Of a DNA stretch of 64,000 nt, positions 1-64,000 are shown piece by piece. The stretch spans positions 372,001 through 436,000 of the forward strand of contig JAJLTO010000014.1 of assembly GCA_030568195.1 (NCBI GenBank). Reading direction: 5' to 3'. The notes under the pieces are model-generated. The model did no database searches and was not told where the DNA came from. It saw only the letters and a program-made list of their open reading frames with translations. Numbering within the stretch: the stretch's first letter is position 1; every line of letters starts with the position of its first letter. The stretch is from Dipodascopsis uninucleata var. uninucleata (taxonomy: Eukaryota > Ascomycota > Lipomycetes > Lipomycetales > Lipomycetaceae). A program made the position numbers and the translations under genes.

Positions 1-1
1 A

Positions 2-1249
2 CTCCAAAAGGAGAATGTAACTGACTTTGTTCGGGAGCTAGAAGAACAGAAAGTCGCTCATAAGAATAGAGTAGTATACGATTTCGAGACTGATAGCGAG
101 GGGCGCGGAAAGCTCAAGGCACGATTCTTACACAGTTTAATAGCGGCTGCTTTCTTCATACTGTATGAGTACATGACTCCTACAGATTCGGTTTCATGGA
201 TGACACTTGCAAATGGCATTGCTGGAATGTTGAGGCTCGTGGGACCTGTTGCGTGTCAAGAGGGTATTCCACATAGGACATACGTATCCTTAAGAGCCCT
301 TTTGGTTATTTGCAGCATTTTATCTCATCAGGACACATTCTTGTCCTCTCGTGAATGGCGAGAGATACCGTTCCAGGTATTTCCCAAGAACATTGACCAA
401 CAGTTATATGACATAGCTCTAGAAATCCCAAAGCTAGAGCAGGTTGCTTCAAAACATGTTTCATTAGATCCTTTGAAGATTCCTGAGGACGATAGCGCTT
501 GGATTCGGCGGGAGTGCTCCAAAGTGCGGACGAAAGAAGATATCGAGGAAATGGTGTATGTTTTTAGGGCTTTACAGCGGGTGGACCGTCAATGCGACGA
601 ATGGTTTGGTCAATATAAAGCTAGTGTAAAGGAGCATGTACATGCGAATTATAAACAGACAGATAGCATGGTCTTCAACGAGGAGCTTGGTGTACTTGAA
701 GATTCGACTGTCCGATGTACCGCCGTTGATAGCGCTGAAGAGTGGATGAGAACACATTTTTTCAAACCCGATGTGGCTTTTGTATCCAGATTTGACTACA
801 GAACGAATTTCTATTATTACTCAATCAGGATTTTACTGTGTATACTACTAAGATTATGTTCTCCTTTCGCTTTCATGAAGGATCTGAAGTTACGTAGTCT
901 CTCTGAAACATTCAAGACTACAGATATAAATCAGTATATCGAGCAGGTTAGATACCGAGGACGCGAGTTTAGTGCAGTTGTTTGCAGATCGTCAAATCTC
1001 ATCTCATCGTATGGGCCAGGTTATCAAGTTGCAAATCTGCAAATGTGTCTTCGAATGGCTCACAGTCTTTTGTGGGATCCGCTTGATTTATACTGGGTTG
1101 AAATGCAGTTGAAGAAACTAACAGCGCGCGGTTTTGCTCTAGGTACTGCAGGTGTAACTAATCATGCACAGACGTATTTACCATTATATGACAGTCTGCA
1201 GACCTGTCCGGGCTGTCAAGAAAAATTAAGGATAATGCTAGCGGATTAA
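2..1249 (+). CDS. Probable fungal transcription factor, C-terminal part (5' end outside window)
   Basis: The frame is open from base 2 with no stop, so the gene begins left of the window; the visible part is about 415 residues. The first in-frame ATG (173) lies inside the protein and is unlikely to be the start. I see no DNA-binding domain here. The largely helical, Leu/Ala-rich sequence, a segment of type 'ILYEYMTPTDSVSWMTLANG' and a late 'HSLLWDPLDLYW' stretch resemble the C-terminal regulatory region of fungal Zn2Cys6 factors (Fungal_trans / Fungal_trans_2). That assignment rests on overall look, not on a diagnostic motif. It ends with TAA, 286 bp before the convergent acetyltransferase stop codon. 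An unrelated helical protein is possible. Confidence 0.5.
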   Translation, partial: LQKENVTDFVRELEEQKVAHKNRVVYDFETDSEGRGKLKARFLHSLIAAAFFILYEYMTPTDSVSWMTLANGIAGMLRLVGPVACQEGIPHRTYVSLRALLVICSILSHQDTFLSSREWREIPFQVFPKNIDQQLYDIALEIPKLEQVASKHVSLDPLKIPEDDSAWIRRECSKVRTKEDIEEMVYVFRALQRVDRQCDEWFGQYKASVKEHVHANYKQTDSMVFNEELGVLEDSTVRCTAVDSAEEWMRTHFFKPDVAFVSRFDYRTNFYYYSIRILLCILLRLCSPFAFMKDLKLRSLSETFKTTDINQYIEQVRYRGREFSAVVCRSSNLISSYGPGYQVANLQMCLRMAHSLLWDPLDLYWVEMQLKKLTARGFALGTAGVTNHAQTYLPLYDSLQTCPGCQEKLRIMLAD

Positions 1250-1535
1250 TTTAATTTTTGGTTTCTTATCATGTGTTGTATATGACAAAAAGTATGAGTT
1301 TATTAGGCATGGTTTGTATATTATAATTGTTTGGAATACAATGACTACACGAGTTTCACGACAAACTTATTTTGATGATGTATAGATCAATATAGAACTA
1401 TTTAAGTGTCATTTGTAACTTAATAACATTTAATTGCTTTTATTTTGTATATGTTCTTGTGGATATAGGAAAAGTTATGTATTAATAGAATATCCAATGT
1501 TCGATAAGATATCTTTCGAATATAATAAATTTAAT

Positions 1536-2387
1536 CTATTCTGCGTCTTTCTTAAGATCTTGACATGGCTCGACTGTCTTAATAACTCTCGCAGGATTAC
1601 CAACAGCAACGGAATAGTCGGGGATGCTCTTAGTGACAACTGAACCAGCACCTATTGTACAGCCCTTTCCGATGTTGACACCTGGCAAGATGGTACAATC
1701 TCCGCCAATCCAGCAGTCATCGCCGATCGTAATAGTATGTGCTCTTTCGAGATGATCTCTTCTCGTTTGGACTTCAGTATCATGCGTAGCAGTAAAAAGA
1801 GAGACATTGGGTCCAAACAGGACCCTATCTCCGATAATAACAAGAGCGCAGTCAAGGATGCAAGTTCTAATATATAGGTGCAACAAATGGTTAGCTATTC
1901 CATCTCGGTATGATCAATTAATTCGACTCTCAATACTCACCCAAAATTCGCATAAAAGTTATCACCAAGGATAATGTTTGTACCATAATCAAAAGTAAAA
2001 GGAGCCTCAATGTATGTGTTCTTTCCCATCTTGCCAATTATCTGATCAAGCATGTTGTAGCGAATCTCATCAAACTCCTTGGCAGTGACATCGTCACCAG
2101 GACAATATGTGCTGTACTTAGTGATCCACTTTCTAGCTCTGAATCGTGCCTCAACTAGCTCCTGTGCAAAATCATGATAACTAGTCAATTAATGTTAACT
2201 TAACAGATCCGGAGAACACGACCTGTTCATTGACTACTATCAAATATAGAGATAGTTCGTTCACTTACTTCAATCCACAGATCATTAACTCGTAATCCTC
2301 ACACATTGGCACATTCTTGAGCGTCTTTGCAAGAGCAATTAGCTTTTCATCCTTCTGTTTGACAGTCATTGTGTTTTTAGAGCTCAT
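1536..2387 (-). CDS. Maltose/galactoside-type O-acetyltransferase (NodL/LacA family), three exons
   Basis: Exons are 2269-2387, 1941-2180 and 1536-1866 (minus strand), with introns of 88 and 74 nt (GTAAGT...TAG and GTGAGT...TTAG). Splicing gives one 229-residue frame. The N-terminal part carries the maltose-acetyltransferase cap (MICGLNYHDFAQELVEAR, residues 35-52). The rest is a left-handed beta-helix with hexapeptide repeats: FYANFGTCILDCA, IGDRVLFGPNVSLFTATH with the conserved active-site His, then WIGGDCTILPGVNIGKGC and the closing VAVGNPARVI. Family members transfer acetyl from acetyl-CoA to the 6-hydroxyl of sugars in the cytosol; the yeast substrate is unknown. Length fits the family (about 185-230). 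The second junction makes Gly-Thr where many relatives have Asn-Cys; the frame is unaffected. Confidence 0.9.
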
Positions 2388-2581
2388 TTATCTATAAGTT
2401 AAGGCAATAACTTGGTGCAGAAAGCAGAGAGCTGAGAGCTGAAATAGAATGTTGAATTGAGAACAGGTAAGTCGCATTTCTCCACTTGAACGCAGAAAAA
2501 CGGCCGATTTATTTACCGAAAACCCTCGTTAGCCCTATCGCATTAGCATATCTTACATTCAGGATCTATTATTACTACAAC

Positions 2582-3095
2582 AATGACTGCTGGCCATTTT
2601 GAGAACAGCTACGTGGCATTCAATGGCGGTGAGATCTAATTAAGCTTTTGTTGGACTGTCCCACTAGAACTACTCATATCAACATTACTAAGCTTATTTC
2701 ATAGGGCTAACATTGGAAATTGAAAACAGTGGAAGCGGCACTTCTAACGTGAGTTGATGTTGCCGAGGCGCACAAGCTAGTACTTTTCTCCAAGAAGGAC
2801 AGCATGAGCGACTTTTGTTGTAGAGGCTGTGATAGTTGAATTTCTACACGATTGCTTGTCAAGCGCGGCATAGGATAATAGATTGCGATTCTATACAGCA
2901 TTATTCCCAAGCGTCCAAAAGATAAGGCCATACGCGAAGTTATGTTTGCTTCCGCTAAGCCTTCTTCTTCTCAAGAGGCTAAGCCATTTCACAATATTCT
3001 CCCTCATAGCCAAGATAAAGTATGGTTGATAGCTAGAGAGCGGTCTTCAATTACCCAAGAAATCTGTTTCTCTCCAGAGCTTTCATTATCTTAGA
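2582..3095 (+). pseudogene. Possible relic of an unrecognised two-exon gene
   Basis: An ATG at 2582 opens a short frame to a GTGAG donor near 2628. After an acceptor (TTACTAAG...CATAG, near 2703) the frame could continue as GLTLEIENSGSGTSN. Downstream, pieces with codon-like composition persist (for example EAHKLVLFSKKD and SAKPSSSQEAKPF), but the frame is interrupted repeatedly. I do not recognise a family. It sits divergent from the acetyltransferase. It may be chance sequence; confidence is low. Confidence 0.2.
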
Positions 3096-3862
3096 GCACA
3101 AAAATGTACTAAAAACATAAGAAAGGGGCTTCCAATACATGTTCTCTAGGTTTACCAAGAGACTTGAATTGCGGATATCTTGGGTCTTTTGGTACTCAGG
3201 AATTTTAGATGCTTTTGCTTTCTAAGAGATATATCTGCCATTGGTTTTATCAGTTCCTAGCAACATCGGTATCTACTCTAAGCCCAAAGCTTCCAAAGTG
3301 TGAGCCATTTGATTGCCATTATTATCCGAAGATAGTTTAATTGTACGGTAGATCTATGACTCAGGAGCGATTATTAATATCAAGTGCGGTATTAAGATAC
3401 AATATATAGTCATGCCATATACGACAAATTTTAAATGAGCTAAATTCTGCTGTAGGCTTCAAGAAACTATATGAAGCAGAATATTTCTCTCTGCACTAAC
3501 GATACTATGTCTGAGGTGAAAGACAGCACTTTTGTTGAATTGATGTGTAATTTGCGCGTAAAATTGAAGAAATAAGATATGGTACGTGCGGGCTCTATAA
3601 GTTTATAAAGCGGCTCGAGCTCGTGAAATATTCTGCTTGAAAACAGGTACCTTTAGTATTTTTACAACTATGTTCGACAAATATCATATATAATATCACT
3701 AAACTACGGAACTGGTCATAAATAATAAGACATAATATCGACATATTATTATAAGTATATTTACTAAACAGCCTTTCTCAAATGCTATCGTCACCAAAAG
3801 CAGTAATATAAAACATGAATGACAATAAATCACGAATCTAACAGATATATACAGATACAAAT
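3096..3862. other. Intergenic stretch, no gene seen
   Basis: AT-rich sequence with no open frame of note and no RNA gene that I recognise. It includes the 3' flank of the permease gene that ends at 3863. Confidence 0.6.
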
Positions 3863-5548
3863 TTAAGCATCGCTATACATATCTTTTTCTTTGACCTTTT
3901 TCTCCGAAAAGCTACCGTCACTGGCAGGCTCAACACCGTCAATCACACCAATCTTTCCATACAATTCCTCGCTCTCACGTCTAACGCCAACATCAAGTTT
4001 GGCATCAGCTTCCTCAGCATCAACAGCTAATCCATATTTGTTGACGACACGTCCCTTAGCTTTAGCTTCATATTTGGTCATAAACAGGAAAAACATGACT
4101 CCCATAGCTTCAAGCACAATCAAACCAGTAGTAATCTGATAACCAACAGAATACTTTGGAGCCTTTTCGGTAGGGAAAATTACAACTGGAAGCCAAGCAG
4201 TCATAGCATACGACAAAGTCGATCCTACTGCTGGAAGCATACCGCGAAGTTCAGTATCATCCTGGAAGGCTTCTGCAGACCAAGCTAGCATCATACCCCA
4301 CAAAGCATATCCAATGTTTGGACAGAAGAAAGCAAAATACTTAAGACCATAAGGAATGTCCCAGATTGCCAGAAGCAAATTACCCAAGAAACACCAAGCA
4401 ACAGCGTGCATGATAAACGGCCATCTGATACCATAGCGATCAGAAATGTTGGCGGATAAGTATCCAGAAACAAGAGAGAGAGCATATCCACCGGAAGGAA
4501 TAACATTGACTTGTTGAACGCTATACGTTCCTAGAGAACTCAACCAAAGGTTGAAGTATCCGGTAGTATCACAGATGTTGAAAAGAACCCATGGCCAAAG
4601 GAAACCGTATGGACGCCAAGTTAGGAAATATTTGAAAAACCTCTTAATGGTGAGAGGCTTAGGTGCCTTTCTTCCGACATCCTCCATTCTAACATAACTA
4701 TATTCTTTCTCTAATTGACTCAAATACAGGACCTGGGTATTAATTGGATAGTCCGGGACGGAGTAGAAACCCAACAGAGCAATTGGAATTCCGATACAAC
4801 CGTCAATAATAAATAGCCATCGCCATCCGGCGAATCCTGCTAAACCATTCATATTAGTGTAAACACCAGCTTGAATATAACCGGAAAACATGGAAGCAAT
4901 GGCCCACGCCGCGTCATAAAGCTCCATTCGCTTCGAGAGTTCACTGGGTTTGTACCAAGAACCCAGCACCATAGCAAGGCCAGGATAGGCAACTGACTCA
5001 AAAAGACCGATCACGAATCTAATACCGTAAATAGTTTTGGCGTTTGGAGCACCAGCAATAGCCATAACAAGACCGGACCATATAAGCTCACAAAGTGGAA
5101 TCCATATAGATGGACGGACTTTGTTCAGAATAATAGATGATGGAATCGCACCGATTAGATACCCAATATTGAAAAAGGTAGTGAACAGGTTACGCTCGTT
5201 ACCATTTAGATTAAGGTCTTCTTTCATACCAGATACATAAGCATTAGAAACATTGCTGTTGTCCAGTGTCTTCAAGAAGAACGAAAGCAAACAATAAATC
5301 AAGATATTGGCATCGAGCTTCTGCATGTATTTTCGTTCCTTTGGAGGAAGACGGAACGTATCCCATGCTTGCCCGAGTGTCCGTGCAAGGAATGAAGGCT
5401 CAAAATGCTCATCTTCGTCAATGAAATCGTGAAATCGTTCTTTAACTTCCTCACGAGTCCATGACCGTGAAGGGCGAGCTCTCCAGTCACCCTCCTTATA
5501 TTTCTGCTTAGCAGCAAGAAAGAAATGATGTAACTCAAAGAAACCCAT
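3863..5548 (-). CDS. MFS permease of the anion:cation symporter family (Seo1/Fen2-like)
   Basis: An intronless 561-residue frame with about 12 hydrophobic segments after a polar N-terminal region of about 75 residues, and an acidic/basic C-terminal tail of about 70. The sequence [19 protein letters not shown] after TM1 and [31 protein letters not shown] around TM6 are hallmarks of the yeast ACS (Dal5/Fen2/Seo1) group. The match to Seo1 and the pantothenate carrier Fen2 is closer than to Dal5. Members import organic anions such as pantothenate, allantoate, nicotinate or sulfonates with protons across the plasma membrane. The substrate here cannot be read from sequence. The ATG at 5548 is the first in frame. 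Confidence 0.88.
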   Translation of the reverse strand: [561 protein letters not shown]

Positions 5549-8500
5549 AATTATCTAGTCCTTATGGAACTTTGGGTCTATAGGTAACAGACGTTAATGT
5601 CACATAACATGTAGCAGGAAAAAGTGCTCTTTATATAGACCGGTATACTGTCTAGTATATGTCAAGGTACAAAATACTAGAAAAAAGAAATTATCTCAGA
5701 CGCGAGGTGTGCATAGGGACTAATTGATAAGTAGCATATCCGAAATGCAGTTGAACTTTGATAAACTTGAAGGCTATACCTGACTGACAGCATCTTTTTA
5801 CTACCTTTTAGACTAAGTTTCTTCTACTCTGCAGAATATAGGCGGCGACGATAAGTTGTTAGTATCATTAATAGTGTTTGAATCTTTTGCCTCTAGGCTT
5901 TGAGTTTGGTGACTACTGGGGTTCGACTCAAAACAGATACACACAAATCGCCTTGATAAACTTGTTTTCTATACTGGGTTAATATCAACAATTGCTAATT
6001 CATGTGAGTCGTGTTTGACCTGCATTCTGCATCGAATAGCTATCAGCATTAGGATGCTTTTCTCATCCACAGTTCAGAAGCGTCTGACTCACGAGTCATC
6101 AGTGTAACTTACATTCTGTATATTGTACACAGATGTCATATACACAGCATATACTACAGACTCAATTCACTCCTGACCCCTCAGACTCGAGAAAGCCTAT
6201 CGGAAGCTCCTAATTTTAAATTTACTGATAACAATCCAGGACATAGTTTAGATTAGGTCAATGAGACGGTCACTGCGTCTAACGTATGGTCCGATATTGG
6301 GTCAGTGCTATCTGTCGGTCATCGTCGGGCCACCTACTAAAAGCAAAAACTAGATCTGACCTTAGTTCCGAAGCAGAGCCATGTAATAATCTATTGGCCA
6401 CTCGCTCGACCCAGAGGAAATAGAGAAGCTTAAACAGCAAAAGATACGGTGACCCACTTAATACAAGCATAGGTGGAAGGAGACGCAACTTGAGAACAAT
6501 CTAGGATATGGCTATTGACTGCAATTAAAGTGTGAATTCTATTTATAATAGTGCCAAAATAATTCTTAGAAACACAACAATCAGCGGATTTAATAGAAAG
6601 AACTCTATTTTTCTATTTTTTTCATCTGGCGACAAAATATCTACAATGGGTTTGCCAGCGGCACCTCTAGGGCATGAGCCTTGAAATGATAAAGGGAGAA
6701 CGAAAGCCTTCGTGAGTGGCATTTAGTAGAGTACAAGATCTCCGAAGAATGCCTTTTCAGTGCTGCAGTGTCAAATTCTAAGCAGAATTTAGCTCCTAAT
6801 CGATCAAATATTCGTAATTACCATCAGACTCAATGTTAATTACTTAGGGCTCATACTTCGATTCGCCATCTCAGTATGAAATGGCTACAACTACCGTCCT
6901 TAATATAGCAGAAGCCCTATTTTTTGCTGGTACCATAAAAAATTTAGCGGGACTAGGTCTACATCTGAAGCAGATAAGGGACGGATGAGTACTCCTCCTG
7001 CGGGATTCGGCGATTTAGTATCTTCATTTAAGCACTTAAAGATTAACGAGGACAAATAACTTAGGGCATCTTAGAACTGATAAGCTGAACTGCCTTTCCT
7101 AACCCATAACTTAATTCCCCGTACTAACATAGTATCTTCTCTCTTAAATAAAAAGGAAATTAAGTGGATACTAGTGGACGCGCACGCTCGAGATGATCAG
7201 TAGTGTTCTCACTAGATTATTTCTGCGGTACTCACTCATATCTGCAGTCTAAGATTGACTAATCACCGATATAGATGACTCGGAATCAAGCGAGTCATGC
7301 TGCTAGAGCGAAACTGACGGACATACAGTAAAAAAAGGTGCAGTAGCAAAAATCCAAGCAATTATAGCTAAGAAAAGTCCAAGAAAACTGCAGGCAAGCA
7401 TTTATCCTCTCTTAAACAGCAGATACCATCTCCTAGCAATCTGTCTTGTTCAACAAGAAGTTGGCACTTGCTTTTGTTGCGCTGGTGATAAGACCAGCAT
7501 CCAAGCTTTCGCACTTTCCCACTCCTAGATCCAAATTCTTGGCTCTGATCGTTAATGGAATTTTTTTGCTAGCTTGTATATTTATATTGTGAAATTGCTC
7601 CTTTCGTGGCTGTTCTCAGCGATATTGGCTTTGCAGCTACTTATCTGCGAAATTTAAGTTTCGAATCCGTAAGCCTTTCGCATTATCAATCCAGCCTCTC
7701 CAGAGTCTCCCTTAACAACCAAGGTCACCGGAAAGTCTTGTAGGCCCGCCTATATCCAGAGTTCGAATGTCTAGGTGTTCGTAAGTAAAAACGGCCGAGA
7801 ACTGAAGGGCAATTCGTTCCATTAGACGTTGTGGTGACGAGCTCCGGCTCATTAGGTCCGAGACGCAAGTATCAGGTTATTGTGTGCGGGACATGAAGAT
7901 GCTGCTATCTCTCGGCACACGGTCTTGAAGCTACTATTCATGGGAAGTGATTTCTTCATTTAATGCGAGCAGTAATCACAAATTCGTATATCTTTCTCAA
8001 CTACGAATTTCCGGTGCTTCCTTGAGACATTCGCGAATTTTATCGCAGTTCAGCATGCGGTGAACACATTAGGGGCTTTTGTCACTCACGTCACCTAGTC
8101 TTGGCACGAAGATTTTGCTACAGTAATCCTATTCTGCGTATAGTCCTTCACCAAAGCTATGGCCGCTCCACGTACTTTGCACGTACCACAGCGCGTAAAC
8201 ACTATGGAGCATACCACCCTTAGTGAAGAAAATGAGATCGCGATCTTCATCTGAAATTCACTATTAGTAAGCGAAGTCTGAATTCCATTACTTTTGCCTT
8301 CCTTCTCGCCTCTTGTTGTACTTTAGTCAGCAGTGCTCTTCGGCAGCAGCAAAAACTACTAACGGGCTTAACTAGTCCTCTTCATAACACGTCATATCGC
8401 CCAACCTCTCAAATCACTGCTTTCTGACGATGACAGAGTATATTTGTTAACCAAAATAGCAGATACGTGGCTGTATTGTAAACAGGAGAGTACATGTTGT

Positions 8501-9274
8501 GGACGAAGCACTAGATACTGTTCCCACAGGCGCGTATTATGGCGCTTCAAATGTAACAACCCACAATAGCACGAATCTCTATTGCAACAAGTTATATTGC
8601 ATGCCGTTATTAAGCGATTAGTAATCAATATAGGTATAAATTAGTACAGAAAGCTTATGTAACATGGAGATTACTTAATAAGCTATCTCGAAGTCCCTCA
8701 AGGTTTCCCATCACTGAAACAAATTTGTTTAGAGATCAGGTAATCAGGTGTAGAAAATTACACTAAGCGAGAACCTGTAAGGTCAAAATGCCCGTAGCAA
8801 ACGTAAATATATATTAATATCATTCCCTGCAATTCGGTAGAGTCCTTTGACAGATTTGCATGTTGCTGGACTGAAAGCAGTAGACACTAAGGTATCACCG
8901 AAAGTCGTCTAAAGCTGTCCAGAAATTTATTTTTACACTTAACATATCTGTCAGATTCACTTATATACGAGGCACAACTTAGCTACAATTAGCTACTGAT
9001 ATTAAATGTTTCTTACGCGAGAGCAGTTCTTGCTCAGCAATTAGCAAAACGATATATGGATATAATTCTTCTAGATAGTGTTAATATGGTATTCGGGGTA
9101 GTATTTTTTCAACAACTAATTGTGTCGAGCTACTAATTCTATCACCTAGGAGCATTCAAAGTCAAGAATAAGAATGAAGCTGCTTTTATTTCAATTTTGT
9201 AGAATTGTACAAAATGCTTATTAGAATAGTTATATTTCCATCAAAGCATTCAGGTTTGAAGATAGCAAACGTAT
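5549..9274. other. 3.7 kb gene-free stretch
   Basis: Only short, unpatterned frames on either strand; no tRNA, no repeat array and no element ends that I can see. It holds the promoter of the leftward permease gene at its left end. If old genes lie here they are too decayed to recognise by eye. Confidence 0.6.
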
Positions 9275-9719
9275 TTATGCTTCTTTGACCAGGGGGTCAA
9301 CCCACTCAATTCTCTCAGCCTTGAAGTACTCAACAGTAGCAGGTGGGATCTTCTCGTACAAGCTTGCACAACATGCGACATGGCCGTCAAGAACCTCAGA
9401 TCGTGCAAAAAGATTGCTTCCACACTCGCTACAGAATGTCCTCTGTCGATAATTGTCAGTAATTGTCAAGGCAAGCGGAACACATAGAAGAGTTACTTAC
9501 ATAGAGTGGCTTTCCACTTTTAGTCTTGGTGTCTGCGTAATCCTTGAGAAGCTCACTGCCCTCAGTAACGCTGAAGTCAGATTCGGGAACTCTTAAGAAG
9601 ATGTTGAAAGGAAAACCACAATGCTTGCAGTTCTCGCAATGGCAAATAATAGAGTTCGCAGGCATCTCCTTTAAGGTAATCTTGACCTTTCCACAGTTGC
9701 ACTCTCCGGTATAAGGCAT
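9275..9719 (-). CDS. GFA / CENP-V family zinc protein (glutathione-dependent formaldehyde-activating-like), two exons
   Basis: Exon 1 is 9501-9719, exon 2 is 9275-9442; a 58-nt intron (GTAAGT...GACAG) joins LY to RTFCSECG in frame, giving 128 residues. Seven to eight cysteines in the family pattern bind zinc: C7 and C9 (GECNCG), C26, C28, C31 and C34 (CHCENCKHC), C77 and C80 (FCSECG). Length (120-190) and order match the Mss4-like fold. The type member binds S-hydroxymethylglutathione, but most relatives are uncharacterised. So formaldehyde handling is a family guess, not a demonstrated role. Start chosen at the ATG directly before the first cysteine motif. Confidence 0.9.
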
Positions 9720-10793
9720 GGCGAATTGATTTAAATTATGTTATAGAGTAATTGAGAATAGTGAACGAGCAGAGGATAAATTTGGTAGAAGTAGATGCAT
9801 ATGTATCAAATTACATTATAAGCAATGCTAGGTGTCGGCTATCAGCTATTGGTTACCTATTTGCGCACTATGAACTGTTTCGGCTGTACTTTAAATGATT
9901 GGTTGACATTCCAGAATATACTACTACGTCTGTGATTAGCTTCTACTAGACAAATGGCTTTTGAGAGAATGTCCAACATCGTATTAGTTTGTGCATACGT
10001 CTATGTTAGCATGCCCAATTTTTTCCCAGCCGTTGAAAGGTATATTTGGGGATAAATTTTAATGAATAGGTTTGCTTTTGCTTACTAGTCTCAACATTGC
10101 TATTATTACTATCTTCTTTTTAGACCTTCGATGAAAAATTTGTGATATTGGATGGAGCATTGGAATGTGTTTATGCTTAGGATTGCGCAAGCTTCAATGT
10201 TGATTTTAGCTTTGTACACTATGCGCTCAGCTGCTTTTATGCCCTTATCTCTTTGTTCTCAACAAACCAAACTATTACTCTTTGCGATGGTGTTCCATCC
10301 GCCAGATTATATAATATAATTCGTTAAGTTCCGTAGAGATCTTATTGCCGTAGCCTGTACACGATCCAGCTTTTATTATGTCTTCAAACCAACCGAGAAA
10401 GCCGTAAATGTGTTGGTCAGACTTCCAACAGACAGCCTTATCGGTTGAGATTGGTTCCTGAAATTTCAGGTCCGAAAGTTTAGAACTCCGCATTCTTGTT
10501 TTCGCGAATATCAAGACGACAGTCTGGTATTGGCTTGTAAAACTCACAGATTCTCGGAGTACAACATATTTAGCTTTCATATTGCTCTGCAGGCGTAGAA
10601 AATAGCTCGGGGCTGCTTGTTGTTCGAAGACCACTAATGGCTGCCCAGGTTAATTAGTGCGGCTGGATGAAAATCTGCTCGAAATGCAGCTTAACTATTC
10701 TGTTCCCGTTAACAACATAACGCAACATTTCACTCGTTTTCCCGCTCTTATCACACTGACTCATTAGCAGTGAATTCGAATCACTTATAGGAT
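9720..10793. other. Intergenic region between divergent genes
   Basis: Shared upstream region of the leftward GFA gene and the rightward CrtC/AttH gene. A 119-codon frame on the minus strand (10275-10634) has no recognisable domain and I do not call it a gene. No clear operator is seen. Confidence 0.5.
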
Positions 10794-11906
10794 ATGATTC
10801 GTTTTATTTTCCAATTGGTCTCGGCCGCAGTGATTCTTTCTGCATTTGCAGGAAACGGTGCGAATGCTACATCCAGTCCGTGTTTGCTGCCGTCAGTGGA
10901 CTACTCCGCACTTGCTCCTTTCCAGAAGAGTCAAGTCATATTCACTTCTTGCAGCGACGGTGCAGATGCTCCTCATGTAGTGCCAATAAATCAAACAACC
11001 TACGACTGGTGGTATTTTGATGTTGTGTCGCCAGATGCAAAGAGCGGTGTCACCTTTATCTTCATGGCGGCATCGGAAATTGGTTTTCCATTCTCTCTCA
11101 ATGTTATTGACTCGTTGTCGGCATTTGTATTCGTCACGGTAAATGGCTCGACAACTATAGGAACACTTCTTTCGACTGGCGCCAATATTACGTCAGCAGG
11201 AAATGGATCATCTGGCTACTGGAAAGGTACCGGATTATCATGGACAGGTAAACCAGACGTGTCTCGATATGTTGTCTCAGTTGACAACTCACTTCTGAGC
11301 CTCAGTGGTACGGTAACATTTGATTCCGTCGCACCAGGTCATTATCCTTGCAGTCCTCTTGTCGCTGGTGTCAGTGAGGAGGCAATGCCGCATCTTGGAT
11401 GGTCAAATGTCATTCCTGACGCAAATTCGGTTGTGGACCTTACTCTGAAGGGCAATAGTGTCAAATTCACTGGATATGGTTACCACGATAAGAATTGGGG
11501 AGATAAATCCTTTGTTTCAGTTGTGAAGTCATGGTATTGGGGTCATGGTCGCTTAGGACCATACTCCGTGGTGTTTTTCGACTCTATTGGAACCGATGGT
11601 AAAGAATACGTTAGTGGATATCTCGCTAAGGATGGCGAGATCCTGTCTACAGTGTGTTCAGGTGTTAGTGTTCGCCCTGTTGGCAAAAATTTTCCACCAA
11701 CGCTCCTTGATGGTGCGCCTACCGCGTTTAGTATATCTTTCGAACTGGAATCTGGTGAGACTGTAGACATTAGTGTGAACATCGTTACTACAGTATCGAA
11801 TGCTGTTCTTACATACCGTTGGCTGGGAACCATGAACGGTACGGTAGGAAAGAGCGAGATGTATAGTGGTGCTTGCACTATGGATTCGTTTGTTTTAAGC
11901 GTATAA
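10794..11906 (+). CDS. Secreted CrtC/AttH-fold protein (hydroxyneurosporene synthase-like; fungal Diels-Alderase relative)
   Basis: A single-exon 370-residue protein. Residues 1-25 form a signal peptide with a probable cut after ANA. The mature part has TTYDWWYFDVVSP near the start and GYHDKNWGDKSF in the second half, the two signature stretches of the AttH/CrtC lipocalin-like double domain. Sites of type N-x-S/T (NQT, NGS, NIT, NGT) suggest glycosylation on the secretory route. Family members include bacterial carotenoid hydratase CrtC and fungal decalin-forming Diels-Alderases of the Fsa2/CghA type. No polyketide synthase is visible in the window, so the substrate is open. Such proteins are common in filamentous fungi and unusual in yeasts. 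Confidence 0.82.
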   Translation: MIRFIFQLVSAAVILSAFAGNGANATSSPCLLPSVDYSALAPFQKSQVIFTSCSDGADAPHVVPINQTTYDWWYFDVVSPDAKSGVTFIFMAASEIGFPFSLNVIDSLSAFVFVTVNGSTTIGTLLSTGANITSAGNGSSGYWKGTGLSWTGKPDVSRYVVSVDNSLLSLSGTVTFDSVAPGHYPCSPLVAGVSEEAMPHLGWSNVIPDANSVVDLTLKGNSVKFTGYGYHDKNWGDKSFVSVVKSWYWGHGRLGPYSVVFFDSIGTDGKEYVSGYLAKDGEILSTVCSGVSVRPVGKNFPPTLLDGAPTAFSISFELESGETVDISVNIVTTVSNAVLTYRWLGTMNGTVGKSEMYSGACTMDSFVLSV

Positions 11907-12273
11907 AGAACATCTAAAGCATGATGAAATTTAGTTTATATGAAATTAGTACATAAGTGAGCTTGAAGTTGGTGAGGCGTTACAAGTAGTCTCTTCGACG
12001 CCTAAAAAATCTTTTCAGATGTCCGCTTCAACTTACTAATGGAAAATATAGACTTTATCTAGGTTTTGATTTAGAGCTGTTTTTTCATAAATTACATATA
12101 GATACTAAAGAAACTAAAAAACATATCAGTTAACCATATGATGCCACCGCTCTATTAAGATTCATTATAATATCAAGTTACTGAACGAAAGGACCTTATT
12201 CTCATTACATCTTGATCTACAAAAGGTTTCCACTGTCTCATATATCATTCCAGATAAAATCGTCACATAATGA
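11907..12273. other. 3' intergenic region between convergent genes
   Basis: AT-rich 367-bp stretch between the stop codons of two convergent genes. It should contain both polyadenylation regions; no gene is seen. Confidence 0.6.
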
Positions 12274-13938
12274 TTATATACTCTTTTTCTCTGGAATGGG
12301 ATCCATTTCAAGATCACCAATGACTTCTGGCATACCAGCAACGTCGTCATCTGGTAACATAGCCACATCAACGTAGGTTTCAGTTGCTGGCCAGAAACGA
12401 CAAAGAACATAGTACACAAGAATTGAAGTGCCAAATCCGTAAAAGAATCCAACATTATATAAATGACTCATTGTAGGTATAGTATGGATTGAGCCGTTGA
12501 TAGTAGGTAAAAATCCTGGCAGTAGAGGAACCCAAGCGATTGTGAAGGCAACAGCAGCACGCCAGTTAATACCATGATTATAAAAATAACGACCATGGAA
12601 GTTATAAAGTTCGTAGACATCGTAGTTTCTCTTATGTACTAAGAAATAGTCTGAAACCATAATACCACAGATTGGACCCAGCCAGACTGAATATCCAGCC
12701 ATGAAGGCCAAGAATGCAGGTGCCGAAGTAAGAATATTCCAAGGTGTAAGAGCCCACGAGCCAAGGAACGCCGCTATGAACTGCCCTCGTCTAATATTTA
12801 TATATTTCGGAAGAAGGCAGTTCATATCATTAGCAGATGCAAGAGAGTTGGCTGCGATGTTCAAACCTAACTGTGAAAGGTAAAAACTGAACGCACAGAA
12901 GAAAGCCGCAGCACGACCTCCACGTGAAGTCCAGTTATCTATCACGAGAAGCGGATCCCAAAGAATTGTCCCATATAGAACCTTTGATCCAGCTGCTACA
13001 GTAACACCAATAAAAGTAATAATGGTAGCCGTAAATGGCACCGCCAATGCAGTCATAAGAGTATCCTTTGTCCTTCGAGCATACCGACTATAGTCTGGCG
13101 CGTTAACCATAAGTGTTGAACCGCCACCAGTATTGGAATTGAAACCAGACATAAATGCCCAAGCAAGAGCTGTTCCGTGGACTGTATTTCCTTGTCCATA
13201 TAGTGCATTATCGCCAGCACGTGATGCATGAATCACCCATCCCATGATAGCGAAGGAAACGATTGGAGTAGTAATGGATTTCACAAGGAACAGCCATTTA
13301 AGTTTATGAACGCCAGTGTAATGCAGCGGAAGGCAAGTAACGAAGTATATGACGTATGCAGTCATAAACTGCGTATCAATATTAGCAGATACTGGAAGAG
13401 TGTTCTTTACGTTACGAAATGAAGGCCAAATCGCATACAACATAGTTCGTACACACTCAGCTCCAGTATATGCTTGAACTCCATACCAGAAGATACCTAC
13501 TATCATACGCATGAGAATGAACAAAATAGAGAAATATGTACCAAATGAAGCTCGCGATTGAATTGAAAACGGGATATGATATCTTGCACCTGCGAGACCA
13601 TTCAATGTAATAATTGCACCTTGTATGACATTGGCAAACGCAACATTAAAGAGAGCCAATCGCCAGGATAAACCAATTTCCATGACAGACGCTGCGTTTC
13701 TGAAACCAGAAACACTTAAATTGTCTGAAATCCAGAAAAGAGCATAATGGCGCATATTCCAATTACGCTTCTCTGGAGGAACGGGATCAAGGTCCTCGTT
13801 ACTTAATACATCTTGCGATGCAGAGTCAAGCTCAATATATTTGAGAAATCGCTGCCACGCATTCAGATGCACAGGAGGCTCGTTCGATATGCTTCCGGAA
13901 TCGTTAACTTCAACGGTATATTCAACCTTAGACGCCAT
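12274..13938 (-). CDS. NCS1-family nucleobase/nucleoside permease (Fur4/Dal4/Fui1-like)
   Basis: The ATG at 13938 gives 554 residues in one exon; an open extension to 13962 begins with TTG, so I start at the ATG. About 12 membrane segments follow a roughly 70-residue polar N-terminus. Family marks are NMRHYALFWISDNLSV before TM1, GARYHIPFSIQSRASFG around TM2-3, NAPDYSRYARRTKDTL near the middle and LGPICGIMVSDYFLVHKRNYD late in the protein. The group imports uracil, allantoin, uridine or thiamine/nicotinamide riboside with protons at the plasma membrane. The motif set fits the uracil/allantoin/uridine branch; I cannot choose among them. Confidence 0.9.
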   Translation of the reverse strand: MASKVEYTVEVNDSGSISNEPPVHLNAWQRFLKYIELDSASQDVLSNEDLDPVPPEKRNWNMRHYALFWISDNLSVSGFRNAASVMEIGLSWRLALFNVAFANVIQGAIITLNGLAGARYHIPFSIQSRASFGTYFSILFILMRMIVGIFWYGVQAYTGAECVRTMLYAIWPSFRNVKNTLPVSANIDTQFMTAYVIYFVTCLPLHYTGVHKLKWLFLVKSITTPIVSFAIMGWVIHASRAGDNALYGQGNTVHGTALAWAFMSGFNSNTGGGSTLMVNAPDYSRYARRTKDTLMTALAVPFTATIITFIGVTVAAGSKVLYGTILWDPLLVIDNWTSRGGRAAAFFCAFSFYLSQLGLNIAANSLASANDMNCLLPKYINIRRGQFIAAFLGSWALTPWNILTSAPAFLAFMAGYSVWLGPICGIMVSDYFLVHKRNYDVYELYNFHGRYFYNHGINWRAAVAFTIAWVPLLPGFLPTINGSIHTIPTMSHLYNVGFFYGFGTSILVYYVLCRFWPATETYVDVAMLPDDDVAGMPEVIGDLEMDPIPEKKSI

Positions 13939-15960
13939 TTCACTCTCAGTCGTTGAGTGCAAAGTTCAATATAGACTAAGCACCTAAAGCAGGCCAATGG
14001 ACAACTTAATATAGCAATAACTGGTGGATTTGACCCTCTTATTATACTACTATCGACGGCCGATACTAAAGATCAAAAGTACATGTGTACTCATAGCGCA
14101 GGTTTCAAACAGAACCTGCTGCCGTATGCTTGGCTAGTTTTTGATCTCAGCTCTGGTGGAAAGTTAATATTTTGCTCGTATGTATAGATTTAGTAGATGC
14201 GAGCGTACTTTTAATGCCATGTATTTATTTTATCTAAAGCTTGGTTTAAGATATGAGTAGGTTGACATACGGGCACGCGGATGTACGTGTTCTTCTTGGC
14301 ATCTTATTAGATACATAGAGGATTCCTCTTCGATTGCTGGACTATCACTGGCCACTGCAATGCGCTGGCTGAGTACTTTATTGATGACCAAGTCTTGCTG
14401 CTTATTGTAGATGTATATATCGTTTGGCAATTTAAACACACTTACACTATGGCTCGTGCGCCTCCAGATAAATTTACGAGTAAAACTTATGAACGTTCTT
14501 CTATAAATGGAATAGGAAGTTTCTTATCATGAGCCATGTGCCTATCTCTTCTGAATAAGTTGTTGCGCAGTAGATTACTATTACTTTTTAACGCGAATAA
14601 CAGAAAATAAGACTGAATCTTATACAGAAACTGATAAGCCTTCTAAGCACCCTGTTAACGATGTAACTTGAGTTTTGAACGAGCTATCTTCTGGGCATCA
14701 AAATACCGGAGATCTGCGTTAAAATATCTCGTTAGAAGGTCGTCTCTATTCGAAGGGCACTACGAATTTACTGAAAATTTCAGTGGCTTAGTAGGCCGTG
14801 GCTCGATACGAAGGTATTTGAATGTCAATCCCTTATCTTTACATGCAAATTAGCGTATCTGCAATGTACGACTATGGTATTAATGGAATTAGCTCTCATG
14901 GAGCTTACCAGCATACTTTAAAATTGAGTATCATTCGCGATTAGTGTCAGCTTACGTTTATTCCTTAATGCGGTATGATCGAGTCGCCGAATGCTCTCAT
15001 CAGAGGACTCTAACGCTGATAAATTTCATTTTCATACCAAGCGATATCTTCATTAAATGTTATACTGTATTAAGTTTAGATAATCGTTGCTTAAGATCTG
15101 AATTAAAACCTTAAATTCTCACGGTTCAGCTCGCTCTTTACTCTAGTCGTCGGCCGAAAAAACGTCCCTTAGAGTAGTTACAAGTATATCTTACAACTGT
15201 GGGGAATGTAGAAGCTGGATGATCGAACTAAAGTATGTCAAGGCAAATCTTTTTGATGGCAATTTGTATACATCTAAATGAAACTTCTTCGTTCTACGAA
15301 ACCTGAGCGCTATTTGACAGGAGAGCTATTGAATTTAGTATATGACTGTGATGTCTCACGTCAGCGCTGTAGAAGATATGTCTATCAGGATGATCTTCTT
15401 GATAACGCAAAGTTATTCTAGCGGTTTGAATAGACAAAAAAAAATAAACCATGGCCAAGATATGTTACGTTTCTAGGGGATGATATCGTTAATGCTCTTG
15501 TTTGCCTGCCTATTAATTGTACATGCTGATTAGTTAGAATGTATATGAAGATATATGCAGTTTAGCATAGTTTAAAGTACAAGTTCTATATATTACTTAT
15601 TATAGCTATGGGTCTCTATTGTTATTTATACGAGGAGTTATTATATCTTCATTGAAGGCGCTGAACCACAGATAGCAGCCGTTTGCGTGGCTTTTAACTA
15701 AAAAACGCCCTATCAAAGCAGAATATTTGAGATAACTGAAAGACATTTAACCTTTCCACAGAGATAGACAAGGAAGAAAATAGTTCTTATTCGTAAACTA
15801 CTAGTCTTGCTTGATAAAGAGGTTCTATTTAAAATTATCTTGGTAAATTACTGGCACTAAGTAACATCCTTGTGGAAGTCCATGATTACATGATGTAAGC
15901 AATTATGCGCGCACACTGCCATACTCTGCATCAATGATGGTGAATTATGATACACTTACC
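13939..15960. other. 2 kb gene-free stretch
   Basis: Contains the promoter of the NCS1 permease at its left end, with a CGGCCGATA element at 14057 (95-120 bp from the start codon). Otherwise only short frames without recognisable domains. Confidence 0.5.
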
Positions 15961-17060
15961 AATTTTGGCTAACTAACAGTAGCTACTTTACGATAACATT
16001 TAGATCGTGAAGACGCCGTGAAAATGTTACTTGCCGGGAAAATTGATGATGAAAGTGCTAATCGCGATGCAGTTTGTTCCTTGCAGTAGCCTTGGTGATT
16101 ACAGACGAAACGAATGCACTATTTTCGAAACATATTAAAAAGGAAAAGATAAGCAACATACGATATGAGAGAGATACTGCAATAGTAGTTCTGGCAATTT
16201 CAATTGATTGATCGAATAGAATTATAGCCCAAAGAGCAAGCTTTCTCTCTGCTCGATAAAGGTGCAGACCTCAGTCTTGGTAATAGTTCTAGAGACGTCG
16301 CTGGCCCAGGTTACTTTCTGGAAGTGCAACACTGCAACTGAAAAGTAATGGATACGTTAGTCAGATTATTTTAATTTGTTACAATGAAAATATCTGTGGA
16401 GTTTCTCTAATGAAATTCTAACGTTGGAAATGGGGGCGATGGCGAAACAGTAGACATCTACACATGTAGGCTAAATCTTCTTTGAGTCAGCCTGACTTGG
16501 TCAGTTTATAGAGTCACTAAGAGATTTTAACAAACAATAGTCATAGATACTTGAGAGATATAATAAGATTGGAAATAAGAACAATTTTGGTCGCATACTG
16601 AGGCGTAGTCAAGAAGGATTTATAATTTTTTTGAATAACCTAGAGACATGCAGACACTGAATTTTCTTTAGATAGCCTGTTTACTGATCTAAAACTGATC
16701 TCTCCAAAGATTACCGAACTGTGCATCGAGGAAATAGATGCCGGACTATGATAAATTGAATTATGTTGAGTTTACCTGGTCTATATCATGAAAGATATTA
16801 AAAGCAGAATAGGTCACCCTAAACAAACAAGTAACAGATGTGGCAAAATCCTCAAATTAGGCTTTTCAGAATTTAGTAGAATATGCACTCAGTATCTCTG
16901 ATAACATTTAAGAGTTGTATGGACTCTACTTGTGACGTATATTCACTTTTGCTGCATGACGCTGCTTAAAGAACGAAGACGAATGAGCGCTATTATTATT
17001 CAAGTTGATACTGGCCAACCTGGCTAACATTCAAATAATGTTTGAAATTTCCATTATGCG
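15961..17060 (+). pseudogene. Relic of an ankyrin-repeat protein gene
   Basis: Short separated frames carry ankyrin-like text: LDREDAVKMLLAGKIDDES (about 16000-16060), KEQAFSLLDKGADLSLGNS (about 16230-16290), and a weaker LLHDAA near 16955. The middle piece, with its LLDKGAD core, is the most convincing. Stops and frame changes separate the pieces, so no product is expected. Host or bacterial-type ankyrin proteins are the likely source. The boundaries are rough. Confidence 0.35.
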
Positions 17061-18344
17061 TATTTCCCAGAGAACTGAAAAAGCCCTAGCTTCACGTCTC
17101 AACTACAAGACTACTATCATCCAAGTATAAGAACACCACCAGTTTCAAAACCAAGGTGAGAGTTGAAAATATATGAGTTTTCCCGCTTTATGTCCAGTAT
17201 CTGCATGTCGACTGCCTCTGATAAGGAACAGCTATTACTAATTTTAATAATATAGCTGAGAAGATACTTTAACCAGATCAATGTCGTGTTATGTTTTCTA
17301 GATAATATTACCTCTTAAACCATGCTTCCTCAGAATCGAGTAAGTCAATGCCGCAGTAAGATGACAAAGATCATAGACAGATGCTCGCTCTATACATATG
17401 ACCATCCAGTTATGTCTTTTCGCGGGTAGAAATACAGCAGGCAAGTGTGTCTGTGATCAACTGGTCTTTGAGTACCTGTATTAAAAATTTTATAAACAAG
17501 ATAGTTGGGTGACTGTTCTTTTGTATAGACAGCATATAAAAATTCAAAAGAGCACAGCGAGTCCGTAATACCTCTTCAGTTATATATTACAAGATTACAT
17601 ATTTTGTTGGCGATATTTATTTTTGCTTTCTCAGTAGCTATGAATTACACATGAAAATCTTTGGTTCTCATGAAAATTTAAGCGTTAAAGTTAGCGCGGT
17701 AATAAACTCTGGCCCCACAAACCGTAAACCTAAAGCCTTTTAAACTTAGGATATTCTAGTAAAACTGCAGTCAGGGGTTAGTTAGTCAAGAAGATTCTCT
17801 TTCCGCTACCAAGTGGGCATAATAAATGGAGACTGCCTTCACTACGGCTGACGCAATTTTCAATGTGTATTGGAATGAAGCTTGCTATCGAAGATGGTCT
17901 ATGGTATTATACAATGCAAATCGATGGGCTACACTTAGAGGAAAGAACGAAATTAATAAACAGGATTCACATTGTATAAGGTTGTATATTTTTTTCAGTG
18001 CCGGTACAAGATTGTCCCGAACCTATGGACGTATTTCAAATAAGGCAAAACGATAATTATCTTCTACGGATTATGACCACATATAGTAATATCGAGATAT
18101 CACGCAGTTTTCAGACAAGCTGGTCAAGTACGTCAATATTGTTTGAACGTATCCTAATACACAACTCAGGCCATCAACTACAAGAATTTAACCGTACAGG
18201 ATATTAACGACTCAAAAATATTCTAATGTGGATTTGACCATTTAGAAAGCAATCGAACTAGATTTTTATTTCATTCTACTTCAAAATGCCTCAAAACACA
18301 AGATAATAAGAACAACTTAAAACAACTACTCTGCCATGTCGAAC
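17061..18344. other. Intergenic stretch, no gene seen
   Basis: AT-rich; two small overlapping frames (17826-18207) have no recognisable domain. It includes the 3' flank of the leftward MFS gene. Confidence 0.55.
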
Positions 18345-19975
18345 CTAAAGAACATATCTGAATCCTTTCGCCCTTGAATCGTTAGATTCTTCTTGTCCCT
18401 CAAGAGTACCTTCCAGCTCTTTCTTTTCCAATAGCTTATTATCTCTTTGAAGAATAAGCCTTATTATAAAAGCTAAAACTACAATTGCCAGACACATTAC
18501 ACATACTGCGATACCACCAGCTAGATATCGGGGTGCAGCAGTAGATGGATACATGTATGATCCGTAAATATTTCCAGTGTTAGCAATCATGTTGCAAATT
18601 GCAATACAAATTGATCTCTTGACCTGTGGGCGAGGGAAGGTATTCGCCACCCACGCAAGGATAATCTGATAAGAAGCAATAGTGCCAATGGGCATCAAAA
18701 ACATGGCAAACATTCTTGGACCTGTGCCAGTTGTCGTACTTGCAATAATATTTCCAACAAATGATATCATAATCAATCCACAAATATGATAGCATCTATC
18801 TTGATACTTTCCTGAAGTATACGTGACAGCCAATGCAACTATAAATGTCGCAAACCAAGCAGGTGCAGTGAGAAGAAGGGTTGCAATTTTGCCATAACCT
18901 AAAGTCTGAACAATTGATGGAAAGAAATACTGGAACGTCTGCGTCAAAATGCCAAGGTGCTGAAGAAGAATAAACAGATACAAACGCACATCCTTAACAG
19001 CTAACTTTAGTCCCTCCCATAAAGAAACTGCAGCACTGTCATCGCTCTCTTTGGTATCCTTGATCAAACGCCAGATTGCATACGAGCGTTCTTCTGGTGT
19101 CAGCCATCTCTCCTTCGAAGGCATATCAGCGAGGAAAACCCTAGAGATGTCCAGCGTTAGAACAGCTATTAATCATGAAATTGAAAAGGATGCGTCTAGC
19201 ATCTCTCCCATAATAATCACCAGAAAAAAAACTAAAGAACCTACATTGAAAAGAGTGCGACACCAATAGTAATACATCCCTCAATAATGAAGAGCCATCT
19301 CCAACCCTCAATACCGTGAGCACCATCCATGTTACCTAGCACGGCTGCTCCAAGAAGACCACCAAACATATTTGCGACAGAACAACCAGAGTAGAACCAA
19401 GAAATTCTGTGAGCAAGCTCATTTCTAGTATACCAGGAACTCATCAGCATAATGGCGCCACTGAAAAATGGGGCTTCTACGAAACCCAGCATCAGTCTGC
19501 AGGCAAGGAGACCGCCGAATGACGTGACGGCGGCCTGGCATGCAGATACAGTTCCCCATACAACCATTGCAGAGCCAATGAAGAGCGATGGACGGACACG
19601 CGTAATGATCATATTGGAGGGAAGCTGCATGAGCAAATAGCCTACGAAGAGAATGCTAGTAGCAAGGTTGAAATTTGTTCCTGTCATATTGAGGTCTGCC
19701 TCTAGACTTCCCAAGCGTGCCTGAGCCAGGTTACTTCTGTCGAGCATGTTCAACAAATACATGACAGAAAGCAACGGGATCATGCGCAGATCGACCTTGT
19801 ACAGCAACTTTTTGATCATGAAGCTATGCCACTCTGCATCTTTCGCCATGAAGGTAAGGTACTGCTCTTTGAGCTCATCAGAAACTCCTTTTAGCTCATC
19901 AGCGTTATTTTCGTGTTCTTTATTTTCGCAGTCTGCCTTTTCCTGGCTGAAGGAAGTTCTTTCATCCATAGCCAT
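18345..19975 (-). CDS. MFS permease of the anion:cation symporter family (Tna1/Dal5-like), two exons
   Basis: Exon 1 is 19245-19975 and exon 2 is 18345-19140. A 104-nt intron (GTAGGT donor, CTAAC branch site, CTAG acceptor) joins them so that LFSM runs into VFLADMPSKERWLTPEER, giving 508 residues. There are twelve predicted membrane segments. DLRMIPLLSVMYLLNMLDRSN (TM1), the GFVEAPFFSGAIMLMSSWYTRNEL stretch and GIEGWRWLFIIEGC (TM6) are typical of the ACS group of nicotinate, allantoate and related importers. The substrate is not readable. It is a different subgroup from the Seo1-like gene at 3863-5548, so this is not a recent duplicate. Confidence 0.9.
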
Positions 19976-22328
19976 TCTGATGAAAATATATGTTATGCAG
20001 CGATCAAGAAAGTAGCGAGTATGCGTTACTGTTCAGTTTTCTAGATAAGTCAATATATGGTATCAGATATTTTTCGCTAAGATTAATATTTTTTTAGCAA
20101 TCACGCATAATGGGGGAGGGACTATTTATCATTTTTATACTGTGTATACTTCTCAGTGCCAAGTAGTTTCATCTGAAGTATCCATAGTACTGATAACTCT
20201 TCGCCCCTCTGGGAGCCAATGGGCGTATAATACGAGCTAGATGAGTTGAAGAATATCATTTAGATCACATGCGGGAAACATAGTTTGCTAGGCGTATGTG
20301 TTTTTACTTGATTGCGGCGAAATCAGAAGTTTAGTTTTTGGCTCCATTCATGCAGATTCTACTACAGTTCTTCGCGTCATGTGTGTCGTGAATATCGGTC
20401 ATTTAGCGATATAGCACATGCGTGTATTATATGGGAACTAGTTGGATTGTCTTCTCCCGTTTGTATTTTCCTCTATACAGAAGTGGAGCTACCACACGGG
20501 CAACCTTCGAGACGACGGAAGTCATGATGACGAGATACTTTGCTCGGCAATTGCCAGTTAGTATCCAAGCAAACTGTCGCTCTGATCGCCGGCTCATTTA
20601 TCACGCGAAGATCGTGTATTGCGGGGTTCGCGGCGGTAATTACAAAATAAGTATGCGTCGCTCCCTTTAAATTTAGATTTGTGGTAAAACTTGGTGGTGT
20701 CTATAATATCACTTAGTTGATCTACTCTATGTCTCGGAATCTGGCCGAGGACACCAGTTCGAAGTAAAAGGTAAGTATGGGGATATTATTATGCGGAGAA
20801 GCCGTGTATAGATCTAGTAGATTTTCTTTTTGAGCACATGCCAAGATGAATTCAAACGCAAATAAAGATTAGTGAACAATGTTCTTTATAGTTCAGTAGT
20901 TTAGTAGCGCCACAAATGTCTATTTGTGATTCAAAGGAGATCATGAGATTCGTGAGCAGTTTCAGGTAGTTATGCTTGCAGTAGATAAGCATTCCGTTGG
21001 CAGCTCTTTGCGAACGAGTTCATGGATTATGGCCATGAATTGGCTAATATAAGCATGGTACATGAACACATCAAGAAGTGTGCGGGGCGACAAGGCGAGT
21101 CTGCAGGCTACGCGTTTCAGCGGACTCGTGACTTGGTTAGGTCTTCTACCACTCTACATTATATATAGTAGCTAGCATAGTAGCTGGCATCTTTTGCAGT
21201 CGTGCCAACACCGAAGTCACCCCATTCAGTCATCTCACCTCGGTCTCATTAGGTAGTCTCATTCTAGACTCTATAGCTGCTGCCATCTACTGCCTAGTGC
21301 ATTTTTTACTAGCCATTGTAGTAGTTAACTTAACTAGCTGGCTTGGCTATACTGCGGAAACGCAAAAGTGGAAACAAAAAACCGTCTTTGCTTACGGACC
21401 CCAAGCCCTATTGCGCCAGAACTTGAGATATCGCGGGACCTACCTCTCAGGACCGTCTTATACTAGGAAGTGGGAGACAGAATCCTGATCTGAACACTAA
21501 GACGCATATAGATGCTGGAGATGTCACTGTAGTATGTAATGTATCACTGGACTTTCCTCGCCAATTGGATAAGTTTTGGCTACCTAATCTTTTCTGTGAT
21601 GGTGTGTTCGGTAGATTACTTTTGTTAGCGCACTAATAGGATGCATTACATGAAGGAGGCATACATTGAGTCAATGTACGCCATAGATAAAAACCATCTC
21701 ACAGTTAATCATTTTATCGCATCTTGTAATTTCGAAGCATCAATTCATACAAGATTTCTGTACCATCGTAATTATCGTGGTGTAATTTGCGGTTAGTGGC
21801 TTTAAGGCGCCTGTTGCGATGACTACTGGGACGTCGTTTGAATTACGCTACATGAGCCGTAGTAGGCAGCCCCGCATTTCTGGAAATACTCAAAAACAGA
21901 AAGTCATAATTCTACAGACAACCAAACAATTCAATCATGGACCGGTTGCTAGAACTACAGCAACAGCTGCCGTCGTCGTCTACTACGTGGCATTGTGCTC
22001 CCGTCAATGGCCCGCTAAGCCGTTAGATATGCCATATGAAACCAGCAGGTAAGGTGCGCTCTCGCGATAGTGTGTATCCAAATGGTTGTTAATGATCGAT
22101 CAATACACACCTGCGTGCAGAAAGCGTGCAGTATTGTAATCATTGTGTTATGATAGTTGGTATCCATTTGACCTCGGGTGCAGAGAAAAGTAGACTGTAT
22201 AGCCGATTTGGGTATGGTTCTTGCTGGGATAATGACAAAGGTAATTCAGTCAGCCCTCTTCACTTGTGGAATTTACACAGGCAAGACGTATCGACATATA
22301 AACGAAGCTGGAACGATAGTATCTCACA
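19976..22328. other. 2.35 kb gene-free stretch
   Basis: Divergent upstream regions of the ACS permease (left) and the Zn2Cys6 factor (right). A 60-codon open piece near 20998-21180 and two overlapping frames at 20312-20670 have no recognisable domain. No RNA gene is seen. Confidence 0.5.
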
Positions 22329-24350
22329 ATGAATGAGACTATAGGTGAAGGATCAGATAATACAGATGGAGAATGCTCATCGCAGAGAAAAAGAATAAGA
22401 CAGCCTTCTAAAAAAATTATTAAGCGGCGGAGGCAGGTCACAGTCTGCCTAACTTGCGCTCGGAGACGAGTAAAATGCGACAAACAGAAACCTCGGTGCG
22501 GTCAATGTAAATATGTGAATGCAGTTTGTAAATATGCTGAGCCATCGGCTGAGGAATCTGATAAGCGTCATGTAGATGGCGCTGACTGCGAAAAGACAAC
22601 TGAGGAATACGATGAATGGAAATTTATGATCGATATTGGTGGCGATTATAAGCAATATTCTGTTAGTTCGATTAATTGGATGACAGATTTGAAGCAGGAC
22701 AAAGACATTGAGATATTTGTGCCTGCGGAAACCAAGGAGATGCCGCAGGCACTGGCACAGAGAGATATAGAAATTCGCAATCTTTTGAGAAAGTATCTAC
22801 CGATTAAAGAACAAGTAGATCAGCTAATTGAGACTTACATGTATGCAATACATCCTGGACTGCCAATATTCGAACGTCAATATATAGCGAAAGAATACGC
22901 CCTGTTTTGGGAAGTTTACGAAAAGGGCCAACCTGGGACTCTAGGACACTTTGTTTGCGAGCTTTTCGCGATGCTCTACGCTGCTCATATAACGCTTGAT
23001 GATCAGTCTAAGTATGATCCAGAAACGAAGTGGTTTACAAGACCTAGTAAATTCTCGGCGCAAATTCAACATTACCGGCGTGCGGTTGATCTGTCGCTAG
23101 AAATATTTCAATTCTTGAATAGACCATCTGTTAGGTGTTTTGCTGCCGCACTAATTGTCCAGCTAATGGCCAACAGGAATGCCGGAATTGAGATGGTTAT
23201 CGAAGCTGCAAGATTAATGCGCATAGCAGAGATTTTGGGTCTGCACCGTGATCCTGAGAACTTCAAGTCAGCAAATTTAAGCTATCGAGAAAAACAGTTT
23301 CGTCGCAAGTTATGGTGGATGGTCAATCAGCTGGATTTACTTTCTTCATCATCAAATGGAGTACCTGCTATAACCAGACCTTCACAAGAAAATGTGAAGT
23401 TGCCTGAATGGCATAGCACAACGGAGATAGAGCATGTGTCGTATATGATAAATGAGAGACATATAATCCTTGCCAATTTTATGCGAAGTTTGTATCAAGA
23501 TGTTTACGAGAAATCGTCAACGGAACTTCTCAGCGGCAGTTTAATGGAAGATATGAGGAGTGAGACTCTAGAGAAGGTTGAAGAGCTGAAAAAATTGTCA
23601 TATGACCACGTTGAAGAGCAGTTTCTCCGGGAATACCTTGAAGTATTGAGGGACATTGGTATTTTATCAATACAAATTCAGCTATCTAAGACTGATTTAT
23701 TGTATTACAAAGCTTGCCATGTCATAGATAGCAATAATTCTGAGGAATGGTATCGAAGGCATCGTGACGTAGTAAAAGCCGCTATTACTACTATAAAGTT
23801 CTATCTCAAAATTGCAAACGATCCTAAATATTTAATATTTTCTTGGAAGCTCCGAATGTTTAATCAGTTTGCTGCGACTGCGGAGCTCATTCGTGACATA
23901 TATAGGTTTCCCGATGATCGTATAAACGATCCTGATGAAAGAATTTATTATGCGAAAGAAGCTATAAACTGTGCTAAGCGTCTTAATATTGGCGAGCTTA
24001 GTACTTCGGTCAGTTGGCAGCTGACTGTGCTATCGAATTTGGCTGACAAAGTCTTCAAATTCATAGCGGAACATTCAGCGAAGGCTGCAGAGACAGCATT
24101 AGATGAGAATGGGTTGGAGGTAGCGAAGAAAGGAAAGGTTAAAGATAGACAAACAAGTTCCGGCCAGTCTACGGAGATTTTAGAAACCACTGTTCCAGAT
24201 GACGATTGTGAGAAGTATTGGTCGTTGCCTTTTGTAGTGCAAGACCAGTCAGAGCAGTTTGAAAATATTATGAATGAGTTTCTTAATTCTAGCGACTGGA
24301 ACGCTGATTTGTCGAGTTATCCATTTGACACTTTGGATATTGTCTTTTAG
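22329..24350 (+). CDS. Zn2Cys6 transcription factor with fungal MHR domain
   Basis: Intronless, 673 residues. A basic stretch (residues 20-36, SKKIIKRRR) leads into a canonical Zn2Cys6 cluster: C40, C43, C50, C57, C60 and C67, binding two zinc ions. The middle homology region spans about 190-480, with YRRAVDLSLEIFQFL, RIAEILGLHRDPENF and FRRKLWWMVNQLDLL, the usual Fungal_trans core. Nuclear, sequence-specific regulator; these proteins normally bind CGG half-sites as dimers. I do not recognise an ortholog with a known target. No obvious partner gene lies directly beside it. Confidence 0.93.
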   Translation: MNETIGEGSDNTDGECSSQRKRIRQPSKKIIKRRRQVTVCLTCARRRVKCDKQKPRCGQCKYVNAVCKYAEPSAEESDKRHVDGADCEKTTEEYDEWKFMIDIGGDYKQYSVSSINWMTDLKQDKDIEIFVPAETKEMPQALAQRDIEIRNLLRKYLPIKEQVDQLIETYMYAIHPGLPIFERQYIAKEYALFWEVYEKGQPGTLGHFVCELFAMLYAAHITLDDQSKYDPETKWFTRPSKFSAQIQHYRRAVDLSLEIFQFLNRPSVRCFAAALIVQLMANRNAGIEMVIEAARLMRIAEILGLHRDPENFKSANLSYREKQFRRKLWWMVNQLDLLSSSSNGVPAITRPSQENVKLPEWHSTTEIEHVSYMINERHIILANFMRSLYQDVYEKSSTELLSGSLMEDMRSETLEKVEELKKLSYDHVEEQFLREYLEVLRDIGILSIQIQLSKTDLLYYKACHVIDSNNSEEWYRRHRDVVKAAITTIKFYLKIANDPKYLIFSWKLRMFNQFAATAELIRDIYRFPDDRINDPDERIYYAKEAINCAKRLNIGELSTSVSWQLTVLSNLADKVFKFIAEHSAKAAETALDENGLEVAKKGKVKDRQTSSGQSTEILETTVPDDDCEKYWSLPFVVQDQSEQFENIMNEFLNSSDWNADLSSYPFDTLDIVF

Positions 24351-25909
24351 TTCTATCTTTTGAATAATATAGGATAGCCGACTAACTCGCTGAGTTGAAA
24401 CTGGTAATGTATTAATTTTTGTTCATTGTAGATATATTGGATATTTAGGGATTGTGAATGGTGTTTCATTTTATTTCTTCTTTTACTTTAAAAAAGCTCA
24501 CGAGCAGGCATCACTACTCAGCATGTATTTTATGAATTTATGACTCCTCTCTAGGAGGTGTAATCAAAACACTCCTATGTATTTTGTAAATAAAAAGTTG
24601 ATGTTAAATATATTATATACTAAGACGGCCCTCACTGTCTCTGCAATCTAGTCACTTGCTACCGCCACATGGCAGTTCATATCCTCGCATCTTTCTACAT
24701 AGCTGCGTGGTCAAGTTGTTTACTAACGGAACGCCCATACTGTAATCCAATAACTAACTTTACGTATAAATCGCACCAGCAGTATCTTAAAATGATACAG
24801 AAAATGAGTTACTTTGTTATCGCCGCTTTCTTTGATCAAGCAATCATTATTCAAATAATCGGCAAACATATAGCTAGCGTCACAGACAGGGAATTCCACA
24901 TAATGGTAGAAACGAAATATAGCTACGCTATTCTTGAATATAAGTTACTTTCTATATACTTAAAAATACTACTAAACTGCTCTTAGTTTTATTTTTCAAA
25001 AAATCTAGTTTTAAGAGAGAATGGTCTATGTTGAATTGATAATCTACGGAAGTTTGCTGATGCTGGAAACCAAAATACAACGGTAGAAATTTTATATTAT
25101 TAGATCTTATTCAAACCGATAAAGTTCCAGGCCAATACTTTTTATCCGACAAATTAACATGAAAAAATCATCGGAAAATAGTGAACCTCTCTATATTGTC
25201 TTAACAGAAGGCATCTAGGTGAAATATTTCATTCAGCTTCTGTAGAAATATTAATCTGCTGAATGAAGCGTATGCAGAATGATATTCAGTCTCCAAGTAA
25301 ATACAATTTCGACTTCTTATTCCTGGCAACGATCTAATATACATGAGCCATAATAACTGCAATAACTGCAGTCAGTTGCTAAGGAGAACTTAATTTTTAG
25401 GACTATATCTACGGAGATCAGCTATCTAAACCTCAGGGCAGAGTCGTTATAATTGTGACTCATAGTGAATCCAAGATCAAGTCTAGCATCGAAAAATGCA
25501 AAGTTCAGATGTCAGATGTAATACGCACTAGATTCATACTTGACTATTCAAGTCTCTGTACTACCAAACTTGGTGGAAAAGCTTTTTAGATAAGAGCCAT
25601 TACTAAATTGTGCCATTTATAATGCTGGTATCATGGTTGCGCAGCAATCTCTATGACAGGGCAAGGCTCTGAACTATAGCGGCACTCGATGAACTTGCCA
25701 GATGAACGAGAATCTGTAAAATATTAGCTATAGTATTACCTAAACTGAAATGAATATATAAATCAATCGAAAGATTAGCTTATATTTATTACTGGAATTA
25801 GTTATGTGATCGCCTGTCAAGTAAGATGGACGTCGTTTATAATACAGTGGCCAAGCTATATATATATATTGTACGCACACATATTAACTTCGACACTGAA
25901 TGCATATCA
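24351..25909. other. Intergenic region between convergent genes
   Basis: 1.56 kb between the stop codons of two regulators. A 105-codon plus-strand frame (24669-24986) shows no domain and has AT-driven composition. Nothing else is recognised. Confidence 0.55.
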
Positions 25910-28205
25910 CTAAAAATTTGTTAAAAAATCTGTCCATTGCTCATTACCACAGACGCCGAGGCCCTCAAGGTATTGTGGCTCTGAGAAATTCAGAAGATCC
26001 ATTGATAACTGCGACACAAAATCTTCGGCGTTGCCATCGTCGTTTGCATTAGTAGATCTATCGTTGTCTTTAGAATTCTTGCCTCTAGAGTCTCTGCTAA
26101 ACTCAAATATACTATACGGCGGAGGGCTTTGGGTGATCTCGCCTGCAAATGGTTGTGGCATGCCTGCTATAATTCCATTTATAAATAAGTCAACTTTAAT
26201 AGACAAATCTCGAAGGACATTAGCAGCACTTGACGCAATCGCAAAGCTATTTCCAAAGAGCACGAATATATCGATCGCCTTATCAATAATCTGTCTCGCC
26301 GAGATAGTTGCCGCATTTAGAGGATAGGCAAAGCAAAATCCTACAAGAGATAATGAAGCGTTCCATTGGAACTTATAAACATCATACCATCCGTTAAAAA
26401 TGTCTGTTTCACTAACAATTTGATGAATTATTTGTGTGATAGCAATTGCATGTGCCATACTAGATAGAGCGTGACCATCCGTCAAAGGTGTTATAGACTG
26501 CTGCTTCGATTGAAATCGAATGAAAGGAGTGAAAAGATTCATCATCTGATCATGATAATTAATTTCCATCAGGATCTGTTGTCTCTTAAGCCATACAGGG
26601 ACTCTGGGATCAAGCTGTAAGAGCGATTTGTCAGTAGAATATGAAGTTCCATCATTCTTTCGCTTGATTTTCATTCCTTCAGGTAAATTTTGTTCCCATT
26701 CCTGAAGTCTATAAATGTCCTGCGAAAGAGAACTGGCTAACGATTCTGATATTTCTGCCTGCGACAAGCCATTGCCATTTGCTATTGAATTTAGTCTTCT
26801 TCTAAAACTTGTATGTATTTCCCTTACTGCTACAACAAACTTAACACAAACAAAATGATATGTGAGCCAACTTATATTTTGGATTGGAGATAGCAGTCTT
26901 ACACTGGATTGACTTGTTACTTCATTGTCTGGAGTCGGCGGTCGACAGGATATAATTGACATATCGATCATCCATGGCCGTCCCAAATAAATACCAGTTT
27001 TGGCTTCTAAAGTAAATATTATCCACCACAGGCGCCGGCGTAATTCTTGCTCAAGTAATGGAAGATCTTTTGGCGGTTCACGGTGTAGTCCGAATAAGAA
27101 AGCTGTCCTTACAGCAACTGCCAACGTTTGTTGTGCCGTATTCTGAAATGAGGCATTCATTAAGTACACTACACATAAAATATGACACTGTAAGGTAGTT
27201 AAGGAAGGACGCTCAAGTTCAAAGGTAAGAAGTATCTGACATCGACGATAATAGCTTCGACCGGCAACGCTAGGATCGCTCATGTCTAGATCGGTCTTTG
27301 AAGACTTATTTTGACGAACTCTAGGAAAGAGAGCTGTACCATACTGAAGACAAAGAGCTAGTATAATATCAACAATAGGGGATGGCTTTCGATGCCTTTT
27401 TTCCTGCGAGGCATTCCATAATGAATTGTAAAGATCCGTGATTATCTGCTCGTCTATGAGGGGGAATGTGCAGTTGTACGTTTCCCAAAAAAGATTAAGA
27501 AAGTAGTCTTCCTGAGATCGAGTGAGGTAATCGCTGTCAACGTACATTCCATCAATAACTGATAGCTCGGCAGGATCATCTCGTCTGGGCCCATTTGGAC
27601 TACTGAACACTTTACTAGGCGCAAGTGGCTGAATATATTGATGGTAGTTTTTCTGTTGCATCGCAGAATCAAAGTATCTGCTTAGTCTATTGATGAAAAA
27701 TGTAAGTGAAGAAGGTCCATGAAAATACCTAGTCTGGTGCTCAATGTTGTTTGTCCAAACACCATCGACTCCCCATTCTTCACATTGTGAATCAATTCGC
27801 ATAGAAGACACTGCCACAATACTATTCGATCGAGAAGAAGGATCAATGTTATCTGATGAAGAAGATTCTGTCTGGTCACTAACAGCTTTCTCGAGCTGCT
27901 GTTCGAGACCTTTGATCCGCTCTCTTAGACTAAATATTTCTCTATATCGTATCAATTAGATGGCCATCAAATTAATTAATCTGTAGCAATACTTACTTAG
28001 CAGCAGAAGAGGGGACTGTATCCCGGTTGCCAATTGATATGCCAATATTTGTGCAGTGGCAACCTTTGGTTTTGCAGTTCTTACAAGGTATATCATTATC
28101 ACACTTAATACGGTATTGTCGACAGCGATCACAGGCTCTCGACACCTGTGCACGTTTTGACTTTGTAGCGGCCTCTGGTCTGCTCTTCGTTATTTTCCGC
28201 TGCAT
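25910..28205 (-). CDS. Zn2Cys6 transcription factor with coiled coil and MHR domain, two exons
   Basis: Exon 1 is 27997-28205 and exon 2 is 25910-27941; a 55-nt intron (GTAAGT...ATATAG) fuses AAK to EIFSLRERIKGLEQQLEKA, giving 746 residues. The Zn2Cys6 cluster is C25, C28, C35, C41, C44 and C51. After a linker a heptad-like segment (about 71-90) suggests dimerisation. The MHR region follows, with FELERPSLTTLQCHILCVVYL, AFLFGLHREPP and RRRLWWIIFTLEAKTG. The gene is divergent from the DHA2 exporter at 28946, 740 bp away, an arrangement often seen for a regulator and its transporter target. That link is inference. Confidence 0.93.
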
Positions 28206-28506
28206 TCCGCTTTACAGACTAAATAACCGTTTATGATCCTGTACGATATATCGATGTCCGTTAGATCACGTGTATTGGAGATTTCGTTACAATATCAAAG
28301 ATCAATAAAAATTTTGATCAGCGCATGTAGTCTTCAGTGAAATACGGTAATCATTTGTGACGAGAGTGATTGATAAGCAGAATTTGTCACCGAGAAGTGG
28401 GCATCTATCTGCAGTGTCCAGAAAGAAAGGAAATACACATGCTAATGACTACTTCATGAAACTGTTTTAATTCTTTCAGATTTTGTATTCTGAACCCTAT
28501 TTAAAT

Positions 28507-28552
28507 TAAACTCCGACAATTCAGCGCATAGCGGTTGCGTTACCGGAGTTTA
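28507..28552. promoter_or_regulatory. Inverted repeat with CCG/CGG cores in the divergent TF/exporter promoter
   Basis: TAAACTCCG at 28507-28515 is repeated in reverse complement as CGGAGTTTA at 28544-28552, with 28 bases between. A third GGAGTTT lies just after, at 28555. CGG half-sites in inverted order are what Zn2Cys6 dimers read. The spacing is long, so two separate sites or a chance repeat are possible. It sits about 300 bp upstream of the Zn2Cys6 gene start and about 395 bp upstream of the DHA2 exporter start. Confidence 0.35.
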
Positions 28553-28945
28553 TAGGAGTTTGTTTAGCATTGTCATTCTGCTACGGCTGAATTTCGCACA
28601 ATCTGTATAGATAATTTTAATCGTTTTGGTCCAAGGGCCAAAAGGATATCACGGAGTATTATCCCATTAACTCAAGGGATAGAAACCTTTTATCCAATGG
28701 ACACACCCTTAGTTGGTAAGAACTCTCCTGTTAGTAGTAATTGTACCGATATAGGTAGGCCCTGTAGACCAGGAATTCAAATGCACCTACGGAGTGTCCG
28801 AGATCATGCGCACGCGTCATTGTACTCTTTGCAATTCAGACCGTTATTATGATATAAGCGATATTAAGATGGTCTATTTAAGCTCGATATGTCGCTCTAT
28901 TGACGTGTCCAGACAAGGCAAAGTATGCTTTAACTATATGTCTAT

Positions 28946-30791
28946 ATGTCTGTAGTCGATATGGAATGCAAATCCCCCAATACTACAAATGTTCTACAAG
29001 ATGGAGGAAGTACAGAGCAGCAAAATGAGCAGCAAAATGAGCAGCCAGGAATGGAGGAAAGCCAAGAGAAATTGGATGCGAACTCATCTAACGGGACCAA
29101 TGACCGAAAAATCAGAGGGGTGCGCTGGGTATTGGTATGTATCGGGATTTTCTCTGCCAATATCTTGTATGGTCTCGACAACACGATAGCTGCAGATCTA
29201 CAGGGTCCAATTGGAGAAACTTTTAGCGATTACCACCGTATAGGATGGCTAGGAATTGGATTCTGCTTGGGAGCAACTGCTTTCATTCTCCCACTTGGTA
29301 AAGCATATACTGTGTTTGATAACAAGTGGATGTTTGTTGGTTGTCTAGCTATGTTTGCTGCAGGAAGTGCTCTATGTGGCGGGGCACCAAATATGAACGC
29401 TATTATTATTGGTCGTGTGTGGGCAGGTGCTGGAGGCGCTGGAATGTACTTGGGGTGAGTGTGACTTGATATTGAATACAAAATGCATATGCTAACAAAG
29501 AACGAGGCACTGCCTGCCAATTATCTGTTGATCCATAGAAATCTAAATCTTCTTACAGCCCTTACTACGCCAAAAGAGCAACCACTGTATATCGCGATCA
29601 TCGGACTCATATACGGAGTCGGTAGTATTCTTGGTCCAATCGTTGGAGGTTGCTTCGCCGATAGTTCTGCGACCTGGAGATGGGTATGTTGTATTTTGAT
29701 TATCTTTTGATCTGGACGTGCACACCACTAACATTCTACACTACCTGAAGGGATTCTATATAAATCTTCTGATCTTCGGTGTTATGGTTCCGATATACGT
29801 ATTCTTAGTCCCTTCGCTTCCTCAGCAGATAAATCTGACGCTAGCACAAAAGATTCGAAACTTCGACTGGCTCGGTATAATCCTTTCTATTGGCGTTAAT
29901 GTATCATTCGTGCTTATTTTTGCGTTTGGTGGCATTATATGGCCATGGAATGACGGTCGTACGATTGCGCTATTTGTCGTATTTGGATTGGTCACTATAG
30001 CATTTGCAGTTACTCAGTATTTCTGTATTTTAACCACCAAAGAAGATCGGTTATTCCCAGGGCAGTTTCTTCGAAGACGTACGCTAGTGGTACTATATGT
30101 ACTAATGTCATGTGGTGGAGCAGCATTATTTGTCGCTGTTTACTATATTCCACTTTTCTTTCAGTTTGTTCATGGCGACAGTGGAACGCAGTCCGCCGTT
30201 CGATTGCTACCATTTATTTGCTTTTATGTGACATCTATTCTACTTTGTGGATATTTTATGCCCAAAACAGGCTACTATATGCTATGGTATCTTGCGAGCG
30301 GTATCTTGATTACGATAGGTGCTGCTTTGATGTATACGGTGCGTAGCTATACTAATCCTGCAAAAATATATGGCTATTCGATTGTTTTAGGACTTGGCAT
30401 GGCGACCACACAAGCAGGATATGCTGTGGCCACAAAAATGGTTACTCCAGATCAGATAGTAACATGTATTCAGTTTATGAATATTTCTCAAGGTCAAAGT
30501 CAACTTATAGGTCTCACAGTAGCCAGTACAATATTTCAGAATTTGACATTTCGAGGCATTAAAAATGTCTTGGACAAAGTTACTGCTAGTACTGGTGTCA
30601 CTTATTCAAACGCAGACATTGAATCAGCTATCGCAGGTGCTAAAAGTAGTATTTTCTCGGAAGTGACTGCAGATGTAAAGAGTAAGCTAATAGACGTCAT
30701 CGTTCGTAGTATTAACGATGCATACATATTAGCACTATCTGCAGGTGCACTGTATATAGTAGCTTCATGTCTGTTAATAAGAGAAAATTAA
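28946..30791 (+). CDS. DHA2-family MFS exporter (14-TMS drug:H+ antiporter type), three exons
   Basis: Exons are 28946-29454, 29539-29683 and 29751-30791, introns 84 and 67 nt (GTGAGT...CATAG; GTATGT, CTAAC, GAAG). The spliced protein has 564 residues. A Gln/Asn-rich cytosolic N-terminus of about 55 residues precedes the membrane part. Marks of the family are LDNTIAADLQGPIGE after TM1, the motif-C region YGVGSILGPIVGGCFAD in TM5, and WRWGFYINL before TM6, which spans the second splice junction. DHA2 proteins export drugs, siderophores or metabolites at the plasma membrane. It is convergent with the PDR ABC pump; a relic of a second copy lies at 61084. Confidence 0.92.
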
Positions 30792-31172
30792 CTAGAATTT
30801 ATTTTTATTAGGGCAGAATTACATAAACTATAAACTATGACGTTCTACAAAATGAAAAATGTGCTCAAAACAAATATTAGCATTATTACACTTAACATGC
30901 TCAGAATTACAATATTTGGTAAGAACTAAGTTAAATAATGAAAATTAAAATATTCATAATGTCTATTTATTCATTTTAATATATTTCAAAATATCAAGTC
31001 CTGCCATAACTTGAGATAATCAGCAGTAGGCTTACATTCAGTTTCTTAAAACCTATGACCCCAGAACATCTGCTTAAACAATGAATCGCGCTACTCTTTC
31101 AATACCAAAAATATAAGAGAGCGATCAATTAATAAATGTATATAACCTTCGATAATTTAAGTATTATATGCC
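30792..31172. other. 3' intergenic region between the DHA2 exporter and ABC pump
   Basis: AT-rich, 381 bp, no gene. It corresponds in position to 61290-61597 in the duplicated copy, but the two have diverged almost beyond alignment apart from scattered short matches. Confidence 0.55.
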
Positions 31173-34100
31173 TCAGTTATTCTTCTTAACTAGTACGTTG
31201 CCATCACCAGGCTTCATGGCAAATACATTCGATTCGGGTTCGTGACGGTCTTTTCTTGGTCCATTGAACCACTTCTTGAAATCTAAAATAGATTTTAATG
31301 ACCATACCTTAACTCTCATGTAATAATAGCAAATGAGCATTGCTGCAAAGTTGAATCCGATATAAGCGAACATGAGTCCAAAGTTTCTCCATCTGTATGA
31401 CCATTTGATGTTCACAGCTTCCATAGGTTGAGATTGTAATGTATACTGACAATATTGACAGCCCTCTGTAGCATTTGGATTATTCAAATAACCACCCTTA
31501 TCCTGAATATACTGATCAAAGTAACCCCCACATGATAGACCATTTGGAGGATCAACAACCAAATACTCTTGCGGCTTACAGATGAGTTCTCTTTTATCAA
31601 CGAGCGGAGCAACGAAAGACTGCACGAAGTATGTGAATGGTGATACCTTATACATAAACGTCCAGAAACCAGGCATCAAATCGTAAGGCTGAAGGATACC
31701 GCAGAAAAGCATCATAGCCGCGAAAATATTAGAATTGATCATAGCTGCTGAAGGAACGTTTGGTGAAAAATATAAAATCCACAATCCGTAAGAACAATAA
31801 TATGCCGGGAACATTAATACATATACCAAAAAGTAGTAACCAGCATGTTCAGGAGTTGCAGAGAATCCCGCAGGGAAATAATAACAGCAGAAACATAAGA
31901 ATTGGCAAATTGAACTCCAAATAATTTCCCAACCAGTATGTGACAACAGAAGTGTACTCCAATGGAACGTATTTGAAGCAGATTCTCGGACTTCGAATAA
32001 TTCTCTACTATCATAGGCATAAACGTGCAACTGGTTGATCATTGCAAGTGCAATGATCAGCATCATGAAAGTAGAAAGGAGACCAAACTCGGAATCTGCT
32101 AAAGAGTGATTAACCTTGACAAATGAGAAACCAACGAGCAACGCACACAGAATAGTTTCCAAAAATTTGGCTCTAATATAAATTGGCGATCTCCAGAACT
32201 GAATCATTGTTCTTTTGAAAACAACTCTATACTGATGGAACCAAGGTGTAGCAAACTTCGACTTGAGATCCTCCGCATTTTCCGATACAGGACGGGAAGG
32301 AAGATCATGATGCATCTGTGCAATTTCAGCTGTGAGCTTCTCACACTCAGGAGAATTATTCCATAGATCAGCCCAATCGGCTTCTGTGCTAGCAGTAGCA
32401 CCGGCACCAATACAATTCAATATATATTCTGCAGGATTTTCTGAAACACCACACTTAACACCAGATTGACGCTCAAAATATGATAACATAGTAGCCGAAT
32501 TAGGACCAATGTCACCGCAATAGACCATCTGACCACCCTTCTTCAAAAGCAATAGACGATCGAAAACCTCAAACAAAGTTGCCGATGGCTGATGGATAGT
32601 GCAAAGGATTGCCTGTCCAGAATCAGCGAGTGCTCGCAAAAATTGAACAATAGACCACGCAGACTGCGAATCAAGACCAGAAGTAGGTTCATCAAGGAAA
32701 AGCAAGAGAGAAGGCTTAGCCACCAACTCAACAGCAATAGACAATTTCTTTCTCTGTTCAACGTTCAAGCCACGGCCTGTTTTACCAATGATAGCTTCTG
32801 CATAATTCTGCATACCAAGGAGATCGATAATTTTTTCCACATACTCATATTTCTCCTTTCGAGGAACCGTAAGGGGCTGACGTAAGTCAGCGGCAAATCG
32901 AAGAGACTCTCGTACGGAATATTCAGCTAAATGAAGATCCTGCTGTTGGACATATCCAGTTCGTCGCTTGAACGAAGCATCAACCGGTCTGCCGTTTACA
33001 AGCATATCACCTGTAATAACACCAAAATTGATTCTCTGAGCAAGGACATTAAGTAAGGTAGTCTTACCAGCACCAGACTCACCCATAAGAGCAGTCATAG
33101 TACCTGGCTTAACGAAACCTTGAACATTATTAAGCAACTGACGAGTTGCACCGTCGTATGGGATAACATAATCCAAATGCTGCCATGAAAATATATCACG
33201 ACTTGCTATAACTGCATCAAGATCTACGCCAGGACCATTCAGGGCAAGCATCATTTCATCTCTGCTAGCAACACGACCATCCACAGTTTCTAAACTCTCC
33301 GTTGGTAAATGACCTCGCTTGTAGAGAAGCATATCACCACCACCTTCAACGTTCTTAACAAATTCAGAGAGACCGACATTCATAAGAATAAAGCCAGCAG
33401 TCCACGCAATATTAATTCCAAAGTTTCTCCAGACGTGATGCCACTCAAAATTCCAGTATGCTTTCATATAAGCATCGCCAGAAACATAAGCTTGACCAGC
33501 AATAGATCCAGCAACAGAGCAAATCTTATGAGCAATTGACACGCTATCATATCCGGGGCCACTGGGAACAAGACTAGCACATTCCATGATACGTCCATGC
33601 AACTCTGATCCGATCAAACTTTCGTAACAATATCTCATAGGATTTAACCAATTAATCCACTTAATCCAATGATGCATTAACGGCAACGGAAGAATGAAAC
33701 CAGTGTAAATACAAAGCGCCAAAACCCATAAACCTGCAATAGCATGAGCAGTACCACCATCTCGTGTGATTGCAGCAACAACTTTGAAAATGAATGACAT
33801 ACACTGCTGAACCGTAAGCAAGAAAAGAATGAACATGAAAAAAGCTCCAGCATTATGCTTCAAATGAGGCATCCAATAACTGGTAAGTGCTAGAATAACC
33901 ACAGCAACAACCTTGATAGGAATCTCCGTAACAATTTCCTGTAAAGCTTCAGCTGATTGATGGTACATAGAATAAGACTTATGCTTCAAAATGATAGGAC
34001 GATGAGCAAAAGAATGTGAAATTTCAGCGAGCGAAGTAACAGCGCAGAAAACAAGATCATAAAAGAGAAGACCACCGCGAGAGAATAAACCTCTCGTAGA

Positions 34101-35660
34101 TTCAGGGATATTGTAAAACATAGATCCCACGATGAGACCTTTAATCAAGAAGGATGATAAGTAAATACATTGATAGGTCATCTCTCCCCTGGCTCTCTGG
34201 AAACCGCGAACCATTGAGTATTTTACTTGGTTGAAATAGGAGGCGATATATCTAGATTGTTGTCGCACACCTCTCTGCTGCCTCTGTCTCTTGGAACTGT
34301 CGAGTCGCTCTTTTGTTTCCGTACCACTATGACGTCTACAATAATCGTCATATTCCGCAAGACAGTCTTGATAATCTTGCGAAGCTAACCAGTAGCTCTC
34401 GAATTGTTCCGATGTTTCAGGAACCTTGCCCGTAAATCCTTCTTGTACAAAACGACCATTTGGATCCGTGATAGAAGTCAAAAACTCAGGTGTAGTCATT
34501 CGAGGGGGCTTATAATATCCCATCCGTTCAAAATATGCCTGCGCCTTCTGTGCAGGACCAAAGTAAATCTGCTTACCAAGGTAAATAACAGTCACCTTAT
34601 CAAATAATTCGTAAATATTTTGACCTGCTTGATAGATGGCAACCAATGCAGAGTTGTTCAGCATATTTGTCGCAGTACGAATTGCCTGAGAAAATTCTAA
34701 AGCAGTCGAGGCATCGAGACCACGGGTAGCATTATCCCATGCATATATGGAAGCGTTACATGACAGGGCTTCAACGATAGAGACACGCTTTCTTTCACCA
34801 CCGGACACTCCACGGACGAAATCATTGCCGACATTAGTGTTGTAAGTATGTCGCAAGCCGAAAACAGTACACCATAAATCCCTCATAATACTAATATACT
34901 TCGAACGGGGAAGACTGTCTATACGAGTCCTTGGAGTTTTCATTTTAAGAGCGAAGTCAACTGTATTCTTCACAGTGATCATAGGAAAATGAGTGTCCAA
35001 CTCAGGATTGTAGACGACATATCCCTTATAATTCTCCATCATTTCTTTCTGAGGTACACCGCTGTAGTTAATATCACCTTCAACGCCCAATAGTTCACTA
35101 GTTTCGCCAGTCAAGCACTTAAGAAGTGTAGAACAACCGGCTCCAGGACGACCGACGACAAAGCACATTTCACCTGCCTCGACAGTACCCGTGAAGCCAG
35201 TGATGATTTGACGGGTTGGCTTGCGATCCTTGCGAAATAATTTAACAGGAAAACTAAAGAAGCCTCGAACCATCTCTTCAACAGAGGGGCCATAGGCGGC
35301 AGATACGTCGACACCTGTAGCTGTTAGATCTTTAAATGCAACGCCTGCGTCAGATGTTACAATTCCTTGCTCTTCAGACCTTGCATGAAGATAGTCCAAC
35401 AATACTCTCAAATCGAAATTTGATACGTCGACCTCAAACTTATCTAAGTCCCGCTTTGGTAATCTAGCTATGGAACGCGCGTAAGATTGAATACGTTCGA
35501 TTGCATCCTCGCTTGAAAGCACTCTGGACAGCTCATCAGCATAGATATCAGTAGCATTTTGATGCTCAACATCCTCAATGCTTTGAGGATGTCTACTCAA
35601 TGTGTCTTCATCTGACGATCGATCGCCAGACGAACTCTCAGATTTATATTTACTAGCCAT
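31173..35660 (-). CDS. Full-size PDR-type ABC transporter (Snq2/Cdr-like multidrug pump)
   Basis: Intronless, 1495 residues, order NBD1-TMD1-NBD2-TMD2 as in fungal PDR (ABCG) pumps. NBD1 has the degenerate Walker A GRPGAGCST (170-178, Cys where Lys is usual), the signature VSGGERKRV (285-293) and the PDR-specific NATRGLDAST (310-319). NBD2 has a normal Walker A GESGAGKTT (860-868), the altered signature LNVEQRKKLSIA and LDEPTSGLDSQS. The asymmetry, one canonical and one degenerate site, is a PDR hallmark. The protein exports hydrophobic drugs or toxic metabolites at the plasma membrane using ATP. A paralog starts its visible part at 64000; the two share tracts of near-identity. Confidence 0.97.
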   Translation of the reverse strand: MASKYKSESSSGDRSSDEDTLSRHPQSIEDVEHQNATDIYADELSRVLSSEDAIERIQSYARSIARLPKRDLDKFEVDVSNFDLRVLLDYLHARSEEQGIVTSDAGVAFKDLTATGVDVSAAYGPSVEEMVRGFFSFPVKLFRKDRKPTRQIITGFTGTVEAGEMCFVVGRPGAGCSTLLKCLTGETSELLGVEGDINYSGVPQKEMMENYKGYVVYNPELDTHFPMITVKNTVDFALKMKTPRTRIDSLPRSKYISIMRDLWCTVFGLRHTYNTNVGNDFVRGVSGGERKRVSIVEALSCNASIYAWDNATRGLDASTALEFSQAIRTATNMLNNSALVAIYQAGQNIYELFDKVTVIYLGKQIYFGPAQKAQAYFERMGYYKPPRMTTPEFLTSITDPNGRFVQEGFTGKVPETSEQFESYWLASQDYQDCLAEYDDYCRRHSGTETKERLDSSKRQRQQRGVRQQSRYIASYFNQVKYSMVRGFQRARGEMTYQCIYLSSFLIKGLIVGSMFYNIPESTRGLFSRGGLLFYDLVFCAVTSLAEISHSFAHRPIILKHKSYSMYHQSAEALQEIVTEIPIKVVAVVILALTSYWMPHLKHNAGAFFMFILFLLTVQQCMSFIFKVVAAITRDGGTAHAIAGLWVLALCIYTGFILPLPLMHHWIKWINWLNPMRYCYESLIGSELHGRIMECASLVPSGPGYDSVSIAHKICSVAGSIAGQAYVSGDAYMKAYWNFEWHHVWRNFGINIAWTAGFILMNVGLSEFVKNVEGGGDMLLYKRGHLPTESLETVDGRVASRDEMMLALNGPGVDLDAVIASRDIFSWQHLDYVIPYDGATRQLLNNVQGFVKPGTMTALMGESGAGKTTLLNVLAQRINFGVITGDMLVNGRPVDASFKRRTGYVQQQDLHLAEYSVRESLRFAADLRQPLTVPRKEKYEYVEKIIDLLGMQNYAEAIIGKTGRGLNVEQRKKLSIAVELVAKPSLLLFLDEPTSGLDSQSAWSIVQFLRALADSGQAILCTIHQPSATLFEVFDRLLLLKKGGQMVYCGDIGPNSATMLSYFERQSGVKCGVSENPAEYILNCIGAGATASTEADWADLWNNSPECEKLTAEIAQMHHDLPSRPVSENAEDLKSKFATPWFHQYRVVFKRTMIQFWRSPIYIRAKFLETILCALLVGFSFVKVNHSLADSEFGLLSTFMMLIIALAMINQLHVYAYDSRELFEVRESASNTFHWSTLLLSHTGWEIIWSSICQFLCFCCYYFPAGFSATPEHAGYYFLVYVLMFPAYYCSYGLWILYFSPNVPSAAMINSNIFAAMMLFCGILQPYDLMPGFWTFMYKVSPFTYFVQSFVAPLVDKRELICKPQEYLVVDPPNGLSCGGYFDQYIQDKGGYLNNPNATEGCQYCQYTLQSQPMEAVNIKWSYRWRNFGLMFAYIGFNFAAMLICYYYMRVKVWSLKSILDFKKWFNGPRKDRHEPESNVFAMKPGDGNVLVKKNN

Positions 35661-37979
35661 TATTCTGTAAGATATCTAGATGTCTATAGGCAGAGATGTC
35701 CATATGTCTTCAATCAATAAGTAAAATTAAGATGCAGAGCGAACAACGGCATTATATAAGATAGAGAATTGCCATCATGGAATTACGGCACTCTTGCCTC
35801 GGCCGATAATTATCCACTGCATTTTGAATTGTAAATATGTATAGAAATATTTAATATTAGAGAATATCCTTGCCTCAATACTGTATTAGACGAAGCCGTT
35901 AATACGGGGTACTGGTTTAGAGAGGAAATATTCCGGATTCGATACATAACAGTTGATCCGCTTAGCCGGATTACAACGCGTAGACGGCAAAATCACTCTG
36001 AATAGAATATCTGAGTTAACTGACCTTCCAAATACAGTTTTAAAAGTTCAGTGTTAGTGTTCTTGAGTGTAAACAAGAAGATCGACGGTATGTTGCAACA
36101 ATAAGCTATTAGAAATTGCCAGTATAATACGTGTGGCTCAAGGTATAATAACGTGTATCCCCTATTTCAGTTCGATTTATTACTAATTACAGCTATATCA
36201 TACTGAGCATGGCATATGGAAACTAGTGTGGTTTGCTTACAATGGGAAAAAAAAAAAAATTGGTTGGCTACACTATGGCTTTTTGTGCCGAATGCCGAAA
36301 CCTGGCCGTGTTATCCGAAAATATTGTAAACAAAGATAGTGTTCGCAAACACTAACTACTCGCTTAAGCATGCAGACTACAGCGTACGAGAATAATATAA
36401 GTACAATTACGACACTAACAAGCACATATCAGACACACCACTAAGCGTAAGAGTAAGAAGAGAGATATATATATACAAGAATATAAAAAATCAGTTCATA
36501 GAGGACACCATGGTAATAGTGCATTCTGTTCGAGATATTTCTCTGCTCGTCACATAGGACTCATGGGTTAAGGGTTCGGCGATCGGTAAGAAAAAAATAA
36601 AACTTAAATTGAGCGGCGAATACCATTGTTTAGCGATGTTCGCAGCTTTTGGTAGCTGAGTATAGTAGCGCATGAAAATTCGTTCTTAATTTTATTGGCA
36701 AGTTTGGTATTTCGTTTAAACACAGAGTTCGCGTTGCTTACTGGAGTGTATGCAGCATACTGCGAGAAATAATCTTTTTTGTGCAGGTGTAGAGCAGGAG
36801 AGTGGCCAACAGAACCATGAAGTGATCATTGCTGAATTCGAATTTGAACTGTTGAACTCATTTTCATTTTAAGTTTTGTCTCATTCTCAATGTGTTGCCA
36901 AAATAGTCAGACGTCTTTTCACCATATCAATAGTGACTGATTATCGTGCTCTTGTCAAGGAGCACCGAAAAGGTATGCAATTTCAGGACGAGTATCTCTT
37001 CACTGGCTCTAACAGAGTCTAGCTCGCAGCATATATTGCGATGGCCATTGGCGTGAATTAGGTAAATTAACGAAGATTTTTTCGTGGATTCTGTCTGAGC
37101 TGGATATGTTCCGTCCCTATCTGATAATTGGTCGTATTTCGACTTAATGTATTGTATTCTTAGAAAGCAGACGGATGTTATAGAATTTCCATGCGTTAAT
37201 ATACACCACTGTGGCTTTGTATTGCCATTCTACAAATGTGGACTCTCTTATTACACGAGATCTGACTGCAAGTTCGGCTACCATGGCCTTAGATCCGAAC
37301 AATGGGATTTATTTACAACCAATATGTAAGCTTAGTAATGTATGTCTCACCGATCAAAAGCTGAAATGCGAGTACTAGCTCTAAATATTACTGACTGTAT
37401 CGTATCCGGAGCTAGTCTCGTCATATTCATGATTTTGAATTTATGAATGGACGAATGGACGACTATTTAGATAACAAAACCTTCGGAGATTATGGATTTT
37501 ATGTATTGGTGCCATAGTAGAGACACTGATGGCGATTTCGTATGTTAGGGCTTCTCGGAATTAATGAGTATGGACAAACATCTGTCAGGATAACGCGGCC
37601 AAAAATCAGCGCAGCCCTTATGGCATATAAAGTTTTAACGCATCTTGTAGCACGCTTAAAATAGTTCGCCATCGGCTTGATTACTAATATATGATCAAGA
37701 ATTATGTACAAACAACTGAGAACACACTTTTTTTTTGTCATCAAACTACTTCTAGTTCCTGTACTTCTAGTTACAGTCACTTGCGTGACTGTTCAAAGCT
37801 ACGTCAATGATGTACTGTAACTAATTCTAACTTACCACGAGGCCAGTAACTACGTATAGCACATGCAGTAATATATTGTGAAAAGGAGTTCGCAACAGCC
37901 ATATCAGAATATTCGTCGGGTTTCTATGATATTCCGCTTGCGTTGAGATGTAATTAAAAAGTAATATAATTTTAAAGGC
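35661..37979. other. 2.3 kb gene-free stretch upstream of the ABC pump
   Basis: Promoter side of the ABC gene at the left end, with a CGGCCGATA element at 35800 (about 140 bp from the start codon). A run of 13 A occurs near 36248. The small frames here show no domains. The tRNA gene and its terminator follow. Confidence 0.55.
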
Positions 37980-37985
37980 AAAAAA
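37980..37985 (-). terminator. Pol III terminator (six T)
   Basis: On the minus strand a run of six T begins four bases after the discriminator base of tRNA-Ser(AGA), the normal RNA polymerase III stop signal. Confidence 0.85.
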
Positions 37986-37989
37986 GAAA

Positions 37990-38071
37990 CGACGCCAGCA
38001 GGACTCGAACCTGCGCTCCCAAAGGGAAAGAGATTTCTAATCTCTCGCCTTAACCGCTCGGCCATAGCGCC
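37990..38071 (-). tRNA. tRNA-Ser (anticodon AGA), no intron
   Basis: The minus-strand sequence folds as a class II tRNA. The acceptor GGCGCTA pairs with TGGCGTC (two G-U pairs), discriminator G. The D-arm region is TGGCCGAGCGGTTAAGGC (A box). The anticodon arm is AGAGA-TTAGAAA-TCTCT with anticodon AGA, decoding UCU/UCC. A long variable arm (CCC/GGG stem) is typical of serine tRNA. The T arm GCAGG-TTCGAGT-CCTGC is the B box. 82 nt including the discriminator; CCA is not encoded, as usual in eukaryotes. Confidence 0.97.
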
Positions 38072-39215
38072 TATTGTTGTGACTTAAGCCGCGGCTAGTA
38101 CAGTTGGCTGGATTACATCCTACGCTAGCCACTAACGGATTTCACTATAGGTCGACTAGTAACATACTGTCCTTCACTATATACACTGATCAGTCGTAGC
38201 AACAAGCTCAGAGCTCAGCTTATATGTAAAGAAGATATTCACATCAATATTACCTTAGGTTCCCTCACAATGAACATATATACTAAGTGCTGTAAGTACT
38301 TTTATGCGAAAATACGGTAGACAATGAATATCTGTTCCCAGTAGTGCAGTTCGCAGTCAACAACACGGGACTCTGGTTTATAGAGTAATGAAGTAACCTC
38401 ATCGGAATTATGCTATTATATGGCAAACTGATAATACTTTCATGACCAAATGACATATTTTGGCTATCATCACTGTCTGGATCGTGGTAGTCAGACCAGA
38501 TAATGTAGATTATGTTCGATCTGATGTAACTGCTGTTACATATTACGCTACTTCTGGGAAGAAATAATCTCTCTACGCTAACGCCATTTTAGCCATATGC
38601 GTACGCCTTACAGTTTAACGTCTTTCTTGAAGAATCAAAATAATGGAAGTGCACCTGCAGCCTTACTGAAGCACAACTATGCTTAGCTCGCTGAGATTTC
38701 TCTTTACAATCGCAAGCGTTCAAGATAACAGAATGTTGAAAACTAGACGAAGACTCACAATGATGTCACTGACATAGATGTGTTTCTTCAACTACTTTGG
38801 TCGTATACTTTTGTTATGCGATATCTTAAATATATGTATTCTCAACCATGGAGCATATGAATTGTCGATACTTGGTTTGGAATTCTTGCGTTATGCGATA
38901 AAGGAGTTCTCATTAATCGAAGCACCAGATCACTTAAATATGCTACTTGACTGATAAGACAAGATAATTATATACGAATTCCATAGTTCTGCAAATTTTC
39001 GCAGGACAAGCTGGTATCAAATTGGCTTACTAGATAAGTCCAGTTCCTGTTCCTACTGCAGCTTTAATGTTGATCGAGAAGTCAGACCATGGAAAAGGGT
39101 AATATATTTTAACTCTGTGGGGAGTGACTTCTCAAGTAGCTCTGCTCATACTTCCACTAATCCATGTACTGAAAACCACGGAAGCGCATATACATCTTAT
39201 GTTCTTTCATTGATC
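38072..39215. other. Intergenic region upstream of FZF1
   Basis: No gene is seen. One CTATCA (38464-38469), matching the core of the Fzf1-binding element, lies about 750 bp before the FZF1 start. A single copy in 1.1 kb could be chance. The frame of FZF1 is open back to about 38958 but has no ATG there. Confidence 0.5.
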
Positions 39216-39857
39216 ATGCTCGAAGGCGCCACAAATACCGAATTATGTCGCAAAAAAGAGCCAATGCGATCGAAAAAGTATATATGCACCTTAGATGGAT
39301 GCGATAAAAGGTACACTAGACCGAGCCTTCTAGAGCAACACATCAGAAGCCATACTGATGAGCGTCCTTTTAAATGTGATATTCCAAACTGTTCAAAGGC
39401 CTTCAGACGGGTTTCCCACTTACGCGTGCATCTTCTAAGTCACTCATCACTAAAGCCACACGTCTGTGAGATTTGTAGGAAGAGTTTCAGTACGAATCAG
39501 CAGATTACGCGTCATATGAATACGCATTTTCCTAGCATACCGTGCACTTACGAAGAATGCGATGAGAAATTTTTCAGACACAGTCAGTTAAGGGATCATG
39601 TACTCGAGCGTCATATTCAGAACGAAATTATGACAGCTAGTAGTGAGGGCGAGCAAATTTCGCCAGACGTTTTCTACGGCTTCCGCGAAGGAGTAGACTA
39701 TACTGATTTAGCGGGACCAAATGGTCTGGAAGAAAAGTGGCTATGCCAGGAGACAAACTGTCAAACTCACGCTGGGTGGGATTCTCTTGGTATTTTGATG
39801 AACCACTACGATTATCGTCATCAATTTGTGCCTGAATCATTGTTTGATCTTCTATAG
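39216..39857 (+). CDS. FZF1: Fzf1-like C2H2 zinc-finger transcription factor (sulfite/nitrosative stress regulator)
   Basis: 213 residues from the ATG at 39216; a second ATG at 39264 would also precede finger 1. Five C2H2 fingers: 22-46, 52-76, 82-104, 108-133 and, after a 40-residue acidic linker, 176-202. Text such as [15 protein letters not shown] and [20 protein letters not shown], and the C-terminal [14 protein letters not shown], match S. cerevisiae Fzf1 (five fingers; NRPSLLQQH, DHYDHTHAFIPETL). Known biology: Fzf1 activates SSU1, YNR064C, YHB1 and DDI2/3. Here the SSU1-like and YNR064C-like genes are the next two genes, with Fzf1-type sites between them. Finger 4 follows finger 3 directly, as in TFIIIA, to which fingers 1-4 are also similar. 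A derived TFIIIA paralog is the alternative, less likely given finger 5 and context. Confidence 0.85.
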
Positions 39858-39980
39858 AAATGTGCGTCTGGAATCTTTACTTTGGAAAACAACATAATTT
39901 CGATTCGATCGATAGATAATTAGTATTTCCTCCAATTACAGTATAATAATATTGAAGGTGTTCGAATTAAAAATATTCCA

Positions 39981-40853
39981 TTAAATTCGACTAGAAAGAA
40001 ATTCGATAATGTCTTGGGCAATCTTGACGACATACTCTTCAAGGGCAAAGTGTCCGGTGTTGTAGTACTTCACAACAATATCCTTAACATCACGTTTATA
40101 GGCTTCTGCGCCAGCTACTGTAAATGTGAAATCATTTTTACCCCAAGTCAGGAGAACTGGTACGTTAGACATACGGAAATATTCATGAAACTTGTCATAG
40201 ATAGCGACATTGTTTTGATAATCATAAAACAGAGATAGCTGTTTTTCGATTTGGCCAGGTCTCGCCAAAAGTGCCTCATCAAGTAAATAGACAGTTGGCT
40301 CGACGGCATTTGGATTTGTAGTACCGTCTAGATACATTTTTCGAATAGAGAGATAATCATGAAGATAGTCTGTAAGAATTTCAACGTATTTTGCGTTACT
40401 TTCGCCTGCATTCCAATACTCCTTAACTGGAGTCCAGAAACGATCATCAAGTCCCTCTTTGTATGCATTTCCATTCTGAGTTATAATAGCTTTGACCTTG
40501 GTTGGGTTATTCAGAGCAAGACGGTATCCGACTGGAGCACCATAATCGAAAACGTACATTGCAAATTTTTGTAGGTCGATCTTATTAATAAAATATTCGA
40601 CCGATTTATACAGATTGTCAAACTTGTAGTCGTAACCTTCTTCCACTTCCGTAAATCCAAATCCTGGAAGATCAGGCGCGATAACATAGTAATGTGGAGC
40701 TAAGAGAGTAATTAAATATCTGAACATATGTGAAGAAGACGGAAAACCATGAAGCAAGAGTATCGCAGGATTGCTGCGGTTTCCAGCTTCGCGATACCAC
40801 ATCTGTACTCCATCCTCGAGTTTTACTTGATTAAAATTTGGAATGACGCTCAT
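39981..40853 (-). CDS. Alpha/beta hydrolase, epoxide hydrolase-like (YNR064C-like)
   Basis: A 290-residue intronless protein, the length I recall for S. cerevisiae Ynr064c. The oxyanion-hole motif HGFPSSSHMFR starts at 35. The nucleophile is Asp103 in YVFDYGAPVG, as in epoxide hydrolases and haloalkane dehalogenases; serine esterases differ here. The acid is probably Asp241 (WGKNDF) and the base His268 (TGHFALEEY). The likely reaction is hydrolysis of an epoxide or other electrophile through an alkyl-enzyme ester; the substrate is unknown. The gene is convergent with FZF1 (123 bp between stops) and divergent from SSU1. CTATCA elements lie 148-478 bp upstream of its ATG, consistent with Fzf1 control as in S. 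cerevisiae. Confidence 0.88.
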   Translation of the reverse strand: MSVIPNFNQVKLEDGVQMWYREAGNRSNPAILLLHGFPSSSHMFRYLITLLAPHYYVIAPDLPGFGFTEVEEGYDYKFDNLYKSVEYFINKIDLQKFAMYVFDYGAPVGYRLALNNPTKVKAIITQNGNAYKEGLDDRFWTPVKEYWNAGESNAKYVEILTDYLHDYLSIRKMYLDGTTNPNAVEPTVYLLDEALLARPGQIEKQLSLFYDYQNNVAIYDKFHEYFRMSNVPVLLTWGKNDFTFTVAGAEAYKRDVKDIVVKYYNTGHFALEEYVVKIAQDIIEFLSSRI

Positions 40854-41000
40854 TGGTACTCAATTGATCTCTTACTTATATATAGCACACAGCCTGTTTC
40901 ATATAGAAACACTGATATCCGATAGTAGAGCTTGAGTTTATTTATAGATATCTAATAGATGGTAGACTACTAGCATTTATGATATTTACCTACGTGTATC

Positions 41001-41330
41001 CTATCAATGGAATACTATCACTGAAATTTTGTCCCAGAAATAGTACATATATTCCGCTGATCTACTATTATTAAGATGCCGATACACATGTGCTGCATAA
41101 TTCCCAAACAGGCAGTTTTATAGTCATGCAGTCTGAATTATGGAACATGATCTAGTCATAAAACCTCGAATGTAACCTATCACCATAAATTTGCATTGTG
41201 TTATTTCACCCAAGAAATGTATCCTATCACGAAAAATAAGTTGAAAATGGTAATCTATCACCAAAAGCCTGAACTTAGAGAATGGCGCCGCACGTATATA
41301 AATTTCACTCTCCACTTCCATTAATGATAG
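41001..41330. promoter_or_regulatory. Cluster of six CTATCA (Fzf1-type) elements in a divergent promoter
   Basis: CTATCA occurs at 41001, 41015, 41177, 41224 and 41255 on the plus strand and at 41325-41330 on the minus strand. Four of them extend to a CTATCAC core, and three share an A-rich tail (CTATCACCATAAAT, CTATCACGAAAAAT, CTATCACCAAAAG). The core of the S. cerevisiae Fzf1 element is CTATCA followed by a pyrimidine. Six copies in 330 bp is far above the one per 2 kb or so expected by chance on both strands. The cluster is close to the hydrolase start and about 0.9-1.25 kb from SSU1. No further copies were found between 41331 and 42251. Confidence 0.7.
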
Positions 41331-42251
41331 TAACCCAAATATTCTAGCAAACTACCAGATATTCTGTAAATGCTCACATTATATTCCATTAGGAATATTT
41401 CCTCGAATCGCGCAACACAGAAAAATAGCGCTAGCTTCTAAATAGGTGTCGGAAATGATCTAGATCGCATATATTAACCTTTGAGAGAGAATTTCTCGCC
41501 ATACTAGAGTAATATAATATTTAGAAAAATTAATAGCAGTCACTGCTGTACTGGACAGTATGGATTCAATTGTAGACATTCTGTAGCCACCAGTGATCTG
41601 TTGTAGATAAGTTACGGAGCACCAGCACAGAGATCGACCACGTCATGTCTCAACGAATATAATGTCAATCGTACCTAAATAACTACTGTAGTTGTACAAA
41701 GTTATATCAGATACTCTAGCTTCGGAAATGCCTTGAAGAATACATCAGTTTAATCAGTGACGACGTATTCAAGGTGAAGCCGTTGAGTAGGAGTTCAGAG
41801 TAGGTCAGTAAACACCGTCCAAAGCAAGTGAATCAGGCAAAGTTTATTCTAACTGACTAATAATAAGGAATTACAATAATAACTTTTGGAAGTAGGTTAC
41901 ATTCTATATAAAAGTCGTCTTTACTGAAGACATACGTTGGCCCGTACTATCTCATACAGGAGCATTTTAACGCTATTTCATACTTAGCAAATATACCTTA
42001 TACCGTTGCATCATAGATATAATAGATGAGCATTTATTAGAAGAGAATTGCTAATTCCAGCCATAACTCTTGAGATATTAGTTTGTTTCAACCAAATTAG
42101 TTTCTCGTGGCTTAGATCGACTTCTAATTATTTATATGACCATTCAGCCATACGTGCCACGATTAAATAAGAGTTAGAACTCTAGCACATATCCTTAGCT
42201 ATTGAATTCACATATTTGTATACTAGAATATATTGTTAGTAATCTAGTACA
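41331..42251. other. SSU1 5' flank
   Basis: No gene is seen. A TATATAAAAG box at 41905-41914 lies about 340 bp before the SSU1 start, rather far for a core promoter TATA but possible with a long leader. Confidence 0.45.
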
Positions 42252-43550
42252 ATGGCAATCAACCTGCTGACTGGCATCCAGATGTGGGATCTAATAGCAA
42301 ACTTTAGTCCAGTGTAAGATAAAGAGTCATATTGACATATGCTAAAGTCGCGCAGGAATTACTAACTTAATGGAGATGGTTTGGAAGCTCAATGGGAATG
42401 GGTGTTTCAGCTCTAATTCTCATTGAGTACCCTTTTGAAGCGCGTTGGTTGAAGTGTATCGGCATAGTTTACTGGAGCGTGGCTGCATTATTGATGATAT
42501 TCCTCAGTGTATTATTTATTTTGCGTCATATTATCTATAAAGACACCTTGATAAAGATATGGAAAAACCCACTTCAGGCTCCTTTATGTGGCTATATACC
42601 TATGGCCCTGGGATCTATAATAGTTTGCATCACCTCGATTTTTGGAGAGAGAGCTATTTGGATTAGCTATGTTCTTTGGTGGGTAGATGTAATATTATCG
42701 GTGTATTGCACTTGGATTATACTATTTGTCGAATTCGCTTTTCACGATAGAACTGAGCCGAACCAACTGAATGCTGTGATTCTCTTGCCGATTGTTGCTA
42801 TGGTTGTCAATTCTACTACTGGGGCAGCTATTGTGAAAGACCTTCCTCTGAACTGGCAGCCACATGTTATGGTCATATCATTATTGGAATGGGGAAATGG
42901 TGAGCTACTTGCATTTGCTACAACCTGTATCTACCTTTGGCGATTATACACAAGCAACTTACCAACCAGCCATGCAATGATTACTTGTTTCATTCCAATC
43001 GGCCCGCTAGGACAAGGGGCCTATGGCATTATCCTAAATGGACAGAACATACAAAACTATTTTGCTAGGGTTTACAGCACCGACGCAAGCGAATACGAAA
43101 GCTACTCATACCTATGCATTGGCATCGCACTAGTACTGGTTGGCTTTGCTTCCTTTTGGATATTTTGTGCAGTCTCAGGCTGTATATTCTTTCCTCCACG
43201 AAAATTTGGTATTGGATGGTGGGCACTGACTTTTCCTTTGGTATGTGATGGATTCATCATAAACAGCAGCGCCTATTTTTTATTCACAATTGACTAACGT
43301 CTCATAGGGAACATACGGATTGGCTACTACTGAACTAGGACGTTTGCTCAATACAGAGAGTTTCAAAGTTGTCGGTGCCATCGTGGGAACTACGGTGACA
43401 TTAATCGCGTTGATTCTATTCTTTACCACATTGTATTATACGTTCCTTACAGACAATATAGTAGAAGCTCTAAAAAATGAAGCGACAATTGTATTGAAAC
43501 AGTCGGGTGAGAAATGCGCGACATCTGAAGCAGCGGCTCTAGATGTTTAA
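42252..43550 (+). CDS. SSU1: Ssu1-type sulfite efflux pump (TDT family), three exons
   Basis: Exons are 42252-42313, 42376-43240 and 43308-43550; introns are 62 and 67 nt, both with a CTAAC branch site nine bases from the acceptor. The product is 389 residues. Exon 1 supplies MAINLLTGIQMWDLIANFSP, and the first junction makes VWFGSSMGMGVSALIL, the conserved TM1 of the tellurite/dicarboxylate transporter fold. The second junction makes TFPLGTYGLATTELGRLL, the late SLAC1/Ssu1 signature. About ten membrane helices. Ssu1 exports sulfite at the plasma membrane and gives sulfite tolerance. The neighbouring FZF1 is the family's known activator. The protein is shorter than S. cerevisiae Ssu1 (458) mainly in the tails. 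Confidence 0.93.
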
Positions 43551-44344
43551 TTATATGTCAGTCTGCGAAAGATAGTTTCATGATTTAATGGTAGTGTGGC
43601 TATTAGAGCTTAATTACCCCTGAATAAGGGTCCTCCTCTTCGGTTAAGGTAACTGATTCGCAGTATAGATGCAGTTCAAAATATGTCTAATATTGTCAAA
43701 AACGATTTTAAGACAGCGGCAATACAGTGATATATAGAATTTAATCCAGACCAATTGATGTGATACAATATATTTAAAGAGAATTTTTTGATTGAGCGAT
43801 TTAAGATAATTCTATATTGTAAAAAGAATCAGCTTTAGCCTGTGAATTCTTCACGAGGAGCTGTAAACTCTTAGAACTTTTCTTTTCATCCCACAATTTT
43901 ATTGCCAGAACAAAAAGATCGGTTAGTCCAAATAGATAGCTTTGCTTTGATTTAAGCTATATACTGTGCAAAAACACAAAATAGAAGCGTTTACAGCTTG
44001 TTAAGTGAATCATCGCACATACGGAGCAGAGTGCTGAGATTAATATGTGCTTATTGAAATCTGCTCAAATAATAATACTTACACTTATAACTGTCAGCTA
44101 ATTTCCAGAGAATTATGATTCTCTCCCTTCATAAAGTTGAAATAGTAACATTTGTTAGACAATGTATGTAAATCTTTAAATAATAACAACTCCGTATACC
44201 AAAATTAAAGGTAGAGCCATGATTGACGAGCGAATGTCATTAAGGTGAAGATACTTTAAAAGAACTAAGTAGAAGCTTGGTATAATAGCATCAAATAGAA
44301 GAAACTAAAATTTTTTAATTTGTTTTATATATGGATCTTTTTAA
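43551..44344. other. Intergenic stretch after SSU1
   Basis: AT-rich 3' flank of SSU1, no frame or RNA gene recognised before the permease relic. Confidence 0.6.
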
Positions 44345-45740
44345 TTATCTATATTCTCGGCCATGTTTGCAATGTCGGGACTCTCATCATCAAAATATTT
44401 TGCTTTCTTTTCTAGCAGAATATATCTAGTCCCAACAATAAATAGATAGACCACAAAAGACTTTGATTAGCCAGAAGCAGGAATAGAACATGTAATATTT
44501 TCAGCAGATGACCTCAAACGCAATTGAATTAACATATTGGTTGAAAAATAGAGTAGCCGTTTGGCAAATATTAAGCGGAGTGAGACCTTTGGCGTGGAGG
44601 CCGTATGGAGGATTTGTGTATATATGATGAGAGTAGATCTATTCCCACATTAGTGAAATTCACGACGTATATGCTATAAACTTACTTAATTTGTATAATA
44701 GAAGCCATATACAAAAATCATTACTACGGCGGGAATACCAATGCCACTCGTTTTTGCAATTTCGTAGCGTGTGGAAAAGATAGTCCACAATGTGAAAGAT
44801 GTCAGCATACCCACAGCGGCAGCCATATATAGTCGCCCACCACCAGACCTGTCAGCACAAAAACAGAAGTATGTGTTGATGATTAGTTAAAATTGGTAAG
44901 GCATACATTAATGATCAACTGAGTGTTTGAACTTTTAGTGCAAATACTATTACGAACCTGTACCAAATAGTATGAAAGCAAACCATTCCGGACCATTGAT
45001 TAAAGACACCAACCAGGCGTCTTCTGTTTTCCTCTAGTTCTGGAAAAATCTAACAATTTTTTCGAGTGGTTTGTGTCTTGGTCCAGCGTGATGGTCACAA
45101 GGTCCATTAAAGTCAATGCAAATAAACTCGAAAGATTCGTCGCCATTCGCATGAAATTTCACCAGTATATTACGAGCATCCTCGGTCTTGTTCTCGCTTA
45201 TTAAGTACCGTTGGCTTTCTGGTGTACTCCTAACAAAGAAAGAAACCTTACAGTAAAAATTACATGGACAGAGAAGGCGTTCTCCATAATCAGCTGTTCT
45301 GTAATGTTAAAGTTAGTAATGTTACAAAATTCGCGTAGTTTGATAGCATAGAATACCAGAATCTTCAGAATCCCGTTGGTAGTCAAAGCAGCAACCAGTA
45401 TCGTCATTTTACGGCAGAGAGTATTACAGCAATTACTCAACCTTAATATGAGCAATCTCACAATTAGCAAAGACGAAGTCGTAACAACAGGCTGATTACC
45501 GAATCCCAGTAAAAATTTAGCGGCTTGAAGATGCCAAAGTTCCTAGCGCCTGCTTGAGGGCCAATACCGAGCAACATTAAGTTGATCCAAAAATTGGACA
45601 CTGCATTCGATCATATTTATCATAAAACATGGAAGGAACGTGAGCTCAATCAAAGAACCAATACTCATGCTACAATTGAAGAGACCGAACATGGATCCAT
45701 GGGGATTGTTAAAATATAGGTACAAGGTTAGGTTCATTTG
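44345..45740 (-). pseudogene. Broken lactose-permease-like sugar transporter (MFS sugar porter)
   Basis: Minus-strand fragments in order match fungal Lac12-type sugar porters: GLFNCSMSIGSLIELTF (TM4 region), SENKTEDARNILVKFHANGDESF (the central loop that follows the ESPRWL motif), RSGGGRLYMAAAVGMLTSFT with STRYEIAKTSGIGIPAVV (TM8-9), and FNQYVNSIAFEVI then KYYMFYSCFW (TM11-12). Stops and frame changes lie between them, and one of the usual Arg/Gly motif positions has changed (DRSGGGRL for DRFGRRPL). I infer an old loss of function. The N-terminal part may extend to about 46660 but is too worn to place. Confidence 0.75.
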
Positions 45741-47554
45741 CTATGACACCCAATAAAATATTCTGGTTCGAATTTTAATCAGATTCTATATCTAAACCGT
45801 TGATTGTACGAATGTCGAAATTACCCCAGTGTCTCAATTCCATTATTTGACGACTTGTATTGATGATTACACTATTGCGAATTGGATGTTTTCACTGCGT
45901 ATGATAATAAGAATAATCTCTACCATGATAGCATTATATCTACATAATTAAAATCAAATGAGAGTTATTGACTGTATACTGAGTAAATAGATAGGAGTTG
46001 TGTACCCAAGAAAATGAGCAGATAAGACCTGCATCAAGACTCCAAATTATATCAGTTAGAATAATCATCCCCGAGATGATTTTATCTTTATATTGCTCGA
46101 TTCAGGAAGCTTCTCTGGAGTATTATATGAAGAGCTCATTATATTGAATCAATTTGTAGTACGCTCTTATAGTAATTATTACTAAGCACATTTGACTTCG
46201 ACCACGCTAACTCATTTAGAAAATTCATGCAGAATATCAAGATAGTGTGTATGTACTAAAAGAATTGCTTACGGAATATTATTATCATATTCAAAGAACG
46301 ATAAAATGACAATTGATTTGCTGGAATAGACAATAACTATAGTTCTATGTAAATATTAATAATTGCTAGATATTTAATATCCGGAACACTTATCATATGA
46401 GTGCAAGAATGATTTAGAGACCATGTCGTGCTAGAGTCATCTCTTCGCTGTTGTAGAGAGCATCCAGCTGTCATAATTTTAATAGTTCTTCTGCAGAATG
46501 TGCATCTTTAGTTACCTCATACTCATGCAAATGTACTCAAACCTAGTATGATATACCAAGTAAGAATAATAAACACGAGAACTGCAGCAATTGTTACAAA
46601 ACAGAAATATACATTTTTGGAACTGACATTAGTTTTCAGAATTGCTTCAGGAATAGGCATTAATGAGTAATCCGGTTCCATTAATGGAAACTCGTATCAA
46701 TATGAGTACTAATAAATATCTCAGTCTTCAGTCTGAGAAACCATCAGAGATGCTGGAAGTAGCGTGAATTCTCCTGAAAAGTAGCCATATGAAGAATAGA
46801 ACATGATCAAGCCTCCTGCTTCCTTCACTGTGAATCAGCAGAATGGACAAATCAATGCACGGACTTCGAAAGTAAAATGATATTTAATGAATCAATAACT
46901 TCATTTAGAGTGAAGCTGGATCCGACCCACACAGCACCACTCATAGTAATCAAATAAATACAACGCCGCTTACAGTTCATTGAGCAAGAAATACAAGTTA
47001 GTTGTCCGTGGCGAAACGAAGCAACATCATTTTAGAACTGTGAATATTATGCCTGCCAATGGCAGTTATCTGAAAAAGTGGCCTTTAACAAACACCGACT
47101 GATAAGCAGGGAGGAATGATTCAATTGAACGCCCAATGGAAATGGTAACTTAGATGACAAACTATGACTTTAAAAATGTTCTCTAAACGAAGCAATATTA
47201 TTGTGACAGTGTAGCATTTTTTTCTTGGCCATCTTATAAACACGATTCTACTATATAGAATTGAAATCAAGAATATCGCCACATTTTCATTGAAGCTACA
47301 TAGGGTATGCAAAAAATTATTCAAATATTATGCTTAAATATTATGCTGTCAAATAATTTCAAAAGCTTTACAGGCGTTACGACATCAAGATCAAAATCAA
47401 ACTCCTTAGAAAACGATAGTCATATGAAACAGGAGATAGAAACCATTTATTGTATAGACTAAAAGAAAACGTGAGAAGAAAGGAAAATTTCTATAAAATA
47501 GTTTAACGAGACGAACTTCTCTGCGACCAGTTGTCAAGTAAAAATTTCGATAGG
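45741..47554. other. Worn stretch upstream of the permease relic
   Basis: May include the lost 5' part of the sugar-porter gene (a short frame starts with ATG at 46660 on the minus strand) and the 3' flank of the P450 gene. No intact gene is seen. Confidence 0.4.
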
Positions 47555-49003
47555 TTAAATTTTCTTAGTTAAGAGTACGCGATACGGCGATACAGGGAGA
47601 TTGGTGCCAACGGAACTATCTCGGCTTGGGAAAGAGCTAACCGGCTGAATATCAAAATGTCTGAACATATAAGCAATAGTGATTACCGTTTCAATAATAG
47701 CGAGGTGCCGTCCAGGACACATTAGGGCGCCGCCTCCGAATGCGTTCAATACACGCCAGTCCTTAGAATGGTTCATTAATATGCCATCGTTGGAAGACAA
47801 AAATCGACGTCCCATCCACTCCTGTGGATTGGGATATATTTCTTCATCATAATGAATAGTAGTTGCGCTGGTCATGATGACCTCGCCCTTCTTAATAGAG
47901 ATTTTTTTTGTAGAAGCATCGTCTCTGTTGAAAATATCGAGAGTAGTATCAGCAGTAGCTATCCTAGCAGGAGACACATTCGAGACCATGCGCACTGTTT
48001 CTTTGAAACAAGAGTTAATAAGTTCATTATCATAGAGCTTATTCCAGTCGAATTCATCAGTATCCGAGTCGTAACTATCAGAAACAACTTCTTGTATTTC
48101 TTTCTTTATTTCTGGATCATTGACGATGTGCGCTAAGGTCCAGAAAGCAGTCGGAATAGAATTTGACTTGCTACCGAAAAGCATCCCAAGAAAAAATCCA
48201 GGTACGTCCTTTGAATTATATACCGAATCCCGCTTCTTAAAAGCATCCACAAGACCCAACAAGAGACTAGAGGAGGATTCCATCTTCTGTTCGTCAGTGA
48301 GATACCTTCCTAGGATCTCAAGAAGTCTGTCACGTCTTTGAATATGAGTTTTTGCGAATATACCCGGCATCACCAACAGAGGGAAAAAGTTGTCTTGGAA
48401 CTCAAAGTAGTCTTTGGTTATCTCCTCCAGTGGAAATTCTGAACCGAAGACGGACAAAGCGGAAGCCTTATAAAGACTGAGTCTGACGAATTCCTCTAAG
48501 TTGACTTCACTATTAGTCGATTCACCTACACCAATATTTGAGTTTTCAAGGATTGTGTTCTCGAAAACAGTTCTCATCTGCAAAATAATATCTTCCATTG
48601 ATTTTCTACTCGTCAATTTTATAGTAATAGTTCGCATGAGCTCTTGTTGAAGATCGTGGTCGTTCATTACAACGTCCGTAAATCCGAAGCATTTGATTTT
48701 GATTTCATCTAGACTGTCTCTAAAGACGCGATGTCGCGAATACATCTGTTTAAGTCCAAGAACAGGATCCATTACATGCGTGAGTTGGTTTCCTGCGACA
48801 TATAATCTGAAAACAGATCCATGCTTCCTCATAGCATCTTTTATCAGTCCTACAGGGTCCTTGAAGTACGAGATTGCGACCCCCAAGAATGGCACGTTGC
48901 CTTTAATTAGTACAACTTCTTTCGAGGAACTAGTGACAACGGCATGATAGCAAAGCACAGAGGAAATCGCAATTCCGAAGGCCGCAGCTATATATTGAAT
49001 CAT
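47555..49003 (-). CDS. Cytochrome P450, CYP7/CYP8-like (E-class group IV)
   Basis: Intronless, 482 residues. The N-terminus is one hydrophobic anchor (about 4-25), placing it on the ER facing the cytosol. The heme loop is FGGGALMCPGRHLA with ligand Cys429; the ExxR motif is ETVR (335-338). The I-helix reads GMLFGSKSNSIP (273-284), where Asn281 takes the place of the usual oxygen-activating Thr. That change is typical of sterol 7-alpha/8-hydroxylase and prostacyclin-synthase-like P450s (CYP7/CYP8). The substrate is therefore perhaps a sterol or fatty-acid derivative; this is inference. It is not Erg11, Erg5, Dit2 or a CYP52 alkane hydroxylase by motifs. Flanked by gene-poor DNA. Confidence 0.92.
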   Translation of the reverse strand: MIQYIAAAFGIAISSVLCYHAVVTSSSKEVVLIKGNVPFLGVAISYFKDPVGLIKDAMRKHGSVFRLYVAGNQLTHVMDPVLGLKQMYSRHRVFRDSLDEIKIKCFGFTDVVMNDHDLQQELMRTITIKLTSRKSMEDIILQMRTVFENTILENSNIGVGESTNSEVNLEEFVRLSLYKASALSVFGSEFPLEEITKDYFEFQDNFFPLLVMPGIFAKTHIQRRDRLLEILGRYLTDEQKMESSSSLLLGLVDAFKKRDSVYNSKDVPGFFLGMLFGSKSNSIPTAFWTLAHIVNDPEIKKEIQEVVSDSYDSDTDEFDWNKLYDNELINSCFKETVRMVSNVSPARIATADTTLDIFNRDDASTKKISIKKGEVIMTSATTIHYDEEIYPNPQEWMGRRFLSSNDGILMNHSKDWRVLNAFGGGALMCPGRHLAIIETVITIAYMFRHFDIQPVSSFPSRDSSVGTNLPVSPYRVLLTKKI

Positions 49004-50809
49004 TCTGCTGAATATAATAACGGTTTTGCTTCGCGCAGGCTACTGGAATTACGAAATATTGGTAAGACTTCGCCCTTCTATCTCCCATTATCTACAAATG
49101 TTGGCTCGTCGAACAATCCTGATAGTATCACGTGATCCAATCGGACCGAGAGCCTTAGCATCCGTTTGGCTAATCTACCTAGGCTAGTTCTGAGCGCATC
49201 TCATTTCAGCTACTGTCAGCCTCTTGGATAGTATTCGTATTTGCACCTGTTCAACTTGAATGGGACTGTTTTTGTGTCATAATATGTACCACTGATGTGA
49301 AAAACGAGTGTTTTTGACTCTAGTAGAATATTGTCGGTTTCGGCATGCATGCTTAGGGATATGTCTAGCTAGTAGCGCAATATTACTATGGAAAATTTAT
49401 AGATTTATATTTGCCTGCATTGATACTGGAAGTCTGTACATTATGTGGCTATAGAAACTATGATATATATCTGTAAATAGTGCTAATAACATCTATTTCT
49501 ATTGAATGACGATCATACGCAACAGCCAGCTATAATCAAAGCAGCAAGTAATTTAATCAACCTGCTAATTCAATAACAAGCAATGGGAAGCAGAACGTGT
49601 AGATGACATAAACTACTATATTTTATACATAAGAAACTTTTCCAATAGACTTGTTCTTATTCAGTTCCTTCGCTGAGCCCTGAATACAATTTACTTCTTC
49701 GTATTAATGGTACGAATTCTCATCAAGGTAGCCAGCAAAGTTCTTATAAGCTGGCAGCTCGATTCGTTCAAGCACATAACTATGGCATTAGTGTGGCATG
49801 CACTGTCTATTCTTATATAGCTGCGTTCTTGAAACACCAACCCTCATCGGATTACAAGGCATGTGCCAATTTGCGCTTTAGACATTAACTTGTTAGGAGA
49901 CCTTTCCGAGTCTTGAATATTGGAAGCTCTTGATTCACCTAAAATAAAATCTAACGAAATGTATAAATTAAACTTTATTATTCTCTCATCGCACTGTATT
50001 TCATACAGTAAACATATTTTGAAGACATATTATGATTGATTTCGATCATATTGTATCGTCATATTCTCAAGTGTACATACTAAACTCGTGAAAAGTGATG
50101 AACAGTACTGAGCAGACTCCACTCCATAACAAGCTTCTCTTACATTGCTTAATCATAAATACGAAACAATTTCTACAGATAAACAGCTCATTCATGCTCC
50201 CAGTCTGCATATCGACCTATCCGCACTTGGTTCTCAAAAATAGATATGGGCTTTAAATTAAATAGAATTTTCATCTGATGCAAGACATGACAGAATACTA
50301 TATTCACGCCACATTGAGAGCCGCCTTGAACATAGCACCATAGTTCATACGACTGCGTTTAGTGCCAATAAAATATGATATTATCTCTGCTCCTTTCAGG
50401 TTGGACGGATTATATCCTACAGTGAATCACGTAGGCATACCAAAAACGCACTATTGATTATAGCATGAATCTGGCATAGTCGCATTTGGGTTTTGACTGC
50501 CATCAAATGTAAGCATAGAATTGGGCTTACAAACAGGAAGAGAAAGAAGAACATGAATAAGAATAACTACTTCATAATATGCAGATGCTGCACTAGGTGT
50601 AGAGTGGCCAGATACGAACGTAGAGATGATGCGCATGAAGCAGTGTATTTAGTCTCAGAATATGTGTATTAATAATACACCGGATATATGTACTTTAAAC
50701 TTTCATCGACATTTTGATATCAACGAGACGATTACCAATATCGATTTGTTGTTACATATTTTTTCTATCTATACATGAACCACTTATGTTAAGAAGACCG
50801 ATACTCACA
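49004..50809. other. Intergenic region between divergent genes
   Basis: 1.8 kb of AT-rich DNA between the P450 and the DsbA-family gene. A 61-codon minus-strand frame (50451-50636) has no domain. No regulatory motif was recognised. Confidence 0.55.
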
Positions 50810-51451
50810 ATGGCAATGAAAATTGAAGTGTGGTCTGATTACGCTTGTCCGTACTGTTACATTGGAAAAAGGGGATTGTCTCTTGCGCTAGAGGAGTTTG
50901 AACATAAGGACAAGACAGAAGTGACGTTCAGGGCTTTCGAGCTCGATCCATCAGCTCCGAAGGAAGTAATTACAACAATTCCAGATAAGTTTGCTAAAAA
51001 ATATGGCAAATCTTTAGAAGAGACTATGCAGATTATTTCTAGAATGGAAAAATACGCAAAAGAAGTGGGAATCGATATGCACTACGAAACTGCTAAATCT
51101 TCTAATACATTTGATGCTCATAGGCTGACGAAGTTTGCAGAAAGCAAGAATCTTGGTCTTCAGATGACAGAACAACTTTTCAAAGGATACTTCGTCGATA
51201 ACATAGTTCTGGCAGATCATAGTTCTCTTACTAAAGCAGCAAAAGATACTGGCTTGGATGAGACTGAAGTCAAGGCGGTTCTCGAGTCAGATCAGTACGC
51301 AGCTGAAGTTCGTCGCGATGAGATGCAAGCCAACAGGGCTGGTATTCACGCTGTCCCTTTCTTTCTTATCAATGGGCGCTATGCGGTGTCGGGGGCTCAG
51401 CCAAAAGAAGAACTACTCTCTACGCTCCAACAAGTATGGAGTACAATGTAA
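50810..51451 (+). CDS. DsbA-family thiol oxidoreductase (FrnE-like)
   Basis: 213 residues from the ATG at 50810, which directly precedes the thioredoxin-fold strand MKIEVWSDYACPYC; the frame is open upstream but begins without a better start. The active site is C13-P-Y-C16 followed by YIGKRGL, as in FrnE and 2-hydroxychromene-2-carboxylate-isomerase-like proteins. The cis-Pro loop is AVPFFLINGRYAVSGAQP near residue 180. The helical insert carries the TFDAHRL motif of the FrnE group. No signal peptide, so cytosolic redox chemistry or a glutathione-transferase-like reaction is likely. The precise substrate is unknown. Confidence 0.93.
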   Translation: MAMKIEVWSDYACPYCYIGKRGLSLALEEFEHKDKTEVTFRAFELDPSAPKEVITTIPDKFAKKYGKSLEETMQIISRMEKYAKEVGIDMHYETAKSSNTFDAHRLTKFAESKNLGLQMTEQLFKGYFVDNIVLADHSSLTKAAKDTGLDETEVKAVLESDQYAAEVRRDEMQANRAGIHAVPFFLINGRYAVSGAQPKEELLSTLQQVWSTM

Positions 51452-54386
51452 GTGAGAATTATGGTGCTAAAGTAATATGGTCAAAAATGGCGCAGCTGTA
51501 ATTACTATGTCGTCTTTAATGTAACATCTCAGCTCGGAAATATTTTTCCGTGAGCACTATCTCCCCTCTGAATACTACGTGTACAGGTTCTACGACCGGA
51601 TGCAAGGTACGTAGGGAATTTGTAGAGAGAATGGAGAAGCTGTCCCCCCTGGACCGTAAGATCAGTCACAGTAGAAAAGACTGCAGATTTCAAGACAAAA
51701 AAATCAGTAGTTATATCACTGAGATATCCTAAACGACTGGATATACGAATAAGAACTGGTTAGTAGAATTATCGTCAATTTGAAGATCATATAGTATTGC
51801 TTGCTACACGTAAACTGAGCAACGCCAACACTTCTAAAAGCAATAGGACATCACAGTGGTCAATGGGCAGTAGTCCATCGCTTTTGCGATGAGTTAGCGC
51901 GCAAGTGGATTTATTGTGCCCTTAAGTGGAAAGATCGACTACATATGCTTAGCCTACATTGATTAGTCAACAATTAGACCTTCCTGGTCCAAAGTATTAA
52001 TAATTCCTAATGTTAATATATTATCTCAAAGTTTATTTGTCAGCTCTAGTCTCTTCATATAGATGTCCACGTGATATATGCAGTGAGCATTCTGTGAGAG
52101 AGAGATAGAGCGATTATATTCCTTGATCTAGGGCTTGCTACAGCAATAAGGCTTCATTCGGCGCCATATAACTAGGCATGGTTTAGTAGTAACAACAAGA
52201 TCCACTAAAAGAGGAATTGAACAGAAACGGGAACTATTATTTACAGAAGCAAAAGAGGCAGCGAGACCAATTCTCGCATAGGTCAATTGTTAGTCGAATG
52301 GCTGCAAATCATGTCAAGACCATCCCTTATTTTTTCAAATATACGTAGTCTAGGAGAGTCGCTATTTCACCTGCAGTCTTGTAGTCTATAACAGTTGCGG
52401 CCATACCTGGAAGAAAATACAGTTCCCCGTCCGATCAACACCCGTCAAGCTTCTATGGGCCTGCTTAGTACTGCGGTGGGAGACCACGCTGGAATCGCAG
52501 GTGTTGCAATTATTTTAATTTTTTCTTCTCTGTAAGGCTGATCAAATTATAAAACCAATTAATTAACTCTGAGATATTTCTAAGCACAGAAGAGCTCAAA
52601 ATTATATCCGCCAAACCCGATAGCAAGGGTGATAAGGTCTATCACAAACGATTGGCGCGTAGTTTCTATACATTAGTCGTTCCGTTTCATACTGAAGTGA
52701 TCTTGGTCTTTGAACAAGTGATGACTGGTCAAGACACTGACAAATTTCGTTTTCTCTTTACCTACACTTGCCAAGCGCATCTATTCTGGAGACAACGATT
52801 TTGTTTCTTCTGGATTCACACTAAGTACGTGAAGCATATCTACTTTTTGGTAAATACTGGCTTGCAAACGATCAATTGTCTTACAAACAATTAATAGGCT
52901 TTAGTCGCTGCTTCCAATAGTGAGCTGCTGCTCGAAGAATTTTATGATTTCCGCATGATTCTCAATGTGTATGCAGACTTCAGTTTACAACTTCACGATG
53001 CACCTTCAGCAAATCTCCACTTAAATGAAATCCTTGAGCAGCGAATGTGTCAGGTTGCCTTAAATATCTTCTGATTGCTCTATTTGTGTCTCTACTTCCC
53101 GTCGGAACTCGATTTTCGACATCCACAGAAGTCGTTATACATAAATGCTACTACTAAAATATAGTACCTTTATCGGTAACACAACGTCATAGTCGCATAT
53201 TGTTTTATAGCTCACGACAAGACATCACAAAGCGTGCATTACGCATATATTAGTCAGCATTACAACTTGAATTTCACCAAACTACGTCATTGTGATTATA
53301 AATAAACTCACTGACGCGACTTTACATTGAACTAATCATCACTAAATTAATAGTGGCTCCGGTACAACGACGATTAGGATGCTCTATTTCCAACGACCTG
53401 AGCTGGCACAATGACTACAAAAAGACGAGATAGCTGACAGGAAAAAAACATTCTATAAAAGATATGATCAAGCACCTAAAAGTTCAGATCTATACTTAAA
53501 TCAATATACATCAGCCTTTCAAATAACCAGTTCGTAGATTTGTCATGCGTCCATAAAAATAGAGTTCATTATAGTAAACTGCTTAAAAGTTTTGGAACGC
53601 GTACGATATATTGATAGCTTCGAGAAGTCTCTGAAGGCTCAATTCCTACGTAAGAAATGGCAGTCGCGGGAACGATAGTCACGAGAACGGCAGATTTAAT
53701 CAAGCGACAGGTCGGTCCTTCACCAGGTTTTACACCTTCACGATGGTGCTCTCAAGTTTATTTACGTCCAGATTAACAAATTTTCCCTGATGTAGAAGCG
53801 ATCGTCTGTGATTTATGCGAGTCAATTGTATATTTTCCAGTACGCTATATATGCAATGCTTTAAAATACTAGGCAGTGAGCATTTGTTACCACTGGCAAG
53901 CATTGAGGGGCAGTCAGCAATATTTCCATCGTAAAATCATGCATGTCAAGAGAGGAATGAGTTAGATACAATAGCTAATCGTGATTCCGGCAGCATTCTA
54001 TTAACTCCGCTCTCGTTAAAGGCCGTCTTATCAAAGGAGTGGACTTAAACAATCTCTCCGCTTTACATCTATAGACTGCACGTTCAACTGTTTTTGGCAG
54101 AACAACCGATCGTCTCCTTTATCGGGAACAGTATAGCTGTAGAACATGTAAACCGCAGTTCTACGAGATGTACCACATGCTTATAATCTCTTATAACCCT
54201 ATTCGTGCATCAACTCTCTCTATATATAGTCGTCCAATCTCTCTGGTAGTCAGATTTATTTTGATTCATATCGATTTGAAGGTTCACAGCATAGTTTATT
54301 ACTGTGTTGACTATAGTAGTGGATAATAGTTTCGTTGATACACATATACATAGTATTTTATCGTTGACTGTGAAAGCATATTCACT
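51452..54386. other. 2.9 kb gene-free stretch
   Basis: Short frames only. Around 52652-53040 two pieces (a frame of 80 codons, then LLLEEFYDFRMIL) have protein-like texture but match nothing I can name with confidence. The right end is the promoter of the aldo-keto reductase. Confidence 0.45.
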
Positions 54387-55779
54387 ATGTCCTTTTTCTT
54401 TGCTCCACCGAAACCAAAAAGTCTCCTTGGATATCACAGATATCTTTCTCCTACGGCTGGTGTGAAAGTATCTCCATTATGTCTGGGAGCAATGAATTTT
54501 GGAGAGAAATGGTAAGAATTTGGCATGCTTCGTGATGCTGAGAGAGCTTCAATTAACTAATTATATCAAGGAAATCTATGATGGGAGAATGCGACAAGGA
54601 CCAATCGTTCGCTATTTTGGATGAGTTCTATTATCTTGGTGGTAACTTCATTGATACGTATGTGTGGTTTTTGTATTTTGCCGTGGACATCTTACTAATT
54701 AATTATGATAGAGCTAACAACTACCAAGACGAAGATTCAGAGACCTGGATTGGTGAATGGATGAAGAAGAGGAATAATAGAGACCAGTTAGTGTAAGTAT
54801 ATAGAAATTCTAAAATCGCGTCGTGATTTAACAATGTTTGTATTATATAGTATCGCTACAAAATATACATCTGGATATCGTTCAGCTGCAAGGAATGAGG
54901 AGCCGATCCAGTCAAATTTTGTTGGGAACTCTATGAAGTCTATGCATGTTTCTGTGGACGCAAGCTTAAAAAAGCTTCAGACCGATTACATAGATCTCCT
55001 ATATGTTCACTGGTGGGATTTTACAACTTCTGTTGAGGAGGTGATGTATGGCTTAAACAGTCTTGTATCGTCAGGGAAGGTATTATACCTAGGCATATCC
55101 GACACACCTGCTTGGGTAGTAGTAAAGGCAAATGATTATGCTCGTGCAAATGGCTTCCGCCCTTTCTCGGTTTATCAGGGAAAATGGAATGCTAGCTATA
55201 GAGATATGGAGAGGGAGATTGTTCCTATGTGTAGAGATCAAGGCATGGGCATTGCACCGTGGGCACCGTTAGGAGGCGGCAAGTTCAAGAGTGCAGAGGC
55301 TCGAGAATCACATGAACTGGGATCTGCCAGAGGAAGCGACTTGTCTGAATCGGATATAAAGATTAGCGATGCATTGGAAGAAGTTGCTAAGGAGAAAGGA
55401 ACGAACCTGCATGCAGTGGTAAGTGACTGTGAGTATATCTATGAGTAAATATTTGCTAATAATTGACAAACAGGCATTGGCTTATATTATGCATAAAGCG
55501 CCATTCGTATTCCCTATTGTTGGCCAGCGTAAAGTGGAGCATTTGAAAGCTAATGTTGCTTCGTTAAGTGTCAAGCTGACCCCCGAAGACGTGGACAAAA
55601 TTGACTCTGCAGTTCCTTTTGATCCAGGCTTTCCAATGTCATTCCTATTCAGAGACATGAAGTATGATTTGACTCTCGGAGCTCATGACGTATGGCTCAC
55701 AAAGCTATCAGCACACGTTGATGCTCCACCTCAACCTCAACCTTTTGTGGTGCGAAGTGCCAGTGATGCAGATCCATGA
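54387..55779 (+). CDS. Aldo-keto reductase, aryl-alcohol dehydrogenase type (AKR9/AAD-like), five exons
   Basis: Exons are 54387-54511, 54571-54657, 54712-54792, 54851-55418 and 55474-55779, with four introns of 54-59 nt. The spliced frame has 388 residues, the length of yeast AAD proteins. The catalytic tetrad is Asp70 and Tyr75 (NFIDTANNYQDE), Lys102 (ATKYTSGY) and His151 (YVHWWDF). The NADPH-binding end shows [19 protein letters not shown]. It reduces aromatic or aliphatic aldehydes to alcohols in the cytosol with NADPH; the precise substrate is open. Introns 1-3 cut conserved motifs, and each junction restores them exactly, which makes the model strong. Four introns in one metabolic gene is unusual for a budding yeast. 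Confidence 0.95.
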
Positions 55780-56354
55780 TTTATGTCCAAACGAGTTAAT
55801 ATGTTTATAAAATGAGCAAAAATTCAATTTTTTCTTTTGAGATCACGTGTGGCTCATTACTTGTGCTGCTTACAAAAATTTCGATTTCCTAGTTCGACCA
55901 TAACTAAACTTAGAAGTAAAAAACTATCCCATAGTTAAATCGTGTAAGAATATTGATGTCCTTAATTGGCTATAGCGGATGGAACATAAAAATCAAGTGA
56001 AATGACAACAATTGTGGTCTGTTTCGCCCTGGGAAAACTAAATATGATAATTCATATAGATAGATATAAATAAGGTATTTTTAAAGGAATATCAACTAAT
56101 TGGGTTTTACTCGCTTAAAGATAAACAAAAGGTAGATCCTATTGATAGCACAGCGTTTTAACCAATAAAGATCAATTTTTCTACATGATTATTATTTCGA
56201 TTGCATAACTACGGGACTAAAGCTCTTATTGCTAGCTCCTTCAGGTAGACGTATGTGTTAAATGACTTTGCTGTTAGAGTACGATTATCACTAGGAGGAA
56301 ACTTAAATAAAATTGAATCATATGGAAGACTAGTTGGAGCAGATGTTGAGAATA
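55780..56354. other. Intergenic stretch, no gene seen
   Basis: 3' flank of the aldo-keto reductase; AT-rich without recognisable features. Confidence 0.6.
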
Positions 56355-57244
56355 TCAGATGTTGAGAATATCAACATCCACGATATCACTAATGGTTTTG
56401 TAGGATAGATTCAGTTCTGCATATTTCGCCTGACACGTGTGATCGTAGGATCCATCTTCGATACGAATGAGCTGTCCTTCGGGCTTCAGACTACGAACTA
56501 AAAAGATAATCCAGTCTAATAAATCTGCCGTAAATCGGCTCTTACAAACTCCACCAAGCACTATTATTGCACTGAACGAGACGATAACCCGGAATATCTT
56601 GACAGGCGCATCTAATGTCACAAATTCATATCGCGAACTTTTGAGGAATTTGCGACTTTCCTGTGTCTGCTTCACGTAAATAGGTGTCTGCAAGCTCTGC
56701 ATTTTCAACAGCCTTAGCTGGTAGGAAATATCGATACTTCGCTGATCGTTAAGAACTGCAGATATTAGGATTTTATATCCAAAACTGATCTGCTTGTCAA
56801 AACCGAGAGTAGAATATTCGCAGCATAATACCATAATAAGTGATCTTCAGACCTAAATGTCCAAGTCGATAATAATGTGTAATATAGAAGGCATACACAG
56901 AAAACGCAAGACAATACCTCCAAGAAATCACTACACGAATAATAGGGTCTTTGGATATATCCGAGATATAGCTGCTTCTATCTTCCATGAATTTACTGCA
57001 AACCTAGTATGTCAGGAATCCTGCTGTGACCAACGAACGAGTAACTAGGATTTGGCATATGTTTTCCAGCAAAATCCTTCAGTAACTTGATTGTACACGC
57101 TAGAATGCATCTAAAGACCAATAGAGAGCGCCAGTTTCGAACTCTACAGTAAAATTGCCGCATCCCTAATCTCGTTCTCATATGCGTGGACCATGGAGTT
57201 GCTGATCTTGTTGCAATTATGACTGCAGTGCTATTCAGTTCCAT
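56355..57244 (-). pseudogene. Possible broken gene of unknown family
   Basis: A 159-codon frame (56355-56834) and an 83-codon frame (56993-57244) follow one another on the minus strand with protein-like composition. The piece CEYSTLGFDKQISFGYKIL and the later LLDWIIFLVRSLKPEGQL faintly recall the end of a SAM-dependent methyltransferase domain, where an LKPGG-type loop precedes a strand. I cannot confirm a family. The pieces could also be chance frames. No start codon with a convincing N-terminus is seen. Confidence 0.25.
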
Positions 57245-59641
57245 GCGACGGTATATCTGTTATTGGACCTTTGATCATTGCAGCATTTGGACTCACAAGT
57301 CTTGGAAAGTTTGGCTTAATATACTGTGCGGGAGCGCTATTCAAATTATCCCTATTCTTATAACTTGATATCTAGCGACAGAGCTTAATCGGAAATCTCC
57401 TATACTTTTGATTTCCTCTGTTTTCCCGACTATGGGATGCCATATGCTATTGAAAATTCCACATGTATATCCCTACAAAGGTGCCCTTCCTTAAGCATAC
57501 TATATAGCAGCTAATTCTACAGCGCCATTATCACGTGGTCCTCTCAAAATACTACCGGAGACAAAGAAATAATGCATTGCTGGCACATATTTATTGCTAG
57601 CAGAGGTGAATCATCGTTGGGCTTCTGAGTGCTCTGTTTAATAGAAGAGAAAAGCCGTATTATCGAACTGGTATACTGTCTAATAATGTACTTCTTTCTA
57701 GTGTTAATGGCTTTGATCTGTATGGATTGTGCTTCTGATTACGCATTTCAACAAGGGACGCCAGAAGCGTATCGATGTTGATTAAGAACGGAGAGCTTGA
57801 AGGTAGATCTTTCTGTGATGACAGCAAAACGGCTAGGTCAAGACGGTACTGCTATGGAGGAGTCTAGAATCTCGGATATAAGGAACTGAATGGCAAGACT
57901 TGAATAATGTAGTTTGCATATCCACTTTAAGGCAATATTTGTATGTTTTACTCATGGTTTGTATGGAACATTAGTATCAAATCCCTTTTGCATTGGTCGC
58001 GTTCGGTGATATGATTGAAGTGGACTGCTGTAATAATGTGCCCTCGCTGAGATTTATTCTGCAGTGCTAAATGACCGAGCGCTTTTCTGATTTGGGAGTA
58101 AGCAGATTTCTTAGTAGATTAAGGTTTGAAGTTAAATTTGTTTGTGTTGGAGCACAAAGCAGCATTGACTTTTGTCAACATTTAAGCTTAAGTTGGAAAT
58201 TATCTAAATGTGGATTAGTTTAGAATCGCAAGATGGTCTTTCCGTATTTGGGAAGCCTTGAAAGTAAATTTGTAGCAACAAGCTACGCAAAGTAGTATGT
58301 TGACCATAAGCAGGGCGCAAATTCATATATAAATGAGGTAAGAGATGCATGTATGAGGAGATATAGTCATTGGAATAGAAGTGAGATGTTTAAGGCTTAT
58401 TTGAAACAGATATAATCTTAGAAAAATCTAGTAGCTGAAGATAGGATAGGCATAAAGAATGGGGATGTGAGTTTCCTTAATAGGGAACGAAGAGGATCTT
58501 TTTGTGGCTATGATGGAAGTTGGCGAATACAGTACGCTTAAATGGAGATAATAGCTCATAAAGATTAAAAAGTGCGGCTCAAAGACAGTCGTGAATATGG
58601 ATGATGACGATACAATCAATTTCAATTTATGTTATGCTAGCGGGCAGGATTGACAAGCTATACTAAATGCTTACAGATTGGTTTCCTAGCATTATATTAA
58701 TATTGACATATCTGTAAAGACAAGTGCTTTTGTAGCTGTTGAATTTGCCAACTTTAGCTTTAAATCTACGAACTCTTCAAAGTTTAGATTTTTAAATAAC
58801 GTAGAATGAGCGACTTCTAGGTGTTTAGAATATACAAGCTACCATACAATTAGACAACGAATAAGAGCTGAGCAAGATCAATAAAATTCTAAGCTTAGAG
58901 GATTTGGAAGCCACTTATTGGTAATTCTTACTCTAGATTTGATTTTGAGTTGATTAATCGTGCCGATAATGTACGTTTTGCAATCATATGAAATAGATTT
59001 TCAATTCAGTTCAGTTTGATAAACAATAGCAAGCATGTCTACCGCACCTTCTCGTTAGAGCCTTCGATTGAAATCATAGTTTGTTCTACGATCACCTTCG
59101 CTATGAACGATACATTTTCATGTTGACATCATTAGAAATAAAGTGCTCAAATGACCGGGCCACAGAGAACATTATTAGGGTATACTGGAAAATAATTTAA
59201 CGCAGCAACTTTACAAAAAAGTATAAATAATCGGAGATTTTTTTACTCTAAAAAGCATAGACTATCTATAATAAACTATCGCTAAATAGGATATTCCTGT
59301 CATCTTATTTATGTTAAAATAAATCTAGAATTGGTCCTGATAATGTAGTAAGTATATTAGAATTTTAAGATGCTCGACCTTAAGTGGGATAGCACAGATA
59401 CTAGTTTTGATTTACATTTAATAATAAAAATTCGGAATACGAAATATATGCTTAACTAGGGTTGATGGCGGATGGCGGATTACGCGAAAATTATGGAAGG
59501 TATTTTGACAAAAAACAACAATTATTACCTAATGACGGCATTTCAATTAAATTTTGAAGCTAATAATTATATTTCTAGAAATAAATTTATAGCTGGTATG
59601 TTAGAAAAGAAAACAGATGCCTGTCACAATATTCAGTGGAA
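57245..59641. other. 2.4 kb gene-free stretch
   Basis: AT-rich, only short frames. A 71-codon plus-strand frame (59472-59687) overlaps the end of the methyltransferase gene and is not supported. Confidence 0.55.
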
Positions 59642-60529
59642 CTATGATTTTGGTACGATCTCAGACACAGCAATAGCATCATACTGAAAATCGACGAGCT
59701 CGGTATTATAGAGAAAGTCATCGGTGTTTTCAGGGATACCTTTCTTGACATAGTCGACGTACTCTATGATGCCACTATCTGCCAGGGCTCTGTCGGGTCT
59801 GAGAGCAGGACCACAATTATCTGCAAAGATGATCGAGCCAGTCTTCAGGAGGCTCAAGCGCTCCATGACTTTAAGATCAGGTAGATAAAAGTTCTTAAAG
59901 TGGTCGAGGAGTATAAAGTCAACCTGACCAGGCTCTAGCACTCCCTGTTCGACAAGACTTGTGAGCGAGTCCGCAGCGGAGCCAACAAAGACCTGGACAA
60001 CAGACTGTAGTCCGGCAAGCTCTATGAAGCTAGATGTGATAGCCGCATTGACGGGATTGACCTCCAGACTGTAGTATTTGACAGGATAGCCTTTGTTGAG
60101 GTCACGGAGGGCGCCGGCCAGGATAGTGGCAGAGTAGCCCACGTAGGCACCGAACTCGATGAAGGTCTTTGGACCAGGCGGGAGCTTTGCCATCTTGTTA
60201 ATGATATATTCCGCTTTGACAGGGCCGATAGTCATGAGACGCTCACCCTTGACACTTTTGAACAACTCGATAGTGCTGGCGACATTGGTGGGAGAATCAC
60301 CGAGGTGGTTGATCGATGGATGCTCGTGAACGAATTCGAGGACGCTAAGCTCTTTCTTGTTCTCTTCCTATCATCACAATGACCGGCCAGAGCCAAGGGG
60401 AAAAAATTAGCTTATTCATTTATTCATCTAATATTTTTAAGTAGAAAAGATCGAATTGTTACTTACGCTCTGACCGCCGCCAGTGCGGCGCGGAGCGATG
60501 CTGGAGACGTTGCGAGAATTAGCAGACAT
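59642..60529 (-). CDS. Catechol O-methyltransferase-like SAM methyltransferase, two exons
   Basis: Exon 1 is 60467-60529 (21 codons), exon 2 is 59642-60367; a 99-nt intron (GTAAGT...GATAG) lies between, giving 262 residues. COMT marks in order: the SAM loop EFGAYVGYSA (92-101), the acidic strand YYSLEVNPVNAA, LLDHFKNFYLPD with Mg ligand Asp176, and ADNC with Asp204-Asn205. The enzyme should methylate a vicinal diol such as a catechol using SAM and Mg in the cytosol. Exon 2 is clearly GC-richer than its surroundings (sampled lines 42-57% GC), unlike the other genes here. That may mean strong expression with codon selection, or foreign origin. Confidence 0.92.
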
Positions 60530-61083
60530 GTAGGAGATTCGATGAGACAAACGAAATTGCCTATAAAACGAGGAGATGTAATAGTTTCGCTGGCACAAAA
60601 AACGCATGGTGGACAAGACGTATGCTACTCGATTTATAGGCGATGAGGTGCTTTTAATACGGCAAGAGGCTTACGCGTCGAGCTGGGAGCACTTTGCAAG
60701 CTTGGCGCTTGGAACAATGGACAGATTCGGGAAAAGGTATCGTTTTCCTTTTAAGCATAGTTGTTAGGGCAAACCACTAAGCGTAGAAGAAGGAAAAGAG
60801 ACTAAGATTACATAGGGTTACATAGGGCTATCTGGAATAGGACTTTAGCTTGAAGATCGATTCGACAATATTTCTAGAACGGCGTGGTTTTATGTTGCAT
60901 TTTTGGAATGATTGATTTACTGAAAGAATACTAGGAGTAGGACGTCATCTATGGAACAGTGAAGTGATGTTGCTGTTTATAAGATCATTTGAAGTAGTTG
61001 AGACACATGAAGAATTTAGCTAACTCGAGGACAAAATGTCGCAATTTCAATTTCAATGACTATTCATTTTTGCGGTTCTAAAT
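60530..61083. other. Methyltransferase promoter and intergenic DNA
   Basis: Upstream region of the leftward methyltransferase gene, then AT-rich DNA leading to the exporter relic. No gene is seen. Confidence 0.55.
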
Positions 61084-61290
61084 ATCTCGTAGTTACCAGT
61101 ACAATATTTCAAAACTTGGCATTGAAAAACATTAAAATTTCCTGAAGGACCTTACTGTAGTGACACAGTTTGCGCATAGTCGGACATTGAATCAGCTGTC
61201 GCAAGTGCATTGCATATAGAAGCGTCATGTCTGTTAATGATGCTAAACTAGCTAGAATATATTTCTATAGGTAACAGAATTACATAATAA
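61084..61290 (+). pseudogene. Relic of the 3' end of a second DHA2 exporter
   Basis: The sequence aligns with the end of the DHA2 gene and its 3' flank (about 30530-30835). Matching blocks are CCAGTACAATATTTC, GACATTGAATCAGCT and AGCTTCATGTCTGTTAATAA (here with small changes), plus ACAGAATTACATAA after the stop region. About 120 bp between the second and third block are missing, and the frame is broken. Upstream of 61084 the similarity ends. It lies beside and convergent with the second ABC pump, as the intact exporter does with the first, so the pair was duplicated together. Confidence 0.8.
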
Positions 61291-61597
61291 ATATATATAT
61301 GCCACCCTTAAGTGCGTGAACTGCTTGAGAACACATGCATTATTGCATTACATTCTTACAAGTGCAACATTTAAACAAGAATCAAGTTGAATAATAATAT
61401 TAAAAATTCCATAATCTCTATAAATTTATTTAAGTTCAAAAAATGTCAAACTGAATCATAATTTGAAATAATCACTAGTATACTAACATTTGTCTAGGAC
61501 TCTAAACTCATAATCTTGAGAACGCCATCACCTGTTAGCCGCCCCTTTAATACCAAATATAAAAAACAGAGCTGTCGATTAGTTAGTAATATTACGT
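61291..61597. other. 3' region between exporter relic and ABC paralog
   Basis: AT-rich; positional counterpart of 30792-31172, with little remaining similarity. Confidence 0.5.
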
Positions 61598-64000
61598 TTA
61601 GTTCTTCTTCTTTTTCAGAAAATTGCCATCGCCAGGCTTCATAGCAAATACATTCGATTCGGGTTCGTGACGGTCTTTTCTTGGTCCATTGAACCACTTC
61701 TTGAAATCTAAAATAGATTTTAATGACCACACTTTAACTCTCATGTAATAATAGCAAATAAGCATTGCTGCAAAGTTGAATCCAATATAAGCGAACATGA
61801 GTCCAAAGTTTCTCCATCTGTACGACCATTTGATGTTCACAGCTTCCATAGGTTGAGCTTGCAGAGTATACTCGCAATATTCACAACTCTGCGTAGCATT
61901 TGGATTATTCAAATAACCACCGTTATCCTGAATATATCGATCAAAGTAACTCTCACACGATAGCCCATTTGGAGGATCAACAACAAAGAACTCTCCCGTT
62001 CTACAGATAAGCTGTCTCTTATCAACGAGAGGAGCAACGAAAGACTGCACAAAGTATGTGAATGGTGATACCTTATACATAAACGTCCAGAAACCAGGCA
62101 TCAAATCGTAAGGCTGAAGGATACCACAGAAAAGCATCATAGCGGCGAAGACATTCGAGTTGATCATTGATGCAGATGGCACATTTGGTGAAAAATATAA
62201 AATCCACAATCCGTAAGAACAATAATATGCCGGGAACATACAAACGTATACCAAAAAGTAGTAACCAGCATGCTCAGGAGTCGCGGAGAACCCACCGGGG
62301 AAATAATAACAGCAGAAACATAAGAATTGGCAAATTGAACTCCAAATAATTTCCCAACCAGTATGTGACAACAGAAGTGTACTCCAATGGAACGTATTTG
62401 AAGCAGATTCTCGGACTTCGAATAATTCTCTACTATCATAGGCATAAACGTGCAACTGGTTGATCATTGCAAGTGCAATAAGAAGCATCATGAAAGTAGA
62501 AAGTAGACCAAACTGAGCATCTGATAGGGAGTGATTAACCTTGACAAATGAGAAACCAACGAGCAACGCACACAGAATAGTTTCCAAAAATTTGGCTCTA
62601 ATATAAACAGGAGATCTCCAGAATTGGATCATTGTTCTCTTGAACACGATCTTATATTGATGGAACCAAGGTGTAGCAAACTTCGACTTGAGATTCTCCG
62701 CATTGTCCGATACAGGACGGGAAGCAAGTTCATGATGCAGCTGGGCAATTTCAGCTGTGAGCTTCTCACACTCAGGAGAATTATTCCATAGGTCAGCCCA
62801 ATCTGCTTCTGCACTTGCAGTAGCACCGGCACCAATACAGTTCAATATATACTCTGCAGGATTCTCTGAAACACCACACTTAACACCAGATTGACGCTCA
62901 AAGTATGATAACATAGTAGCCGAATTAGGACCAATGTCACCGCAGTAGACCATTTTACCACCCTTCTTCAAAAGCAATAGACGATCGAAAACCTCAAACA
63001 AAGTTGCCGATGGCTGATGGATAGTGCAGAGGATTGCCTGTCCAGAATCAGCGAGTGCTCGCAAAAATTGAACAATAGACCACGCAGACTGCGAATCAAG
63101 ACCAGAAGTAGGTTCATCAAGGAAAAGCAAGAGAGAAGGCTTAGCCACCAACTCAACAGCAATAGACAATTTCTTTCTCTGTTCAACGTTCAAGCCACGG
63201 CCTGTTTTACCAATGATAGCTTCTGCATAATTCTGCATACCAAGGAGATCGATAATTTTTTCCACATACTCATATTTCTCCTTTCGAGGAACCGTAAGGG
63301 GCTGACGTAAGTCAGCGGCAAATCGAAGAGACTCTCGTACGGAATATTCAGCTAAATGAAGATCCTGCTGTTGGACATATCCAGTTCGTCGCTTGAACGA
63401 AGCATCAACCGGTCTGCCGTTTACAAGCATATCACCTGTAATAACACCAAAATTGATTCTCTGAGCAAGGACATTAAGTAAAGTAGTCTTACCAGCACCA
63501 GACTCACCCATAAGAGCAGTCATAGTACCTGGCTTAACGAAACCTTGTACATCATTAAGCAACTGACGAGTTGCACCGTCGTATGGAATAACATAATCCA
63601 AATGCTGCCATGAAAATATATCACGCTTAGCTATAACTGTTTCAAGATCTACATCAGGACCATTGAGAGAAAGCATCATCTCTTCTCTGCTAGCAACACG
63701 ACCGTCCACAGATTCCATGCCTTTCTTTGGTAAATGACCTCGCTTGTAGAGAAGCATATCACCACCACCTTCAACGTTCTTAACAAATTCAGAGAGACCG
63801 ACATTCATAAGAATAAAGCCAGCAGTCCACGCAATATTAATTCCAAAGTTTCTCCAGACATGCTTCCACTCAAAGTTCATATATGCTTTCATGTAAGCGT
63901 CACCAGAAACATAAGCTTCACCAGCAACTGCACCAACAACTGTACAGATTTTATTTGCGATAGGAACATCCTCATAACCAGGACCACTGGGAACCAGACT
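61598..64000 (-). CDS. PDR-type ABC transporter, C-terminal half (5' end outside window)
   Basis: The frame is open to the right edge, so about 800 residues of a roughly 1495-residue pump are visible: end of TMD1, NBD2 and TMD2. NBD2 has Walker A GESGAGKTT, signature LNVEQRKKLSIA and LDEPTSGLDSQS, identical to the pump at 31173-35660. Differences cluster in the linker before NBD2 (for example KKGMESVDG for TESLETVDG), in the segment after NBD2 and in the last extracellular loop (RTGEFFVVDPP for KPQEYLVVDPP). The function should be drug or metabolite efflux at the plasma membrane. Same strand as its paralog, offset about 30,425 bp. Confidence 0.96.
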   Translation of the reverse strand, partial: SLVPSGPGYEDVPIANKICTVVGAVAGEAYVSGDAYMKAYMNFEWKHVWRNFGINIAWTAGFILMNVGLSEFVKNVEGGGDMLLYKRGHLPKKGMESVDGRVASREEMMLSLNGPDVDLETVIAKRDIFSWQHLDYVIPYDGATRQLLNDVQGFVKPGTMTALMGESGAGKTTLLNVLAQRINFGVITGDMLVNGRPVDASFKRRTGYVQQQDLHLAEYSVRESLRFAADLRQPLTVPRKEKYEYVEKIIDLLGMQNYAEAIIGKTGRGLNVEQRKKLSIAVELVAKPSLLLFLDEPTSGLDSQSAWSIVQFLRALADSGQAILCTIHQPSATLFEVFDRLLLLKKGGKMVYCGDIGPNSATMLSYFERQSGVKCGVSENPAEYILNCIGAGATASAEADWADLWNNSPECEKLTAEIAQLHHELASRPVSDNAENLKSKFATPWFHQYKIVFKRTMIQFWRSPVYIRAKFLETILCALLVGFSFVKVNHSLSDAQFGLLSTFMMLLIALAMINQLHVYAYDSRELFEVRESASNTFHWSTLLLSHTGWEIIWSSICQFLCFCCYYFPGGFSATPEHAGYYFLVYVCMFPAYYCSYGLWILYFSPNVPSASMINSNVFAAMMLFCGILQPYDLMPGFWTFMYKVSPFTYFVQSFVAPLVDKRQLICRTGEFFVVDPPNGLSCESYFDRYIQDNGGYLNNPNATQSCEYCEYTLQAQPMEAVNIKWSYRWRNFGLMFAYIGFNFAAMLICYYYMRVKVWSLKSILDFKKWFNGPRKDRHEPESNVFAMKPGDGNFLKKKKN

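What the first reader, a model, noticed from the sequence alone, without database searches (positions are those of the whole stretch)
39216..43550. FZF1, a YNR064C-like hydrolase and SSU1 form a three-gene regulator-plus-targets cluster
Directly seen: a five-finger Fzf1-like factor, an Asp-nucleophile alpha/beta hydrolase of 290 residues and an Ssu1-type sulfite pump are consecutive, with no other gene between. Established knowledge (from memory): in S. cerevisiae Fzf1 activates SSU1 and YNR064C, and these three genes are on different chromosomes. Inference: this yeast keeps, or has assembled, the regulon as a physical module for sulfite/nitrosative/electrophile stress, in the manner of a small fungal gene cluster. 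It also suggests that the hydrolase acts on a sulfite- or NO-linked toxic product.
Basis: partly seen in the sequence, partly recalled or inferred. Interest (0 to 1): 0.85.

Follow-up and report, generated by a model that had tools for sequence, protein, structure and literature searches.

The report
Sulfite-defence regulator beside its target genes
In an early-branching yeast, the genes for a stress regulator, an epoxide-hydrolase-like enzyme and a sulfite-pump-like protein sit side by side, with six copies of the regulator's known core binding word packed between the enzyme and the pump, which suggests a regulatory unit that is scattered over several chromosomes in baker's yeast.

Summary
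The window matches Dipodascopsis uninucleata (Lipomycetes) and holds, consecutively, FZF1 (39216-39857, +), a YNR064C-type hydrolase (39981-40853, -) and an SSU1-type SLAC1/TehA transporter (42252-43550, +, two introns). The zinc-finger gene is Fzf1-like, not TFIIIA: a separate TFIIIA-like gene lies on another contig, 11 of 12 base-reading residues of fingers 1-3 match solved Fzf1, and the odd fifth finger (C-X4-C-X14-H-X4-H) is present. The hydrolase groups with Saccharomyces YNR064C (support 100).

The 1,398-bp divergent intergenic between hydrolase and SSU1 holds six sites with the core of the published Fzf1 site (G-N4-CTATCA): 0.26 expected, reached in 0 of 20,000 shuffles. The SSU1 paralogue about 395 kb away has no CTATCA upstream, and a flavohaemoglobin-like gene has one, without the G. 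So this is probably a local Fzf1 regulon. Against it: the sites match only the core of the consensus, and they lie 0.9-1.25 kb from the SSU1 start codon.

Whether the linkage is ancestral or derived, and whether the genes respond to sulfite or NO, could not be tested. The idea of a sulfite- or NO-linked hydrolase substrate is unsupported.

The parts
39216..39857 (+). FZF1-like five-finger C2H2 transcription factor, 213 aa, no intron
39267..39530 (+). codons of fingers 1-3 (residues 18-105); base-reading residues RSLQ/RSHV/TQQR against RSLQ/RCHV/TQQR in solved Fzf1 (9e6e)
39534..39626 (+). codons of finger 4 (residues 107-137), directly after finger 3
39735..39845 (+). codons of finger 5 (residues 174-210; C177, C182), unusual C-X4-C-X14-H-X4-H spacing and HYD..H.F.PE shared with solved Fzf1
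   Evidence: spacing read from the sequences
39981..40853 (-). YNR064C-type alpha/beta hydrolase (epoxide hydrolase-like), 290 aa; HGFP 35-38, D103, D241, H268
40939..40946 (-). TATA-box-like TATAAATA facing the hydrolase
   Evidence: consensus match only; others lie at 40875-40884
40996..41006 (+). G-N4-CTATCA site 1 (GTATCCTATCAA)
41010..41020 (+). G-N4-CTATCA site 2 (GAATACTATCAC)
41172..41182 (+). G-N4-CTATCA site 3 (GTAACCTATCAC)
41219..41229 (+). G-N4-CTATCA site 4 (GTATCCTATCAC)
41250..41260 (+). G-N4-CTATCA site 5 (GTAATCTATCAC)
41295..41302 (+). TATA-box-like TATATAAA facing SSU1, just past site 5
   Evidence: consensus match only
41325..41335 (-). G-N4-CTATCA site 6 (GGTTACTATCAT)
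41905..41914 (+). second TATA-box-like sequence facing SSU1 (TATATAAAAG)
   Evidence: consensus match only
42252..42313 (+). SSU1-like exon 1, absent from the NCBI model P0197
42314..42375 (+). predicted intron 1 (GTAAGA...TACTAAC...GAG)
   Evidence: paralogue has an intron at the same place
42376..43240 (+). SSU1-like exon 2
43241..43307 (+). predicted intron 2 (GTATGT...GACTAAC...TAG)
   Evidence: P0197 agrees; paralogue has an intron at the same place
43308..43550 (+). SSU1-like exon 3

Best explanation
This is a compact Fzf1 regulon in Dipodascopsis uninucleata. The Fzf1-like protein binds, through fingers 1-3, an array of G-N4-CTATCA sites in the divergent promoter between the hydrolase and SSU1. 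When a toxic chemical activates it, it switches on the epoxide hydrolase-like enzyme and the sulfite-pump-like transporter together. Shown here: gene identities, order and orientation, near-identity of the base-reading residues to solved Fzf1, and the excess of core sites. Inferred: binding, activation, the inducer, and transport of sulfite. Direct control is more likely for the hydrolase (sites 148-480 bp upstream of its start) than for SSU1 (about 920-1,250 bp upstream of its start codon, unless transcription starts near the TATA-like box at 41295).
For: Gene content and order. Fzf1 identity: the PDB chain named FZF1 (9e6e) aligns at fingers 1-3 (103.2 bits), weakly at finger 4 (7.2) and at finger 5 (20.8); the chain named TFIIIA (8ffz) aligns at fingers 1-4 (98.8) with no match to the C-terminal finger. 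Counting the strings printed, 11 of 12 base-reading residues equal Fzf1, against 8 of 12 for 8ffz and 7 of 12 for this genome's own TFIIIA-like gene, a separate 499-aa frame on C3. Hydrolase: 54% to a Saccharomyces YNR064C-like protein, and one of 20 rows split from 100 others with support 100; the six named rows of the 20 are all yeasts. Sites: six G-N4-CTATCA in the 1,398-bp intergenic, mean 0.26 and maximum 4 in 20,000 dinucleotide shuffles; they are 6 of the 13 in the 64-kb window. CTATCAC is the most enriched of 1,163 heptamers there (Poisson tail 4.6e-5, about 0.05 after correction for 1,163) and CTATCA second of 853 hexamers. Genome-wide, GTAWYCTATCAM has 26 matches (19 for the reversed control): 4 lie within 266 bp here, no other two within 40 kb of each other. 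The published Fzf1 site is NGNNNNCTATCANTTNN, and SSU1, YNR064C, YHB1 and DDI2/3 are its S. cerevisiae targets (PMC11442136, passages); YGSMNMCTATCAYTTYY is quoted in PMC3375221 (passages).
Against: On the whole published 17-base consensus the six sites reach only 9-12 of 16 specified positions, while 19 other places in the window reach 13 or 14: only the core matches. A plain CTATCA count is not raised in the window as a whole (51 against 49.1); in the intergenic alone it is 6 against 1.47, reached in 74 of 20,000 shuffles. The paired pattern CTATCAC-8-60-CTATCAC occurs 14 times in the genome, as does its reversed control; two of the 14 overlap here, and another overlapping couple lies on C15. 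With a matrix made from the six, a place at 8701 outranks site 6. Finger 1-3 identity alone does not separate the families (54.7% to Fzf1, 55.8% to the own TFIIIA). The sites are far from the SSU1 start. No expression data. GTAWYCTATCAM was taken from the sites themselves, so speaks only to clustering.
Confidence: 0.7

Rival explanations
1. The three genes are neighbours, but Fzf1 directly controls only the hydrolase; SSU1 has its own promoter (TATA-like box at 41905) and is a bystander or responds to another factor.
For: Nearest site is 148 bp from the hydrolase start but about 920 bp from the SSU1 start codon. No good further site between 41345 and 42300 (best 10.3 bits against 16-24 for the six). 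The SSU1 paralogue on C14 has no CTATCA on either strand in the 1.8 kb between the preceding frame and its exon 2, so this transporter family need not be under Fzf1 in this genome.
Against: Five of six sites point towards SSU1 and a TATA-like box at 41295 faces SSU1 directly after them. In S. cerevisiae SSU1 is a CS2-bearing Fzf1 target (PMC11442136, passages).
Confidence: 0.25
2. Chance neighbourhood in a transporter-rich contig end; the CTATCA words are unrelated to Fzf1.
For: The cluster lies about 40 kb from the end of contig C14 among ABC, MFS, P450 and reductase genes. Only the core of the consensus matches.
Against: Three genes known elsewhere as regulator and targets are consecutive, and the regulator's core word with G at -5 is 6 against 0.26 expected in the one shared promoter.
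Confidence: 0.05
3. The zinc-finger protein is a TFIIIA fragment or paralogue with no stress role.
For: Fingers 1-4 align well to TFIIIA (98.8 bits). Over fingers 1-3 it is as similar to the own TFIIIA (55.8%) as to Fzf1 (54.7%), and finger 4 has more identities to TFIIIA (11 of 28, 12 of 32) than to Fzf1 (8 of 32), although the alignment scores are close (54, 46, 52).
Against: A separate TFIIIA-like gene with nine or more fingers by eye; Fzf1-like base-reading residues and fifth finger here.
Confidence: 0.04

Closest known systems
Fzf1 regulon of Saccharomyces cerevisiae (FZF1, SSU1, YNR064C, YHB1, DDI2/3)
   Same: Regulator and two targets are homologous; core site G-N4-CTATCA present upstream.
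   Different: Genes are dispersed in S. cerevisiae (FZF1 on VII, YNR064C on XIV, SSU1 on XVI; recalled) and adjacent here. No G-N4-CTATCA upstream of the flavohaemoglobin-like gene on C21; a DDI2/3 relative was not found, but that search rang in no control genome. Six core sites instead of the one CS2 probe described for SSU1.
Fungal gene clusters with a cluster-resident transcription factor (recalled as a kind)
   Same: Regulator next to functionally linked genes that probably share its control.
   Different: The regulator belongs to a family known as acting on scattered genes, and the enzyme/pump pair is a stress response, not a pathway with known successive steps.
Ylehd, epoxide hydrolase of Yarrowia lipolytica (PMC5605520, passages)
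   Same: Asp-nucleophile alpha/beta hydrolase with HGFP; that enzyme is xenobiotic-inducible.
   Different: The two sequences were not compared directly; no activity is known for the window protein.

Membership tests
Fzf1 (yeast five-finger activator) | Fingers 1-3 with the Fzf1 DNA-reading residues | tested here: met
   11 of 12 positions identical to the PDB chain named FZF1 (strings, counted by me)
Fzf1 (yeast five-finger activator) | Finger 5 (activation domain) with C-X4-C-X14-H-X4-H spacing | tested here: met
   domain 3; spacing read from both sequences; C248/C253 and role of ZF5 from PMC12843318 (abstract and passages)
Fzf1 (yeast five-finger activator) | Finger 4 resembling the Fzf1 repressor finger | tested here: inconclusive
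   8 of 32 identical to Fzf1 ZF4 (score 52), 11 of 28 to 8ffz TFIIIA ZF4 (54), 12 of 32 to the own TFIIIA (46)
Fzf1 (yeast five-finger activator) | Distinct from the genome's TFIIIA | tested here: met
   TFIIIA-like 499-aa frame on C3, matching 8ffz over residues 49-325
Fzf1 (yeast five-finger activator) | Groups with Fzf1 in a tree of yeast FZF1 and TFIIIA proteins | not tested
   no other yeast Fzf1 sequence was seen among the 76 hits
Fzf1 (yeast five-finger activator) | Binds CS2 and activates SSU1 and YNR064C | not testable with these tools
   only core sites seen
YNR064C epoxide hydrolase | Groups with yeast YNR064C rather than bacterial or filamentous relatives | tested here: met
YNR064C epoxide hydrolase | Asp-His-Asp triad and aromatic HGXP | tested here: met
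   H35, G36, D103, D241 and H268 invariant in 23 rows, HGFP here; aromatic X separates epoxide hydrolases from dehalogenases (PMC5605520, passages)
YNR064C epoxide hydrolase | Epoxide hydrolase activity | not testable with these tools
   best solved sequence matches are haloalkane dehalogenases; the fold model resembles lipases, dehalogenases and epoxide hydrolases at 17-23% identity
Ssu1 sulfite pump | SLAC1/TehA fold family | tested here: met
   PF03595 E 1.9e-64
Ssu1 sulfite pump | Nested with Ssu1 rather than malate-type transporters | tested here: inconclusive
   In an 18-row set (100) with Ogataea proteins, one named SSU1 by UniRef; the kept rows named C4-dicarboxylate/malic acid transport protein by JGI (P0260, P0275) lie in another group, but filamentous and Mucor proteins named SSU1 also lie outside; S. 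cerevisiae Ssu1 was not identified among the rows
Ssu1 sulfite pump | Exports sulfite | not testable with these tools
   no call bears on it

The most novel reading that the evidence does not exclude
The Fzf1 regulon began as one physical cluster, regulator, enzyme, pump and a shared array of CTATCA sites, at the base of the budding yeasts, and was later dispersed and expanded (to YHB1 and DDI2/3) in the Saccharomyces lineage while the DNA word and its reading residues stayed the same.
Probability: 0.3. Interest if true: 0.8.

Novelty: new variant of a known kind. Interest (0 to 1): 0.62.

Why it matters
S. cerevisiae Fzf1 switches on seemingly unrelated genes in response to sulfite, NO, cyanamide and MMS (PMC11442136 and PMC12843318, passages), and why they belong together is unclear. 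A yeast of another class (Lipomycetes; early-branching by recall) in which regulator, hydrolase and pump are physically joined says that hydrolase and pump may form an old functional pair. It also suggests that regulator and DNA word were matched before most budding yeasts split. It gives a small testable module with cis and trans parts within 4.3 kb. The contrast is sharp because FZF1 was reported as not identified in Saccharomycodes ludwigii and Brettanomyces bruxellensis (PMC7903802, passages).

Tried and rejected
TFIIIA identity: rejected, though no tree of yeast FZF1 proteins could be built. Broken SSU1 gene (in-frame stop at 43295): rejected, the stop lies in an intron. Site array as copies of one long repeat: mostly rejected; flank matches are 4-9 of 20 upstream and 4-12 of 25 downstream, but one pair (41001/41015) reaches 15 of 25. 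A genome-wide regulon: the flavohaemoglobin-like gene on C21 has one CTATCA upstream, without G at -5; a weak second globin match on C13 has five CTATCA in 6 kb, none with G at -5; the SSU1 paralogue on C14 has none upstream; a DDI2/3 relative was not found, but that search rang in no control genome. Whole published consensus as a scan: did not single out the locus. Paired-site genome scan: 14 places, control 14. Literature: in the searches (open-licence library) no listed title, abstract start or passage read describes this cluster; I read found passages of seven papers, none whole, so this is not proof of absence. A paper on the Fzf1-DNA crystal structure was not found.
Full report
What is there. 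The window is C14:372001-436000 of a 16.2-Mb, 25-contig genome. Its zinc-finger protein differs at one residue from an NCBI protein named FZF1 of Dipodascopsis uninucleata, class Lipomycetes, Saccharomycotina. Three consecutive genes lie at 39216-43550: FZF1 (+), an alpha/beta hydrolase (-), and an SLAC1/TehA-family transporter (+). FZF1 and the hydrolase converge, 123 bp apart. The hydrolase and the transporter diverge, 1,398 bp apart.

Transporter model. The open frame 42392-43297 ends in a stop inside an intron. Removing 42314-42375 (GTAAGA...TACTAAC...GAG) and 43241-43307 (GTATGT...GACTAAC...TAG) gives 389 residues. The NCBI model P0197 is identical from residue 27 on and so lacks exon 1; a paralogue on the same contig, P0198, is 63% identical over 99% of the query and is interrupted at both intron places. 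A tree of 73 rows places the window protein with P0198 (99), inside a six-row set of Lipomycetaceae (99) and an 18-row set with Ogataea proteins (100). Proteins named SSU1 also occur outside that set, S. cerevisiae Ssu1 was not identified among the rows, and several branches are long. So 'SSU1-type' is safe; 'orthologue of Ssu1' is probable but not shown.

Regulator identity. The PDB chain named FZF1 (9e6e) aligns at fingers 1-3 with 103.2 bits, weakly at finger 4, and with 20.8 bits at the C-terminal finger; the chain named TFIIIA (8ffz) aligns at fingers 1-4 with 98.8 bits and lacks the C-terminal match. The tool gives no species; both are S. cerevisiae by recall, and the numbering of 9e6e fits the finger-5 cysteines C248 and C253 of PMC12843318 (passages). 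Three zinc-finger protein 568 chains score higher than Fzf1 over the whole protein, as repeated fingers can do. By identity over fingers 1-3 the case is open: 54.7% to Fzf1, 55.8% to this genome's own TFIIIA. By the residues at helix positions -1, 2, 3 and 6 it is clear: RSLQ/RSHV/TQQR here, RSLQ/RCHV/TQQR in Fzf1, RSIE/KSHR/TQQR in 8ffz, RCRE/RSHA/TQHR in the own TFIIIA. The own TFIIIA is a 499-aa frame on C3 that matches 8ffz over residues 49-325. Finger 5 has the same unusual spacing, C-X4-C-X14-H-X4-H, in both Fzf1 proteins (read).

Hydrolase identity. 54% to a Saccharomyces YNR064C-like protein, 59% to a Sugiyamaella epoxide hydrolase. In a 120-row tree it is one of 20 rows split from the other 100 with support 100. 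The six named rows of the 20 are Saccharomyces, Lachancea, Ogataea and Sugiyamaella; the organism-named rows of the 100 are filamentous fungi and bacteria; many rows are unnamed (the 120 are the best listed of 8,000 scored). H35, G36, D103, D241 and H268 are invariant in 23 aligned rows, with HGFP at 35-38. An aromatic residue in HGXP marks epoxide hydrolases rather than dehalogenases (PMC5605520, passages). Against that, the nearest solved sequences are haloalkane dehalogenases (E 1.5e-19), NCBIfam's two best are haloalkane dehalogenase models far below their cut-offs, and a confident fold model (pLDDT 95.1) resembles lipases, dehalogenases and epoxide hydrolases at 17-23% identity. The substrate stays open.

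The promoter. In S. cerevisiae the Fzf1 site is NGNNNNCTATCANTTNN (PMC11442136, passages) or YGSMNMCTATCAYTTYY (quoted in PMC3375221, passages); CTATCA alone is also quoted (PMC8631656, passages). Between hydrolase and SSU1, at 40996-41335, lie six CTATCA words, five on the + strand, all six with G at -5. For that intergenic, G-N4-CTATCA is 6 against 0.26 expected and 0 of 20,000 dinucleotide shuffles reach six; CTATCA alone is 6 against 1.47 (74 of 20,000); CTATCAC is 4 against 0.25 (2 of 20,000). Without prior choice, CTATCAC is the most enriched heptamer of 1,163 (Poisson tail 4.6e-5, about 0.05 when corrected) and CTATCA the second hexamer of 853. The whole window has 13 G-N4-CTATCA. Genome-wide, the pattern GTAWYCTATCAM, taken from the sites, has 26 matches (19 for the reversed control), of which four fall here within 266 bp and no other two lie within 40 kb. 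Against this, the flanking TT and pyrimidines of the S. cerevisiae consensus are not kept, and on the full consensus the sites score 9-12 of 16 while 19 other places in the window score 13-14. Site flanks are mostly at chance likeness, one pair excepted, so the array is not a plain tandem repeat.

Geometry. The sites are 148-480 bp upstream of the hydrolase start and about 920-1,250 bp upstream of the SSU1 start codon. TATA-like boxes face outwards on both sides of the five + strand sites (40939 towards the hydrolase, 41295 towards SSU1); others lie at 40875-40884, 41905 and 42129 (plain matches in AT-rich DNA, no test of excess). Control of the hydrolase is therefore the safer claim. Control of SSU1 needs a far site or a long 5' leader.

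Specificity within the genome. The SSU1 paralogue on C14 has no CTATCA in the 1.8 kb between the preceding frame and its exon 2. A flavohaemoglobin-like gene on C21 has one upstream, without the G at -5. No second FZF1-like protein (next best of 26 matches is the TFIIIA-like gene) and no second close hydrolase (the only other match is 35% over 98 residues) were found. So the array marks this locus, and the regulon may be confined to it.

Mechanism. Best reading: Fzf1 fingers 1-3 bind the array, finger 5 activates, and the hydrolase and pump are induced together by reactive chemicals. In S. cerevisiae finger 4 represses finger 5 until chemical stress, and NO induces YNR064C strongly (PMC12843318, passages). 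Here finger 4 follows finger 3 directly and has slightly more identities to TFIIIA finger 4 than to Fzf1 finger 4, with near-equal scores, so repression by finger 4 may be a later addition (inference, weak).

Known or new. The regulator, its word and its targets are known in S. cerevisiae. The physical cluster was not described in what I saw of the papers listed (an open-licence library; titles, abstract starts and passages). FZF1 was reported as not identified in S. ludwigii and B. bruxellensis (PMC7903802, passages). I rate it a new variant of a known kind: a known dispersed regulon found as a cluster with a site array. Whether it is ancestral cannot be decided without other fungal genomes.

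Noticed in passing
42252-42375: The NCBI model of the SSU1-like gene (P0197, 363 aa) starts downstream of exon 1; the window supports a 62-bp first exon and a 62-bp intron.
   Followed up: yes
L057 4866-6153 (G000:C14:18365-19652): A 63% identical SSU1 paralogue about 395 kb away near the other end of contig C14, interrupted at the same two intron places and without CTATCA upstream.
   Followed up: partly
L058 4029-5156 (G000:C11:202528-203655): A third, diverged (39%) SSU1-family gene without a stop in the aligned part; long branch in the tree.
   Followed up: no
39534-39626: Finger 4 of this Fzf1 has no long linker before it and is about as close to TFIIIA finger 4 as to Fzf1 finger 4, which hints that Fzf1 arose from the first fingers of a TFIIIA copy.
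   Followed up: partly
31173-35660 and 61598-64000: Two PDR-type ABC transporter genes on the same strand, by eye near-identical in their C-terminal halves, lie on either side of the cluster; the second runs out of the window.
   Followed up: no
10791-11906: A Diels-Alderase-like gene (PF24137 with PF25581), a kind I recall from fungal secondary metabolism, in a yeast.
   Followed up: no
44900-45310, - strand: Short broken frames that by eye resemble a decayed sugar transporter; Pfam gave no match for 45037-45306.
   Followed up: no
54792-55779: Aldo/keto reductase split over two overlapping frames: an intron or a broken gene.
   Followed up: no
8701-8719: One near match to the site matrix outside the cluster (18.8 bits, above site 6), not linked to a gene here.
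   Followed up: no
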